A model generated the notes under the pieces. The model was not told the origin of the DNA. It saw nothing but the letters and a program-made list of their open reading frames with translations, and searched no databases. Of a DNA stretch of 49,823 bases, positions 1-49,823 are shown piece by piece. The stretch's first letter is position 1, and every line of letters begins with the position of its first letter. Source of the DNA: Bacillota bacterium (GTDB taxonomy: Bacteria > Bacillota_I > Bacilli_A > Izemoplasmatales > Hujiaoplasmataceae); the NCBI GenBank assembly GCA_029559915.1, contig JAKPZU010000158.1, positions 1-49,823 of the forward strand, written 5' to 3'. Made by a program: the position numbers and the translations under genes.

Positions 1-2
1 GA

Positions 3-98
3 CAGATGAAAGACTATGTCAAGGCCCAGGAGTACTACCGAAAAGCTGCCGAGTTCAATTATCAACCTGCCGTAGTGAAATTGACGATGCAAAAATAA
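3..98 (+). CDS. C-terminal end of a Sel1/TPR-repeat protein (partial)
   Basis: The reading frame is open from the window edge and ends at TAA 96-98. The visible 31 residues (…AQEYYRKAAEFNYQPAV…) look like a Sel1-like/TPR helix pair, with the usual A-x-x-Y-Y-x-K-A-A spacing. The N-terminus lies outside the window. Such repeats mediate protein-protein contacts, but the partner and role cannot be read from this fragment. A good intrinsic terminator follows at once, so the gene is complete at its 3' end and was not cut by the insertion sequence downstream. Confidence 0.6.
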   Translation, partial: QMKDYVKAQEYYRKAAEFNYQPAVVKLTMQK

Positions 99-105
99 TG
101 AAGTG

Positions 106-136
106 ATTACAGACAAATAGTCTGTAATTTTCTTTT
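106..136 (+). terminator. Intrinsic terminator after the Sel1-like gene
   Basis: A 9-bp perfect stem (ATTACAGAC / GTCTGTAAT) with loop AAATA is followed by TTTCTTTT. Confidence 0.8.
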
Positions 137-206
137 ATAACCTGAGTTTGATAGTTTAGAATATATAAACAAGGAATAAAAAAATAGTGTGCTACAAATG
201 AAGAAT

Positions 207-250
207 GAGTTTAGAGCGAAAAGAGGCTTTAAACTCAATTTTATTATAAA
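207..250 (+). terminator. Terminator-like hairpin left of the IS1634-like element
   Basis: GAGTTTAGAGC (207-217) pairs with GCTTTAAACTC (226-236) over 11 positions with one G-U, followed by AATTTTATTAT. No recognisable gene lies directly upstream. An 11-nt copy of the IS right-end sequence sits just before it (186-196), so this may be debris from an earlier insertion. Confidence 0.5.
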
Positions 251-269
251 GTATAAATAATATTAATTA

Positions 270-2020
270 AATGTAGCAAACTGTAGCATATTATGATATA
301 CTATAGGTGGGAGGATAATTATGAATATCCATTTAGCTAAAAGTCCAAGTAATGGACTTCATTATGTTTATTTAACAGAATCTTATCGTGATAAAGATGG
401 CTTGCCGAAAAGAAGATTTATTGAGAAATTAGGTATCTTAGAAGAAATGCAAAAGACAGAGCCTAATGTCTTAGAAAGGTTAAGACAAGAAGCAAAAGCC
501 TTGACAAGAGCCGAACAGGAAAATAAATTGATCTCACTAACTATAGATACATCTACTGATATTGATCAGTCTAAGCCAATGATGAATATAGGATATATTC
601 CTTTAAAGAAAATCTACGAGAGTCTTAACATCGATAAATCAATGAAGCGTTATCAAAAAGCAAAGAAAAGCAAATACGATCTCGATCAAATATTAAGATT
701 ACTAACATTCATGAGAGTAATTGATCCTTCTAGCAAACTCAAAACATATGAAGAAAGAACAAAATTATTTGATGAATTTGAAAATATTAAACTTGAATCA
801 GTTTACAAAGGATTAGATGACTTAAACGAAGTAAAAGATGAACTAATGAAACATTTAAACAAAGAATTAATGAATCAGGAGTTAAGAGATGCCTCGCTTG
901 TTTTTTATGATGTGACCAATTATTATTTTGAATCAGATTATACGGATGGGTTTAGAGAAAAAGGCGTTTCCAAAGAAAAACAAACGACAGGAATCGTACA
1001 GATGGGTCTATTTATCGATAATGCAGGGTTGCCAATCACATATGAACTTTTTCCGGGCAACACCAATGATTTAAAGACGATGAGACCGATATTAGAAAAG
1101 ATCAAGAAACAATTTAATCTAGGCAAACTCACAATTGTCGGTGATAAAGGTAATAACAGCTCAACGAACCTCTCAATGATTGAAGATTATGGTGATAATT
1201 ACATTATCGCACAAAGAATCAGAAATAGAGGAAATAGGTATTCTAACATTGTATTAGAACAAGAAGGTTACGAGTGGAATCAAGATCAAAGTTTTAAATA
1301 CAAGCTTATTGCTTTTGATAAAGAGATTAAACAAACGGATGGTTCAACCAAAACAATCAAAGAACATTTAATGTGTTTTTGGTCAAAAGATGAAGAAGTA
1401 TATCAAAGAACCAAGAGGGGTTTACTAGATGATAAGATTCAAAAGTTTTTAGATGAACCATCATTATTAAATGCATCTAATTCATTTGGAATCAAGAAAT
1501 ATTTTAAAAAAGTTAAAATAGACAATGAAACTGGTGAAATTCTTAAAGGAAAAGACAAATACTTATTTAATCAAGCAAAGTATGAAAGAGATATAGCCTT
1601 AGATGGTTATTACACCATCGTGACTAATAACTTAGACTTACATCCGTTTGATATCATCAAACATTACAGGCAATTATCAAAAATTGAAGAATCATTCAAG
1701 GTAACGAAAAGCGATTTAGAAGGAAGGCCTATCTATGTTTGGACAGAATCTCATATAAGAGGTCATTTCTTAACCTGTTATTTGGCTTTATTACTACTTA
1801 GAGTATTACAATTAAAACTTAAAAACAGATATACTGTCCCCCAAATAATTGAAGGCATCAGAAAAGCTAATGTTATAGAAATAGCTCAAGATATATTTAA
1901 GTTAACACCAGCTACTAAATCATTTTATGAACTTATTCACATGCTTAATCTTACTCTAAATAAAGACTTCATGAAAAGAGAATCTATTAGAAAACAACTT
2001 TAATATCAGTGTGCTACATT
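270..2020 (+). mobile_element. IS1634-like insertion sequence, apparently intact
   Basis: A single full-length DDE transposase gene is bracketed by imperfect inverted ends: AATGTAGCAAACTG at 270-283, and its inverted counterpart AATGTAGCACACTG read from 2020 back to 2007 (13 of 14 match). This gives an element of about 1.75 kb, in the usual range for the family. I see no convincing target duplication; IS1634-type elements are known for long, variable duplications, so its absence is not decisive. A second copy of AGTGTGCTACA lies outside the left end (186-196). The end assignments are approximate to a few bases. Confidence 0.6.
321..2003 (+). CDS. IS1634-family DDE transposase
   Basis: This 560-residue protein catalyses cut-and-paste style transposition of the surrounding element. 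A likely DDE triad is visible: Asp in VFYDVTNYYFE (about residue 196), Asp in IVGDKGNNS (about 275), and Glu in RQLSKIEESFKVTKSDLEGR (about 455), with the family YREK-like spacing. The start is supported by GGGAGG 11 nt upstream of ATG 321. The frame is uninterrupted, so the enzyme may be functional. Assignment to IS1634 rather than another IS4-superfamily branch rests on the N-terminal motif (SNGLHYVYLTES…KDG) and overall length. Confidence 0.9.
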   Translation: MNIHLAKSPSNGLHYVYLTESYRDKDGLPKRRFIEKLGILEEMQKTEPNVLERLRQEAKALTRAEQENKLISLTIDTSTDIDQSKPMMNIGYIPLKKIYESLNIDKSMKRYQKAKKSKYDLDQILRLLTFMRVIDPSSKLKTYEERTKLFDEFENIKLESVYKGLDDLNEVKDELMKHLNKELMNQELRDASLVFYDVTNYYFESDYTDGFREKGVSKEKQTTGIVQMGLFIDNAGLPITYELFPGNTNDLKTMRPILEKIKKQFNLGKLTIVGDKGNNSSTNLSMIEDYGDNYIIAQRIRNRGNRYSNIVLEQEGYEWNQDQSFKYKLIAFDKEIKQTDGSTKTIKEHLMCFWSKDEEVYQRTKRGLLDDKIQKFLDEPSLLNASNSFGIKKYFKKVKIDNETGEILKGKDKYLFNQAKYERDIALDGYYTIVTNNLDLHPFDIIKHYRQLSKIEESFKVTKSDLEGRPIYVWTESHIRGHFLTCYLALLLLRVLQLKLKNRYTVPQIIEGIRKANVIEIAQDIFKLTPATKSFYELIHMLNLTLNKDFMKRESIRKQL

Positions 2021-2021
2021 T

Positions 2022-2067
2022 TAAAAAGAGAATGTTTGGCTGTATCAAGCCAATATTTCTCTTTTTT
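2022..2067 (+). terminator. Terminator at the 3' end of the IS1634-like transposase
   Basis: A long imperfect stem AAAAGAGAATGTTTGGCT / AGCCAATATTTCTCTTTT is followed by a T run. It directly abuts the right end of the element. Confidence 0.75.
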
Positions 2068-2089
2068 GCTTTATGAAGTGTAAAACTCA

Positions 2090-2152
2090 GGTGAAGAACC
2101 TCTAACCATTACTTTAAATGGCGAAATGTATGAAGTATTCAAAATTGAGTAA
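2090..2152 (+). pseudogene. Orphan 3' end of an unidentified gene
   Basis: A 20-codon in-frame stretch (GEEPLTITLNGEMYEVFKIE) ends at TAA 2150-2152. Codon choice and composition look coding, but there is no start or ribosome site, and an in-frame stop lies at 2081-2083. It is followed by a terminator-like hairpin, as a real gene end would be. It is probably the remnant of a gene truncated by insertion or rearrangement around the IS. I do not recognise the family. Confidence 0.3.
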
Positions 2153-2182
2153 AAGTTGTAAACTTTTTACTTGATTTTTTTT
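2147..2182 (+). terminator. Terminator-like hairpin before the str operon
   Basis: AGTAAAAGT / ACTTTTTACTT form a stem around a short loop, followed by TGATTTTTTTTAT. It separates the upstream region from the str promoter. Confidence 0.55.
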
Positions 2183-2231
2183 ATAATAATATATAATATT
2201 AGAGGTTAAAAATTTCTGTAAAAAGAAAGAC

Positions 2232-2260
2232 TTGACACACCTAGTGTAGTGGTGTATAAT
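2232..2260 (+). promoter_or_regulatory. Consensus SigA promoter of the str operon
   Basis: A perfect -35 TTGACA (2232-2237), a 17-bp spacer and a perfect -10 TATAAT (2255-2260). It is one of the strongest promoters in the window, as expected for ribosomal protein and elongation factor genes. Confidence 0.92.
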
Positions 2261-2266
2261 ACTTTT

Positions 2267-2363
2267 GCTTTAATATTTAATTATTAGTAGGTTGCGCAAG
2301 CAACCTTATAAAAATGAGACAAGCGCACCTCCCGGGTGTGTGGGTATGAAAGGAGGAATATAC
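2267..2363 (+). promoter_or_regulatory. Structured 5' leader of rpsL
   Basis: The leader holds a 6-bp stem closed by a GNRA-type loop (GGTTGC GCAA GCAACC, 2290-2305). A second hairpin CACC-tcccg-GGTG (2326-2338) follows. The CCTCC inside that second element can also pair with the Shine-Dalgarno core GGAGG (2352-2356). Two exclusive states are therefore possible, one hiding the rpsL ribosome site. Autoregulation of str operons by ribosomal protein S7 is known in E. coli; which protein, if any, binds here is unknown. Confidence 0.45.
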
Positions 2364-2795
2364 ATGCCAACTATAAACCAATTAATCAAGAAGGGACGCC
2401 AAGACAAAACAAGAAAATCAAAGTCACCGCAATTGAACATTGGCTTCAACAGCTTACAAAAGAGATACACTGAAGTTAGCTCTCCACAAAAACGTGGTGT
2501 TTGTGTCAGAGTTGCGACTATGACTCCAAAGAAACCTAACTCAGCTCTAAGAAAGTATGCCCGTGTTCGTTTATCAAATGGCGGTGAAGTTAACGCATAT
2601 ATCCCTGGTATCGGACACTCTTTACAGGAACATAGCGTTGTATTGATTCGTGGTGGACGTGTTAAAGACTTGCCTGGTGTTCGTTATCATATCGTTAGAG
2701 GAACACTGGATACAACTGCTGTTGACAAAAGAATGCAAAGCCGTTCAAAATACGGTGCAAAAAGACCTAAAAAAGATGCAAAAGCAAAAAAATAA
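2364..2795 (+). CDS. rpsL: 30S ribosomal protein S12
   Basis: S12 sits at the decoding centre of the small subunit and monitors codon-anticodon fidelity. The start [12 protein letters not shown] with AAAGGAGG just upstream (2349-2356) fixes the N-terminus; an upstream in-frame ATG (2292) falls inside the structured leader and is rejected. Family hallmarks include [19 protein letters not shown] and the streptomycin-site region [13 protein letters not shown]. The length of 143 residues is in the Gram-positive range. It is the first gene of rpsL-rpsG-fusA. Confidence 0.97.
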
Positions 2796-2836
2796 TTTTA
2801 AAATAAGTTCAAGAATTTTGAAAGGAGGAATTACTT

Positions 2837-3307
2837 ATGCCTCGTAAGGGTAAAATCGTAAAGAGAGATGTCTTGCCAGATCCGATTTATAATTCAAAGT
2901 TAGTTACCAAACTAATCAATGGAATTATGTTAGACGGGAAAAAAGGTGTGGCTCAAAATATCCTATATAATGCGTTTACTAGAGTTAATGAAATCACTGG
3001 AAAAGAACCAATGGAAGTATTTAACCAAGCTTTAAACAATATCATGCCGGTTTTGGAAGTTAGAAGCCGCCGTATCGGTGGACAGAACTATCAAGTTCCA
3101 GGAGAAGTTAAAGCAGATAGAAGAACAGCTTTAGGATTAAGATGGTTAGTGCAATACTCTCGTTCTCGTAATGAGAAAACCATGGAAGAAAGACTAGCAA
3201 AAGAAATTGTTGATGCAAGTAATAATCAAGGAGCATCAGTCAAGAAAAAAGAAGATATGCATAGAATGGCCGAAGCTAATAAAGCTTTCGCACATTATAG
3301 ATTTTAA
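2837..3307 (+). CDS. rpsG: 30S ribosomal protein S7
   Basis: S7 is the primary binder that nucleates the 3' (head) domain of 16S rRNA. The 156-residue protein starts [16 protein letters not shown] after the ribosome site AAAGGAGG. It contains the conserved [16 protein letters not shown] and [16 protein letters not shown] segments that contact rRNA. It lies 41 nt after rpsL and 19 nt before fusA, so it is co-transcribed with them. In E. coli S7 is the str operon translational repressor, which makes it the first candidate for action on the leader here. Confidence 0.97.
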
Positions 3308-3326
3308 TTAAAGGAAGGATTAAGTT

Positions 3327-5396
3327 ATGGCACGTGAATATGGTTTAGATAAAACACGTAATATTGGTATCATGGCGCATATCGATGCTGGTAAAACCAC
3401 AACTACAGAAAGAGTCTTGTATCATACCGGAAAAATCCATAAGATGGGTGAAACCCATGATGGCGCCAGCCAAATGGACTGGATGGAACAAGAACAGGAA
3501 CGTGGAATTACCATTACTGCCGCAGCTACTACAGCTTTCTGGAAAAATCACCGAGTAAATATCATTGATACCCCAGGACATGTGGACTTCACTGTGGAAG
3601 TTTCAAGATCATTACGTGTATTGGATGGTGCTGTAACGGTATTGGATGCACAAGCTGGAGTAGAGCCGCAAACGGAAACCGTTTGGCGTCAAGCAAATGA
3701 ATATAAGGTTCCAAGACTTGTTTTTGCCAACAAAATGGATAAGATAGGTGCCGACTTCGGTGCTGCAATCGATTCTATCCATCGTCGTTTGGGAGAAAAA
3801 GCCGAGGCTATTCAATGGCCGATTGGCGCTGAAGATGATTTTTCAGGAATAATTGATCTAGTAGAAATGAAAGCATACCACTTTGATGGTGAACCAGAAG
3901 AAAATTACCAAGAAATTGATATTCCAAATCATTTACTTAAGGAAGCTACCGCAAGAAGATCAAGATTAGTAGAACAACTTTGTGACTTTGATGAAGACTT
4001 GATGTTGATGTTCTTGGAAGGCGAAGAAGTATCTGCCGCATCGCTAAAGAGTGCAATCAGAAAAGCGACATTGTCGGTAGGATTCTTCCCAGTACTATGT
4101 GGTTCAGCTTTCAAAAATAAAGGAATTAAATTTGTTTTAGATGCTGTTATAGATTATTTACCATCCCCGGTTGAAGTTGTACAAATTCAAGGCTTCAATC
4201 GCAATGATGATGTTATCACCATCGAGCATAATGATGATAAAGAATTTGTGGCTTTAGCGTTTAAGGTTATGACTGACCCATTCGTGGGTAGAGTTACATT
4301 CTTTAGAGTTTATTCTGGAGTTGCCAAGAAAGGTTCATACATCATGAACACTACTAAAGGCAAAAAAGAACGATTGGGCAGAATTTTACAGATGCATGCG
4401 AACTCAAGAACTGAGATTGATGAAGTTTATTCAGGTGATATCGCTGCAGCAGTAGGCTTGAAGGATACCGTTACCGGTGATACTTTAGCCGGAGAAAACT
4501 CCCATGTCATTTTGGAATCAATGAAATTCCCTGAACCAGTTATCTCGGTAGCTATTGAACCAAAAACTAAAAAAGATCAGGAAAAGATGGGGGTTGCTTT
4601 ACAGAAACTAAGTGAAGAAGACCCAACATTCAGAACATATACTGATAAAGAAACAGGTCAAACGATTATTTCCGGTATGGGTGAATTACACTTGGAAATC
4701 ATTGTTGACAGAATGAAAAGAGAATTTAAAGTTGAAGCCACTGTTGGTAATCCACAAGTTTCCTACCGTGAAACCATTACCCAAGAAGCTAACCTGGAAG
4801 GACGCTTCATTCGTCAATCAGGTGGTAGAGGACAATACGGTCACGTTTGGATTAAACTTGAACCAAACCCAGGCAAAGGCTATGAATTCGTTGACAAGAT
4901 TGTCGGTGGTGTTGTTCCGAGAGAATACATCAACGTCATCAACAAGGGTATTGAAGAATCATTGCCTGGCGGTGTAATTGCCGGTTATCCATTACTAGAT
5001 GTCAAGGCGACACTTTACGATGGATCCTATCATGAAGTCGACTCCAGTGAAATGGCATTCAAGATTGCTGCCTCCATAGCGCTTAAACAAGCTAAGGAAA
5101 AATGCGCTCCAACCTTGCTTGAACCAATCATGAGCGTTGACGTAGTTACTCCAGACGACTATATCGGTAATGTCATCGGCGACTTAACATCTCGCCGTGG
5201 TCGAATCGAAGGTCAGGAAAAACTAGGAAATGCCCAAAAAGTGAGCTCTAAAGTTCCGCTTTCCGAAATGTTCGGGTACGCAACATCTCTCAGATCAAAC
5301 TCACAAGGTCGTGCAACCTTCACAATGCAATTTTCGCATTATGAAAAATGTCCTAAGACAATTGCTGAAGAAATCATCAAAAGACGCAATAATTAG
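3327..5396 (+). CDS. fusA: Translation elongation factor G
   Basis: EF-G is the GTPase that drives ribosomal translocation and, with RRF, ribosome recycling. The 689-residue protein has the P-loop [12 protein letters not shown] (about residues 17-28), the switch [10 protein letters not shown], and NKMDKIGAD (G4). The central domains II-III and domain IV (…[11 protein letters not shown]…) are present, as is the domain V end. The ribosome site AAGGAAGG lies 8 nt before ATG 3327. It is full length, with no second copy in the window. Confidence 0.97.
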
Positions 5397-5415
5397 TACA
5401 TAAAGATTTTAATTA

Positions 5416-5444
5416 TTGCAAAATAATAGAGATTGTTATAAAAT
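5416..5444 (+). promoter_or_regulatory. Probable promoter for tuf
   Basis: TTGCAA (5416-5421), a 17-bp spacer and TAAAAT (5439-5444) lie in the 107-nt gap between fusA and tuf. This would let tuf be transcribed independently as well as by read-through from the str promoter. Confidence 0.5.
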
Positions 5445-5503
5445 ATTATCGATAAACACATGCTAAAAAGCGAAAAATTATAATAAAAGGAGAAATATAA
5501 AAA

Positions 5504-6688
5504 ATGGCTAAAGCTAAATTTGAACGTACTAAACCACATGTTAATATTGGTACTATCGGCCACGTTGACCATGGTAAAACCACATTAACTGCTGCTATTA
5601 CCGCTGTACTAGCAAGAAAAGGCCTTTCTGAAGTTAGAGATTACGCTTCAATCGACTCCGCTCCAGAAGAAAAGGCAAGAGGTATCACTATCAATACTTC
5701 TCACATTGAATACTCTACAGAAAACCGTCACTATGCACACGTTGACTGCCCAGGGCATGCCGACTATGTAAAGAATATGATTACAGGTGCTGCACAAATG
5801 GACGGAGCTATCCTAGTTGTTTCTGCGGCTGATGGCGCTATGCCACAAACCAGAGAACACATTTTATTGTCACGCCAAGTTGGTGTACCAAAAATCGTTG
5901 TTTTCTTGAACAAAGCTGACATGGTTGACGACGCTGAATTAATCGAATTGGTAGAAATGGAAATTCGTGAATTATTGAGCGAATACGGCTTCCCAGGAGA
6001 CGAAACTCCAATCATCGTTGGTTCTGCTTTAAAAGCATTAAACGGCGACGCTGAACAAGAAGAAGTTATCTTGAAATTAATGGCAGCTGTTGACGAATAC
6101 ATTCCTCTTCCAGAAAGACCGGTTGACAAACCTTTCATGATGCCAGTTGAAGATGTGTTCACAATTACAGGTCGTGGTACTGTTGTTACTGGTAGAGTTG
6201 ACCGCGGTCAAATCAAAATCAATGACAAAATCGAAATCATCGGTATCAGAGAAACTAAAGAAGCTGTAGTTACAGGCGTTGAAATGTTCCGTAAGTTATT
6301 GGACTATGCTCAAGCAGGAGACAACGTAGGTCTATTATTACGTGGTATTTCCAGAGAACAAGTTCAACGTGGACAAGTTATCGCTAAACCAAAGAGCGTT
6401 ACTCCACATACTAAATTTACTGCACAAGTATACGTATTGAGCCATGAAGAAGGCGGACGTCATACTCCATTCTTCTCAAACTATCGTCCTCAATTCTATT
6501 TCCGTACAACTGATATTACAGGTGTTATTCAATTACCTCAAGGTGTTGAAATGGTTATGCCTGGAGATAACATTGAAATGGAAGTTGAATTAATTCACCC
6601 AATCGCTCTTGAACAAGGAACTAAGTTCTCAATTCGTGAAGGTGGACATACTGTAGGCGCTGGTTCAGTTGTTACTATTTTAGAATAG
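5504..6688 (+). CDS. tuf: Translation elongation factor Tu
   Basis: EF-Tu is the GTPase that delivers aminoacyl-tRNA to the ribosomal A site. The 394 residues include G1 GHVDHGKTT (about 18-26), DCPGHADY (G3) and NKADMVDD (G4), and the C-terminal barrel ending HTVGAGSVV. The ribosome site AAAGGAG precedes ATG 5504. Its terminator hairpin has been duplicated by the adjacent insertion sequence (see 6707-6730). Confidence 0.98.
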
Positions 6689-6706
6689 TCGCTCTACATT
6701 ACTTTT

Positions 6707-6730
6707 AAAAGCATCCCTTTGGATGCTTTT
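6707..6730 (+). terminator. tuf terminator hairpin, left copy of the IS target duplication
   Basis: A perfect 10-bp stem AAAAGCATCC / GGATGCTTTT with loop CTTT. The insertion sequence begins at the next base, so this copy has lost its downstream T tract and keeps only the four T of the stem. The identical 24 bp recurs at 8386-8409. On the reverse strand the same hairpin is followed by AAAAGT, so it is a weak candidate terminator for the transposase transcript. Confidence 0.85.
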
Positions 6731-6752
6731 CAGAGTGTTGACAAATAACAAC

Positions 6753-8219
6753 TTAGTTGATAAAAACTAGGTTGTTTTTTTGATTTTTTGAATATTTCAA
6801 GAAAAAACGGCTAATTTTAGTTAAAAAAACTTGTTTAAAGGAAGATATCTTCCTTATTTTTAACTCATATTTCCAAACCAATAACGCTAACTTCTTAATG
6901 TTAGCGGCGCTATAGATTATTAAGTTCCGATTGTGGTTTTTCTCTTGACCTCTAAGGAGAGTAAAACCTAAACAGTGACTCATCTTACATTGAGCGAAAA
7001 GTCGCTCAATGGTGTATTTTCTTTTGTTATATAACTCTTTACCCTCATCAGTTAACCTAAATTCCATCGAATGTTTCTTCGTATATTCTAGTAAGTGTCT
7101 ACTGATAGTCTTGGTGTTTTGATTTGTACATTTATGTTTATAAGGGCAGTCTCGACAGTCTTTAGTTCTTGAACGATAAACTTTATATCCTTGTGTATCA
7201 ATTCCTCTATATGTCAATGTTTTTAAATATGGACAAAGATATATGTCATCTTCTTCAATATATTTGAAGTAATGTTTTGTATATGTAAACTCAACTTCTC
7301 CAGAATCTTTAACTAGTCTTTTGCCTTTTGGCCTGTAGTAAGGTAGTACCGGCATTATACCCTTACTTAATAAAATATCTTGTAAGAGCGGTGATGTGTA
7401 TCCCGCATCCATTACGACTGCCTTTGTGTCGACGAATTCGTCTGTCAGTTCATCAACGAATTCCATACCGGCGTTATTATCGTTGACGTTCGCTGAAGTC
7501 GTTTTACATCCCATTACCCAGCCGTTTTCATCGACTGCAGTCTGGACTGAATAAGCTAATTGTTTCTCTTTTTCTCCCTTATGAAACATTCCGCTTTCTG
7601 GATCGGTTCTACTAATAGCTACTTTCTTTTTTTGACTGAAATCAATCGGTTTTTTGTTTTCTTTCTCTCTTTGTTTGTTTATTTCTTCTTGTAAGTTCTT
7701 GGTATAAATATTATAGTCGACATCGATATATTCATTATCAACTTTTCTTTTATTCGCATAGGCTTTTATATGAGTTGAATCGATAAAGTAAGTATCTTCC
7801 TTAATAAGTCCGTTTTCTATTAGAGATGATAAGATATGTTTAAAGATTTTTTCGAAGATATCGGTTCCGGCAAATCTTCTCCGGTAGTTCTGTGAAAATG
7901 TTGAGTAGTTAGGTATGGGTTCGGTAAATCCATAACCTAAGAACCATCTATATGCGACATTGACATCAATTTCTTTGATTGTTTGTCTCATTGACTTTAT
8001 CCCAAATAAAAATTGGATAAAGACAATTTTAAATAATACCACCGGATCGATTGATGGTCTGCCTTTATCCAGGGAATACATATCTTGAACATACTCTCTT
8101 ATAAATTCAAAGTCGATTACTTTTTCAATATGTCTTACTAAATGATTCTTCGGTACTAAGGTATCGATATCGATCATTTGGATATTTTTTCTTGATTGTT
8201 CATCTTTTTTACTTATCAT
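6753..8219 (-). CDS. IS1182-family DDE transposase
   Basis: This 488-residue transposase shows the IS1182 N-terminal block (DTLVPKNHLVRHIEKVIDF) and SIDPVVLFKIVFIQFLFGI. The candidate catalytic residues are Asp of FIDSTHIKA and Asp of VVMDAGYTS, plus the Glu in NKRKYTIERLFAQCK. A Cys cluster (CPY…CRDCPYKHKC) lies in the insert between the last two, as is usual for this family. The ATG at 8219 follows GGTGATAAAG; a TTG four codons upstream is the alternative. It is transcribed toward tuf. Confidence 0.93.
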   Translation of the reverse strand: MISKKDEQSRKNIQMIDIDTLVPKNHLVRHIEKVIDFEFIREYVQDMYSLDKGRPSIDPVVLFKIVFIQFLFGIKSMRQTIKEIDVNVAYRWFLGYGFTEPIPNYSTFSQNYRRRFAGTDIFEKIFKHILSSLIENGLIKEDTYFIDSTHIKAYANKRKVDNEYIDVDYNIYTKNLQEEINKQREKENKKPIDFSQKKKVAISRTDPESGMFHKGEKEKQLAYSVQTAVDENGWVMGCKTTSANVNDNNAGMEFVDELTDEFVDTKAVVMDAGYTSPLLQDILLSKGIMPVLPYYRPKGKRLVKDSGEVEFTYTKHYFKYIEEDDIYLCPYLKTLTYRGIDTQGYKVYRSRTKDCRDCPYKHKCTNQNTKTISRHLLEYTKKHSMEFRLTDEGKELYNKRKYTIERLFAQCKMSHCLGFTLLRGQEKNHNRNLIIYSAANIKKLALLVWKYELKIRKISSFKQVFLTKISRFFLKYSKNQKNNLVFIN

Positions 8220-8359
8220 CTTTATCACCAATAATATTATACTATTTTTCTCTGTAATTGTCTCGCTTATCCGCTATTTTTAGCGCTTTTATTTGTTTTA
8301 ATTAACACTGAATGTTACACCTTTTAAAATTTATTTTCTAAAAACAAAAAGTACCCCAT

Positions 8360-8385
8360 TTTTAAGGTACTTTGTCAACAGTCTG
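8360..8385. repeat. Hairpin at the right end of the IS1182-like element
   Basis: AGTACC and GGTACT pair around CCATTTTTAA just inside the right inverted repeat. Such sub-terminal hairpins can block transcription entering an IS from outside; that role is inferred. Confidence 0.4.
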
Positions 8386-8413
8386 AAAAGCATCCCTTTG
8401 GATGCTTTTTGTT
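8386..8413 (+). terminator. Right copy of the duplicated tuf terminator
   Basis: The same 10-bp stem with CTTT loop as at 6707-6730, here followed by the longer T-rich tail TGTTTTTATTT that presumably belonged to the original tuf terminator. Confidence 0.8.
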
Positions 8414-8468
8414 TTTATTTAAACCAGTGACAATCACGCGCTTTAGTCTTTTTATCGAGTGGGAGATA

Positions 8469-8477
8469 TGATATAAT
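8469..8477 (+). promoter_or_regulatory. Extended -10 promoter for tkt
   Basis: TGaTATAAT (8469-8477) with no good -35 box, 38 nt before the tkt start. The extended TG motif usually compensates for a weak -35. Confidence 0.6.
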
Positions 8478-8514
8478 ATTAATGTTAATTTAAAATTATG
8501 AAGCAGGTGAAATT

Positions 8515-10455
8515 ATGGAAAAATCAATCAATACAATAAAGTTTCTTGGTCTCGATATGATTAACAAAGCTAATTCGGGACATCCTGGAATAGTTTTGGG
8601 AGCTGCAGGAACAGTTTATGAACTATTCACAAAACATCTCAATGCGAATCCAAAAGCACCGGATTGGTTTAACAGGGATCGTTTTTTTCTGGCTGCTGGA
8701 CATGGCAGCGCCCTACTCTATGCCACCTTGCACTTGGCGGGGTATGATATCAAAATTGAAGATCTGAAAGAATTTCGTCAATTGAACTCACTTACGCCAG
8801 GTCATCCTGAGTACGGTCATACACCTGGCGTAGATTCAACCACAGGTCCTTTGGGACAAGGTATCGCCATGGCTGTTGGCAATGCTTTGGCAGAAAGTTA
8901 TCTAGCTGCTAATTTCAATCGCGAAAGTTTATCAATAATCAACCACTTTACCTATGTTTTATGCGGAGATGGCGATTTGCAAGAAGGCGTGGCTATGGAA
9001 GCGATGGCTATTGCCGGAAGATTGAGACTTAACAAATTGATTGTACTGTTTGATTCTAATGATATCCAATTGGATGGGCCAACTCATTTGGCTACTGATG
9101 AAAACATCAAACAAAAAGTAGAAGCAATGAATTGGAATTACCATTTAGTCAAAGAACCTAATGATTTAGTATCACTTGACAAAGCTATAGAAATGGCTAA
9201 ACAAAGCGATAAACCATCTTTCATTGAAGTTAAGAGCATTATTGGCGAAGGCACTAAAAATGCTGGAACATCAAAGACTCATGGCGCTCCTATTGGTAAG
9301 GAAGAAACTGAACTTCTCAGACAAAAACTTAAGTTTGCCAATCGTGAATTTGAAGTTTGCCAAGAAGTTTATGAGGATTTCAAAGCATCTTTTATTAGAA
9401 GAGGATCTATTCTTTTTGAAAGATGGCAAGTATTATTAAAAGCATACGCAACCAGATTCCCTAAAGAACATATTGAACTGATGGCAATCATCAATAACGA
9501 AATTGACATCGATTTTGAAAACATCATCCCACAGGAAGATTCAGTTGATGAAGCGACAAGGGTTACAATCGGCAAACTAATTACTAAACTTTCTTCCTAT
9601 TCCAAAGCCATGATTGGTGGCAGCGCCGATTTGACTTCTTCGACTAAAGTTAAAGGAATTAATGGTGATTTTGATGTGGATAACCGTATGGGAAGAAACA
9701 TCAACTTTGGCGTTAGAGAACACGCTATGGCAGCTATCGTTAATGGTATGGTTTTGCATAACCTTAAAGCTTTCAGTGGAGGTTTTTTCATTTTCTCAGA
9801 TTATATGAAACCAGCCATAAGAATAGCGGCACTAATGGATATACCTTCATTGTTCATCTTTACTCATGATTCTGTGGCGGTTGGCGAAGACGGACCAACT
9901 CATCAGCCGATTGAACAACTGTCGATGTTTAGAGCTATGCCAAACATCAATGTCATGAGACCTGGCAATGCCAATGAAGTCAAACATGCTTTCAAGTATG
10001 CCTTGACAGCCAAGACAACTCCGAACATCATTGCCTTGACTAGACAAAACATCAAGGCAAATTATAAACTTGATTATCAACAATTTGTCAAAGGTGCCTT
10101 TGTGGTTAATGATGAAGAAAATTTTGAAGCCATCTTTCTAGCTACTGGATCTGAAGTTGAGATGGCACTAGTCGCTGCAAAGATATTAAAACACGATTAT
10201 AACCGCAATATTCGAGTTGTCTCCATGCCATCTCAAGAATTGTTCTTGAAACAGGACAAAGAATATCAAAATAAGATTCTACCAGACAAAAATATCACCA
10301 TTGCCGTGGAAATGGGTTCTTCAATGTCTTGGTACCGCTTCGCCGATACTGTCTATGGTATTGACGAATTTGGTCGTAGCGGTAAAGGCGAAGAAGTTCA
10401 AGAGTATTTTGGTTTCACACCGGAAAAACTTGTCAAGTTCTTCCTATCACTATAA
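8515..10455 (+). CDS. tkt: Transketolase
   Basis: A thiamine-diphosphate enzyme that moves two-carbon units between sugar phosphates in the pentose phosphate pathway. The 646 residues show GHPG near the N-terminus and the ThDP-binding motif GDGDLQEG…N (about residue 150). TTGPLGQG and the pyrimidine-domain segment GVREHAMAAIVNGM with its catalytic Glu (about residue 405) are also present. The ribosome site AGCAGGTGA precedes ATG 8515. It begins a run (tkt, tatD, ychF, pncC) with short gaps, probably one transcript. Its upstream region was separated from tuf by the IS insertion. Confidence 0.95.
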   Translation: MEKSINTIKFLGLDMINKANSGHPGIVLGAAGTVYELFTKHLNANPKAPDWFNRDRFFLAAGHGSALLYATLHLAGYDIKIEDLKEFRQLNSLTPGHPEYGHTPGVDSTTGPLGQGIAMAVGNALAESYLAANFNRESLSIINHFTYVLCGDGDLQEGVAMEAMAIAGRLRLNKLIVLFDSNDIQLDGPTHLATDENIKQKVEAMNWNYHLVKEPNDLVSLDKAIEMAKQSDKPSFIEVKSIIGEGTKNAGTSKTHGAPIGKEETELLRQKLKFANREFEVCQEVYEDFKASFIRRGSILFERWQVLLKAYATRFPKEHIELMAIINNEIDIDFENIIPQEDSVDEATRVTIGKLITKLSSYSKAMIGGSADLTSSTKVKGINGDFDVDNRMGRNINFGVREHAMAAIVNGMVLHNLKAFSGGFFIFSDYMKPAIRIAALMDIPSLFIFTHDSVAVGEDGPTHQPIEQLSMFRAMPNINVMRPGNANEVKHAFKYALTAKTTPNIIALTRQNIKANYKLDYQQFVKGAFVVNDEENFEAIFLATGSEVEMALVAAKILKHDYNRNIRVVSMPSQELFLKQDKEYQNKILPDKNITIAVEMGSSMSWYRFADTVYGIDEFGRSGKGEEVQEYFGFTPEKLVKFFLSL

Positions 10456-10475
10456 TAAATTTCAGGAGTTATGAT

Positions 10476-11249
10476 ATGATAATAGATTCCCATGTTCATC
10501 TTAATGATGAAGATTTATTTCCAAGAGTTGAAGAAATAATCACCAAAGCCAAGGAAGAAGGCGTTAAAGCTTTTATTTGCGTTGGCTATGATCGTGAATC
10601 AAGTGAAATGGCTTTGGATATTGCCGCGATGTACGACGAAGTCTACGCTGTTATCGGCATTCATCCTGGTGCCGCGAAGCGTTACAAGGAAGAAGATTTG
10701 ATTTGGTTGGAACAAAATCTTAAGCACGAAAAAGTTGTTGCTATCGGCGAAATTGGTTTGGACTATTATTGGGAAAAAACCTATGAAAGCAAACAGAAAG
10801 AATTATTTATAAAACAAATCAATCTCGCCAATACCTATCGCCTGCCAATTGTAGTACATATGCGTGATGCGACAAACGACACTTACGAAATCATCAAACA
10901 ATACAAGGATAAAGAACTGAGCGGTGTTATGCACTGCTATTCAGGTTCGTGGGAATACGTTAAGAATTTCACCGATTTGAACCTTTATATTTCCCTGGCA
11001 GGACCGGTCACATTTAAAAATGCAAAAACACCAAAAGAGATTGCACAAAAAATAAAGTTGAGTAATCTTTTGGTGGAAACCGATGCTCCATATCTAGCTC
11101 CAATGCCACATAGAGGTAAAACAAACGAATCTAAATATTTAAAGTATATAATCAAGGAAATCGCTGAAATAAAGCAAATATCGGTTGAAGAAGTTGAACG
11201 ATCAACTTACAACAACACCGTCAAATTATTTAACTTGAGCATCAAATAA
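10476..11249 (+). CDS. tatD: TatD-family metal-dependent DNase
   Basis: TatD proteins are cytoplasmic TIM-barrel metallohydrolases with 3'-5' exonuclease or AP-endonuclease activity. The 257-residue protein has the expected metal ligands: DSHVHLND at residues 4-11, GEIGLDYY, HMRDA, HCYSG and ETDAPYLAP. The start MIIDSHVH follows CAGGAG and lies 20 nt after tkt. In Bacillus the homologue (yabD) lies beside rnmV and ksgA; that partnership is not seen here. Full length. Confidence 0.92.
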   Translation: MIIDSHVHLNDEDLFPRVEEIITKAKEEGVKAFICVGYDRESSEMALDIAAMYDEVYAVIGIHPGAAKRYKEEDLIWLEQNLKHEKVVAIGEIGLDYYWEKTYESKQKELFIKQINLANTYRLPIVVHMRDATNDTYEIIKQYKDKELSGVMHCYSGSWEYVKNFTDLNLYISLAGPVTFKNAKTPKEIAQKIKLSNLLVETDAPYLAPMPHRGKTNESKYLKYIIKEIAEIKQISVEEVERSTYNNTVKLFNLSIK

Positions 11250-11259
11250 AGGAGTTTAT

Positions 11260-12363
11260 ATGGGATTAACCGCAGGTATTGTCGGCTTGCCAAATGTTGG
11301 CAAATCGACCCTTTTTAATGCAATAACCAATGCGAAAGTTTTAGCTGCCAACTACCCTTTTGCTACAATTGAACCAAATATTGGCGTGGTGGAAGTTCCG
11401 GACGAAAGAGTTGATCGATTAACAAAAATGTACAATCCGAAAAAGACCATTTATACTACTTTTGAGTTCCGTGATATTGCTGGATTAGTACGGGGCGCGT
11501 CTAAAGGCGAGGGGCTGGGAAATCAATTTTTATCTCACATTAGGACTACTGATGCAATCGTTCAAGTCATAAGATGCTTTGACGATCCAAATGTCGTTCA
11601 TGTCGATGGCACCGTAAATCCTTTGCGTGACATCGAAACAATCATGATTGAGTTGATTTTCGCGGATATGGAAGTCATTGAAAAAAGAATGCCGAAAATA
11701 AAAAAAAGAGCTGACTTGAAATTAGACAACGAAGCTGTCGATGAATATCAGTTGTTGGAAAGAATCTTATCAGCGTTAAAAAATGAAATTCCTATCAGGG
11801 CAATGGATTTATCGGATGACGAGTTGAAAATAATCAAGAATTTTTCTTTTCTGACAGCAAAACCAATTCTTTACGTTTGCAATATTTCGGAAAACGAGAT
11901 CAATGATCATTCTGACAACCACTATGTTGATCAAGTTAGGGTTCAAGCGGAAAAAGATCGAGCTAAAGTCGTTGTCATAAGTGCAAAGATTGAGCAAGAG
12001 TTACAGGAATTGACACCAGAAGACAGAATTGTATTTATGGAAGAATTGGGAATAAAAAGATCTGGACTTGATGAACTTGTCAGCGTCAGTTATGAAGTTT
12101 TGGGTTTAAAAACTTTCTTTACTGCTGGTGAAAAAGAGGTTAGGGCTTGGACCTTTAAAGATGGTATGAAAGCTCCGGAATGCGCCGGTATCATTCATAG
12201 TGATTTTGAAAAGGGCTTCATCAGGGCGGAAACCATCAGTTATGACGATCTAATTATGGCCGGTTCTGAAACAAAAGCCAAAGAACTTGGCAAATTCAGG
12301 TTGGAAGGTAAAGATTACAAGGTTAAAGATGGGGACATCTTCCATTTTAGATTCAATATTTAG
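11260..12363 (+). CDS. ychF: Obg-related GTPase/ATPase YchF
   Basis: YchF is a universally conserved Obg-family P-loop protein that preferentially hydrolyses ATP and associates with ribosomes. The 367 residues include GLPNVGKSTLFN (residues 8-19) and DIAGLVRGASKGEGLGNQFL (switch II), with a coiled-coil insert and a TGS domain at the end (FFTAGEKEVRAWTFKDG…). The ribosome site AAAGGAG lies 10 nt after tatD. The nucleotide specificity motif is the YchF-type variant rather than NKxD. Confidence 0.95.
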   Translation: MGLTAGIVGLPNVGKSTLFNAITNAKVLAANYPFATIEPNIGVVEVPDERVDRLTKMYNPKKTIYTTFEFRDIAGLVRGASKGEGLGNQFLSHIRTTDAIVQVIRCFDDPNVVHVDGTVNPLRDIETIMIELIFADMEVIEKRMPKIKKRADLKLDNEAVDEYQLLERILSALKNEIPIRAMDLSDDELKIIKNFSFLTAKPILYVCNISENEINDHSDNHYVDQVRVQAEKDRAKVVVISAKIEQELQELTPEDRIVFMEELGIKRSGLDELVSVSYEVLGLKTFFTAGEKEVRAWTFKDGMKAPECAGIIHSDFEKGFIRAETISYDDLIMAGSETKAKELGKFRLEGKDYKVKDGDIFHFRFNI

Positions 12364-12373
12364 AGGCGATAAT

Positions 12374-12868
12374 ATGATACAATTATTGACAGAGAATATC
12401 AGTGCTTTAGCAAAAATCTTGATTTATGAGTTGCGTACGAAAAAATTAAAGATTAGTTTCGCTGAGTCAATTACCGGAGGTTTGCTTTCGAGTTCGCTAA
12501 CAAAAGAAAAAGATGCTTCTAGTATTTTTGAGTTAGGATTTATAACCTACTCTGAAAAGAGCAAAAAGGAAATATTGAATGTGAAGGACAGCACATTGAG
12601 CAAGGAAGGCGTTTATTCTTTGGCAACTGTCTCGGAAATGATTGATGGACTGAAATTAAAATCTGAAGCCGAAATTTTGGTGGCTGTTTCTGGTGTGGCT
12701 GGACCTGATTCGTCATCGGGACACAAACCAGGAGAAGTTTTTATCGCAATAGAAATCAAGAATATAACTTTTTTGTATGAAAAGAAATTTTCTGGCAATC
12801 GAGAAATGGTTCAATTGGAGACGGTTCAATTCATTTTTCAGGAGATTTTAAATAATCTTAATGACTGA
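12374..12868 (+). CDS. pncC: CinA C-terminal domain protein (nicotinamide-nucleotide amidase type)
   Basis: Stand-alone CinA_C proteins (PncC) deamidate nicotinamide mononucleotide in pyridine nucleotide salvage. The 164 residues show the family core FAESITGG (about 34-41), a FITYSEKSKKEIL segment and VAVSGVAGPDSSSGHKPGEVF. The start MIQLLTEN follows AGAGGCG, 10 nt after ychF; a longer in-frame start overlapping ychF is rejected. It ends with TGA, one proof that UGA means stop here. The activity is inferred from family. Confidence 0.85.
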   Translation: MIQLLTENISALAKILIYELRTKKLKISFAESITGGLLSSSLTKEKDASSIFELGFITYSEKSKKEILNVKDSTLSKEGVYSLATVSEMIDGLKLKSEAEILVAVSGVAGPDSSSGHKPGEVFIAIEIKNITFLYEKKFSGNREMVQLETVQFIFQEILNNLND

Positions 12869-12889
12869 TATTTCTCTCTTCACTTAATG

Positions 12890-12898
12890 TGATATAAT
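12890..12898 (+). promoter_or_regulatory. Extended -10 promoter before the DUF1295 pseudogene
   Basis: TGaTATAAT (12890-12898), 32 nt upstream of an ATG with ribosome site AAAGGAGAG. The promoter and ribosome site look intact although the gene behind them is not. Confidence 0.55.
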
Positions 12899-12930
12899 CC
12901 TAGCACCTAAAATAATAAAGGAGAGAAACT

Positions 12931-13811
12931 ATGCATTTGTTAAATTTGACAAAGAAACAGATTCTTTGGGTTTTCCTCGCTGTATATTTCTTCGCTGCCT
13001 TGGTTGGCGGGTTGATTATGCTTTAAGGCTTAAATCAGAATTACAACATGATTTTGGTAACGCTGATATCAACCGTCAGCATGACTTTGGTTGTATTCAT
13101 CTTCAGCAATGTTGTTAAGAACGCATCATTATATGATCCTTATTGGAGCGTAATCCCCATAATTATTGTCTTGGAATGGATTTTCATTTACAAGAATTTT
13201 GCCCTAAATGTGATTTTACTATTTGTGGCAATACTTGTTTGGGGAACTAGATTAACTTATAATTGGTGGAAAAACTGAGATGGCTTTAAGCACCAAGATT
13301 GGCGTTATACCAAACTTCATGATCAAGCTCCCAAAATCTATTTTCTGACCAATTTGATTGGCATTCATATGATACCGACACTAGTGGTTTATCTGCAATT
13401 GATAAATGCCCATGACGTGATTCAAAACAATAAGCTCAATTTGATATTTATGATTGGCCTTTTGATTTCACTTTCCGCAGCAGTTATCCAATTTATTGCT
13501 GATAAACAAATGTACGATATTAGAATGAAACCCAATAAAGATAAAAAAGTGATTGACAGTGTGGCTTATGGAAATATTTTAGACATCCCAATTACTTAGG
13601 GGAATTAATGTTTTGGAGCGGTATTTACCTCATGTATTTTTCCGATAAAAAATTAATAGATTTCCACCTAATATATCCAATTATAATGATTATACTTTTC
13701 ATGTTCATATCTATTCCTTTGATGGAGAAAAAATTGGCTAATTGCGATGGATACGCCGAATATCGCAAAACAGTTTCAATGTTGCTTCCGTGCCGAAGAA
13801 AAGGTAATTAA
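12931..13811 (+). pseudogene. Broken DUF1295 / steroid 5-alpha-reductase-like membrane protein
   Basis: Three open segments join into one family-typical polytopic membrane protein. The first is MHLLNLTKKQILWV… (12931-13023). The second is …NASLYDPYWSVIPI…RLTYNWWKN up to 13275. The third, after TGA 13276-13278, is DGFKHQDWRYTK…PTLVV…IQFIADKQMYDIR. A frame change near 13561 then gives the hallmark GLWKYFRHPNYLGELMFW. The lesions are TAA 13024-13026, TGA exactly where the family has a conserved Trp, and a 2-bp gain (GT repeated in AGTGTGG). The family contains integral-membrane NAD(P)H-type reductases; the substrate is unknown. Sequencing error could mimic one lesion, less easily three. Confidence 0.8.
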
Positions 13812-13847
13812 TAAGAAATTTATTATCAAGAAATACCGGTTATTTTT

Positions 13848-13878
13848 TCTAGACAAATGTCTAGACGTGTGTTATAAT
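13848..13878 (+). promoter_or_regulatory. rpsF-ssb-rpsR promoter with overlapping palindrome
   Basis: TAGACA (13850-13855), a 17-bp spacer and TATAAT (13873-13878). The perfect palindrome TCTAGACAAATGTCTAGA (13848-13865) covers the -35 box and half of the spacer, the place where a repressor dimer would block RNA polymerase. The Bacillus operon is SOS-regulated, but these half-sites are not the usual GAAC/GTTC. Confidence 0.65.
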
Positions 13879-13895
13879 ACATCGTTGTGATTTAT

Positions 13896-13926
13896 CTCAC
13901 TTGCTGCTATATTGGCAGCCAATAGA
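13896..13926 (+). promoter_or_regulatory. Hairpin in the rpsF leader
   Basis: TTGCTGC and GCAGCCAA can pair (one bulged G) just before the ribosome site. An S6:S18 autoregulatory leader occurs at this place in many bacteria; the characteristic CCG element of that leader is not evident, so the identity is uncertain. Confidence 0.3.
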
Positions 13927-13944
13927 CCAAAAGGAGGTATAAAT

Positions 13945-14235
13945 ATGAAAAGATATGAAATCATGTATATCATTCGTCCTAATCTTGAAGAATCAGCTAG
14001 AAAAGAATTAATTTTAGCTATGAACGCCGTTTTAACAGGACAAGGTTCTCAAGAAGTGAAAGTAGATGAGTGGGGCATTAGAGATCTTGCTTATGAGATT
14101 GCCGATTTCACTAAGGGATACTATGTAGTATTAAATGTAGTTGCTCCTACTGAAGCAATCGCTGAGATCGACCGTGTTATGAAAATCCGTGAAGATGTCA
14201 TTCGTCATATTGTTATAGCTAGAGACGAAGCTTAG
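13945..14235 (+). CDS. rpsF: 30S ribosomal protein S6
   Basis: S6 binds the central domain of 16S rRNA as a dimer with S18, whose gene is two positions downstream. The 96-residue protein starts MKRYEIMYIIRPN after AAAAGGAGG (13929-13937); the in-frame ATG 11 codons upstream lies in the leader hairpin and is rejected. The family segments WGIRDLAYEI and GYYVVLN are present. The order rpsF-ssb-rpsR is conserved in Firmicutes. Confidence 0.96.
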   Translation: MKRYEIMYIIRPNLEESARKELILAMNAVLTGQGSQEVKVDEWGIRDLAYEIADFTKGYYVVLNVVAPTEAIAEIDRVMKIREDVIRHIVIARDEA

Positions 14236-14247
14236 GAGGAAAATTAA

Positions 14248-14667
14248 ATGTTTAATAAAGTTGTACTTATCGGACGTCTTACTAGGGACCCTGAATTAAG
14301 ATACACACCGAATAACATTCCTGTATGTACATTCTCTTTAGCGGTTAACCGTCCGTTTCAATCCAATGGTACCAACGACAAGAATGCTGATTTTTTCAAC
14401 TGTACAGCTTGGAGAAAACAAGCTGAGAGCGTTGCTAAATATGTCAGCAAAGGCGCAATGGTTGCCGTAGAAGGTCGCTTGCAGACCAGGGATTACATGG
14501 ATGAAAAAATCAATGCTAGAAGATATATCACTGAAGTTGTTTGTGATTCTGTCGTATTTTTAGACACGAAATCATCAACTTCCGATGATGCTTATGAAGC
14601 TAAAAAAGACGACGACGACATCAATACAGGAAATTTCAACAACGTTGAAGATGACTTACCATTCTAA
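14248..14667 (+). CDS. ssb: Single-stranded DNA-binding protein
   Basis: SSB coats single-stranded DNA during replication, repair and recombination. The 139 residues comprise an OB fold (MFNKVVLIGRLTRDPELRYT… to about residue 105), a short acidic linker with a DDDD run, and the partner-binding tip DDLPF at the C-terminus. The linker is short (about 25 residues) compared with Bacillus SsbA. The ribosome site AGGAGG lies 12 nt downstream of rpsF. Confidence 0.96.
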   Translation: MFNKVVLIGRLTRDPELRYTPNNIPVCTFSLAVNRPFQSNGTNDKNADFFNCTAWRKQAESVAKYVSKGAMVAVEGRLQTRDYMDEKINARRYITEVVCDSVVFLDTKSSTSDDAYEAKKDDDDINTGNFNNVEDDLPF

Positions 14668-14682
14668 AAAGGAGGAATTATT

Positions 14683-14922
14683 ATGGCTAAACCAGGATTT
14701 AAAGTTAGAGGCCGTAGAAATAGAAAAAGATGCTATTTTACTGAAAATAAAGTTACATACATCGACTTTAAGGATTACGAATTATTGAAAAAATTTGTTT
14801 CCGATAGAGGCAAAATTCTACCAAGACGCGTCACTGGAACCAGCGCATACTATCAAAAGCATTTAGCTGTAGCTATCAAAAGAGCTCGCTTCATGGCTTT
14901 GTTACCATATGTAAAAGAATAG
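14683..14922 (+). CDS. rpsR: 30S ribosomal protein S18
   Basis: S18 is the partner of S6 on the platform of the small subunit. The 79 residues contain [27 protein letters not shown] split across the usual positions, and the terminal [12 protein letters not shown]. An N-terminal Cys (…NRKRCYFTE) is kept. The ribosome site is AAAGGAGG, 15 nt after ssb; a terminator follows. Confidence 0.96.
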
Positions 14923-14938
14923 TTTCAAAAGATAATTT

Positions 14939-14965
14939 AAAACCTACTTTTGTAGGTTTTTTGTT
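14939..14965 (+). terminator. Terminator of rpsF-ssb-rpsR
   Basis: AAAACCTAC, loop TTTT, GTAGGTTTT, then a T run. Confidence 0.92.
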
Positions 14966-15032
14966 TGTCGAAACAACCAATAAATATCTTCCTTATTTTC
15001 TTATCTATCAAGTTTATTTTTTAATGACTTTA

Positions 15033-15041
15033 TGGTATAAT
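15033..15041 (+). promoter_or_regulatory. Extended -10 promoter for gdpP-rplI
   Basis: TGgTATAAT (15033-15041), 33 nt before the gene start; no clear -35 box. Confidence 0.6.
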
Positions 15042-15074
15042 TACTTATTATAATTTCTTTATGAGAGGTAGCGG

Positions 15075-17540
15075 ATGAAAAAATCTAAAACGACTAAAGT
15101 GCTGATTTGGATTTTAATCTTTATAGTTTTGATTGTCTTAGGAATGTTGTTTATTTTCCCTGAAGGCCGTTTTTCCTATTTTCTTGATTTGGATTGGGAG
15201 TATTTTATTTTTTACAACATCCTTGTTTTATTATTGGTTGTTTGGCTTATTTTTGCTCATTACCTAACTAAATCAAGAGTTAAAAGAATTATCGAGTTAG
15301 AGAACAAAATCAGAGAAATCAATGCGCTCCAGAAACGCCGTTTCAATAGCGAAGAAATCGCATTGAGTTCAATGCCGGTAGGGATCATACTTTACGATGA
15401 CCAATACAATATCGTGTATGCCAACAGTTATGCAAAAGAGATTTTTTCCAATGCTTTGGTTGATAGAACTTTAAAAGTCATCAATCGAGATTTATATGAA
15501 AATATTTCTAAGAGAGTTGGAAAATTCTTGGCCAATGTCTACGACAAGATTTATGAGGTTGTGCATTATCCAAAAAACAACGCCATTTATTTATTTGAAG
15601 TAACTGATAGGGAACAAATCAAACAAAGATATTACGATTATTCCGATGTTATTGGCGTTATGAGTTTGGACAACTTCAATGAATCAACATCAAATTTGGA
15701 TTTTCAAATCAAAGCCAATATTCAAGGGTTGTTATTATCGGCACTAAACACTTGGTGTTCGACCAACGATATCTACTTTATCAATCTTCGCCCAGAAAAA
15801 TCAGTCATCATGATGAATAGAAAAAAACTTGACGAGATTATGAAAAATCAATTTCCTATCTTGAATACCATCAGCAAAATTGCTAACGATAATGATGTGA
15901 GAGTTACTCTTTCCATCGGAATTGCCGCCTATGAAGCTTCACCACCACAATTAGGTGAAGCTGCAGAAGAAGCTCTCAAATTGGCGATTGCCCGCGGTGG
16001 TGACCAAGTTGTTGTAAACTTAAAGAATCAACCGATTAAGTTTTTCGGTGGTAAAACCAATACCGTCGAAAAGAGGTCTAAAATCGCTGCCAAAGTCAAT
16101 TCGCGCGCGCTTGAAGATTTCTTTAGCGAACGTCAAAGCGTCTTTATCATGCCTCACAAATTTACCGATTTGGATGCATTAGGAGCTGCTATAGGTCTAT
16201 TGGAAATGGCGTTGACAAAAAATAAAAATTCCAAAATTGTTTTGGATTTTGATAATGTCGATCAAACGACGTCGAAATTAATCAACATCCTTAATCAAGA
16301 ATATATCAAACTCCTTGATTATTTGATTGATCCTGAGGACGCCCTAGAATTAATCAATCATGATTCTTTGTTGGTTTTGGTTGACCATCATTCGCCATCG
16401 CAATCGAATGTTCCGCAGCTAACGGAAAAAACCAAACATATTGTCGTCATCGACCATCATCGTCGACTTGACAATGCTATTACCGACATGCTGATGAATT
16501 ATGTCGAACCTTATGCCTCTTCTTCAGTGGAATTGGTAGTTGAACTGATGGACTTTTTCCGCGAAGAAGTTGTTATTGATCCATTCGAGGCGACAATAAT
16601 GCTTGCCGGCATGATGATTGATACCAATAATTTTACTGTCCATACAGGAACCAGAACCTTCGAATCAGCTGCGAAATTAAGAGACGACGGAGCTGACCCA
16701 GCTCAAGCCAAATTGATTTTGCGCGAGTCGCTCGACGACATCAAAACCAAATCAAATTTAGTGAACCGAGCACGAATCATCAATAATCACTTTGCAATCA
16801 CGGTACTTGAAAGACAAGATATCACCGACAGAACCCAATTGGCAAAAACGGCCGATGAGCTATTGGAAATAGACAATATTATCGCCGCTTTTGCTATCGG
16901 CTCCATCAGTTCTGATACCGTAGCTGTCTCAGCCAGATCCATCAATAATTTCAACGTGCAAATCATCATGGAAAAATTTGGTGGCGGTGGGCATATGAAT
17001 AATGCTGCTGCCCAAATTAAAGACGGGAAACCTGATGAAATTGCTGAAAGTATCGAAAAAATAATCAATGAAAGTTTCAAGGAGGACACAAGCATGAAAC
17101 TAATTCTTATTAAAGACGTTAAAGGGAAAGGCAAGAAAGGCGATATTATTGAAGTTGCAACAGGATATGGTAACTATCTGCTTACTTCAAAACACGCCAT
17201 AGCGGCCAGCCCTGCCAATATGAAATCTCTTAGTGAAGAGATGGACAAACTAAAACAAGAAGCCAACAAGGAATATCAAAACGCACTTGAGTTGAAAAAA
17301 ATCATCGAGGAAAGCCCAATCAAACTTTATGTCAAACTGGGCGAGTCCGGTAAACTTTTTGGCTCAATTAACTCAAAGCAAATCGCAGATGAACTTAAAA
17401 GGGCATACAATATCGTTGTCGATAAAAGAAAAATCGAATTAAGCGACAATATTAATTCTTTGGGAAAATATGAAATAAATATCAAGTTGCATAAAGAAGT
17501 AACCGCTGTAATTAACATTCAAGTTCTCGAACAAGAATAG
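15075..17540 (+). CDS. gdpP: GdpP-type cyclic-di-AMP phosphodiesterase fused in frame to ribosomal protein L9
   Basis: The 821-codon frame starts after GAGAGGTAGCGG. It has two membrane helices (about 10-30 and 45-65), a PAS-like region (about 90-150), a degenerate GGDEF domain (about 180-320) and a DHH phosphoesterase. That last domain shows H361, D365, D367 ([11 protein letters not shown]), D437 and D460-H-H-R, then DHHA1 with [12 protein letters not shown]. GdpP hydrolyses c-di-AMP, controlling K+ and osmotic balance. No stop separates this from L9, whose Met is codon 674; an internal ribosome site also lets L9 be made alone. A putative bifunctional signalling protein/L9 form is annotated in mollicutes. 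Confidence 0.9.
17079..17096 (+). promoter_or_regulatory. Internal ribosome site for rplI
   Basis: AAGGAGG (17079-17085), 8 nt before an in-frame ATG (17094). It is one of the better Shine-Dalgarno sites in the window although it lies inside the gdpP reading frame, which argues that free L9 is produced. Confidence 0.8.
17094..17540 (+). CDS. rplI: 50S ribosomal protein L9 (internal start within the gdpP frame)
   Basis: L9 binds domain V of 23S rRNA near the L1 stalk with two globular domains joined by a long helix. The 148 residues begin [20 protein letters not shown], followed by [13 protein letters not shown], a helical linker and the C-terminal domain with [16 protein letters not shown]. 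This matches a complete stand-alone L9, so the protein can be made independently of the upstream fusion. Whether a read-through fusion protein accumulates cannot be told from sequence. Confidence 0.9.
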
Positions 17541-17594
17541 AGAGGAGCAAAAGTGTAAATCCCCAATTTGGGATTGACTTTAACGATTGATAAT
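17541..17594 (+). promoter_or_regulatory. dnaB translation start region with a start-stop codon pair
   Basis: AGAGGAG (17541-17547) is followed by GTG (17553) and immediately TAA (17556), in the same frame as dnaB. A hairpin AATCCC / GGGATT (17558-17575) comes next and covers an in-frame TTG (17568). The first good ATG (17595) has no Shine-Dalgarno of its own. Confidence 0.5.
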
Positions 17595-18917
17595 ATGGAA
17601 TCATTACTCTATAGTCTGGAAGCAGAAGAATCAGTATTGGGTTCTGTCTTCTTCAACAATAATGAAATGAATGTTATTGCTGATAAACTCCAGGTTGAAG
17701 ACTTCTATAGCCCAAACAATAAAATTATCTACAAGTCGATGCTGTCGCTGTTTCAGAATGACAGTGCTATTGATATCATTACTGTTATCAATCACTTGGA
17801 AAACACCAATAATTTGGATAAAGTCGGTGGACGCGAATATATAATCAATTTGGCGTCAGTCGTACCTTCAACCGCTAATTTATCAGAATACATCAACATT
17901 GTCAAAGACCGTTCGGTCTTAAGAAGACTTCAGGAAAAATTTTCAGAACTGATCGAAAAATCCAAAGCCGTCGAAGATGCTCCGCATTTTATTGATATGG
18001 TGGAAAAAGAAATCTTCGAGATTACAAAAAACAGACGTTCTTCTGATTTCATCAATATTTCTGAAATCGCTGAAGAAACCATCAACAAACTGGCGGAAAG
18101 AGAACAAGTTGTCGATAATGTTACCGGACTTGACACGCGATATAAAGCCTTGAACACTTATACTTTGGGGCTGCAACCATCCGACCTTTTGATCATTGCC
18201 GCTCGACCGGGTATTGGTAAGACAGCTTTTGCCTTAAATTTGGCACTCAATATCGGTTCGTTGGAAAGAAGACCTCACATTGCCTTTTTCTCTTTGGAAA
18301 TGGGTGTCGAACAATTGTTGCTCAGATTGCTGAGCGCTCAATCTTCAATATCAAACACTAAATTGAGAAAAGCCGATCTGTCTTCTACCGAATGGGAAAG
18401 ATTGCAAACGGCAGTAAAAAACCTTAAAGGCACAAATATTTACTTTGATGATTCCGGTACAGTAGAGGTTATGGATTTAAGAAGTAAATGCCGTAAGTTA
18501 AAACAAAACAATAAATTGGATTTAGTCATCGTCGACTACCTCCAACTTTTAAGTGGATCAGGCGTTTATAAAGGCAATAGAGTCCAGGAAGTATCGGAAA
18601 TATCACGGGTACTTAAAGAAATGGCTCGCGAACTGAAGGTTCCAGTAGTCGCTTTAAGTCAGTTGTCACGTGGGATTGAACAAAGAAAAGGCGAGGACAA
18701 ACGCCCTAAAATGTCGGACTTGAGAGAGTCTGGATCCATTGAACAAGATGCTGACATCATCATTTTCCTTTATGTGAAGGATGAAGATAGCGAAGATGAA
18801 CGCAAAAGAAATTTAACGCAATTTTCAGTTGCGAAAAACCGACATGGAACTCCAGGCGACTTCCAGTTGATTTTCAACAAGGAGACCTCGAAATTCAATT
18901 CCTATGCCGGTGATTAA
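17595..18917 (+). CDS. dnaB: Replicative DNA helicase
   Basis: DnaB is the hexameric 5'-3' helicase of the replication fork. From ATG 17595 it is 440 residues. The N-terminal primase-interacting domain holds SLEAEESVLGSVFF. The RecA-type motor has RPGIGKTAF (Walker A, K209), the Walker B-like LDLVIVDYLQLL, and DLRESGSIEQDADI. The start is uncertain: TTG at 17568 or 17574 would add nine or seven residues, and the nearest Shine-Dalgarno serves a GTG that is followed directly by a stop. I chose the ATG because the distance to the EAE motif fits the family. Confidence 0.93.
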   Translation: MESLLYSLEAEESVLGSVFFNNNEMNVIADKLQVEDFYSPNNKIIYKSMLSLFQNDSAIDIITVINHLENTNNLDKVGGREYIINLASVVPSTANLSEYINIVKDRSVLRRLQEKFSELIEKSKAVEDAPHFIDMVEKEIFEITKNRRSSDFINISEIAEETINKLAEREQVVDNVTGLDTRYKALNTYTLGLQPSDLLIIAARPGIGKTAFALNLALNIGSLERRPHIAFFSLEMGVEQLLLRLLSAQSSISNTKLRKADLSSTEWERLQTAVKNLKGTNIYFDDSGTVEVMDLRSKCRKLKQNNKLDLVIVDYLQLLSGSGVYKGNRVQEVSEISRVLKEMARELKVPVVALSQLSRGIEQRKGEDKRPKMSDLRESGSIEQDADIIIFLYVKDEDSEDERKRNLTQFSVAKNRHGTPGDFQLIFNKETSKFNSYAGD

Positions 18918-18928
18918 GAGAGGAAAAA

Positions 18929-19993
18929 ATGTTACTAGATAGATTAATTCAACTTGAAGAAAGATACCTGGAAATCGGCGAATTGATGTCTCAACCAGAG
19001 ATTGCCGTCGATGTAAAAAAGGTAACTGAACTTGCAAAAGAGTTCGCTAAATTGGAAAAGCCGGTCTTGAAGTTTCGTGAATATAAAGCTATAGTAGAAT
19101 CGCTTGATGGACTAAAAGAAATGGCTAAAGACAAAGATAGCGACATTAGAGATATGGCTGAAGCCGAATTGGAAGAAGCTAGAGAAAAAATAGTAAAATT
19201 AGAAGAAGAATTGGAATTGCTGCTGATACCAAAAGATCCGAATGACGAGAAAAACGTTATTGTTGAAATCAGAGGAGCAGCCGGTGGCGACGAAGCCAAT
19301 ATTTTTGCCGGTGATCTTTTCCGGATGTATTCCAAGTATGCCGAAGCGATGGATTGGAAAATCGAACTTCTATATATAGAACCAAAAGAAGCCGGAGGAT
19401 TTTCACAAATTGAATTCATGGTTACTGGTGAAAACGTCTATTCATATCTTAAATATGAATCAGGAGTTCATCGAGTCCAAAGAGTGCCTCAAACGGAATC
19501 GGCAGGTAGAATCCATACCTCGACAGCGACAGTGGTAGTTTTGCCTGAAGCTGAAGAAATAGACTTTGAGATGGATATGGAAGATGTCAGAGTTGACGTA
19601 TTCTGTTCTTCCGGACCAGGAGGGCAATCAGTAAATACGACTAAATCAGCTGTTCGCGTTACCCATGTCCCGACTGGAACTGTAGCTCAATGCCAGGATG
19701 GTAAGAGTCAACATGAAAACAAGGCTTCAGCTTTAAGAATTCTACGTTCAAGATTGTATGACGCAATGTTGCAGGAAAAACTTGACAAAGAAGGCGAAGA
19801 AAGAAAATCCAAAGTTGGGTCCGGCGACAGAAGCGAAAAAATCAGAACCTACAATTATCCGCAAAATCGTGTCACCGACCACCGCATCAATTTAACCATC
19901 CAACAACTTGACCGGATTATTGACGGCAGATTGGATGCAGTTATCGAAGCTTTAATTGCTGAAGAACAAAGAAGAAAGTTGGCTAAACAATAA
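18929..19993 (+). CDS. prfA: Peptide chain release factor 1
   Basis: RF1 recognises UAA and UAG and triggers peptide release. The 354 residues include the codon-recognition region with the PxT tripeptide (RVPQTESAGRIHTS) and the universal GGQ loop (SSGPGGQSVNTTKS, G231-G232-Q233). The Gln of GGQ is normally methylated by PrmC, encoded directly downstream with a 1-nt overlap, so production of enzyme and substrate is coupled. The ribosome site AGAGGAA precedes ATG 18929. Since UGA also ends genes here, an RF2 must exist elsewhere. Confidence 0.96.
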   Translation: MLLDRLIQLEERYLEIGELMSQPEIAVDVKKVTELAKEFAKLEKPVLKFREYKAIVESLDGLKEMAKDKDSDIRDMAEAELEEAREKIVKLEEELELLLIPKDPNDEKNVIVEIRGAAGGDEANIFAGDLFRMYSKYAEAMDWKIELLYIEPKEAGGFSQIEFMVTGENVYSYLKYESGVHRVQRVPQTESAGRIHTSTATVVVLPEAEEIDFEMDMEDVRVDVFCSSGPGGQSVNTTKSAVRVTHVPTGTVAQCQDGKSQHENKASALRILRSRLYDAMLQEKLDKEGEERKSKVGSGDRSEKIRTYNYPQNRVTDHRINLTIQQLDRIIDGRLDAVIEALIAEEQRRKLAKQ

Positions 19994-20841
19994 TGTCCAC
20001 TTATAAAGAAGTTCTAAAGAACGCTAAATCCTTGACGAGAAAAACCGGCAAAGAAACCAGCGCTACAGAACTTCTCTTTTTGAATTTTTCTGGTCTTTCC
20101 CAGAGTGAACTCTACCTGAGATACGAAGAAGATATGCCCGAAAAAGAGCGGATTATTTTTGAGGACGCCTTAAATCTTTATTTAATAAAGAATATACCGG
20201 TTCAACAGATTATCGGTCATGTATATTTTTATGGATATAAGTTTCTCGTCAGAAACACCGCTTTGATTCCTCGATTTGAGACTGAAGAGTTAGTAGCGAA
20301 TGTTTTGATTTATTATGATGAATATTTCAAGAGCAAAAATGTTGATGTCGTTGATATCGGCACCGGTTCCGGATGTTTGGCAATTGCTTTGAACAAAGAA
20401 GAACCTTTGATGAAAATGGTTGCTACCGACATCAGTACCGAAGCCTTGACCTTAGCAAAAGAAAATGCGACTAATCTTAAAGCGAATGTTGAATTCATTC
20501 AAGGAGATATGGTTAAACCCTTAATGGGAAGGAAATTTGACATTTTGGTTTCCAATCCTCCTTATATTCCCAACGAAGAGAAGGTTGACGCAATCATTTA
20601 TGACAATGAACCGCATTTGGCCTTATTCGGTGGTGAAGACGGTTTAGATTTTTATCGACAAATTCTTAAAGACGCCAATAAGATACTTAAAGAAAAATCA
20701 ATTATAGCTTTTGAACATGCATATGACAAAAAGACAGAATTGACCTTGATTGCAAGAGAATATTTTCCTGATAGCGAAATCTTCACATTAAAGGATATGC
20801 AAAAAAAATATCGTATGACTTTTATCATCACAGGATTTTAA
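19993..20841 (+). CDS. prmC: Release factor glutamine methyltransferase
   Basis: PrmC (HemK) uses S-adenosylmethionine to methylate the GGQ glutamine of release factors. The 282 residues have an N-terminal helical substrate domain and the SAM-binding VVDIGTGSGCLAIAL (about 119-133). The catalytic NPPYIPNEE (about 187-195), which holds the target Gln, is present. The start codon overlaps the prfA stop (TAATG). The terminator begins at the stop codon. Confidence 0.95.
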   Translation: MSTYKEVLKNAKSLTRKTGKETSATELLFLNFSGLSQSELYLRYEEDMPEKERIIFEDALNLYLIKNIPVQQIIGHVYFYGYKFLVRNTALIPRFETEELVANVLIYYDEYFKSKNVDVVDIGTGSGCLAIALNKEEPLMKMVATDISTEALTLAKENATNLKANVEFIQGDMVKPLMGRKFDILVSNPPYIPNEEKVDAIIYDNEPHLALFGGEDGLDFYRQILKDANKILKEKSIIAFEHAYDKKTELTLIAREYFPDSEIFTLKDMQKKYRMTFIITGF

Positions 20842-20868
20842 TTAGCCAGATATTGGCTAATTTTTTTA
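20841..20868 (+). terminator. Terminator after prmC
   Basis: ATTAGCCA, a short loop, TGGCTAAT and TTTTTTT. A symmetrical AT-rich run (TAATAATATATATATTATTA) follows it. Confidence 0.88.
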
Positions 20869-20934
20869 TAATAATATATATATTATTAGCTGGAATCTCT
20901 AAGGTTTTTTCAAAAAAATTCAAGAATAAATCGG

Positions 20935-20964
20935 TTGACAATTGAAAAATATTGCGTATATTAT
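20935..20964 (+). promoter_or_regulatory. Promoter of topA
   Basis: A consensus TTGACA (20935-20940), then overlapping -10 candidates TATATT (20957-20962, 16-bp spacer) and TATTAT (20959-20964, 18-bp spacer), just before the ribosome site GGGCGAGGTGA. Confidence 0.75.
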
Positions 20965-20982
20965 ATAAGGGCGAGGTGAATT

Positions 20983-23088
20983 ATGGCTAAAAAACTTGTA
21001 ATCGTAGAATCCCCATCGAAATCCAAAACCATATCCCGTTATCTTGGCAACGACTATAGTGTCGCTGCCAGTGTTGGTCATATCCGTGATTTGGCTACCA
21101 GTGGAAAGGGTGGGCTTGGGATTGATGTTGATAACGGATTCACTCCAAATTATCAAATTCTCGACAAGAAAAAGGGAGTTGTCAAAGAACTTAATACTCT
21201 TATTAAAAGTGCCAAAGAAATCTATCTTGCAACCGACCCTGACCGCGAAGGAGAAGCAATTTCCTGGCATCTATATGACACCTTGAATATCAAGGGTAAA
21301 GAGGTAAAAAGAGTAGTTTTCAATGAAATCACCAAAGACGCAGTCATTAATGCCATCAATCATCCACGAGATATTGATATGAACTTGGTTTCTTCCCAAG
21401 AAACCCGAAGGATGATGGACAGAATCATTGGTTTTAAACTCTCTACGCTTTTACAAGCAAAGATCAAATCGAAATCGGCGGGTCGAGTTCAATCCGCAGC
21501 CCTAAAATTGATTGTTGATTTGGAAAGAGAAATTGAAAAGTTCATTCCAGAGGAATATTATGAAATCTATGCCAACTTCGGCAAAGTAGAAACTCAATTA
21601 TTTAAAGTTAATGGAGAAAACCCCGATATCAAGACAGATGAAGAGGCCACAAGCTTAATCAATAATCTTAAGGATTATTTCTTGGTTAAAGAATTATCTA
21701 CGAAAGAGTCCAAATCCTATTCTAAACCAGCATTGACTACATCTGCCCTTCAGCAAGCAGCTGCGAATAAGTATAATTATACTGCGGAAAAAACGATGAG
21801 AATAGCCCAAGTATTGTACGAAGGGTTAGAATATCGTGGCGAAATGGTTGGTTTGATTACATACATGCGTACAGATTCCACTCGTCTGTCAGATCAGTTC
21901 GTCAATGAAACAAAGGATTTCATTAAAAACTCTTTTGGTTCAAAATACGTAGGTTTCTATCGCACACCAAAAAACAAAGAAAATGCGCAAGACGCGCATG
22001 AAGCAATCCGTCCTACTTCAGTTTTAAGAACCCCTGAAGATTTTAAAACTTACCTTGACCAACAGGATACAATAAAAAGTAAGGCTAAGGATGAAAAATC
22101 CTCCAGTGTGACTTCTTCGCAACTATATAAGATATATAAGTTGATTTATGATAAGGCAGTTGGTTCATTAATGAGTCCTTCCGTAAATGAAGTCACCACA
22201 CTCCTGTTACAAAACGAAAACACCATATTTAAGGCTTCTTGCTCAAAACCGCTTTTTGACGGGTACTTGAAGTTGACAAAAGATTATGAAGATAAAGAAA
22301 AGAAAACTTCAGATATTGAAAACTTCACTGAGGGGGATACCATAAAAGCTGATAAAATTGAAAAGAAACAACTTTTCACTACTCCTCCAGCAAGATATAC
22401 AGAAGCCAAATTGATTAAAGATATGGAAGATTTGGGCATTGGCAGACCTTCAACCTATGCTTCGACACTTTCGACACTATCAAATAGAAAATATGTTCAT
22501 GTTGAAGATAAGAAATTAATCCCTACAGACCAAGGAAAAATCACAATTGATCAGTTAAATCAGTTCTTCCATGATTTCATCAGTCCAAGTTATTCTCGAA
22601 AAATGGAAGAAACATTGGATGAAATAGCTGAAGGCAATGAATTGCAATTAAATGTATTACAGGACTTTTACAATTACTTTGAACCATTGGTAAATAAAGC
22701 TAAAATCAAAATGGAAAAATTGGCTCCTGTCAAAACTGGTGAAACATGTCCTAAATGCGGTTCGCCAATGGTGAAGAAAAACGGAAAATATGGCGAGTTT
22801 GAAGCTTGTTCAAGATTTCCGAAATGCAAATACATCAAACCGAAAGAAAAACTTCAACCTCAAGATACCACGGTTAAATGTCCAAGTTGCAACGTTGGGA
22901 CTTTAGTAGTTAAAGTCGCCACCAAAGGCAAAAATAAAGGCAAAAAATTCCTGGCTTGTTCAGAGTTTCCTAAGTGCAAGTATATCTCTCCGCTTAAAGT
23001 CGTAGATGAATTGTGTCCTGACTGCGACAACGTTGTGGTGACAGATGAACAGGGAGTTACTCGTTGTATAACAGGAAAAAAATGCTAA
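20983..23088 (+). CDS. topA: DNA topoisomerase I
   Basis: A type IA topoisomerase that relaxes negative supercoils by single-strand passage. The 701 residues show the TOPRIM domain (VIVESPSKSKTI at 5-16; ATDPDREGEAISWH with the acidic metal ligands). The active-site Tyr lies in GLITYMRTDSTR (Y294). Three C-terminal Cys4 zinc ribbons follow, starting CPKCGSPM, CPSCNVGT and CPDCDNVV; the last is compact and ends the protein. Monocistronic, with its own promoter. Confidence 0.96.
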   Translation: MAKKLVIVESPSKSKTISRYLGNDYSVAASVGHIRDLATSGKGGLGIDVDNGFTPNYQILDKKKGVVKELNTLIKSAKEIYLATDPDREGEAISWHLYDTLNIKGKEVKRVVFNEITKDAVINAINHPRDIDMNLVSSQETRRMMDRIIGFKLSTLLQAKIKSKSAGRVQSAALKLIVDLEREIEKFIPEEYYEIYANFGKVETQLFKVNGENPDIKTDEEATSLINNLKDYFLVKELSTKESKSYSKPALTTSALQQAAANKYNYTAEKTMRIAQVLYEGLEYRGEMVGLITYMRTDSTRLSDQFVNETKDFIKNSFGSKYVGFYRTPKNKENAQDAHEAIRPTSVLRTPEDFKTYLDQQDTIKSKAKDEKSSSVTSSQLYKIYKLIYDKAVGSLMSPSVNEVTTLLLQNENTIFKASCSKPLFDGYLKLTKDYEDKEKKTSDIENFTEGDTIKADKIEKKQLFTTPPARYTEAKLIKDMEDLGIGRPSTYASTLSTLSNRKYVHVEDKKLIPTDQGKITIDQLNQFFHDFISPSYSRKMEETLDEIAEGNELQLNVLQDFYNYFEPLVNKAKIKMEKLAPVKTGETCPKCGSPMVKKNGKYGEFEACSRFPKCKYIKPKEKLQPQDTTVKCPSCNVGTLVVKVATKGKNKGKKFLACSEFPKCKYISPLKVVDELCPDCDNVVVTDEQGVTRCITGKKC

Positions 23089-23115
23089 AGGGAAAAAGTT
23101 CATAAAAACATCACG

Positions 23116-23143
23116 TTCACTAACAGATAACTTGTGTTAGAAT
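23116..23143 (+). promoter_or_regulatory. Promoter of the candidate small RNA
   Basis: TTCACT (23116-23121), a 16-bp spacer and TAGAAT (23138-23143) preceded by TGt, forming an extended -10. Confidence 0.5.
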
Positions 23144-23147
23144 AATA

Positions 23148-23245
23148 CTACAGCTACTGATGTAGTTGAATTTCCCCTTAAGTGTCTATGACACACTTAC
23201 CCTTCCTTAAAATTCGTCTCACTTCCCTGAGACGAATTTTTCATT
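23148..23245 (+). ncRNA. Candidate small regulatory RNA with CU-rich anti-SD segments
   Basis: This roughly 95-nt stretch between topA and ftsY encodes no protein and has its own promoter and strong terminator. In order it shows: a 5-bp hairpin CTACA/TGTAG; single-stranded TTTCCCCTT (23171-23179); a hairpin around GTGTCtatGACAC (23182-23194); single-stranded CCCTTCCTT (23200-23208); and a 12-bp terminator stem whose loop is CTTCCC (23222-23227). UCCC/CU-rich loops that base-pair with Shine-Dalgarno sequences typify Gram-positive trans-acting RNAs such as RsaE/RoxS and FsrA. Homology to any of these was not established. It could instead be a structured 3' UTR of topA. Confidence 0.5.
23209..23241 (+). 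terminator. Strong terminator between topA and ftsY
   Basis: AAAATTCGTCTCA, loop CTTCCC, TGAGACGAATTTTT. It is one of the longest perfect stems in the window and may serve both topA and the candidate small RNA. Confidence 0.92.
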
Positions 23246-23272
23246 ATTAAGTTTAGCAATTTTTCAATTTTA

Positions 23273-23281
23273 TGATATAAT
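23273..23281 (+). promoter_or_regulatory. Extended -10 promoter of ftsY-ylxM-ffh
   Basis: TGaTATAAT (23273-23281), 28 nt before ftsY. Confidence 0.65.
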
Positions 23282-23309
23282 ACATATAGATTTTTTAGGT
23301 GGTGAAACT

Positions 23310-24281
23310 ATGGGTTTGTTCTCCAAACTTTTCAGCAGCAAGGAAAAGCGAAAAAAAGCAGAAAAATACAAAATAGGCATGATGAAGACAAGAAATCAAT
23401 CTTTGTCTTCTTTAAAAGATATTTTAGCAAACTCAAAAACTATAGACGAAGATTTATTCTCCAAATTGGAAGAAATTTTTATCATGGCTGATATTGGCGT
23501 TGATACAGTAGTGGAATTTGTAGAAAATATCAAAAACGTGGTAAAAAAAGAAAAGATTGAAAAACCTTTGGATTTGGAAAATATCATTGTCGATCAAATG
23601 TTTGAACTTTACCTGAAAGGTGAAGTCATCAATACCAATATCAAATTCAATAAAGACGGATTGACGGTCATCTTGTTTGTCGGTGTGAATGGAACGGGAA
23701 AAACGACTTCAATCGGCAAACTGGCCTACAGATTGAAAAATGAAGGCAAATCTGTGATGATGGCAGCCGGTGATACATTCAGAGCTGGGGCGATTAACCA
23801 ACTAAAAGTCTTCGGTGAAAGAGTGGGAGTAGAGGTAATTGCGAAAGAAGCGGGGAGCGATCCTTCAAGCGTTATCTTTGACGCCATCAAACAAGCCAAG
23901 AGCAAAAATATTGATGTTTTGTTGATAGATACCGCCGGTAGGTTGCAAAATAAAAAGAACTTGATGATGGAACTTGATAAAATCAATCGCATCATCAAAA
24001 GAGAGACCAATAACGAAGAATTCGAAACATTTTTGGTAATAGATGCCACAACAGGTCAAAACGGGTTATCTCAAGCACAGATATTCTCGGAAGTTACAAA
24101 TATCAATGGCATAATTTTGACAAAACTCGATGGAACCGCCAAAGGCGGAATTGTATTGGCGATCAGAAATAAACTGGGAATACCAATCAGCTTTGTCGGT
24201 CTTGGTGAAAAATTGACGGATTTGGAATATTTTGATATTGAAGATTATATTTATGGTCTATTCTCAGACTTCTTCGAATAG
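23310..24281 (+). CDS. ftsY: Signal recognition particle receptor FtsY
   Basis: FtsY docks the SRP-ribosome complex at the membrane. The 323 residues contain a short basic N-terminus (no long acidic A domain), the N helical bundle, and the NG GTPase. The GTPase shows GVNGTGKTTSIGKL (about 133-146), GDTFRAGAINQL, DTAGRLQNKKNLM and TKLDGTAKGG. The amphipathic N-terminal stretch GLFSKLFSSKEKRKK probably serves as the lipid-binding anchor. The ribosome site AGGTGGTGAA precedes it. It leads an SRP operon with ylxM (9-nt gap) and ffh. Confidence 0.96.
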   Translation: MGLFSKLFSSKEKRKKAEKYKIGMMKTRNQSLSSLKDILANSKTIDEDLFSKLEEIFIMADIGVDTVVEFVENIKNVVKKEKIEKPLDLENIIVDQMFELYLKGEVINTNIKFNKDGLTVILFVGVNGTGKTTSIGKLAYRLKNEGKSVMMAAGDTFRAGAINQLKVFGERVGVEVIAKEAGSDPSSVIFDAIKQAKSKNIDVLLIDTAGRLQNKKNLMMELDKINRIIKRETNNEEFETFLVIDATTGQNGLSQAQIFSEVTNINGIILTKLDGTAKGGIVLAIRNKLGIPISFVGLGEKLTDLEYFDIEDYIYGLFSDFFE

Positions 24282-24290
24282 GAGAATATT

Positions 24291-24617
24291 ATGTCATATA
24301 CAATTGAAGAAACAATCAAATATAATCAACTGTTCGATGTTTATCAAGAATTGTTGACGGATAAGCAAAGACAATATTTTACATACTATTTCTCCGATGA
24401 TTATTCATTGGCAGAAATAGCAGAGATTTTAAATGTTAGCAGAAATGCAGTACATCTACAGATTAAAAGTATCATCAACACCCTGGAAAATTTTGAAACA
24501 AAACTGCATGTTAACGATTTATATGATAAAGTTGATGAATTATTGTCGGCTTTAAAGGATGAAACACTGAAACCTAAAACTTTAACGATTATCAAGAAAA
24601 TAGAAAAGGTGAAATAA
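24291..24617 (+). CDS. ylxM: SRP-associated helix-turn-helix protein YlxM
   Basis: YlxM proteins are small sigma-70 region-4-like proteins that in streptococci and Bacillus associate with the SRP machinery; the exact role is unsettled. The 108 residues contain YNQLFDVYQELLTDKQRQYF and the helix-turn-helix YSLAEIAEILNVSRNAVHLQ (about 44-63). Position between ftsY and ffh is the classic one, and its stop codon abuts the ffh start. The ribosome site is AGGAGAA. Confidence 0.92.
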   Translation: MSYTIEETIKYNQLFDVYQELLTDKQRQYFTYYFSDDYSLAEIAEILNVSRNAVHLQIKSIINTLENFETKLHVNDLYDKVDELLSALKDETLKPKTLTIIKKIEKVK

Positions 24618-26006
24618 ATGGCTTTTGAAAATTTAACTGGACGTTTTCAGATGGCTTTGCGTCGATTGACTGGCAAAGGCTCCTTAACGGAAAAAGATAT
24701 AGATGAGATGATGAGAGAAGTCAGACTTTCATTATTGGAAGCTGACGTAAACTATAAAGTAGTAAAAGAATTCACTGATGAAGTGAAGGAACTTGCCTAT
24801 GGAGAAAAAATCCTCAAAGGTTTGAATCCTGGTCAACAAGTTGTTAAAATCGTCAATGACGAATTGACAAAGTTGATGGGATCAGAAGCAAGCGAACTTA
24901 ACCTAGAAGATGACTTCACCGTTATATTGATGGTTGGTTTACAAGGTGCTGGTAAAACGACTACAGCTGGAAAACTGGCGAATTACATCAAGAAAAACAA
25001 TAATCGCAAACCTTTATTGGTAGCTGCGGACATTTATCGTCCAGCAGCGATTGAACAACTTGAAACTGTAGGCAAACAACTGGGTATCGAAGTTTTCCAA
25101 ATGGGGAAAATCGAACCTGAGAAAATTGTCAAACAGGCAATTGATTATGCCAAAAAGAATGAATTTGATTTAGTTATTATCGATACAGCCGGTCGTTTGC
25201 ATATCGATGATTTCATGATGGATGAAATCAAGAATGTTGCTCAAATTACCAAACCTCAGGAAATACTTTTGACTGTTGACGCCATGACCGGACAAGATGC
25301 CGTCAATGTCGCTGAGACATTTAACAAGGCGTTAAAACTTACAGGGTGCATTCTTACCAAACTTGACGGTGATACTCGTGGTGGTGCGGCTTTATCAATC
25401 AGAAAAGTTACGGGAGTTCCAATTAAATTTGCCGGAACCGGGGAAAAATTGCAAGAGATTGAAGTTTTCCATCCGGAAAGAATGGCTTCCAGAATCCTTG
25501 GCATGGGCGATGTTTTGAGCTTGATTGAAAAAGCAACTGAAGAAATCGATGAAACTGAAGCCATGAACATGATGGAAAAGATGATGAGTGGCAACTTCAA
25601 CTACAATGATTTATTGAAACAAATGAAGATGATTAGAAGAATGGGCAAATTTTCGGGGATATTGAAAATGTTGCCAGGCCTTGGTTCTTTAGCCGATATG
25701 GATAAGGTTGACGACAAACAGATGGACTTCATCGAACCAATCATTTCCTCAATGACTCCGGAAGAAAGAAAAAATCCTGCTCTGCTCAATATGTCTTCTT
25801 CAAGAAGAAATAGAGTCGCTAGAGGTTCTGGACGTTCAACTACGGAAGTAAATCGTTTGATAACGATGCTAGAAAAACAAACCAAGCTTTTTAGACAAAT
25901 GCAAGGGATGAATCCGAAGAGCATGGAAACAATGTCGCAAAATGTTGCACAAGGCAATTTTCAGCCAAAACAAAGTCGAGCTGACAGAAGAAAAAATAAA
26001 AAGTAA
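24618..26006 (+). CDS. ffh: Signal recognition particle protein Ffh
   Basis: Ffh binds signal peptides and the SRP RNA and forms a GTPase pair with FtsY. The 462 residues hold the N domain, a G domain with GLQGAGKTTTAGKLA (about 107-121), DTAGRLHIDDFMM and TKLDGDTRGGAALS. A Met-rich M domain follows (…NMMEKMMSGNFNYNDLLKQ…), with the RNA-binding SSRRNRVARGSGRS near residue 395. The ATG follows the ylxM stop with no gap; the ribosome site AAAGGTGA lies in the ylxM end. Confidence 0.97.
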   Translation: MAFENLTGRFQMALRRLTGKGSLTEKDIDEMMREVRLSLLEADVNYKVVKEFTDEVKELAYGEKILKGLNPGQQVVKIVNDELTKLMGSEASELNLEDDFTVILMVGLQGAGKTTTAGKLANYIKKNNNRKPLLVAADIYRPAAIEQLETVGKQLGIEVFQMGKIEPEKIVKQAIDYAKKNEFDLVIIDTAGRLHIDDFMMDEIKNVAQITKPQEILLTVDAMTGQDAVNVAETFNKALKLTGCILTKLDGDTRGGAALSIRKVTGVPIKFAGTGEKLQEIEVFHPERMASRILGMGDVLSLIEKATEEIDETEAMNMMEKMMSGNFNYNDLLKQMKMIRRMGKFSGILKMLPGLGSLADMDKVDDKQMDFIEPIISSMTPEERKNPALLNMSSSRRNRVARGSGRSTTEVNRLITMLEKQTKLFRQMQGMNPKSMETMSQNVAQGNFQPKQSRADRRKNKK

Positions 26007-26007
26007 A

Positions 26008-26036
26008 GCTCTGTGATTTCACAGAGCCTTTTTTAT
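26008..26036. terminator. Bidirectional terminator between ffh and the HAD gene
   Basis: GCTCTGTG, loop ATTT, CACAGAGC, followed by CTTTTTT on the plus strand and TTTACTTTTTATTTTTT on the minus strand. Confidence 0.9.
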
Positions 26037-26040
26037 GGGT

Positions 26041-26859
26041 TTAATTATATAAATATTCTGACAAGAAACGGTATACAGCGTTTTCTGAAGAAGTGAAGTC
26101 AAGGATTAAATCAGCTACTTTGATCAGTTCCGGATGGGCGTTCCTGACCGCTACTCCAAGACCGGCGTATTCCAGCATTTCAATGTCGTTATGACCATCG
26201 CCAATAGCTATAACATCTTCAGGTTTAAATCCGAGATATTCGGCTACATGTGCTAAAGCCTGACCTTTGTTCGATTCCGGGGTGAAGACTTCGATGATAG
26301 AGTCATATTCACCGGATAGGTTCCAAATTCTTGACAATATTTGATTAGGGTATTTTATATCAATATATTCTTTAATCAGTTTTCCCCTACCTTGCTTACC
26401 AATGATAATCGCACCGTTGGGATCTTTATCCAAAGTATCCTTGAAATGACCGAAAGCAATTTTCGTGGAACCTTTAACATGGAGCAATGGTTCAATTGCC
26501 TTTTCTTCCTGGTGTACATATATAGCATCTCTAACTTCACAGAAAGCGTTTCTGATATGGTCGAAATTGTTTTCAAAAATATCGATGATTACGTCTTTAT
26601 TGACTGTGTAATTTATTCTTGGAAATGAAGAATCTTTAGGGTGGGTGATCAAACCACCGTTATAATTGATTATCGGTGTGTTCAAGTCAAAACGGTCATA
26701 CACAAATTTTGAACTTCGATAAGGTCTACCGGTAGCTATTACGATTTTATGACCAGCCTTTTGGACTTCTTTCATAAAGTCGCATAGCGATTCTGATAAA
26801 GAATCAAAATCATAAAGGATTGTTCCATCTAAATCTAGAGCGATTAAATATTTTTTCAT
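26041..26859 (-). CDS. Cof-type HAD phosphatase
   Basis: HAD IIB hydrolases of this type dephosphorylate sugar phosphates or cofactor-related phosphates in the cytoplasm; substrates vary within the family. The 272 residues begin MKKYLIALDLDGTILYD, with the nucleophile Asp at residue 9 and the acid Asp at 11. Motif II is IATGRP, and the metal motif IAIGDGHNDIEMLEYAG lies about 55 residues from the C-terminus. The start follows AAGGAGA on the minus strand; the longer upstream frame lacks a ribosome site. It is the only reverse-strand host gene in the window. Confidence 0.92.
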   Translation of the reverse strand: MKKYLIALDLDGTILYDFDSLSESLCDFMKEVQKAGHKIVIATGRPYRSSKFVYDRFDLNTPIINYNGGLITHPKDSSFPRINYTVNKDVIIDIFENNFDHIRNAFCEVRDAIYVHQEEKAIEPLLHVKGSTKIAFGHFKDTLDKDPNGAIIIGKQGRGKLIKEYIDIKYPNQILSRIWNLSGEYDSIIEVFTPESNKGQALAHVAEYLGFKPEDVIAIGDGHNDIEMLEYAGLGVAVRNAHPELIKVADLILDFTSSENAVYRFLSEYLYN

Positions 26860-26899
26860 TTGGTAATTTTTCTCCTTGAAGAATTGTGCCTTCACTAAA

Positions 26900-26928
26900 A
26901 TTATCTCATAGTGTATATAAATATGCAA
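26900..26928 (-). promoter_or_regulatory. Promoter of the HAD phosphatase gene
   Basis: On the minus strand TTGCAT (26928-26923), 17 bp, GATAAT (26905-26900), 41 nt before the start codon. Confidence 0.6.
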
Positions 26929-26964
26929 ATTATTATATCGATTGATTATTATTGGGTTTTAAGA

Positions 26965-26970
26965 TATAAT
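26965..26970 (+). promoter_or_regulatory. -10 element upstream of the membrane protein-ftsK operon
   Basis: TATAAT (26965-26970) in AAGATATAAT, 25 nt before the ATG, with no clear -35. Confidence 0.5.
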
Positions 26971-26995
26971 TTATTTGATATAGGAGATAAATTAC

Positions 26996-27778
26996 ATGCT
27001 AAAACTCTTTACTATTAGTCCGACAATTTCATCTTTTTTAGCTATTAGTTTTCCGGATATAACCAATTTTTTACTTGGCGTTATTACCGGTTTTATTCTC
27101 TTAGGTCTGTTTATAACTTACATTTTTACCACTCATTCCCGGAAGAAACAACGCAAGAGATTATTGGCTTTGCCGGAAATGATTGAAAAAAAAGAAATCT
27201 ACCAAATGATAGAAGCCAAGCAAAATCAGTTGGTTGAGACCGTTAAATTGACAGATAATGCCTATTTCAAGGTAGCTTTCGAACTGAGTCTTGAATTAGC
27301 CGAAGAAATTGCCAGATACTACTATCCAAAAGCAAAATATCCAATGTATGAAATCTCCATCGAAGAATTGCTGGAACTAAATTACTATATTACCAAAAGA
27401 GTCGAAAAAATGGTAAACGGAAAGATTCTCAGGCATTTCAAGGGTTATAAGATATCGACAATCATCGACGTGTTAAACAAGAAAAAAGCGATTGATAATT
27501 CGAAACTGATGAAACTAAATCGCAAACTCAAAATTTCCAAGATATTGACAATGGGAAAAGCAGTTCTAAACTATGCCAATCCAATCTATTGGTTTAGAAG
27601 ATTGGCAATAAAGCCTTCAACAGTTCTTGTGACCAAGGAAGTGTGCAAGTTCATTATCGCCATTGTCGGCGAAGAAACCAATAATGTTTACAGCAAATCG
27701 CTATTCAAACATGACGAAACGGAAATAATGAAGGCTGAAGAGGATTTTGAGGAAATATTGGAAGTTGAGGAGGAGTAA
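26996..27778 (+). CDS. Unknown membrane-anchored protein upstream of ftsK-like gene
   Basis: I do not recognise this 260-residue protein. It has one clear membrane helix near the N-terminus (about residues 24-44), followed by a basic stop-transfer stretch (HSRKKQRKR), so the bulk is probably cytoplasmic. The rest is largely helical and charged, with a hydrophobic patch (NPIYWFRRLAIKPSTVLVTKEV, about residues 196-217) and a very acidic tail. ATG 26996 follows AGGAGA. The stop is 2 nt before the FtsK-like gene, implying tight co-expression. It might anchor the FtsK-like motor, which lacks membrane helices; this is inference from position only. Confidence 0.8.
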   Translation: MLKLFTISPTISSFLAISFPDITNFLLGVITGFILLGLFITYIFTTHSRKKQRKRLLALPEMIEKKEIYQMIEAKQNQLVETVKLTDNAYFKVAFELSLELAEEIARYYYPKAKYPMYEISIEELLELNYYITKRVEKMVNGKILRHFKGYKISTIIDVLNKKKAIDNSKLMKLNRKLKISKILTMGKAVLNYANPIYWFRRLAIKPSTVLVTKEVCKFIIAIVGEETNNVYSKSLFKHDETEIMKAEEDFEEILEVEEE

Positions 27779-27780
27779 AT

Positions 27781-29925
27781 ATGTTCAGAAAAAAAGACAA
27801 ACCAGAACGAATTGTACCTAAAACTTCAAGAACCAAGGATAATCGTCCGTTTTTTATTCCTGAAATCAGAACAATTGAAGATAAGAAAAATATGAGCAAC
27901 ACCTTCATGTCTCCATTTGGAATTGAAAATAAACATGTAGTGAACGTTCCCAATGACAGAACGGGAACTGGTGATATTGACAAGAAATATGATATTTTCC
28001 GTAAGGAAAAACGTTTGACTAAAGAAGAAGCACAAAGACGTTATGGCAGTTCATATTATGAGTTCACGACAATCGATAACAACGTTCACAAAAAGGCTTT
28101 CTCCGAAGAAGGCTTGACTGCTGACGATTTGCATCACAAAAAAGCTCCGGCGGTAGAGACTTCTACTGAAGATATCATCGCTGCTCATCGAACGATTGAA
28201 AGCGTTCCGGTCGATGAATTCTTTGAAAAAGCAGCTGTCTACTCCGAAAAGAAAACTGCCAAAGAACCAGTAGATGAAGTTTTAAAAGATCTGGTTGAAA
28301 ACGAAGATTTGACAATAATAAATAAAGCACCGATAGAAGAAGAAAAATATGACGATATAATTTTCAAGGAAGATGAAGTAATTACAGAAGAGCCGGAAAT
28401 TGGGTTTTCTGATGATTTAGTTTATGAAGAATATCAACCGGAAAAAACTGTTATCAAACATGAAAGACCGATTTTTCCGATTGAAAGTCAAAATCTCAAA
28501 GAATATGTCTTGCCACCGATAAGTCTATTCAAGAAAAATGAGTCGATATCGGACGTTGAACCAACTTGGGTCAAGGAAAACATTGACGTCATCAATGAAA
28601 CCATGGTGTCATTCGGCATTGACGGAACTGTAACCAACTATACCATGGGTCCTACTGTAACCAGATACGAAGTTTCACTGGCTTCAGGCGTACCTACAAA
28701 GAAAATTACCTCAATCTCTGACAATATTCAAATGAGCCTATCGGCTTATTCAATCAGAATTGAAGCGCCTATTCCTGGAAAAAACACCGTTGGTATAGAA
28801 GTGCCGAACAGAGTCAGGGAATCAGTATATTTTGGCGATGTTGTCGACAATCCTAAATTCTTGAAATCAAAAGATCCGTTGCTGCTTGCAATCGGATTGG
28901 ATATCGATGCTTTACCGGTTTATACTTCGATTGAATCCATGCCTCACGGATTGGTAGCTGGTTCTACTCAATCAGGTAAATCCGTAGCCATTGCTTCAAT
29001 CATCGTTTCCTTAATTGCCAGAAACAAACCGGACGAAGTCAAATTAATGTTGATTGACCCGAAAAAGGTTGACCTGCAACAATTTGCTGATTTACCTCAC
29101 CTGGTAACGCCAATTATCGATGAAACTCAAGTTGCCAATGAAGCCTTGAAGTGGATGGTAAGAGAGATGGAATCACGTTATGACATCCTAAAACGTTTCA
29201 AGGCTGTAAATGTTGTGGATTATTACACCCGCCGCATCGATTTACCTAATTTCATCAAGATGCCGAGAATTGTCGTAATTATCGAAGAAGCGTCAGACTT
29301 ATTACTGAGTGGCGGACCGGAAATTGAAGAAAGCATCTTAAAACTTACACAAAAGTCAAGAGCTGTGGGAATCCATGTTTTACTAGCAACGCAAAGACCT
29401 TCAGCTGATATTATCAAAGGATCGATTAAAGCGAATATCCCGACGAGATTCGCCTTCAGAGTTCCCTCCTCCACAGACTCTTCAGTCGTGTTGGATATGA
29501 CCGGAGCGGAAAAATTGTTGGGTAAAGGCGATATGTTGTTTTCAGAAAACGGTATGGCTCGACGTTTGCAAGGGGCTTACCTTTCTCCGGAAGAAATTGA
29601 AAATATCACCGAGTTCATCAAGGAACAAAGAGAACCGGAATATATGTTCACTCATGAAGCTTTGGTCGTATTATCAGCTACTGGAGAAAACATGGATCAA
29701 ATCGACGAACTTTTCAAGGATGTCGCAACTTACGTAGTCGAAGAAGGCAAATGTTCTTTGAACAAGATTACGCAAGTATTTGGTATCGGCTTCAACCGCG
29801 CTACGCAAATCGTCAATTCTTTGGAAAAATTCGGTATAGTTTCTGAAAATGTAGGGACTAAGCCAAGAACTGTTTTAGTTGAATATAACGGTTTGAGCAA
29901 AATATTCGAAGGACTTGATAATTAA
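27781..29925 (+). CDS. ftsK: FtsK/SpoIIIE-family DNA translocase lacking membrane segments
   Basis: FtsK motors pump double-stranded DNA to clear the chromosome from the closing septum. This 714-residue protein has no N-terminal membrane domain; residues 1-250 are a charged, probably disordered linker. Then come the alpha/beta motor with Walker A AGSTQSGKSVA (K400) and a Walker B-like segment IVVIIEEASDLL, where the usual D-E pair is E502-E503. LATQRPSADIIKGSIKANIP and the C-terminal winged-helix gamma domain (from about 640: EEGKCSLNKITQVFGIGFNRA) follow. The ribosome site is GAGGAGG. SpoIIIE-like chromosome partition is most likely; a conjugation-type motor is unlikely given the gamma domain and housekeeping neighbours. 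Confidence 0.88.
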   Translation: MFRKKDKPERIVPKTSRTKDNRPFFIPEIRTIEDKKNMSNTFMSPFGIENKHVVNVPNDRTGTGDIDKKYDIFRKEKRLTKEEAQRRYGSSYYEFTTIDNNVHKKAFSEEGLTADDLHHKKAPAVETSTEDIIAAHRTIESVPVDEFFEKAAVYSEKKTAKEPVDEVLKDLVENEDLTIINKAPIEEEKYDDIIFKEDEVITEEPEIGFSDDLVYEEYQPEKTVIKHERPIFPIESQNLKEYVLPPISLFKKNESISDVEPTWVKENIDVINETMVSFGIDGTVTNYTMGPTVTRYEVSLASGVPTKKITSISDNIQMSLSAYSIRIEAPIPGKNTVGIEVPNRVRESVYFGDVVDNPKFLKSKDPLLLAIGLDIDALPVYTSIESMPHGLVAGSTQSGKSVAIASIIVSLIARNKPDEVKLMLIDPKKVDLQQFADLPHLVTPIIDETQVANEALKWMVREMESRYDILKRFKAVNVVDYYTRRIDLPNFIKMPRIVVIIEEASDLLLSGGPEIEESILKLTQKSRAVGIHVLLATQRPSADIIKGSIKANIPTRFAFRVPSSTDSSVVLDMTGAEKLLGKGDMLFSENGMARRLQGAYLSPEEIENITEFIKEQREPEYMFTHEALVVLSATGENMDQIDELFKDVATYVVEEGKCSLNKITQVFGIGFNRATQIVNSLEKFGIVSENVGTKPRTVLVEYNGLSKIFEGLDN

Positions 29926-30683
29926 TGGATTTTGAAGCTAACACAATAATTAGTGAACAACAAAAACTGATGAAAAAATCATTATTACTACTCATCAGTT
30001 TTTTCTTGTTTTTTACTACCGACATAATACTTTTTATCATCTTCCAAAAAAATTATCTTTTCATGTTCAATCTCAGTCGTTCGGAATCAAATATGCCAAA
30101 TCCTTTCTTGACTGACATTTTCGCAACGATTTTTTATACAATTATCTTGGTTGCATTTTTGGTATATGGGGCATTCTTATTAATTTACCTTAACAAAAAA
30201 TATCGTACCAATCACCAATTATTAAAAAAAGTCCATGGTTTAGCTGATTTTTTCAGCATCGTGCCAATCTTCTTATTTGTTGTCATCATCGTCAATGGGT
30301 TTTTTATCACCATCGGACAAGTTGATGGCGACTCCATGTATCCGACTTTCCATGACAATGACGCTGTCGCCATTGTTTTCAATAGCGATATTCAAAGAGA
30401 AGACGTTCTAATAATCAAACTTGAAGAAGACTTTTTGATTAAGAGAGTCGTTGGACTACCGGGTGATGAGCTGTTAATTGATACAACAGGAGTTTATTTG
30501 AATGGGGTATTGATTGAAACATATATACCGTATAATCACATATCATACGATCAGGTTATTCCTGAGGGAAATTACTTTCTGTTAGGTGACAATCGCACTA
30601 ATTCTTTGGATTCAAGAGTCGTGGGATTGATTGCCCAAGATGATATTTTAGGCGAAGTAATCCATAATTTTTCGCGAAAATAA
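29925..30683 (+). CDS. lepB: Signal peptidase I
   Basis: Signal peptidase I cleaves signal peptides from exported proteins on the outer face of the membrane. The Ser/Lys dyad is visible: GDSMYPT (S137) and FLIKRVVGLPGD (K173), with box E NYFLLGDNRTNSLDSR near the end. The 252 residues include about 130 before the active site, carrying three predicted membrane helices (about 17-38, 65-90 and 108-130); most Gram-positive enzymes have one. The ATG overlaps the ftsK stop (TAATG). Confidence 0.9.
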   Translation: MDFEANTIISEQQKLMKKSLLLLISFFLFFTTDIILFIIFQKNYLFMFNLSRSESNMPNPFLTDIFATIFYTIILVAFLVYGAFLLIYLNKKYRTNHQLLKKVHGLADFFSIVPIFLFVVIIVNGFFITIGQVDGDSMYPTFHDNDAVAIVFNSDIQREDVLIIKLEEDFLIKRVVGLPGDELLIDTTGVYLNGVLIETYIPYNHISYDQVIPEGNYFLLGDNRTNSLDSRVVGLIAQDDILGEVIHNFSRK

Positions 30684-30717
30684 TAATCAATTTATCTTAT
30701 AAAGGCGGTTAATGTAT

Positions 30718-31584
30718 ATGAAGCAGATTCAATGGTTTCCTGGTCATATGGCTAAAGCCAGAAGACAGATTGAGGAAAAATTACAAGTCATTGATATTGT
30801 TTATGAAGTTGTGGATGCAAGAGTTCCGCTTTCTTCGTCAAACCCGATGCTCAATGACATTATCAGACATAAACCGAAATTGATTTTGTTGAACAAAGAT
30901 GATTTAGCCGATCCTAAAATAACCAAAGAATGGATTAAGTATTATAAAGAAAATGCCATCGAAGCATTATCGATTAACTCGCTGACTGATAATTTGGAAA
31001 AAACTATCTACCAAAAGACTTTGGAAATATTACGTGACACTATAGAAAAAGAAGCGGCCAAGGGGATGAAACCCAGACCTTTCAACGCCATCATCATTGG
31101 TATTCCCAATGTAGGGAAATCACAATTCATCAACAATTTAGCCAAGAAGAATAAGGCTAAAACCGGCAATTTGCCTGGGGTAACGAAAATTCAGAGTTTC
31201 TTGAACGCAGGAGACAACCTCCGCGTTTATGACAATCCCGGCGTACTATGGCCTAAGTTCGACGATGAACTTACCGGCATGAAGTTAGCCCTTTTAGGCT
31301 CGATTAAAGATAGCATTCTTCCGATTGACGAAGTCACCCTTTTTGGCATAGAATATCTAAAAAAACATTATCCGGAAAGTCTGGAAAAAAGATATGGTAT
31401 TGATTTAACTTCCTTGAATGATAACATAGAGATTTTAGATGCAATCGGAAAGAAAAGAGGTTGTCTTGTCAGCGGTGGCGAAATCGATTATGACCGTGTA
31501 TACAACTTATTCTTGAACGATTTGCGCAACGGTCTTTTGGGTAGGATGAGTTTTGAAAGAGTTGACCAGAATGTACGAGTATGA
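30718..31584 (+). CDS. rbgA: Ribosome biogenesis GTPase RbgA (YlqF)
   Basis: RbgA is a circularly permuted GTPase needed late in 50S subunit assembly. The permuted order is visible in the 288 residues: G4 LNKDDLADP (about 59) precedes G1 GIPNVGKSQFIN (about 125) and G3 YDNPGVLWP (about 172). It starts MKQIQWFPGHMAKARRQI, the family N-terminus. The second ATG (30718) was chosen because AAAGGCGG sits at better spacing than for ATG 30712. The 3' end overlaps rnhB by 14 nt. Confidence 0.94.
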   Translation: MKQIQWFPGHMAKARRQIEEKLQVIDIVYEVVDARVPLSSSNPMLNDIIRHKPKLILLNKDDLADPKITKEWIKYYKENAIEALSINSLTDNLEKTIYQKTLEILRDTIEKEAAKGMKPRPFNAIIIGIPNVGKSQFINNLAKKNKAKTGNLPGVTKIQSFLNAGDNLRVYDNPGVLWPKFDDELTGMKLALLGSIKDSILPIDEVTLFGIEYLKKHYPESLEKRYGIDLTSLNDNIEILDAIGKKRGCLVSGGEIDYDRVYNLFLNDLRNGLLGRMSFERVDQNVRV

Positions 31585-32203
31585 AACAGAACTCCTGCAA
31601 CAGGGATTTAAATATATAGTAGGCGTTGATGAAGTGGGAAGAGGGCCTTTGGCTGCCGGGGTTCTGGCAGCAGCAGTAATTCTTGACCCTAATGTCAGGA
31701 TTGAAGGATTAAACGACAGCAAGCAATTGAGTGAAAAGAAAAGATTGAAGTTGTCAGAAGAAATCAAGAAAAAAGCATTGGCTTATTCCTATGGTTATGT
31801 CAATGAAAAAACGATTGATGAAATCAATATTTATGAAGCTTCAAAACTCGGAATGTTAAGGGCATTGAGTTATTTAAAAATCAAGCCTGACTATATTCTT
31901 TCTGATGCCATGCCCCTAAAAGAACAATCAATTCCTTATAAAGCGATCATAAAGGGCGACACTTTATCAGCTTCAATCGCGGCAGCCTCGATAATTGCTA
32001 AGGTTAAAAGAGATGAAATCATGGAGAAACTGGCTTTTATTTATCCTGATTATGGCTTTGAAAAAAATAAGGGGTATCCAACGCCAACTCATCTGGAACA
32101 ATTAAGAATTATAGGTCCCAGCAAAATTCATAGAAAAACTTATAAACCGGTAAAAGACTGTCTATTGACGCAACTGGTATTGGAGGGATTAGATGAAATT
32201 TAA
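31571..32203 (+). CDS. rnhB: Ribonuclease HII
   Basis: RNase HII removes RNA from RNA-DNA hybrids and cuts at single embedded ribonucleotides. The 210 residues contain the catalytic DEVGRGPLAAG (Asp-Glu near residue 20), LNDSKQLSEKKR, LSDAMPL and SIAAASIIAKVKRDEIM with the later acidic residues. The YGFEKNKGYPTPTHL segment is also present. The start at 31571 gives a family-typical N-terminus (MYEYETELLQQGFKYIVGVDEVGRG region); a TTG six codons upstream has no better ribosome site. It overlaps both rbgA and gph, so the three are translationally coupled. The rbgA-rnhB pairing is conserved in Firmicutes. Confidence 0.93.
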   Translation: MYEYETELLQQGFKYIVGVDEVGRGPLAAGVLAAAVILDPNVRIEGLNDSKQLSEKKRLKLSEEIKKKALAYSYGYVNEKTIDEINIYEASKLGMLRALSYLKIKPDYILSDAMPLKEQSIPYKAIIKGDTLSASIAAASIIAKVKRDEIMEKLAFIYPDYGFEKNKGYPTPTHLEQLRIIGPSKIHRKTYKPVKDCLLTQLVLEGLDEI

Positions 32204-32843
32204 AGCAGTCATTTTCGATTTGGACGGAACCTTGCTTGACACAATCGAAGATATCAAGATTACAATGAATTTATCTTTAAGAAAATTTGGTTATCCAGAA
32301 TTTTCTACGGAAGAATATAAATATTTTGTTGGCAAAGGCGTAGACAACTTAATTAGACAAGTTATCAAGGCTGGGAATATTGATGATACAGCTTTTGAAA
32401 AATTGAAAAAGAGTTATTATGACATTTATCATGAACAATCAAAAATCAATACCAAAGCTTATGCAGGAATTCAAGAGCTTTTGGATGAATTGAAGGCAAA
32501 AGGCATTTCCTTGAATGTTTTATCAAACAAACCACATTCCCAAACAATAGATGTCATTAGACATTATTTCAAAGAAGATTTGTTTGACGAAGTTTATGGT
32601 AAAAAAGAAGAATTTTCACCGAAACCAAATCCTGAATCAGCTTGGGATTTGATTGAAAAACTTGCATTGAATAAAGAAGATATCCTTTATGTCGGCGATA
32701 CAGAAACAGATATTTTTACGGCTAAAAACGCTGGTCTTTTTTCTGTTGGCGTATTATGGGGCTTTCGTAAAGAAGAGGAATTGATTGCCGCAGGAGCGGA
32801 TGCAATAATTAAAAATCCTTTGGAAATTTTAAACCTTTTATAA
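32193..32843 (+). CDS. gph: HAD-family phosphoglycolate phosphatase-like hydrolase
   Basis: HAD subfamily IA phosphatases of this kind typically hydrolyse phosphoglycolate formed in DNA repair, or related small phosphates. The 216 residues begin MKFKAVIFDLDGTLLDTIED (nucleophile D9, acid D11), with motif II NVLSNKPH, the conserved FSPKPNPESAW and motif III/IV ILYVGDTETDIFTAKNAG. The ribosome site GGAGGG lies in the rnhB end and the two genes overlap by 11 nt. Substrate is inferred. Confidence 0.85.
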   Translation: MKFKAVIFDLDGTLLDTIEDIKITMNLSLRKFGYPEFSTEEYKYFVGKGVDNLIRQVIKAGNIDDTAFEKLKKSYYDIYHEQSKINTKAYAGIQELLDELKAKGISLNVLSNKPHSQTIDVIRHYFKEDLFDEVYGKKEEFSPKPNPESAWDLIEKLALNKEDILYVGDTETDIFTAKNAGLFSVGVLWGFRKEEELIAAGADAIIKNPLEILNLL

Positions 32844-32847
32844 TAAG

Positions 32848-32885
32848 TGGTAACAATCTTACCCACAATCAATTTTTCTTTGATT
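32848..32885 (+). terminator. Probable terminator after gph
   Basis: GTGGTAA / TTACCCAC pair around CAATC, followed by AATCAATTTTTCTTTGATT, itself a weak second hairpin. Confidence 0.5.
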
Positions 32886-32961
32886 CAAATATAATGCCCA
32901 TATTTCAATATTGGGTATCACTAATCTTCTTAAGATTATAATTGTATTTAAACCTTAAATT

Positions 32962-32970
32962 TGATATAAT
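32962..32970 (+). promoter_or_regulatory. Extended -10 promoter of the rpiB-upp-atp operon
   Basis: TGaTATAAT (32962-32970), 40 nt before rpiB. No terminator or other strong promoter is obvious until after dut, so this may drive about 8.4 kb. Confidence 0.6.
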
Positions 32971-33010
32971 CGTTTTGATATAGATTAAATTTTTTTAAAG
33001 GAGTGATAAT

Positions 33011-33460
33011 ATGCGAGTAGCTATAGGCGCAGATCATGCTGGATATAATTACAAGAATGAAATAGTCGCTTTTTTACAAAAAAAGAATTATGAAATAATG
33101 GACTTTGGGGCAGATACTCCTGAAGCAACTGATTATCCTGACTTTGCAGTTTTGGTTGCCAAAGCGGTAAGTATGGGAAAATGTGATTTCGGTATTTTAA
33201 TCTGTGGTACCGGCATTGGCATGAGCATCGCGGCCAATAAAGTCAAGGGCGTCAGGGCAGCGGTCGTTTCAACCGAATTTACTGCAGAATCTTCTAAAAC
33301 CCATAATCATGCCAACGTAATTTGTTTTGGCTCGAGAGTAAGTTCGATAGAAGAAGTTTTAAATTTCTTGGATATCTTCATCAAAGCGGAAAAATCTTCT
33401 GATGAAAGACATATCAATCGAATCAAAAAAATCGGAAAGTATGAGGAAGAAAATGAGTAA
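33011..33460 (+). CDS. rpiB: Ribose-5-phosphate isomerase B
   Basis: RpiB interconverts ribose 5-phosphate and ribulose 5-phosphate, feeding the transketolase step encoded at 8515. The 149 residues show [12 protein letters not shown] (phosphate binding), the catalytic Cys in [14 protein letters not shown] (about residue 66), and [11 protein letters not shown]. LacA/LacB-type galactose-6-phosphate isomerases are close relatives but normally come as a pair. The ribosome site AAAGGAG precedes ATG 33011. It overlaps upp by 8 nt. Confidence 0.92.
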
Positions 33461-34079
33461 AGTAGTTGTATTTGATCATCCTTTAATCCAACATAAAATG
33501 ACTATCATTCGCGATAAAACGACTGATACTAAATCGTTTAGAGAAAATGTCAATGAAATTGGCACTTTGGTCACCTATGAAGTTACCAGAGACTTGCAAA
33601 CCAAAGAAATCGAGATAGAGACACCTATCGCAAAAACCAAGGCCAAGATTCTTGCCAAAGACGTTGTTATCGTCCCTATCTTAAGAGCGGGCTTGGGAAT
33701 GGTCGATGGAATTCAAAAAGTGATTCCAACTGCCAAAGTAGGACATATTGGTCTTTACCGGGATGAAGAAACCCTTACTCCGCATGAATATTACGCCAAA
33801 TTCCCTAAAGAAATTGTCAATGCTACAGTATTGGTAGTCGATCCTATGCTTGCAACCGGCGGTTCGGTAATCGCCGCAATTGATAGGGTAAAAAAAGCTG
33901 GTGCTAAAGATATTCGTTATGTTGGCATCGTTGGTTGTCCCGAAGGCATCGAAGCTTTACAAAAAAGTCATCCGGATGTTGACATCTATATGGTCTCAAT
34001 CGACCAAGGTTTGAATAAAATCGGTTATATTGTCCCTGGTTTAGGGGATTGTGGAGACAGATTGTTCGGAACCAAATAA
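33453..34079 (+). CDS. upp: Uracil phosphoribosyltransferase
   Basis: Upp salvages uracil with PRPP to give UMP. The 208 residues carry the PRPP loop [18 protein letters not shown] (about 123-140) and the uracil-binding C-terminal [17 protein letters not shown]. The start [15 protein letters not shown] follows GAGGAAG; a longer in-frame start deep in rpiB is rejected. upp just upstream of the ATP synthase operon is the order seen in Bacillus. Confidence 0.95.
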
Positions 34080-34080
34080 A

Positions 34081-34320
34081 ATGGAAAAAAAAGATAAAAG
34101 CGTCTTTCTTACTTTGAATTTAGTGATACAATTTTTCTTGGAAACCTTCGTTATGATGGTTCTGGGATATTATTTTGGACAATACTTAGATAATAAATTT
34201 ATGGATGGAGAAACCGCTTTTATCTATGTTTTTGTTATCTTGGGCATTTTTGTCGGCATTGCAAATTTCATCAAAAGAGCGTTAAAAATGAGTAAAGGAG
34301 AGGAAAATGAAAAAAATTAA
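34081..34320 (+). CDS. atpZ: AtpZ-like small membrane protein of the ATP synthase operon
   Basis: The 79 residues form two predicted membrane helices (about 9-30 and 44-62) with a short loop containing YYFGQYLDNKF, the AtpZ/AtpI pattern. AtpZ with AtpI has been linked to c-ring assembly or ion (Mg2+/Ca2+) transport near the ATP synthase. The start ATG 34081 is 1 nt after the upp stop and has no good ribosome site, so translation probably depends on coupling. It overlaps the next gene by 14 nt. Confidence 0.7.
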   Translation: MEKKDKSVFLTLNLVIQFFLETFVMMVLGYYFGQYLDNKFMDGETAFIYVFVILGIFVGIANFIKRALKMSKGEENEKN

Positions 34321-34687
34321 CCTGATTGAGAAAATCTTTCTTTTCTCATGGCCTTATGCAATACTATTTTCAATAATCCTTTACTTGATCACTTGGGATT
34401 TAGACTATGTTTTAAGCTTCTTATTAGGTGTTGCAAGTTGTTTGTTGATGAATTCTCTCAATTACCGAGTCATGAAAAATGTTTATCAAAATAAGCAACA
34501 CCAAATCAAGAAAATGCATATAACCATGTATATTGTAAAAATGTTGTTCTTTGCCTTTATTCTCTTCATTACTTATAGATACCCCGAAGAATGGAATATT
34601 TACTTTACCTTCGTGGGACTATTGACTTTTAGATTGGTTTCTTTTCCGGTTACCTTAATTTTTGCGAATAAGGAGAGTGATGAATAA
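34307..34687 (+). CDS. atpI: ATP synthase subunit I-like protein
   Basis: A 126-residue, four-helix membrane protein (helices at about 11-29, 31-49, 72-90 and 97-117) directly before atpB, the usual place of AtpI, which aids assembly of the c-ring. Sequence similarity to characterised AtpI is weak by eye, so position and topology carry the call. The ribosome site GGAGAGG precedes it; its stop overlaps the atpB start by 1 nt. Confidence 0.65.
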   Translation: MKKINLIEKIFLFSWPYAILFSIILYLITWDLDYVLSFLLGVASCLLMNSLNYRVMKNVYQNKQHQIKKMHITMYIVKMLFFAFILFITYRYPEEWNIYFTFVGLLTFRLVSFPVTLIFANKESDE

Positions 34688-35361
34688 TGCTTGAATTTAC
34701 TTACTCGAATGAGTTGTCACCTCAAGTTATTTCGACTTTGATAATTGTTTTTTTTCTTGCACTTGTTTTCATCATCGCCGGTATAAAAGTCAAGAAACTT
34801 GATCCGAATCAAACGCCAAAGGGATTTTTATTAGTTTCAATCATGGCGGTTGAGATGTTCAACAAGTTGATTAGAAGTTATATGAAAGAAAAACAATTTC
34901 GTTTTTTCGCACCTTATTTGTTTACCATCATCACATTTTTGGCTTTTGCCAACACCATTTCTCTTTTTGGCCTAACACCGCCGCTATCAAATATAGGTGT
35001 TGCATTCTCTTTTTCGGTTATGACTTTTCTTGTCTTGAAGATTGCTGAAATGAGATTTATTGGTATTAAGGGCAAGATTGATGGACTTCTTGGACCAGTC
35101 AAACCGATTGCACCGTTAATGTTGCCCATCAATTTAATTGGTGAAGTCTCAACACCATTTTCGATGGGACTACGTTTATTCGTTAATCTAATGGCTGGAT
35201 CAGTAATGGCTGCGATGGTATATGCAGTTTTGCACTGGACTGCCGGAATTATTGCCGGAGTTATGTTACACGTGATATTTGATATCTTCTTTGGTTTAAT
35301 TCAAGCTTTTGTGTTTTTTATGTTATCTGTAGTTAGCATTTCCATGGCATCTGATGCTTAG
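34687..35361 (+). CDS. atpB: F1Fo ATP synthase subunit a
   Basis: Subunit a forms the two ion half-channels beside the c-ring. The 224 residues have five to six membrane helices and the essential Arg in MGLRLFVNLMAGSVMAAM (about residue 162), with the conserved Asn four residues on. It ends …FVFFMLSVVSISMASDA, close to the usual final helix. The N-terminus is shorter than in E. coli, as in many Gram-positives. Confidence 0.95.
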   Translation: MLEFTYSNELSPQVISTLIIVFFLALVFIIAGIKVKKLDPNQTPKGFLLVSIMAVEMFNKLIRSYMKEKQFRFFAPYLFTIITFLAFANTISLFGLTPPLSNIGVAFSFSVMTFLVLKIAEMRFIGIKGKIDGLLGPVKPIAPLMLPINLIGEVSTPFSMGLRLFVNLMAGSVMAAMVYAVLHWTAGIIAGVMLHVIFDIFFGLIQAFVFFMLSVVSISMASDA

Positions 35362-35383
35362 GAAAAATATATAGGAGGAATAA

Positions 35384-35665
<282 letters not shown>

Positions 35666-35692
35666 TAAAAGAATTGTTTAAGGAGGGCGTTT

Positions 35693-36229
35693 ATGCCTGC
35701 TTTTGAAAGAATGATTGAGGCTGTATCAAAAGTTATCGAACAAGCCTTGGGCGTCAATTTGCTTGATATGATTATCCAAATTGCCGCAACTTTGATTTTG
35801 GTGATTATCGTCAAAATATTCTTTTGGGGAAGAGTCACTGCTTTTCTTGAAAAAAGAAAACAAATCATGGATCAAGAAATGGAATCGGCTAAAGAAGCAA
35901 ACCAGGAAGCCAAAGTTCTCAAAGAAAAAAGAGAGTTGGAATACAATGATTTGCGAATGAAATCAAAAGATTATCTTGATCAAGCTAAAGAAAAAGCTGA
36001 GTTGGAGCGTTTGTCAATCATTGCTAAAGCCAAGGAAAGTGCTGATCAGATGATGAGTCGAGCAAAAAAGGAAATTGAAGCTGAAAGAATCAAAGCTGAA
36101 AATTCCTTACAGAAAGAAGCGGTAGATTTAGCGGCCTTGATGGCGGAAAAAATCATCCGCAAGGAACTTGATGATCAGGAATATCAGAATATCCTCATCA
36201 ATGATTGGGAAAGTAGTGGAAAATCATGA
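35693..36229 (+). CDS. atpF: F1Fo ATP synthase subunit b
   Basis: Subunit b is the peripheral stalk: one membrane helix (about residues 22-42) followed by a long, charged coiled coil that reaches delta. The 178 residues show the expected WGRVTAFLEKRKQIMDQEM just after the helix and an Ala/Glu/Lys-rich remainder. ATG 35693 has ribosome site AAGGAGG. It ends in TGA overlapping the atpH start (ATGA). Confidence 0.94.
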   Translation: MPAFERMIEAVSKVIEQALGVNLLDMIIQIAATLILVIIVKIFFWGRVTAFLEKRKQIMDQEMESAKEANQEAKVLKEKRELEYNDLRMKSKDYLDQAKEKAELERLSIIAKAKESADQMMSRAKKEIEAERIKAENSLQKEAVDLAALMAEKIIRKELDDQEYQNILINDWESSGKS

Positions 36230-36747
36230 TCGATGTTGAAAGACAATATGCTCGGGCTCTTTTTTCACTTGCTTTGGAAAAAGAAGCAGTTGAATCGACA
36301 TATCAGGATTTAACCGATTTCATTAATGCTTTGGATAATCAAGCAAAGCTATTTTTCTTGCATCCAAAGATTGAAATTGCCAACAAACATCAGGTAATTC
36401 AAAAAGTTGGAAAAAATAGTCTGGTAATCAATTTTCTAAAAGTTTTGCTTGATAATTCGCGTTTTGAATTATTGCCGGCAATTGCTACGGAATATCAGGA
36501 ATTGATTAACGAGATGAATGAAACAGTTGAAGTAATGGTTTATGCAAAGAACGAATTAAGTGCGACAAACATCAAAAAAATCAAGAAAAAACTTCAAAAT
36601 AAATTATTAAAGAATGTGGTAATAAAGCAAACAATCAATGAATCCATCATTGGTGGTTTTAAGATTGAATATCAAGGTCAGGTAATTGATGAAACAATCA
36701 ACTCCTCCTTAAATATGCTTAAGAAGACTTTAACCGGAGGTAACTAA
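36226..36747 (+). CDS. atpH: F1Fo ATP synthase subunit delta
   Basis: Delta caps the F1 head and joins it to the b stalk. The 173 residues contain the N-terminal helical bundle ([19 protein letters not shown]) and the C-terminal signature [21 protein letters not shown]. It overlaps atpF by 4 nt and atpA by 1 nt, so these subunits are translationally coupled. Confidence 0.94.
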
Positions 36748-38252
36748 TGAGATTAGATCCTTTAGAAATCAGTTCTTTGTTGAAAGAACAAATTAAAAAA
36801 TACGAAAAACAAATGAAAACCGAACAAATTGGCTCCGTTATCTCCGTTGGTGATGGTATTGCTTTGGTTTATGGAATCGATAAAGCCATGGCTGGCGAAC
36901 TATTGGTTTTTCCTCAAGGTGTTTATGGCATGGTCCAAAACTTGGAAAAGAATCATGTAGGGGTAATACTTTTGAACGATTCCTCTTTGGTTAAAGAAGG
37001 AATGGAAGTCAAAGCAACCGGTAAAATCTTAGAAATCGGCGTTGGTGAAGAGTTGATTGGACGCGTCATCAATCCGCTTGGCCAAGCTTTGGATGGGTTG
37101 GGTAAAATCACCACTTCAAAAACTAGACCAATCGAAAGAAAAGCTACCGGGGTTATCGACCGTCAATCTGTCAATCAACCTTTGGAAACGGGAATTAAAG
37201 TGTTGGATGCTTTAGTACCGATTGGCAGAGGTCAAAGAGAATTGATTATCGGCGACCGCCAAACCGGTAAAACTTCCATTGCTGTTGATACAATCATCAA
37301 TCAAAAAGGGAAAGATGTTATCTGTATCTATGTTGCTATAGGGCAAAAACAATCAACAGTTTTAAATGTTTATGAAACATTAAAACAATTCGGAGCGATG
37401 GATTATTCCATAATCATTGCCGCGAGCGCATCTGATCCAGCTCCATTGTTATATCTAGCTCCTTATTCAGGAGTTTCAATCGCAGAAGAATTCATGTTTA
37501 ATGGTAAACATGTTTTAATAATTTATGATGATTTGACTAAGCATGCAATTGCTTATCGAGAACTGTCATTGCTTTTAAGAAGACCACCGGGTCGGGAAGC
37601 TTTCCCGGGTGATGTTTTCTATCTTCATTCCCGTCTTCTGGAAAGAGCTGCAAAACTTAGTGATAAGTTGGGCGGAGGATCAATTACGGCTTTACCGATA
37701 ATTGAAACTCAAGAAGGCGATATTTCCGCTTATATTCCTACCAACGTAATTTCAATTACAGATGGTCAAATATTCTTGCAATCACAACTCTTTTATTCCG
37801 GAATCAGACCGGCAATCAATGCCGGATTATCCGTGTCTCGTGTCGGCGGTGCCGCTCAACATAAGGCAATCAAAAAAGTGTCGGGAACTTTGAGATTGGA
37901 TTTAGCGAGTTACCGCGAACTTGAAGCATTCACTCAATTCGGATCCGATTTGGATGATGCAACCAAGTCAAAACTTGACAGGGGAGAAAGAACTGTAGAG
38001 ATTTTGAAACAAGGTCTTCATGAAACCATGCCTTTCGAACTTCAAGCAATTTCAATTTTAGCTCTTTCCAGTGGCTTCTTGGATCAAATCAAGATTACTG
38101 ATGTCAAGGAATATGAAAATGACTTACATCAATTTTTCTTAAATGATAAAGAAGCAAATAAATTATTGACTGAAATCAAAGAAACAAAAGATCTTAAGAA
38201 TAGAGATGGATTGATTCAAGCCATTGATCGTTTCACCCAAGATTACCTATGA
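36747..38252 (+). CDS. atpA: F1Fo ATP synthase subunit alpha
   Basis: Alpha is the non-catalytic nucleotide-binding subunit of the F1 hexamer. The 501 residues show the P-loop GDRQTGKTS (about 169-177), the N-terminal barrel ([15 protein letters not shown]), [11 protein letters not shown], and the Arg finger region [18 protein letters not shown] (about 351-368). It ends in TGA. The order H-A-G-D-C that follows is canonical. Confidence 0.97.
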
Positions 38253-38268
38253 TGAAGGAGTGGTTTAA

Positions 38269-40541
<2,273 letters not shown>

Positions 40542-40551
40542 GAGGTAGAGT

Positions 40552-40944
40552 ATGAAAATTTCCATAGTGACACCGGACGGCGAACTATATAATGAAACAG
40601 TGGACGCTGTTATGGTTTCGTCAGCGAATAACGGCGACTATGAGATGTTGAAAGATCACTTACCTATCATCTCCACCATCGATACCGGATACATCAAATT
40701 AAGCCAAGTCAACTTGGTTTATTATGTGGTTATTATCAATGGTGTGGTGGAACAACACGATAATATCATCACCGTTATCGCTCAAGATGCTTTTATCGGT
40801 GAATCTAAAGAAGAAGCGATGAAAAATCTGATGGAAATCAGAGAAAATAGGATTGAAGAAAACCGTCAAAGAAACATTGAATTGGCAAAGGCCGAAAAAG
40901 AGTTGTTAAAACAAATTAAACAAACCGGTGCCGGTCACTTGTAG
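40552..40944 (+). CDS. atpC: F1Fo ATP synthase subunit epsilon
   Basis: Epsilon sits on the central stalk and can inhibit ATP hydrolysis. The 130 residues comprise the beta-sandwich (MKISIVTPDGELYNETVDAV, DYEMLKDHLPIISTIDTGYI) and a C-terminal helical hairpin (EENRQRNIELAKAEKELLKQ). The GxMxxxxxH segment usual here reads as GDYEMLKDHLP. The ribosome site AGGAGGTAG precedes ATG 40552. Confidence 0.94.
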   Translation: MKISIVTPDGELYNETVDAVMVSSANNGDYEMLKDHLPIISTIDTGYIKLSQVNLVYYVVIINGVVEQHDNIITVIAQDAFIGESKEEAMKNLMEIRENRIEENRQRNIELAKAEKELLKQIKQTGAGHL

Positions 40945-40952
40945 GGGGAAAG

Positions 40953-41399
40953 ATGAAAACAAGAGGATTTGAAGTAGTTACTAAATATCTTGATAATCAG
41001 ATATCTTTACCAGAAAGAAAGACTAAAGGCAGTGCGGGATATGACATATCTTGTGCCGTTGATACTTTGATTAAAGCCAATGGATACCAGTTTGTACCAA
41101 CAGGCATCAAAGCCTACATGCCACGGACGGAAGTGTTGAAAATTTATCCACGCAGCTCCTTGTCTTTTAAGAAACATTTGGTTTTGTTGAATTCGGTAGG
41201 CATCATCGATTCCGATTATTACAACAATCCAGATAATGAAGGAGAAATTCTCTTGATTATGTATAACTTCGGTAAAGAAGACGTCTTAATCAAGAAAGGC
41301 GAAAGAATAGCTCAAGGACTTTTCAGCAAGTATCTCAGTATTGATGGCGATTCAAATAATACAAAAAGATCAGGAGGATTGGGTTCGACAGGACACTAA
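40953..41399 (+). CDS. dut: dUTP diphosphatase
   Basis: Dut hydrolyses dUTP to dUMP, keeping uracil out of DNA and supplying thymidylate synthesis. The 148 residues show the trimeric dUTPase motifs in order: GSAGYDIS (I), PRSSLSFKK (II), GIIDSDYYNNPDNEGEI (III, with the catalytic Asp), KKGERIAQGLF (IV), and RSGGLGSTGH (V, Phe of the usual GFGSTG replaced by Leu). It is the last gene of the long rpiB-atp transcript, 8 nt after atpC. Confidence 0.93.
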   Translation: MKTRGFEVVTKYLDNQISLPERKTKGSAGYDISCAVDTLIKANGYQFVPTGIKAYMPRTEVLKIYPRSSLSFKKHLVLLNSVGIIDSDYYNNPDNEGEILLIMYNFGKEDVLIKKGERIAQGLFSKYLSIDGDSNNTKRSGGLGSTGH

Positions 41400-41408
41400 T
41401 CCTTTTTT
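41375..41408 (+). terminator. Possible terminator overlapping the dut 3' end
   Basis: AGGATT (41375-41380) can pair with AATCCT (41398-41403), followed by TTTTTT; the loop of 17 nt includes the last dut codons. Moderate only. Confidence 0.4.
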
Positions 41409-41472
41409 CTTGACAATATTTGCATAATAAAATTAAATATCGAAAAACAGACGATTTGACGGTAAATAATGC

Positions 41473-41501
41473 TTGATTTTACTGCTAAAATTTGATAAAA
41501 T
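41473..41501 (+). promoter_or_regulatory. Promoter of rpsB
   Basis: TTGATT (41473-41478), 17 bp, TAAAAT (41496-41501) with an extended TGa. An upstream TTGACA (41410-41415) lacks a good -10. Confidence 0.65.
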
Positions 41502-41507
41502 ACAAGA

Positions 41508-41622
41508 GCCGTAAAAAATACACACACTTATGAGTTTTAAACTCGGGAGCTACTGAAACTTTGGTGGTGGGTTTAAAACGCTGATTAAGTGGAGGCTAAA
41601 AATCAAAAAGGAGGAAATAAAA
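41508..41622 (+). promoter_or_regulatory. Structured leader of rpsB, candidate ribosomal protein autoregulatory element
   Basis: GTTTTAAAC (41531-41539) pairs perfectly with GTTTAAAAC (41571-41579), enclosing about 31 nt. In that loop CTACT can pair with GGTGG using G-U pairs. A second segment ending GTGGAGGC precedes the real ribosome site AAAGGAGG. Autoregulatory leaders before rpsB are known in several bacterial groups; I infer the role from position and structure only. Confidence 0.5.
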
Positions 41623-42618
41623 ATGGGAGTTATTGCAATGAAAGCTCTGCTTGAAGCAGGGGTACATTTCGGACATCAGACTAGAAGATGGAATCCTAAG
41701 ATGGCTAAATACATCTACACTTCTAGAAATGGTATTCACATCATCGACTCACAAAAAACCAGCGATTTAATCGATGAAGCTTACAAGGCTTTATTCGATA
41801 TTGCATCTGAAGGCGGAAAGGTGTTGTTTGTTGGAACCAAGGAACAAACACAAGATCCGATAAAAGAAGCAGCTGAACGTTCTGGACAATACTACGTTAA
41901 CCAAAGATGGTTAGGTGGCACTTTGACAAACTTCAAGACAATCAAGAAATCAATCGCTAAATTACAAGGCCTTTATAAAATGCAAGAAGATGGTACTTTC
42001 GATGCTCTACCGAAAAAAGAAGTCATCAATCTGAAAAAAGAAATAGCTCGTTTGGAAAAATTCTTGGGCGGTATCAAAGAAATGCGCAAAGTACCGGAAG
42101 CGCTATTCATCATTGATCCAAGAAAAGAAAGAAACGCTATTCTTGAAGCAAGAAGATTGGATATTCCAGTATTTGGTATTGTTGATACAAACTGTGATCC
42201 TGATGAAGTCGATTATGTTATTCCGGCTAATGATGACGCCTTACGTTCAGTAAGACTTATCGTCAATAAATTGGCAGATGCAGTTATCGAAGCTTCTGGC
42301 GGTCAAAGCAATTTGGACGTTGAAGCGGAAGAAGACACTACAACTGAAGAAACCGATATTGAAGAAGTATTGGAAGAAGAAGTTGTTGCTAACAAAAAGC
42401 CAGCACCAGTTGCTAAACCAGTCGTAGTCAAAGTCACTTCACAACCTGTTAAAGAAGAAGTTAAACCTGTTGAAAAGGCTGAAACTAAAGTTGTTGAAAT
42501 CGACTTGGATTCCAAGACTGTAGCTGAATTAAAAGATATGGCTAAAGAACTTAACTTATCTGGCTATTCTAGTTTAAGAAAAGCAGATTTAATCGACCTT
42601 ATAAGAACAGCACTTTAA
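41623..42618 (+). CDS. rpsB: 30S ribosomal protein S2 with acidic linker and C-terminal SAP/Rho_N-like domain
   Basis: S2 is a late-assembling small-subunit protein needed to bind S1 and place mRNA. Residues 1 to about 226 are a complete S2 ([43 protein letters not shown]). After that comes an acidic, Pro/Val/Lys-rich linker (about 229-289) and a compact module (about 290-331: [28 protein letters not shown]) resembling SAP or Rho_N nucleic-acid-binding helices. The total of 331 residues is about 90 longer than usual. The ribosome site AAAGGAGG precedes ATG 41623. Confidence 0.95.
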
Positions 42619-42625
42619 GAATTTC

Positions 42626-42652
42626 GGGAGCACGTAAAAATGCTCCCTTTTT
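42626..42652 (+). terminator. Terminator between rpsB and tsf
   Basis: GGGAGCA (42626-42632) and TGCTCCC (42641-42647) around CGTAAAAA, then TTTTT. It may attenuate rather than fully separate tsf, which also has its own promoter. Confidence 0.88.
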
Positions 42653-42666
42653 AAAGAGTTAACCTG

Positions 42667-42695
42667 TTGTAATGATAGGTGATATATGATATATT
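42667..42695 (+). promoter_or_regulatory. Promoter of tsf
   Basis: TTGTAA (42667-42672), 17 bp, TATATT (42690-42695) with an extended TGa. Confidence 0.6.
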
Positions 42696-42722
42696 TAATA
42701 TGGTAAATTAGGAGGAATTATT

Positions 42723-43613
42723 ATGGATATCAGTGCTTCATTAGTAAAAGAATTAAGAGACAAAACCGGCGCTGGACTAATGGATTGCAAGAAAGCCTTA
42801 GTCGAAACAAACGGTAACATAGATCAAGCTGTGGATTGGCTAAGAGAAAAAGGTATTGCCAAAGCAGCTAAAAAAGCTTCAAGAATCGCTGCTGAAGGTG
42901 CTTGCGAAGTTAAAGTCAGCGGTAATACAGCGGTTATTTTTGAATTGAACTGCGAAACTGATTTTGTTGCTAGAAACGAAAAGTTCCAAAATTTAGTAAA
43001 ATTAATCGGCGACGCATTATTAAAGAATCAACCTGAATCTACTGAAGCGGCATTGGCTTCCAAAGTCAATAACAAACCACTTCAAGAATTATTATTTGAA
43101 GAAGTTTCCACAATCGGCGAAAACTTGACATTTAGAAGATATGAATTAGTCAAGAAAAATGATAACCAAACTTTTGGCGCTTACGTACATATGGGCGGAA
43201 AAATCGCTTCTTTGACAGTTATTAACGGAATTAGTCAAGAAGCTGCGAAAGATACAGCTATGCATGTCGCCGCTTCAAGCCCAAGATACATTTCCCGCGA
43301 AGAAATTTCAGAAGAATACATTGCTCACGAAAAAGAAGTTTTGTTGAAAGAAGCATTGAATGAAAATGCTGAATCAGACAAACCAAAACCGGAAAATATC
43401 ATTGAAAAAATGGTTGAAGGCCGTTTGAACAAAAACCTAAAAGACATTTGCTTGTTGAATCAACCATTTGTTAAAAACCCTGATGAAACAGTTGAACAAT
43501 ATGTGAAATCAAAGGGCGTTACAATCGCTTTGTTTAAACGTTTGGCTGTTGGCGAAGGCGTAGAAAAGAAAGAAGAAAACTTCGCTGACGAAGTTATGAA
43601 ACAAGTCGGTTAA
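42723..43613 (+). CDS. tsf: Translation elongation factor Ts
   Basis: EF-Ts regenerates EF-Tu-GTP by nucleotide exchange. The 296 residues include the N-terminal UBA-like domain ([19 protein letters not shown]), the core segment [16 protein letters not shown] that contacts EF-Tu, and [16 protein letters not shown]. The coiled-coil and C-terminal module are present. The ribosome site TAGGAGG lies before ATG 42723. Its partner gene tuf is at 5504. Confidence 0.97.
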
Positions 43614-43615
43614 TT

Positions 43616-43642
43616 AAAGGACATTAATTTGTCCTTTTTTTC
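43616..43642 (+). terminator. Terminator after tsf
   Basis: AAAGGACA, a short loop, TGTCCTTT, then TTTT. Confidence 0.88.
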
Positions 43643-43665
43643 AAATAAATTAGGAGGTACAATTT

Positions 43666-44394
43666 ATGCCGAAGAGAAGAGTAATGATTAAATTGAGCGG
43701 TGAAGCTTTAGCTGGTGAAATTGGTGTTGGCGTCGATCCGCAAACAGTCAAGAACATCGCCAAGGAAATAAAAGAAGCTTATGAAGCCTGTGAATGTGAA
43801 ATTGGCGTGATTGTCGGCGGTGGTAACATTTTCCGCGGCAAATTGGCTGAAGATATGGGGATTGAAAGATCAAGCGCTGATTATATGGGCATGATAGGAA
43901 CAATTGTCAACGCTTTGGCCTTACAGAATTCTTTGGAAGCCATCGGTGTAGAAACCCGGGTCATGAGTTCAATCAATATACCTGAAGTGGCTGAACCTTA
44001 TATCAGAAGAAAAGCTTTATCTCATTTTGAAAAAGATCGAATTGTCATTTTTGGCGGCGGCACAGGAAACCCTTATTTTTCCACTGACACCACAGCCGCA
44101 TTAAGAGCCGCAGAACTGGGAGCTTCCATAGTCTATATGGCAAAAAACGGAACTGATGGCGTTTATGATAAAGATCCTCGCAAACATGATGACTCAGTCA
44201 AATTTGAAAATTTGACTCATCAAGAAGTTTTGCGTAAAAATCTTTCCGTCATGGATTCAACAGCCGCAGCACTCTGTTATGACAACAATATTGATATTTA
44301 TGTCTTTGACATGAATGTACCGGGGAACATTCGCCGAGCTATACTTGGTGAAAATATAGGAACAATGATTCAAAAAGGCAAAGGAGGAAAATAA
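43666..44394 (+). CDS. pyrH: UMP kinase
   Basis: PyrH phosphorylates UMP to UDP in pyrimidine synthesis and is usually controlled by GTP and UTP. The 242 residues show the amino-acid-kinase fold: KLSGEALAG (about 9-17), IVGGGNIFRG, DYMGMIGTIVNALALQ and the nucleotide-site GGTGNPYFSTDTTAALRA. It uses the UMP made by upp. The ribosome site TAGGAGG precedes ATG 43666. frr follows after 1 nt with its ribosome site inside the pyrH end, so the pair is coupled. Confidence 0.96.
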   Translation: MPKRRVMIKLSGEALAGEIGVGVDPQTVKNIAKEIKEAYEACECEIGVIVGGGNIFRGKLAEDMGIERSSADYMGMIGTIVNALALQNSLEAIGVETRVMSSINIPEVAEPYIRRKALSHFEKDRIVIFGGGTGNPYFSTDTTAALRAAELGASIVYMAKNGTDGVYDKDPRKHDDSVKFENLTHQEVLRKNLSVMDSTAAALCYDNNIDIYVFDMNVPGNIRRAILGENIGTMIQKGKGGK

Positions 44395-44395
44395 G

Positions 44396-44953
44396 ATGCC
44401 AGAAACAATTTTATTAGAAGCCGAAGAAAAAATGGAGCACACGCTATCTATTCTCCATCGTGATTTTTCTACTGTGAGAAGCGGACGTGCGAATCCGAAA
44501 ATGTTGGAAAGAGTACATGTCAGTTATTACGGTGTCGATACGCCTTTAAATCAGGTTGCTTCAATTGCCGTACCTGAAGGTAATCAAATCTACATTAAAC
44601 CATACGACAAAACTTTGGTTAGCGAAATTGAAAAAGCGATTTTTGGAGCTAATCTTGGAGTTACCCCTTCAAATGATGGTATTGGTGTAAGAATCGTTTT
44701 ACCGCCGATGACTGAAGAAAACCGGAGAAAATCAGTCAAAATCATTCACAAAATGGGTGAGGACAGCAAAGTTGCTATCAGAAACATTCGTAGAGACGCA
44801 ATCACACAGTACAAGAAAATGGAAAAAGATTCTGCTATTACTGAAGATGATTTGACGTATTACCAAGACGAAATCCAAAAATTGACTGATAAATTCGTTG
44901 AAAAAATTGATGAATATTTTAAAGAAAAAGAAAAGGACATCATGCATATCTAA
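44396..44953 (+). CDS. frr: Ribosome recycling factor
   Basis: RRF splits post-termination ribosomes together with EF-G (fusA here). The 185 residues have the three-helix bundle with REDF-like start HRDFSTVRSGRANPKMLERV (about 21-40), VSYYGVDTPLNQVASI, and RKSVKIIHKMGEDSKVAIRNIRRDA. The standard length is 185. The ribosome site AAAGGAGG lies 8 nt before ATG 44396 within the pyrH coding end. Confidence 0.97.
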   Translation: MPETILLEAEEKMEHTLSILHRDFSTVRSGRANPKMLERVHVSYYGVDTPLNQVASIAVPEGNQIYIKPYDKTLVSEIEKAIFGANLGVTPSNDGIGVRIVLPPMTEENRRKSVKIIHKMGEDSKVAIRNIRRDAITQYKKMEKDSAITEDDLTYYQDEIQKLTDKFVEKIDEYFKEKEKDIMHI

Positions 44954-44962
44954 TGAACAATT

Positions 44963-45006
44963 AAGTTGTAAACTGCTTTGAAACAAGGTTTACAACTTTT
45001 TTATTT
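44963..45006 (+). terminator. Terminator after frr
   Basis: AAGTTGTAAAC (44963-44973) pairs perfectly with GTTTACAACTT (44988-44998), followed by TTTTTATTTT. Confidence 0.92.
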
Positions 45007-45059
45007 TCCACTAAGACAAACCCTGAATAAAAATCATAGAATAATCACATAAAATATAG

Positions 45060-45065
45060 TATAAT
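45060..45065 (+). promoter_or_regulatory. -10 element of the uppS-cdsA-dxr-rseP operon
   Basis: TATAAT (45060-45065), 23 nt before uppS; the -35 is poor. The separate promoter, after a strong terminator, makes the lipid/envelope genes an independent unit from pyrH-frr. Confidence 0.5.
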
Positions 45066-45088
45066 TTAATACTAGGACGGTTTATGAC

Positions 45089-45823
45089 ATGTTTAAAACT
45101 AAGAAAATAGAAAATTTAAATATTCCACAACATATCGCCATCATTCTTGACGGTAACGGTCGTTGGGCGAAAAAAAGACATATGCCGAGAACCTATGGTC
45201 ATCAAAAAGGAACGGAAAATATCAAGACAATTGCCATAGCTGCCTCAAAAATGGGGATTAAAGCTTTGAGCGTCTATGCTTTTTCCACGGAAAATTGGTC
45301 CAGGCCTGATGATGAAGTTAGTTTTTTGATGAAACTTCCTGGCGAGTTTGAAGCTAGATTCAAGGATGAGTTCAAAAAACACGATATCAAGGTCATGTTT
45401 TCTGGCAGAAAAACACATCTAAGCAAAGAAAACCTGGAAATATTGGAACGAATTACGGAAAAAACCAAGGAACGACAAGGGTTGGTCTTGAATATCTGTT
45501 TTGATTACGGCTCAAGAGCTGAAATCACGGAAGCTATCAAAATAATCGCCAAAAAGGTTGAAGATAAGCAAATTAAGATTGAAGAAATTGACGAATCCAT
45601 GGTTGAAGATAATCTATATACCCGTGAATTACCTAAACTTGATCTCTTGATCAGGCCAAGCGGGGAAATCAGATTATCCAATTTCTTATTATGGCAAGCA
45701 GCTTATGCCGAACTATATTTTTGTGAGACCTATTGGCCTGATTTTAATGAATCTGAACTTATGAAAGCCATCGTTTCTTACAATAATAGAGACAGAAGAT
45801 TCGGGGGTCTGAAGAATAAATAA
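45089..45823 (+). CDS. uppS: Undecaprenyl diphosphate synthase
   Basis: UppS is the cis-prenyltransferase that extends farnesyl-PP with isopentenyl-PP to make the C55 lipid carrier for wall and glycan assembly. The 244 residues show [20 protein letters not shown] (catalytic Asp), [11 protein letters not shown] and the C-terminal [19 protein letters not shown] with [11 protein letters not shown]. It relies on IPP from the MEP pathway, a step of which (dxr) is encoded two genes downstream. Overlaps cdsA by 1 nt. Confidence 0.95.
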
Positions 45824-46629
45824 TGAAACAGCGAATTATTACCGGCACTATCTTTGTGGTGGTGCTCGGCTTATTTGTTTATTTTGGTGAAGGCAATCTT
45901 GAATTTCTTTTCTCGGGATTGGCAGTGATTTTGTCACTTGGAGCGGCGATTGAATTCAGCCGCATGTTGAATAAGGACAAAGAATTTTGTTTATTCAACT
46001 ATTTGGCAGTCCCATTAACTTTTTTGTTCAGTCTATTGAGTGTCATCTTTTTTGACGAAGCTTGGTATTATTTATTTGTTTTTGTCTATCTGGTAAGTTT
46101 GATTCTAATTTATGCCATAATTTTTGTTTTTAAGGAAAACTTTACTAAAAAAGATTTTTCAGAACAATTTTTAACGATACTTTATACGTCTTTAGGTTTT
46201 ATTGGGTTTGCGTATTTAAGGTCAATATCCATCCATTTGATTATTTATTTGTTTATGGTGGCGATGTTGACTGACGTTTTTGCTTATTTCTTTGGTATCA
46301 AGTTCGGAAAACACCGATTGGCACCTAAGATTTCACCAAAGAAAAGTATTGAGGGCGCAATCTCCGGCTTGATTTTCGGTGGGGTTATCAGTGGGTTATA
46401 CGCTTATTTTCTTGATGTTTTCAATTTTGGCTTGATTCTGACGATTGGATTTTCTCTTGTGTTATCAATGATTTCACAAATTGGCGATTTAGTCGCTTCT
46501 AAGTTCAAGAGAGAGCATGAGATAAAGGATTATTCGCAGATTTTTCCTGGGCACGGTGGGATTTTGGATCGTTTTGATTCCAGCATGTTTATTGCGATAT
46601 TCTTGATGATCTTGGTAATGGTGTCCTGA
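45823..46629 (+). CDS. cdsA: Phosphatidate cytidylyltransferase
   Basis: CdsA makes CDP-diacylglycerol, the branch point to phosphatidylglycerol and cardiolipin. The 268 residues are very hydrophobic (about eight membrane helices) and carry the family signature [20 protein letters not shown] followed by [31 protein letters not shown] is also conserved. It overlaps both uppS and dxr by 1 nt and ends in TGA. Confidence 0.94.
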
Positions 46630-47774
46630 TGAAAGAAATATATTTATTGGGAGCTACGGGCTCCATTGGACAGCAAACTTTAGAAATTATCAGAGCCAAT
46701 CCGCATGACTTCATTCTTAAAGGCGCTAGTGCTAATGATAATTTGAAGTTGCTCATTAAGATAGTTGAAGAGTTTCATCCAGAGGTTATTTCAGTCAAGG
46801 ATGAAATGCAAAAAGAAGTATTGGAAACACTCTTTCCTAAGATTACAATTTTTATAGGAGAGGAAGGTTTGACCAAATTAGCCGCTTATAATCCCGATAG
46901 AGATATAACATTGATCAATGCCCTGGTGGGAATGGTTGGTTTGAAACCGACTTTGGCCGCAATTAAAATCGATAGAAATGTTCTGTTGGCGAACAAAGAG
47001 ACTTTGGTTGTTGGCGGTCATTTAATCAAGGAGGCTTTAAAGAACTCTTCGGCCAAGATTTATCCGATTGATTCTGAACATAGTGCCATTTGGCAAGCGT
47101 TAAACGGCGAAGGTATCAATACGGTTAAAAGATTGATTATAACCGCAAGTGGGGGTGCTTTTCGAGATTTAACCAGGGATGAACTTAAAAAAGTTAACGT
47201 AAAAGAAGCACTCAATCACCCTAACTGGTCGATGGGAAACAAAATTACTATAGACTCAGCCACGATGATCAACAAAGGGTTTGAAATCATCGAAGCTTGC
47301 TATCTGTTTGACATTGATATCGATCAGGTTGAAGCCATCATTCATAAAGAAAGCATTATCCATTCAATGGTCGAGTTCAATGACGGATCGGTTATGGCGC
47401 AGATTGCCGATCATGATATGCGCTTGCCAATTCATTATGCGATGTATTATCCAAAAAGAAAGCCGTCAATAGCCAACAAGTTCGATTTGATGCGCCTTAA
47501 CAATCTGCATTTTTCACCGCTAGACATCAATCGCTATCCTTGTCTAGGATATGCAATTGAAGCTTTTAAAAAAGGCGGAAGTTTAAGAACGGTTTTAAAC
47601 TCAGCAAATGAAGTCGCAGTTAAACTTTTTTTGGAAGAAAAAATATCATTCTTGGACATTGAAACAATCATTAAAAAAGAAATAGATTCACATAAGATAA
47701 TTTCTAATCCGACAATTGATGAAATTTACGCGATAGATAAAGAGATCAAGGATAGAATTTATCAACAATATTAA
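46629..47774 (+). CDS. dxr: 1-deoxy-D-xylulose 5-phosphate reductoisomerase
   Basis: Dxr rearranges and reduces DXP to MEP with NADPH, the committing step of the MEP isoprenoid pathway. The 381 residues show the Rossmann motif GATGSIGQQTLEII (about 8-21), LANKETLVVGG, DSEHSAIWQAL and the flexible loop HPNWSMGNKITIDSATMINKG split around the substrate site. The enzyme indicates that this organism makes its own isoprenoids, unlike many reduced mollicutes. Confidence 0.96.
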   Translation: MKEIYLLGATGSIGQQTLEIIRANPHDFILKGASANDNLKLLIKIVEEFHPEVISVKDEMQKEVLETLFPKITIFIGEEGLTKLAAYNPDRDITLINALVGMVGLKPTLAAIKIDRNVLLANKETLVVGGHLIKEALKNSSAKIYPIDSEHSAIWQALNGEGINTVKRLIITASGGAFRDLTRDELKKVNVKEALNHPNWSMGNKITIDSATMINKGFEIIEACYLFDIDIDQVEAIIHKESIIHSMVEFNDGSVMAQIADHDMRLPIHYAMYYPKRKPSIANKFDLMRLNNLHFSPLDINRYPCLGYAIEAFKKGGSLRTVLNSANEVAVKLFLEEKISFLDIETIIKKEIDSHKIISNPTIDEIYAIDKEIKDRIYQQY

Positions 47775-47787
47775 GGAGCAAATAATA

Positions 47788-49521
47788 ATGTTAATTACTT
47801 TAAGTTTTATATCTACCTTAGGAAACATCTTGATTTTTCTCTTGGTTCTTTCTTTGGTTATTTGTATACATGAATTAGGCCATCTTTACTTTGCTAAAAA
47901 AGCTGGCATTCTTTGTCACGAATTCTCCTTTGGCATGGGACCGAAATTATGGAGTACCAAAAAAGGTGAAACTACTTATTCCATCAGAGCGATACCTTTT
48001 GGTGGTTTTGTCGCAATGTCTGGTGAGGAACTGGAAGAAGAACTAGTGAAAATCGGTCAAGAAATCCGATTGGGATTTAATGAAGATGGTTTGGTTGAAA
48101 AGATTATTCTTAATCGCAATAACCCTAATTACCGTGATTTATTGGCAGTTACCGTAGAAAGTATGGATTTAAGAACTGACAATGCTCTATATATCAATGA
48201 ATATAAGGTAAAAGACGATGCTTTTTATGTTTTTGACAAGAAGGAAATGCAAATAACTCCTTCATCAAGAAGTTATACAGGAAAAACCAAATGGCAAAGA
48301 TTCTTGACAATATTTGGTGGACCGATGATGAATTTCGTTTTAGCTTTTTTCTTTTTCCTTATCATCGCTTTAGTTTCTGGTGTTCCCAACACAGATAGCA
48401 CCATTATCGGTGAAGTCAGCCCAGGATCGCCTGCATATGAAGTCATCTTACCTGATGACAAGGTTGTATCAATCAATGGAGTTGAAATTTCAAGCTGGAG
48501 CGGAGAACTTAATTCAATCTCCAGCGAATTGGGTAAAACTATCGATGGTTATGATATCGTCGTGGAAAGAAATGGTGAGCTGATTACCTTGCCGACGATT
48601 TATCCGACTTTAAATTTCATCGGTCTAGGTTTTTCCGGTTCTGCTCAAAATTCCGAATTAATCATCGATAGACCGCTTTATAATGTTACAGAACTTGTTG
48701 CTGGGGATAAGATAATCGCCATCAATGATCAACAAATGAATAATTGGGAAGATGTCATTGCCTTTTCCGATGCTAATAAAGCAGGTTCGATAGATAAAGA
48801 AGACCTTTTCAAAATCACCGTTTTTCGCCAATATAAATCCAGTGTAAAAGGAGAAGTAATAAGCATTGATCTTGTTGAAGGTAAGTATCACATCCATATT
48901 GTTCCGATTGAAGAGGGTGAAGCAATTGCTTATCAATATATCTTAGACGCTGAAGAAACTCTTTATATAGAAGATGGAGATATAGTAGAAGTAGGTCAAG
49001 TTTTGGGCAGTGGCAGCAATTATGATTTTGAATATGTTGTTTATGGCGAAGAAGTATTGTCAGCAATGAACGCTGAATTCTTCAATTCCCGAATTGGTAT
49101 AGGTGGAACCACCAAGTTCAGTTTCTTTGGTGGAATCGCTAATAGTTTTGTTTTATTTTGGAATGCAGCTGCATCAATCTTTGGAACACTTGGATTATTA
49201 TTCACTTCAGATTTAATTGGAATTTCCGATTTAAGTGGTTTCGTTGGTATTTTTTCGCTGACCAGCCAAGCAGCTTCTGCAGGCATAATTTCCTTAATGA
49301 GTTTCATCGGTTTATTGTCCGTCAACCTTGGTATAATCAACCTCTTGCCGATACCGGCACTCGATGGTGGCAAGATTGTTTTCATCGGTTATGAAATCCT
49401 CACAAAACGTAAACCGAATCAAAAAGTTGAGAATTGGTTGCACACAATAGTTTTCTTCCTTTTAATCGCCTTGATGATTTATGTTACTTATAATGATATT
49501 TTGAAGTTAATTGGCATTTAA
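47788..49521 (+). CDS. rseP: RseP/RasP-type site-2 intramembrane protease
   Basis: An intramembrane zinc metalloprotease that cuts anti-sigma factors and signal-peptide remnants in the membrane. The 577 residues hold HExxH in ICIHELGHLYFAKKAG (about residue 29), a second helix FGGPMMNFVLAFFFF, a PDZ domain (about 205-270), and the LDG motif in LLPIPALDGGKI near the C-terminus. It is about 150 residues longer than Bacillus RasP: there is extra sequence before the second helix and a second PDZ-like/beta-rich insert (about 290-425). ATG 47788 has ribosome site AAGGAG. Confidence 0.93.
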   Translation: MLITLSFISTLGNILIFLLVLSLVICIHELGHLYFAKKAGILCHEFSFGMGPKLWSTKKGETTYSIRAIPFGGFVAMSGEELEEELVKIGQEIRLGFNEDGLVEKIILNRNNPNYRDLLAVTVESMDLRTDNALYINEYKVKDDAFYVFDKKEMQITPSSRSYTGKTKWQRFLTIFGGPMMNFVLAFFFFLIIALVSGVPNTDSTIIGEVSPGSPAYEVILPDDKVVSINGVEISSWSGELNSISSELGKTIDGYDIVVERNGELITLPTIYPTLNFIGLGFSGSAQNSELIIDRPLYNVTELVAGDKIIAINDQQMNNWEDVIAFSDANKAGSIDKEDLFKITVFRQYKSSVKGEVISIDLVEGKYHIHIVPIEEGEAIAYQYILDAEETLYIEDGDIVEVGQVLGSGSNYDFEYVVYGEEVLSAMNAEFFNSRIGIGGTTKFSFFGGIANSFVLFWNAAASIFGTLGLLFTSDLIGISDLSGFVGIFSLTSQAASAGIISLMSFIGLLSVNLGIINLLPIPALDGGKIVFIGYEILTKRKPNQKVENWLHTIVFFLLIALMIYVTYNDILKLIGI

Positions 49522-49570
49522 AAACTTTACAATTTTATTGTTTTTTACATTTAAAATACAGTGAATAAAT

Positions 49571-49618
49571 AAGATAGTTGAAAGCCAAAGTTAGCCAAAA
49601 TCAACTATCTTTTTATTT
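49571..49618 (+). terminator. Terminator after rseP
   Basis: AAGATAGTTGA (49571-49581) pairs with TCAACTATCTT (49601-49611), followed by TTTATTT. Confidence 0.9.
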
Positions 49619-49653
49619 GATAAATTTTTGTTAAAATTTCCGAGAAATAATCA

Positions 49654-49682
49654 TTGACAATAATTTTTTGGTATGATAAAAT
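49654..49682 (+). promoter_or_regulatory. rRNA operon promoter
   Basis: A perfect TTGACA (49654-49659), 17 bp, TAAAAT (49677-49682) with extended TGa. The downstream leader identifies it as an rrn promoter. Confidence 0.8.
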
Positions 49683-49823
49683 ATATAAGCGCGTCAAGAT
49701 AGCGCGAACTTAATATCCCAAGGTTAAAAGCCACAAGGGAACTGATCTTTGAAAACTAAACATATGAAAGAATCGAACAATAACAACGAACCAAGCAAAA
49801 AGAGTAACAAATATGAGCTAAAA
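49683..49823 (+). promoter_or_regulatory. Leader of an rRNA operon (16S gene beyond the window)
   Basis: The leader has a GCGC…GCGC hairpin start and then the typical Firmicutes pre-16S antitermination-like sequence TGATCTTTGAAAACT (boxA region, 49743-49757). An A-rich stretch without coding potential follows. No mature rRNA sequence has begun by the window end. The identification rests on this motif plus the promoter. Confidence 0.7.

Follow-up and report, generated by a model that had tools for sequence, protein, structure and literature searches.

A structured small RNA gene with invariant C-rich segments between topA and ftsY of Izemoplasmatales and related families, with further copies on apparent mobile elements

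Does the gap between topA and ftsY in the window (the whole analysed stretch of 49,823 nucleotides) contain a gene of its own, and if so, what might that gene do? Its two neighbours are housekeeping genes of an uncultured bacterium related to the mycoplasmas. The gap is bordered by topA, encoding DNA topoisomerase I (20983..23088; Pfam PF01131, PF01751 and PF01396), and ftsY, encoding the SRP receptor (23310..24281; PF00448 and PF02881), downstream of which an unnamed 108-aa ORF and ffh are located. It holds a real, conserved, structured, non-coding RNA gene of about 93 nt (23149..23241), recognized by the covariance models R1 to R3 and scoring 93.3 bits with R1. All features of this locus given here with coordinates are on the + strand. 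The assembly from which the window is taken (G000) is 83% complete with 5.5% contamination and consists of 430 contigs. The RNA locus is unlikely to be a contaminant, since it is also present, with 94% identity, in the close relative STE_170 (G005).

The RNA starts with a hairpin (23151..23168), the letters of which vary among homologues while its pairing is maintained. It is followed by a first unpaired C-rich segment, UUUCCCCUU (23171..23179), containing UCCC in 74 of 74 loci, a second hairpin (23179..23199) indicated by both fold and covariation, and a second unpaired C-rich segment, CCCUUCCUU (23200..23208), which contains CCC in all 74 loci and reads ACCCUUCCU or UCCCCUUCCU in nearly all of them. 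The strong terminator noted from the letters of the window was recovered as an intrinsic terminator (23209..23245) with a 13-bp stem-loop at 23209-23240 and the loop CUUCCC at 23222-23227. The predicted fold has a free energy of -29.0 kcal/mol compared to -9.98 +/- 2.55 kcal/mol for shuffled sequences (z -7.46; reached by 0 of 200 shuffles). The sequence-only reading had proposed three C-rich segments; all are present in the window and the first two are conserved, but the third, in the terminator loop, varies freely among relatives.

Discrete transcription from a promoter of its own appears probable from the DNA upstream of the RNA. The promoter-like site consists of a -35-like hexamer, TTCACT (23116..23121), which is replaced by TTGACA at the same place in several relatives, a 16-nt spacer and the extended -10 element TGTTAGAAT (23135..23143, with the -10 hexamer at 23138-23143). 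This element, TGtTAGAAT, had been pointed out before and is indeed present, but as a match of letters it is close to chance (three sites versus 1.6 expected) and thus weak on its own. Support for the promoter comes instead from the conservation of the -10 position over 76 homologous loci, 84% of which have at least five of six letters at the right place, compared to 48% after shuffling. ftsY has a separate promoter, TTAGCA-17-TATAAT (23253..23281), located 3' of the RNA terminator and kept in relatives. Directly 5' of the -35 hexamer lies a further box, TTCATAAAAACATCA (23099..23113; consensus TCACAAAANCWTCA), found only in family f1, in nearly all of its 16 loci, and degenerate in L015. It is possibly an activator site or an UP element. 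A search for a box regulon in zrk2 (G045) gave three other intergenic matches with one mismatch and no clear regulon; one intergenic near-match precedes a promoter at 366788 (- strand).

Within family f1, the RNA was found by blastn and model R1 in 16 of 16 genomes of the genera g1, g9 and g11, with R1 E-values from 1e-12 to 1e-17. These relatives belong to Candidatus Izemoplasmatales and include STE_170, UBA5732 and zrk2. The hairpin letters differ between genera, AACUAC/GUAGUU in g1 and g11 versus GCAAC/GUUGC in g9, while UUUCCC and ACUUACCCUUCCU are unchanged across all 16 loci. The R1 alignment of all 16 contains nine pairs with changes on both sides, its score being lowered because helix 1 of g9 is out of register. 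No match to the RNA was obtained in the other eight f1 genera, where readable topA-ftsY gaps consist of a bare terminator and the ftsY promoter; judged from these gaps, the RNA was presumably lost there. Blastn matches in these genera (E about 0.1-1) were discarded as short fragments, a readable gap there being without the RNA, and one R1 match (L047) was weak and looks like chance.

A longer form, stem-ACUUAUCCCUUACAUAGCAUG-stem-ACAUCCCCUUCCUUAA-terminator, first reached through weak R1 matches, is present in nearly all genomes of the sister family f3, also Izemoplasmatales. In the corresponding alignment (A5, model R2) 99.2% of the cells are paired and 13 of 24 pairs have changed on both sides; covariation amounts to 0.291 versus 0.139 for shuffled alignments and does not exceed 0.054 when partners are slid. 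Searches with R2 and subsequently R3 extended the RNA to the families f7, f10, f12 (many genera), f16 and f18, and marginally f22. In the broad alignment A8, 21 of 24 pairs have changed on both sides with a score of 0.740 versus 0.208 +/- 0.017 after shuffling, values that lean towards the structure because A8 was fitted to the covariance model. Altogether, the RNA is carried by 55 of 90 genomes in the order and by 82 of 395 in the class. A phylum-wide draw gave matches only in families already seen, and none were found among the genomes listed for the small-genome families f6 and f17. Family f12 is probably Acholeplasmataceae, with G235 presumably Acholeplasma brassicae. Both unpaired C-rich segments are invariant in the 74 loci while the stem letters change, and the unpaired segments, including ACAUAGCAUG of the f3 form, are fixed almost letter for letter over families. 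Since the unpaired C-rich parts are fixed while the paired parts drift under covariation, the former are probably the working parts of the molecule. The proposal of a separate small RNA gene in this gap is thereby sustained, covarying hairpins and two invariant C-rich segments being kept across families in the covariance searches of relatives.

The genomic position of the RNA is conserved as well. Among 76 distinct loci, 53 are located between topA and ftsY, three more adjoin one of these genes and 20 are found elsewhere. The order topA-RNA-ftsY is common to f1, f3, f7 and f12, a finding that speaks for a single origin of these C-rich RNAs rather than for convergence. Locus, architecture and shared motifs link the f1 form to the f3 form, as does model R3, which scored the resident f1 copies with 38-63 bits, two of these copies being part of R3 itself. 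A tpx-like gene lies 3' of the RNA, before ftsY, in two genomes (G264 and G235). In family f18, two copies lie approximately 430 bp apart on one strand (L252; G245:C60:51807-51918 and 52352-52437).

The RNA represents a new sRNA family of an already known kind. Rfam 15 gave no gathering-level match for the RNA of the window, of six f3 loci and of 14 further loci, nor did relaxed thresholds; elsewhere in those loci, only tmRNA, tRNA and c-di-GMP-I riboswitch were matched. A search of the literature for an existing description of the RNA found none. In being intergenic, about 100 nt long and conserved over genera, and in having an intrinsic terminator and several C-rich regions that are unpaired, it resembles RsaE/RoxS of Bacillales, the C-rich regions of which pair with Shine-Dalgarno regions (PMC4409812). 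In contrast to RsaE/RoxS, it is encoded between topA and ftsY and is not matched by the covariance model on the right strand (RF01820; best score 15.0 bits on the opposite strand versus a gathering score of 79), in agreement with the earlier impression that no homology to RsaE is visible. RsaE/RoxS is controlled by ResD/SrrA via an upstream site; for the RNA of the window, the conserved box 5' of the -35 hexamer is confined to f1. IsrR, an iron-sparing RNA of Staphylococcus, likewise has C-rich regions, three in number, which pair with Shine-Dalgarno sites independently of Hfq (PMC9410917). These likenesses of design aside, no relation to IsrR or to FsrA, the iron-sparing RNA of Bacillus, was seen at the level of Rfam or synteny. 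The best sub-threshold match on the right strand was RsaOG of Staphylococcus (RF01775), which has a hairpin, a CU-rich stretch and a terminator in common with the RNA described here; at 21.4 bits versus a gathering score of 50 and an E-value of 0.3, this match is at chance level and was rejected. Apart from 6S RNA, RsaE/RoxS is described as the only trans-acting sRNA that Staphylococcus and Bacillus have in common (PMC4409812), and sRNAs conserved across families are therefore rare in this part of the tree. The RNA presented here is compact and persists across many families at a constant chromosomal position, in lineages without detectable Hfq; it appears to be a core gene regulator that has so far gone undescribed. 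It could be tested in culturable Acholeplasma, if those are carriers as thought.

What the RNA does is best described, with slightly better than even confidence, as trans-acting regulation by a small RNA with its own promoter and terminator, the C-rich segments of which would pair with G-rich mRNA sites without Hfq. The two hairpins and the terminator would display the two segments in single-stranded form, and these would most likely pair, via CCCUUCCU or UCCCC as candidate motifs, with a limited number of mRNAs at G-rich sites, for the most part Shine-Dalgarno regions. Such pairing may block translation or alter mRNA stability in an Hfq-free manner. Pairing with mRNA is the first choice because the C-rich regions of RoxS and IsrR pair with Shine-Dalgarno sites, in the case of IsrR without Hfq, and no Hfq was found here (0 of 15 RNA-carrying genomes with the Pfam model, control genomes being positive; a homologue could be too diverged for the model). 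The base-pairing mode and the existence of mRNA targets are inferred, and blocking of ribosome sites is plausible by analogy with RsaE/RoxS, FsrA and IsrR.

Targets were predicted in the complete zrk2-like genome G045 (1486 called genes) and in 740 kb of G026. In both, predicted binding of the segments is stronger at ribosome sites than in coding sequence, which would hold for any C-rich RNA. Pairing with ribosome sites was mostly not above that of shuffled C-rich segments, segment 1 of the f1 form performing slightly better in G045. Among 428 ortholog pairs, ten conserved pairings of -12 kcal/mol or lower were counted versus 7.9 +/- 5.4 with shuffled segments, which is no excess. Long exact matches to ribosome sites are fewer for the f3 segments than for the average shuffle, and the best genome-wide non-self matches of the segments are within the range of shuffles. 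The 8-nt complementarity to the fusA ribosome site at 3311-3318 (AAAGGAAGG), put forward as an illustration, is real, but two related genomes do not retain it. Given these flat ribosome-site tests, the RNA likely either acts on a small number of specific targets or has a partner that is not a ribosome site.

The missing target signal also bears on a different function, in which the structured RNA binds a protein, a ribosomal component or another RNA via the C-rich segments, as a sponge or cofactor, and does not act on many ribosome sites. The segments, including ACAUAGCAUG in f3, are fixed more than anti-Shine-Dalgarno action needs, which speaks in favour of such a partner; sRNAs with large or conserved target sets, however, are also fixed in their seed regions, and no known partner is at hand. 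We regard this as possible, if rather doubtful. Less probable still is a cis-acting leader or attenuator that sets the level of ftsY by read-through of the terminator. It would account for the 53 of 76 loci directly between topA and ftsY and for the order kept in f1, f3, f7 and f12. Against it, the conserved separate promoter of ftsY follows the terminator, the MFE structure equals the centroid and the ensemble suggests no alternative anti-terminator fold, and the eight f1 genera without the RNA retain topA-ftsY where readable. Furthermore, the same core occurs with tpx before ftsY or in other places, 20 of the 76 loci adjoining neither gene; because copies sit away from ftsY, the RNA is not simply an ftsY leader.

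Two other accounts of the gap are very improbable. That it holds just the topA terminator and a spacer, the remainder being chance, would fit the other f1 genera, in which the gap has just a short terminator, but is contradicted by the covariation, the invariant segments, the conserved promoter and the copies at other loci. A short peptide gene, suggested by a short closed frame in some copies, is the least probable of all: the spacing of the two segments shows every remainder modulo 3, the closed frames range from 0 to 26 codons and no ATG is found at the corresponding place in f1. The peptide gene was rejected since the reading frame is not conserved between the segments.

The trans-acting RNA favoured here is also encoded outside its resident locus. 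Many of the 20 off-locus copies are located at an attachment-like end beside tmRNA or tRNA genes, namely beside tmRNA in L254 (zrk2, G045), beside tRNA-Leu in L241, L255 (G004), L126 and L381, and beside tRNA-Cys in L145 and L384. In L255, L381, L383, L384 and L386 the RNA lies just 3' of one or two large serine recombinases, assigned by Pfam PF00239 and PF07508 (L255, L384 and L386) or annotated as PHROG 'integrase' (L381 and L384). Placed in this way, the extra copies resemble cargo carried at the attachment end of integrating elements. L256 is also among the extra copies of this cargo type. One copy is located on plasmid CP017949 and another (L382:4328-4473) on the 82-kb IMG/VR contig IMGVR_UViG_3300039098_000035. 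Among the other genes of this phage-like contig are those for a recombination directionality factor, SSB and a clamp loader; its copy of the RNA is diverged, with other letters in the stems, but retains the fold and both C-rich segments. No match to the RNA was found in the INPHARED phages. The two copies in zrk2 differ, the resident one being of the f1 type and the mobile one of the f3 type, for which reason the latter probably originates from another lineage.

Genes for sRNAs on mobile elements are known from enterobacteria, where prophages encode sRNAs such as svsR (PMC12803456) and anti-sRNAs (PMC4104026). Unlike these, the mobile copies described here share their family with a resident sRNA of the core genome. 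Tentatively, and with somewhat less than even confidence, the RNA may be a core regulatory RNA of non-mycoplasma Mollicutes (Izemoplasmatales and probably Acholeplasmataceae and relatives) that was captured by mobile elements; integrative elements and phages would have copies of their own with the same C-rich seeds and may in this way rewire translational control of the host upon infection or excision. Its presence on phages and integrating elements would mean that mobile DNA shares, or exploits, a core sRNA. Near one extra copy, a c-di-GMP-I riboswitch is located (L258:1104-1179, G032).
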